Assembly (NCBI GenBank): GCA_003224135.1
Contig: QHYO01000279.1
Location: 1-7,079, forward strand
Source of the DNA: Acidobacteriota bacterium
GTDB lineage: Bacteria > Acidobacteriota > Terriglobia > Acidiferrales > UBA7541
DNA length: 7,079 nucleotides
Direction: 5' to 3'
The notes under the pieces: model-generated
Told to the model about the DNA's origin: nothing
Seen by the model: the letters and a program-made list of their open reading frames with translations, nothing else
Database searches by the model: none
Program-made: the position numbers and the translations under genes
Shown here: positions 1 to 7,079 of the stretch, in pieces
How the letters are laid out: the number at the start of each line of letters is the position of its first letter
How positions within the stretch are numbered: the stretch's first letter is position 1

Positions 1-637
1 AAATCTCCTGTAAGTCAGAGAGCACGTGCGAGGTAATAAAAATAGTTGTTCCATTGCGGTTCATCCCGCGGATGAGATCCTTGAGTTCCGCACGGGCTTT
101 TGGATCCAGCCCGGATGCCGGCTCATCCAGAATCAGCAGAGGGGGATCGTGCACGATCGCGCGGGCGATGCCGAGCCGCTGCTTCATACCGCGCGAGAGT
201 CCTCCCACAAAGGAGTCATATTTCGTTTCCAGGCCGAGCTGCCGAATAACTTCCCGCACGCGGCCTGGAATTTGTTGCGACTCCAGCTTGTACGCGCGAG
301 CGAAATAATCCACGTACTCCCACACCTTGAGGTCGTCATAGACAGAAAAAAAGTCGGAAAGATATCCGATGTACTCCTGAGCCCTGTCCGGCTCCTGCAA
401 AACATCCACTTGATTGACGCTGACTTTTCCGGAAGTCGGCGCGAGCAGACCGCAGACAATTTTCAGAGTCGTAGTTTTGCCGGCGCCGTTTGGTCCGACC
501 AAGCCAAAAACTTCGCTGCGTGCAATTGTCAGAGAAAGCTGATCGGCGGCGACGAGCTTTCCGGATTGACCGGGCGGCAGATCATATTCCTTGGTGACGC
601 CTTCGATCTGGATCATGGGTGGAAGGCGATTCTGCAT
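1..637 (-). CDS. ABC-2-type transporter ATP-binding protein, C-terminus cut by window edge
   Basis: ATPase subunit of an ABC exporter, cytoplasmic, expected to power a separate ABC-2 membrane permease outside the window. The 212 visible residues hold, in order: Walker A GPNGAGKTT (residues 48-56), a Q-loop region reading GYLSDFFSVYDDL (91-103), an ABC signature LSRGMKQRL (148-156), Walker B LLILDEP (167-173), D-loop SGLDP (175-179) and the switch histidine in ITSHVLSDL (H204). The frame continues off the left edge, so the C-terminal domain is missing. The start is the ATG at 637 (MQNRLPPMIQ); an ATG seven codons downstream (616) is the alternative. Neither has a good ribosome binding site; a GAGGAG lies about 40 bases upstream of 637. 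The Q-loop has Asp where Gln is usual, and the signature is LSRGM rather than LSGGQ; I recall similar wording in other ABC-2 ATPases of this subgroup, so activity is probably retained. The substrate cannot be told. It is transcribed divergently from the hydrolase gene at 760. Confidence 0.9.
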   Translation of the reverse strand, partial: MQNRLPPMIQIEGVTKEYDLPPGQSGKLVAADQLSLTIARSEVFGLVGPNGAGKTTTLKIVCGLLAPTSGKVSVNQVDVLQEPDRAQEYIGYLSDFFSVYDDLKVWEYVDYFARAYKLESQQIPGRVREVIRQLGLETKYDSFVGGLSRGMKQRLGIARAIVHDPPLLILDEPASGLDPKARAELKDLIRGMNRNGTTIFITSHVLSDLQEI

Positions 638-693
638 GGCGTTTGTGTGCGAGTCAACGCACTTCTGCCTAAGAACGCGACGATGTTCTCCTC

Positions 694-722
694 TTTCCAG
701 TTTGCCGCTCGGCTTGTATAGT
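694..722 (+). promoter_or_regulatory. Candidate sigma70-type promoter for the Ntn-hydrolase gene
   Basis: TTTCCA at 694-699 (4 of 6 matches to TTGACA) and TATAGT at 717-722 (5 of 6 matches to TATAAT) are separated by exactly 17 bases. The predicted transcription start near 729 would leave a leader of about 30 bases before the ATG at 760. The placement between two divergent genes is sensible. I saw no comparably good promoter on the minus strand for the ABC gene; a TATACA on that strand overlaps the same spot but lacks a well-spaced -35. Prediction by eye only. Confidence 0.4.
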
Positions 723-747
723 GGCGGCCTCGCAATCGTTGTGTATC

Positions 748-754
748 AAGGAGG
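748..754 (+). promoter_or_regulatory. Ribosome binding site AAGGAGG that fixes the hydrolase start
   Basis: AAGGAGG ends five bases before the ATG at 760, a near-perfect Shine-Dalgarno with good spacing. It selects ATG 760 over the upstream in-frame GTG at 721. The shorter start also puts the twin-arginine motif right at the N-terminus, as expected. Confidence 0.85.
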
Positions 755-759
755 AAGAC

Positions 760-1968
760 ATGAGTTTATGGTCGCGTCGCAGATTTTTTTTGACATCGCT
801 GGCAGGAACCGCCGCAGCCGGCACTCCAAGTTTATTGCGAGCATCCACGCCAGAAGATGGATCTGACGCGGATGTATTCGTTCCGCAAAGCGCACCTGCC
901 AAGGGCAAACGGCCGGTGATGATTTCAAGCGCGAATGGAGTGCACGCACTGCAGAAGGGCATGGACATTTTGAAGAGCGGCGGCGACACGCTGGATGCGG
1001 CGGTCGCTGCGGTAACGGTGGTGGAGGACGATCCGAACGACGATTCGGTTGGATATGGCGGATTGCCGAACGAAGAAGGCGAGGTGGAACTGGACGCGAG
1101 TGTGATGCACGGGCCGACACGGCGCGCAGGATCTGTAGCGAGCGTGCGGCGAATCAAGAATGTGGCGAGGCTGGCGAAGACGGTGATGGAGCGCACGAAT
1201 CACACGATGATTGTGGGCGATGGGGCGCGTCGATTCGCGGTGGCCGAAGGCTTCGAGGAGATGAATCTGCTGACGGAGCATTCTCGAAAAATCTGGCTGG
1301 CGTGGAAGGCTTCGAGTTCGTTCAACTGGCGGCCAGGGATTGATAGTCCGGAGTGGGTCAGCCGCTCAGCGGCAGCACGTAAAGAAGACTATGCGCAACA
1401 TGAGGTATTTCAGGAGCGCCTTGCCATGATTTGCGACCATGACCCGGCTCTGATGGCGCGTGCGATGGAAGTGATTCTGGATCCGCCGACGGGAACGATC
1501 AATTGTCTGGCTGTGAATGACAAAGGAGAAATTTCCGGAACGACGACGACTTCGGGATTGTCCTGGAAAATTTCGGGGCGCGTGGGGGATTCGCCCATTA
1601 TCGGCGCGGGACTTTATGTGGACGGCGACGTCGGCGGAGCGGGTTCGACCGGAAAGGGCGAAGAGAACATCAAAATTTCCGGTGGGCACACGATCGTGGA
1701 GATGATGCGGAAGGGAATGTCTCCGAACGATGCGTGTCTCGAAGCGCTGCACCGAGTGGCGCGGAACTATAACAATGACAAGAAAAAGCTGGGGACGTTT
1801 CACGTCTATTTTTACGCGCTAAATAAGGATGGCGTGCACGGGAGCGCGTCGTTGTGGAGAAACGGCTACGACCCGAACAAGCGCGCCAAGTATGCGGTGC
1901 ACGACGGGACGGAGGGCAAGTTGGTGGAGTGTGCGGCCTATTTTGACGAGATCGGCGGGGATCAATAG
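760..1968 (+). CDS. Tat-exported glycosylasparaginase / isoaspartyl peptidase-type Ntn hydrolase
   Basis: A 402-residue N-terminal-nucleophile hydrolase of the N4-(beta-N-acetylglucosaminyl)-L-asparaginase and isoaspartyl-peptidase family. The family is made as a precursor that cleaves itself before a threonine, which then attacks asparagine-type amides. The N-terminus SRRRFFLTSLAG (residues 5-16) is a twin-arginine signal, with cleavage likely near residues 25-29, so the enzyme should act in the periplasm or outside. The expected nucleophile is T246 in PTGTINCLAV. Spacings match Flavobacterium glycosylasparaginase (T152, T170, R180, D183, T203): here T264, R274 and D277 in GRVGDSP, and T297 in STGKGE. 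The binding-pocket Trp (W11 there) aligns with A58 in ISSANGVH, so substrate preference may differ from the classic enzyme. Length is normal once the signal is removed, and I see no gap. It could cleave glycoasparagine, L-asparagine or isoaspartyl dipeptides; sequence alone does not choose. It stands alone between the divergent ABC gene and convergent tyrS. Confidence 0.9.
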   Translation: MSLWSRRRFFLTSLAGTAAAGTPSLLRASTPEDGSDADVFVPQSAPAKGKRPVMISSANGVHALQKGMDILKSGGDTLDAAVAAVTVVEDDPNDDSVGYGGLPNEEGEVELDASVMHGPTRRAGSVASVRRIKNVARLAKTVMERTNHTMIVGDGARRFAVAEGFEEMNLLTEHSRKIWLAWKASSSFNWRPGIDSPEWVSRSAAARKEDYAQHEVFQERLAMICDHDPALMARAMEVILDPPTGTINCLAVNDKGEISGTTTTSGLSWKISGRVGDSPIIGAGLYVDGDVGGAGSTGKGEENIKISGGHTIVEMMRKGMSPNDACLEALHRVARNYNNDKKKLGTFHVYFYALNKDGVHGSASLWRNGYDPNKRAKYAVHDGTEGKLVECAAYFDEIGGDQ

Positions 1969-1981
1969 AGATTCGAGAGTG

Positions 1982-2008
1982 CGCGTCTGCGGCCAACGCG
2001 GCGAAAAA
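1982..2008 (+). terminator. Weak candidate stem-loop terminator after the hydrolase gene
   Basis: CGCGT (1982-1986) pairs with ACGCG (1996-2000) around a nine-base loop and is followed by GCGAAAAA on the plus strand, which is not a U-tract in the plus-strand transcript. It lies between two convergent genes, where a terminator is expected, but a five-pair stem without a U-run is weak. Low confidence. Confidence 0.15.
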
Positions 2009-2015
2009 CCGAAAG

Positions 2016-2050
2016 AAAGAGTCCTCGCTACGCTCTGAATGACGGAAAAT
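2016..2050. repeat. Degenerate dispersed intergenic repeat of the 'HSERSEES' type
   Basis: This stretch contains TCCTCGCTACGCTCTGAATG and is flanked by A-rich bases. On the minus strand it translates as FRHSERSEDSFF, close to the familiar spurious peptide HSERSEES that arises from a widespread short intergenic repeat (forms like ATTCC-TCGCTGCGCTC-GGAATGAC). A partial inverted repeat AGAG/CTCT brackets its core. It lies in the 95-base gap between the convergent hydrolase and tyrS genes. The identification is from memory of the motif; only one copy is in the window, so repetition cannot be shown here. Confidence 0.45.
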
Positions 2051-2063
2051 CAAAACGCCAGGG

Positions 2064-3239
2064 CTATTCGACGATGATGCGGACGAATTTTTTCTTGCCA
2101 GCGCGGAGAAGAAATTCGGCTGGTTGCGTAAGGTCGACGTCCTTGCGAAAATCGTCGACGCGCTGCTCGTTGATTTCGATTCCTCCCTGCTTGATTAGAC
2201 GTTCGGCTTCGCTTTTCGAGGGAACAAGATTCAGCTCCACCAGGAGTGCGGTAAGTTTTTTAGCTGGGCCCCGCGCGAGCTTTTGCGTTGGAGCTTCCGC
2301 GGGGGCTTGGCGGTCGCGGAAAACGCGCTGAAAATTTTCGGCGGCTTTGCGGCCGGCCTCCGGGCCTTGAAAGACGCCGACCACTTCTTCGGCTAACTTC
2401 ATCTTGGCTTCCATGGGATGCAGTTTGCCTCTGTCGACTTCTGACTTTAGGTCGGCAATTTCCTTTTCGGTGCGGTCGGTGACCAGTTCGTAGTAGCTCC
2501 ACATCAGGTCGTCAGGAATCGACATCATTTTGCCGAACATTTCCTGCGGCGGTTCGGTGATGCCAACGTAATTGCCGAGGCTCTTGGACATTTTACGCGA
2601 ACCATCCAGGCCAACGAGAATCGGCATGGTCATGCACACTTGCGATTCCTGGCCGTATTCGCGCTGGATTTCGCGACCCATCAGTAAATTGAATTTTTGC
2701 TCGGTCGCGCCTAGCTCCACGTCGGCTTCGAGTACAACGGAATCGTACGCAACAAGGAGCGGGTAAAGAAATTCGTGAACCGCGATGGGTTGCTGGTTGA
2801 CGAGGCGATTATGGAAGTCCTCGCGTTCGAGCATACGAGCGACGCGATATTTAGCAGCCAGCCTAATGATATCGTAACTCGTGAGCTTATCGAGCCACTC
2901 GCTGTTGTAACGAATTTCAGTTTTTGCGGGATCGAGAATCTTGAATACCTGTTCGAGATAGGTTTTGGCGTTGGATTGGACCTGTTCGCGGGAAAGCGGG
3001 GGACGCGTTTCGCTTTGGCCGGTGGGATCGCCCACCATCGCAGTAAAATCGCCAATCAGAAATACCGCGAGATGACCCATATCCTGGAAATCAACTCCAA
3101 GCTTTGCTCGCAGCGGCTTTCCGGTCTTGCGCGATTTTTCCAGCTTGGCGCGAAGACCTTCTTCCCGAATGATTTCGTGCGCGCCTTTTTTCAAGTAGGC
3201 GAGCTGCTCTTCCACAGGACTAAAGTTGGTTTGCGTCAT
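2064..3239 (-). CDS. tyrS: Tyrosyl-tRNA synthetase with the HIGH-motif segment deleted
   Basis: Class I tyrosyl-tRNA synthetase (cytoplasmic; tyrosine + ATP + tRNA-Tyr to Tyr-tRNA), 391 residues, of the TyrZ-like subgroup. Recognisable parts: N-terminal [32 protein letters not shown] (63-74) with the tyrosine-binding Asp at 71; [14 protein letters not shown] (155-168); [15 protein letters not shown] (172-186); KMSKS (216-220); and a C-terminal S4 RNA-binding domain (about 320-391). After [10 protein letters not shown] (to D50) the family continues with PTAPDxHLGHTVxLRKxxx and then FQDxGH. Here D50 (GAT, 3090-3092) is joined directly to F51 (TTC, 3087-3089), an in-frame loss of about 19 residues including the ATP-binding HIGH motif. 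V163 sits where tyrosine-binding Gln is usual. If the deletion is real the enzyme should be inactive or badly crippled. The start ATG overlaps the purN stop as ATGA (3236-3239), suggesting coupled translation. Family assignment is near certain; function of this copy is doubtful. Confidence 0.93.
3236..3239 (-). promoter_or_regulatory. ATGA stop/start overlap coupling purN and tyrS
   Basis: The TGA stop of purN (3236-3238) and the ATG start of tyrS (3237-3239) share bases as ATGA. Only a weak GAG stands before the tyrS start, so tyrS translation probably depends on ribosomes finishing purN. The overlap is seen directly; coupling is inferred. Confidence 0.7.
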
Positions 3240-3844
3240 CTCAATTGAATTACGCGGCGCCCTTCAAGTTTGAATTTTCCTGCAAGCACAATCTTGACGG
3301 CTTCTGAATAGATGCGGTGCTCTTCCTTCAGGATTCGCGTGCTGAGCGTATCCTCCGTGTCGTCGTCTTCGACAGGGACAACCGCTTGCAGCACGATCGG
3401 GCCCGCGTCCAGATTTTCGTCAACAAAATGGACCGTGCATCCGGCAAATTTCACGCCGTAGTCGAGCGCCTGCTTTTGAGATTCAAGCCCCGGAAAAGAC
3501 GGCAGCAGCGACGGATGAATATTCAAAATGCGCTGTGGAAAGGCCGCAACAAAATGAGGCGAAAGCAGGCGCATATAACCCGCCAGGCAGACGAGATCGA
3601 CACTCGCTTCGTGCAGCGCCGCGACAACCTGCCGGTCATACGGTTCGCGTTCAAGTCCTTTGGAGGGAATGACGCGAGTGGCAAGCCCGCGCGCGTGTGC
3701 GCGATCGATTCCCGGTGCGCCTTCACGATTGCTGACCACGACGGCGATTTCGGCGTTGGGGATGCGGCCAGCAGAAATGCTGTCGGCCAGCGCTTCGAAG
3801 TTAGAGCCACGGCCGCTTAAGAGCACGCCAATGCGCTTGGTCAT
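3236..3844 (-). CDS. purN: Phosphoribosylglycinamide formyltransferase (GART)
   Basis: Cytoplasmic enzyme of de novo purine synthesis that transfers the formyl group of 10-formyltetrahydrofolate to glycinamide ribonucleotide. The 202 residues match the family in length and order. The N-terminal phosphate-binding loop is [15 protein letters not shown] (5-19). [12 protein letters not shown] follows at 38-49, then [10 protein letters not shown] (87-96). The catalytic set is N108 and H110 in [14 protein letters not shown], and D146 in ENLDAGPI, equivalent to E. coli N106, H108 and D144. All three catalytic residues are present and no gap is seen, so the gene looks intact. The start is ATG 3844; upstream bases are TTTTTTCGGTT with no clear Shine-Dalgarno. 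The gene begins 40 bases after the GWxTD gene ends, and its TGA overlaps the tyrS ATG, so these three are likely one transcription unit. Confidence 0.96.
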
Positions 3845-3884
3845 AACCGAAAAAAGTTAGCACAGTTGCGGCATGGTTCCAACC

Positions 3885-5057
3885 TTACGGCTTCAACGTG
3901 AACTCGGCATCGCGAGAGATGGATTCACCCGAAACGCGGTCGCGAACCGTCACTTCCAGCCAGTAGCGGCCTGGCGCGAAGGATGAAAGTGGCACGAGGC
4001 GATTCAAAGTAACCTGTTCGCCGGTTTGGCGAATCGAGTCCGAAGTTTCCGTTGCCATCCAGATCTCCCGTTGACCTTTGAGCAAACGGTAGGTCACGAA
4101 AATGTCCGACTTATGCAGCGCTTCATCGGGCCGCAGGTTGTAGACCTGTAAGAAGAGCCCGAGATTTTCCGCTGGAGAAAATTCGTGGGAAAGGCGCGGG
4201 CGAACCTTGTAGGAGCTAAACAGGCACGCGCCAAGACCAATCCGTCCAGACGGAACGGGCTCAATCTGATCGGCGAGGATGAGCGTGCTCGCGCCCAGCG
4301 TGTCGGCATCGAAGCGAGGTACGTGCAACGCTGTTCCAATCACGCCTACGTTGCCACTCTCCACGTCTTTCACCACAACATCGAGCTTGTACGGGCCTGG
4401 ACGGAGAGGGACCGCTTTCTGAAAGATCGACGATTGCTCGATTGCTTTCTGGAAGAGGGCTGCGGGAACATCGCGAGAGATCGCTTCCTCAAAGGTTTGC
4501 ACAACTCTTCCGGACACCGTGGTGATCTGCGCGTAAACGTTCAACATGGCAGATTGGACACCGTTTTTCTCGCGGTAGGCCATCTCGAGATTTGGAATCT
4601 GCAGCGTGATTGGCACAAACACCGAATCGCTCGTGACTCGTAGGTAGTCCACGCGATAGTCGATGTGTATTGGATTGCGAACCAATCGAGACGAAACAAT
4701 TGCAGCCAAATCCTTCAGGTGCTCGGGCGGCCGCATTACACGGAAATAGCGATCGAGCGTTTCAAATTCACCCATGTTCGCGGGGGCAGAACCGATGGGT
4801 ACAGGAAGTATAGTGCCACCGGGATTGGTGAATCGCCCCGCTTTGCTACCGCCATTCATCATTTCGGAGATACTTAGGCCTACCCCGGGAACATGTGTGA
4901 GCGCATCTTTGTCGCCAGGGTCGCGTGTCAGACGATATTCGCCTGAGCCGCTCGGATCGACAAATTCAAGTTCAATATTGTCGCCAATCTCCTCGAGATG
5001 ACGATAGCGCCACAGCTCCCACGGATAAGTTGAAGTGGAGCCACCACCCTGAAACAT
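3885..5057 (-). CDS. GWxTD-domain protein, C-terminal fragment
   Basis: Open frame of 390 residues from the ATG at 5057. It starts inside the GWxTD domain (MFQGGGSTSTYPWELWRYRH, then IELEFVDPSGSGEYRLTRDP to about residue 47), passes through an Asp/Gly/Pro-rich linker, and then has two or more beta-rich, probably Ig-like stretches. One is at about 138-250 (VDYLRVTSDSVFVPITLQIP onward). The other is at about 270-390, ending PGRYWLEVTVRDRVSGESIS. It has no signal peptide, and the ATG lacks a ribosome binding site (the bases before it are AACGTCCG), so it is probably an internal methionine of the broken gene and not a true start. An automated annotation would likely call it as a gene. TAA stop at 3885-3887, 40 bases before purN. 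Confidence 0.6.
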   Translation of the reverse strand: MFQGGGSTSTYPWELWRYRHLEEIGDNIELEFVDPSGSGEYRLTRDPGDKDALTHVPGVGLSISEMMNGGSKAGRFTNPGGTILPVPIGSAPANMGEFETLDRYFRVMRPPEHLKDLAAIVSSRLVRNPIHIDYRVDYLRVTSDSVFVPITLQIPNLEMAYREKNGVQSAMLNVYAQITTVSGRVVQTFEEAISRDVPAALFQKAIEQSSIFQKAVPLRPGPYKLDVVVKDVESGNVGVIGTALHVPRFDADTLGASTLILADQIEPVPSGRIGLGACLFSSYKVRPRLSHEFSPAENLGLFLQVYNLRPDEALHKSDIFVTYRLLKGQREIWMATETSDSIRQTGEQVTLNRLVPLSSFAPGRYWLEVTVRDRVSGESISRDAEFTLKP

Positions 5058-5404
5058 CGGACGTTGGCGTACGCGATGCGGCGATAGTGCTCTTCTTTAA
5101 AAGAATTGTCACCGAGATCGGGATCGGGATTTCTTAGCTGCCAAAAATGTTCGATGAATTGCTCGCGTTCTTCATTCGTGCCGAGTTCGTCCGGCGTGAT
5201 GATGTAAGGAACGTCGTTGTTCAGCCAGTCGAGGTAACCGAAGCCAAGCTCCCTTAACGCCTTCTTTTTCTGCTGCTTCTGCGTTCGTTCGTCTGCAGAT
5301 TTCGAAGACGTACCGCCAGATGAAGCTGTCTGCTGCCCGTTAGCCGACATCAGAAAGAGGTAACCTATAGTTACGAAAAACAACGAGCGATGGAGTACTG
5401 GCAT
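4928..5404 (-). CDS. GWxTD-domain protein, N-terminal fragment with out-of-frame tail
   Basis: From ATG 5404, 158 residues. Residues 1-23 (MPVLHRSLFFVTIGYLFLMS then ANG) form a Sec signal peptide with likely cleavage ANG|QQ and no lipobox cysteine. A Lys/Gln/Ser-rich linker follows (24-50). Then comes the conserved start of the GWxTD family: YLDWLNNDVPYIITPDE (57-73), EEREQFIEHFWQLRNPDP (78-95) and FKEEHYRRIAYAN (102-114). From residue 115 the frame is wrong (VRCFRVVAPLQL onward), and it stops at 4928-4930, giving a 44-residue tail unrelated to the family. Start choice: GGAGGTG lies five bases upstream of 5404; an ATG at 5536 in the same frame is rejected because it would bury the signal peptide. 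Against family members, about six residues seem missing between E73 and L74. Confidence 0.65.
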   Translation of the reverse strand: MPVLHRSLFFVTIGYLFLMSANGQQTASSGGTSSKSADERTQKQQKKKALRELGFGYLDWLNNDVPYIITPDELGTNEEREQFIEHFWQLRNPDPDLGDNSFKEEHYRRIAYANVRCFRVVAPLQLIRGSCGAIVISRRLATILNLNLSIRAAQANIV

Positions 5405-5409
5405 GAGGA

Positions 5410-5416
5410 CACCTCC
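5410..5416 (-). promoter_or_regulatory. Ribosome binding site GGAGGTG for the GWxTD gene
   Basis: GGAGGTG on the minus strand stands five bases (TCCTC) before the ATG at 5404. It fixes the start immediately ahead of the signal peptide and shows the gene was, or is, well translated. No convincing promoter was found in the rest of the 144-base gap up to 5548. Confidence 0.75.
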
Positions 5417-5548
5417 GTCAGGACTGAATGCTGAAGTAGTTGGCACCCTTGTCCGTCCACCCCTGAGCGGAATCACGACACGTACACACTGCTGGCGACT
5501 AGGAATCGGGAGGTTCGTCAGAGGTTGCCCAGTCAACTTTTGTGAGTG

Positions 5549-7079
5549 TTAGGCCCAGCTGTAGCCGCGCTTGGAGAGCGGGAGTGAGCGAATGCGCTCG
5601 CCGGTGGCGGTGAAAATAGCGTTGCAGACGGCCGGAAGAATGGGAGGAAGCGCAGGTTCGCCAAGTCCCGTGGGTGGATTTTCCGTGCGCACAAAATGGA
5701 CCTCGATGTCCGGTGGCGCTTGAGAAATGCGGATCGGCGGATTCGCGTCAAAGTTGTTCTGCACGGCACGCCCGCGTTCAATCGTGATCTCGTAGGACAT
5801 CAACTGGCTGAGCCCGTCGATGATGCCGCCCTGCACCTGATTTACAGCGTTGAGCGGATTGATGATCTGGCTTCCGACGTCGCCCGCGACCCAGATTTTG
5901 TTAACTTTAATCTTTTTGGAGGAGTCGACGCGAACTTCGGCGACTTCCGCAAAATATCCGCGGTGCGAAAAGTAGAACGCCACGCCGGTTGCGGTACCTT
6001 TCGGAAGCGCACGCGAGCCCCATTTCGATTCACGAGCGACGCGTTCGAGGACTCCGCGCATGCGGGCCGCGTCGAATTCGGGTTGGCCCTGCGCGGAAGG
6101 GATTGCGGAGTTCGCGATGCGAGGAGCGTTCAAAAGCTGCAGGCGGAACTGAACAGGGTCCTTCCCTGCCGCGTGCGCCACTTCATCAAGAAAAGATTGG
6201 AAGACGAATGCGTAAGCGTTGCTGCCCGGTGCGCGAAGCGCATAGGTGGGAACACCACAAGGCATAAGCGATGCCGCGAACAAATAGTCCGCCACAAAAC
6301 CGGCAGGAAATTCGTTTGGACCAATTCCAGCAGACGGAGCGAACTGTTTCTCCTGGCCAAGGCTGACGAAATGATTTCGCCACGCGATGACCTTCCCTGA
6401 AGAGTCCAGGCCAGCTTTCAGGAAATGAAAACCGATTGGACGGTAGTGATCGTGGTGAAAATCGTCTTCACGCGTCCAGAGAAGTTTGACCGGAACGCCG
6501 ACCTGTTTGGCAATCGCTGCCGCTTCGAGCATGTAGTCGTTGGTGAGGCGCCGTCCGAATCCCCCTCCGGTGCGTCGAAGATGGACAGTAATGTTACTGG
6601 CGGGAATTTTCAAAACGTCGGCTACCTGTTGCCGACCTCGTTCGGGCGTCTGGCTTGGCGACCAGAACTCAAGCTTGCCGTCCGCAAAATGCGCGACACA
6701 ATTTTGCGGTTCGAGCGGCGCATGCGCGATAAATGGGTAGGAGTAAGACGCTTCGACAACTTTCGCGGCGGAGCGCAATGCCGCATCTGCCTCACCGTCG
6801 GTGCGGAGCGCGAAGACCGGCGGTTGCTTGCAGAGTTCTTCGGCACGTTGCGCGAAGCCTGCACTGCTTTGCTGCGCAGTGGCGCCTTCGTTCCACTCCA
6901 CGCGAAGTTTTTTGCGCGCCGATTGCGCTTGCCACCAGCTGTCCGCCACAATTGCGATTCCGCCGTGAAGGCCGAGCAATTCCGGCGTTCCTTCCACCAC
7001 AAACGCCTGGCGTACACCAGGCTGCGACATGATTTCGTCAAGATTCGCAGAGGTGACTTTCCCAGCAAAGACTGGGCAC
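5549..7079 (-). CDS. Molybdopterin-binding (large) subunit of a xanthine dehydrogenase-family hydroxylase, isoquinoline 1-oxidoreductase beta type; N-terminus outside window
   Basis: C-terminal 509 residues of a molybdenum hydroxylase large subunit. It binds the molybdenum cytosine dinucleotide cofactor and hydroxylates an aromatic heterocycle or aldehyde using water, passing electrons to a small 2Fe-2S subunit that should lie upstream, beyond 7079. The reading frame is open to the right edge; the first visible residues [16 protein letters not shown] belong to the protein, so the methionine at 7030 is internal. Visible marks: [15 protein letters not shown], the GGGFGRR cofactor loop (6548-6568), [19 protein letters not shown], the [20 protein letters not shown] stretch, and near the end [10 protein letters not shown] with the catalytic Glu at 5657-5659. 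The end [12 protein letters not shown] matches this subfamily. The family is usually about 700-770 residues and often Tat- or Sec-exported; the missing start prevents checking. No gaps are seen. The natural substrate cannot be inferred. It lies 144 bases upstream of the GWxTD gene on the same strand. Confidence 0.92.

Follow-up and report, generated by a model that had tools for sequence, protein, structure and literature searches.

A tyrosyl-tRNA synthetase gene without its HIGH segment in an Acidobacteriota MAG: most likely an assembly error

We identified a tyrosyl-tRNA synthetase gene (tyrS, 2064..3239, minus strand, 391 codons) that lacks the 19 residues bearing the class I HIGH motif in a 7,079-nucleotide stretch of DNA (the window), which is contig C238 of the MAG G000. 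This HIGH-less protein most likely reflects the assembly rather than a new kind of enzyme. Six other genes of the same MAG are broken, the majority through loss of bases and one of them two genes away, indicating that the gap in tyrS is most likely an assembly error; it is highly probable that the missing segment arose in this way, in which case the source cell would carry an ordinary full-length TyrRS.

The translation of tyrS matched the TyrRS profile TIGR00234 over the whole protein at 332.4 bits, against a cut-off of 113.8. KMSKS is present, and the C-terminal tRNA-binding part is kept, with the SYY C-terminal domain (PF22421) and the S4 domain (PF01479) both over their cut-offs. The class I HIGH motif is absent, and the match to Pfam tRNA-synt_1b (PF00579) begins only at profile position 30. 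At the junction (3087..3092, minus strand), codon 50 (GAT, Asp, 3090-3092) directly adjoins codon 51 (TTC, Phe, 3087-3089), and at this point the nearest relatives carry PTAPDIHLGHTVVIRKLKH, exactly 19 residues or 57 nt, in alignment with the window gene. With the relatives as guide, the edges of the gap have at most 2 nt ('AT') in common; the junction is exact and keeps the reading frame, and the overlap is too short to explain a k-mer join. The original prediction had described an in-frame deletion of about 57 bases containing the HIGH segment, with Asp50 and Phe51 adjoining, a possible 2-base microhomology, and KMSKS and S4 kept; each of these features was confirmed, and the HIGH-less tyrS is a real observation in this sequence.

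We compared the window protein with ORFs from relatives' loci and with the 120 best-scoring of 8000 database proteins, in an alignment of 233 rows in which some genomes are present twice. The full 36-residue segment is found in 226 of the 233 rows, the remainder being three copies of the window gene, with 17 residues, and four rows whose start falls within or beyond it (L031, P0048 and two pieces of L015). The pattern H[LIVM]GH was matched by 222 rows, and the four full-length variants read HSGH, HLGF, HFGH and TLGH. A comparison with related TyrRS proteins had been proposed as a check, and the short form was absent from every relative's row spanning the site in this alignment. A genus-wide DNA search also found extra bases between the tyrS blocks that flank the junction in relatives; in G009 two such blocks overlap by one query position and stand 56 bases apart, giving 57 extra bases.

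Among the best 120 of the 8000 scored proteins, the nearest (P0001-P0003, TIGR00234) have 91-92% identity to the window protein over shared residues. This database is clustered at 90%, so that one of its clusters could conceal a full-length TyrRS from the same species. Plasmid records were considered as a further comparison set and left out, the 108 with a TyrRS relative all having less than 60% identity. At 104 columns that are invariant in 119 relatives, the window tyrS contained zero odd substitutions (other sequences: mean 0.39, maximum 13), suggesting either that full constraint acted on the gene until a very recent time, or that it is intact in the organism.

We additionally identified a second lesion within the window, in the gene for a GWxTD-domain protein (3885..5536, minus strand), which consequently appears as two ORFs (4928-5536 and 3885-5057). 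This gene is two genes from tyrS, the two lesions lie at most 2 kb apart on the same 7-kb contig, and a purN-like formyltransferase gene between the damaged genes (3236..3844, minus strand) is intact, covering positions 1-181 of 181 of PF00551. We searched the locus by tblastn with 23 GWxTD ORFs, 22 from relatives and one from contig C452 of G000, which holds another, open GWxTD ORF. Twenty of the 23 gave two blocks in different frames, meeting at 5054-5066, and 15 of these 20 meet exactly at 5063 with 37 residues left out; of the others, one meets at 5018-5027 and two give a single block. At the junction (5062..5064, minus strand) IAYAN directly joins RPMFQGGGSTSTYP, where relatives have EHYASGIPGWKTDRG...GGTYD between, and about 112 nt (37 residues, including the GWxTD motif; net -112 nt against the relative G010) are missing, with a frameshift. 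All 23 ORFs from the relatives' loci and C452 are open, in a set selected for the motif. The lesions in tyrS and the GWxTD gene are alike in having sharp edges with at most 1-2 common bases, and in the loss of well-conserved DNA.

We investigated the distribution of similar lesions across the MAG, which comprises 4.54 Mb in 804 contigs and is 85% complete. The sample consisted of 60 contigs and the window (309 kb, of which 51 kb is N); 24 of the 60 contigs, all shorter than 3,000 bases, are N throughout. As the reference, both here and for the control, we used G010 ORFs taken from 60 stretches (1.2 Mb). Lesions were found in 7 of 52 orthologous gene places, on 14 contigs. These were tyrS (57 nt lost, in frame) and the GWxTD-domain gene (112 nt lost, frameshift) in the window; trpS on C650 (two frame changes, loss of 22-24 residues and of net 26 nt); a permease gene on C234 (net losses of 44 and 88 nt); on C240, both a HlyD-like gene (a small frameshift, net -4, direction not certain) and a permease gene (net loss of 50 nt); and one gene on C243, which we take to be TldD-like (net loss of 22 nt). 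The gene names on C234 and C240 are our own reading of the alignments. Of these eight net changes against G010, only the loss in tyrS keeps the frame, where about a third would be expected to do so without selection (probability of at most one in eight, 0.20).

Three further flagged places were left out, one as a probable paralogue (C15) and two in which the break falls between a gene and an out-of-gene translation (C18 and C31). In-frame stops inside matches were counted neither in G000 nor in the control, and ileS of G000 (contig C451), with one TAG inside and its start at the contig edge, was left out of the lesion count. Neither rpoB nor rpoC gave a match in G000, although it is rated 85% complete; rpoC was also not found in G002 and G029.

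The trpS lesion affects the sole TrpRS gene found in G000 (C650; L002/L223). Its missing residues lie around FIADWHALTSDY, and its N-terminus contains unusual substitutions, with HIGH changed to RIGH. In G003, G006 and G025 trpS is in one frame. The trpS genes of G001, G003, G006, G025 and G027 (L266, L267 and L269-L271) were found to contain about 47-77 extra residues before KMSKS, at approximately profile position 170. A cell lacking TyrRS and TrpRS alike could not live.

The same procedure, applied as a control to 18 loci of relatives (165 kb), found lesions in none of 88 places. The difference from 7 of 52 is significant by one-sided Fisher's exact test (P = 7e-4), for a control made up of few gene families, nearly all around tyrS. 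Five breaks flagged in the control (L036, L040, L047, L048 and L049) involved out-of-gene translations and were dropped. In-frame gaps of at least 10 residues numbered 14 in the control, versus one (tyrS) in G000; we read the 14 as natural length variation, and none was counted as a lesion. Eleven of them fall in one stretch of an asparaginase gene and most likely reflect an insertion in the reference G010; of the other three, one lies beside N-masked sequence, another is in a region of variable sequence, and the last is at a match end. An extra control, on different genes in 62 kb of G009, gave only three places, none of them broken, and was too small to be used. Some other fragmented relatives are broken too, with rpoC split across frames in G001 and G005 and a TAG inside tyrS of G005. 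These breaks agree with assembly error as well, and the split of rpoC suggests that MAGs of this kind may often carry similar lesions.

Three of the lost blocks lie in well-conserved DNA. Ranked by nucleotide conservation within each gene, 79 of 392 windows stand above the lost tyrS block (17 relatives), 42 of 524 above the lost GWxTD block (13 sequences), and 12 of 394 above the lost trpS block (5 sequences); this argument from conservation is biased, as conserved DNA makes a lesion easier to see. The loss of such blocks is consistent with breaks in the assembly graph at DNA common to co-occurring relatives. The assembler would have lost sequence at the tyrS gap, probably because the graph broke in conserved DNA of this kind, after which the two contig ends would have been joined without the intervening bases. 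Alternatively, a single chimeric low-coverage read may have entered the consensus.

A search of the genome for a second tyrS, also proposed with the original prediction, was negative for the available sequence of G000 (85% complete, partly N). The only PF00579 matches were on C238, the tyrS of the window, and C650, which is trpS, and a DNA pattern for PDIHLGHTV allowing up to 3 mismatches had no match in the searched sequence. A second copy of TyrRS or TrpRS could nonetheless be hidden, given the incompleteness of the genome and its short contigs that read N. Two TyrRS-like places were not found in any of 14 same-genus genomes, each of which gave no more than a single TyrRS-like place and a single TrpRS-like place in the PF00579 search. 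One member of the genus, G007 (96% complete), had zero PF00579 matches, so that neither TyrRS nor TrpRS was found in it. A literature search for aminoacyl- or tyrosyl-tRNA synthetase paralogues without HIGH found none.

The original prediction left open whether the gene is dead, repurposed or an artefact, and of these the artefact is favoured, both by the excess of lesions over the control and by the second lesion in the window. Assembly error also accords with the short distance between these two lesions, with the keeping of frame in only one of eight changes, with the unaltered constraint on the rest of tyrS, with the lack of any short-form relative, and with a fragmented MAG in which rpoB and rpoC have no match. 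Counting against it are the precise in-frame junction, which has no sufficient overlap, the N-terminal substitutions of trpS, which look more like decay than a join, and the lack of any PF00579 match in the nearly complete G007. We regard it as unlikely, but a serious alternative, that the organism, or part of its population, truly carries the deletion, tyrS being a fresh pseudogene and a second TyrRS elsewhere charging the tRNA. Such a copy could be missed in a genome 85% complete with 24 of 60 sampled contigs all N, the absence of decay in the remaining tyrS also agrees with a very recent event, and microhomology of at most 2 nt at the junction is as in illegitimate recombination. This explanation is opposed by the lack of two TyrRS-like places in any of the 14 same-genus genomes, and would need wholesale decay to account for six more damaged genes, trpS among them.

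Of the readings considered, the least likely is a working TyrRS without HIGH. It is very improbable, judged on the sequence, that the short protein would be a functional or repurposed enzyme that does not need the motif, for example a tRNA-binding regulator, and we give equally little credence to a true loss of HIGH by clean in-frame deletion, with selection for what would be a tRNA-Tyr-binding or KMSKS-only protein. The retention of the frame, KMSKS, the C-terminal domain and S4, the normal constraint on the remaining protein, and the failure to find a second TyrRS in the searched sequence of G000 would each suit such a protein. Against this, no other short form occurs in the 233 rows, and the lesion close by in the GWxTD gene shifts the frame and takes out the hallmark motif of that protein family. 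One study reports, moreover, that mutating either histidine of HIGH reduces the activity of TyrRS (PMC5919687). The suggestion of a repurposed TyrRS is not upheld, as no relative examined has the short form and the remaining protein sequence shows normal constraint.

Assembly error, as the preferred explanation, indicates that a draft metagenome can make a catalytic motif seem cleanly lost in frame, in a way that resembles new enzymology. In tyrS and in the GWxTD gene alike, the lost block contains the hallmark motif. Since three lost blocks lie in well-conserved DNA, two of them with such a motif, a motif that seems lost in a MAG should be backed by reads or by counting similar lesions elsewhere in the same assembly. 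Were the deletion real and the protein active, a HIGH-less TyrRS would call the accepted class I mechanism into question.

Compared with known systems, the window protein shares the domain order of bacterial TyrRS (TIGR00234), with KMSKS, the SYY C-terminal domain and S4 all kept, and differs in the 19 residues with HIGH, which bacterial TyrRS has and the window protein lacks. IleRS2 (Brkic et al. 2023, PMC10485003) provides an example of a class I enzyme that has taken on a changed HIGH motif. IleRS2 and the window TyrRS are both class I synthetases with a non-canonical HIGH region; in IleRS2, however, HIGH is altered and the enzyme role kept, whereas in the window TyrRS the whole segment is absent. 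A further parallel is offered by the local assembly errors of MAGs, which Chen et al. (2020, PMC7111523) describe as lacking perfect support from even one read, and as leaving incorrect protein-coding sequences in databases. Those errors were judged by read support, whereas the lesions reported here are known from the consensus alone. In both cases the coding sequence is wrong or incomplete, and the present assembly contains an excess of similar lesions over its relatives, in a control of few gene families. The relatives carry the tyrS segment intact, and here such damage is recurrent across the assembly.
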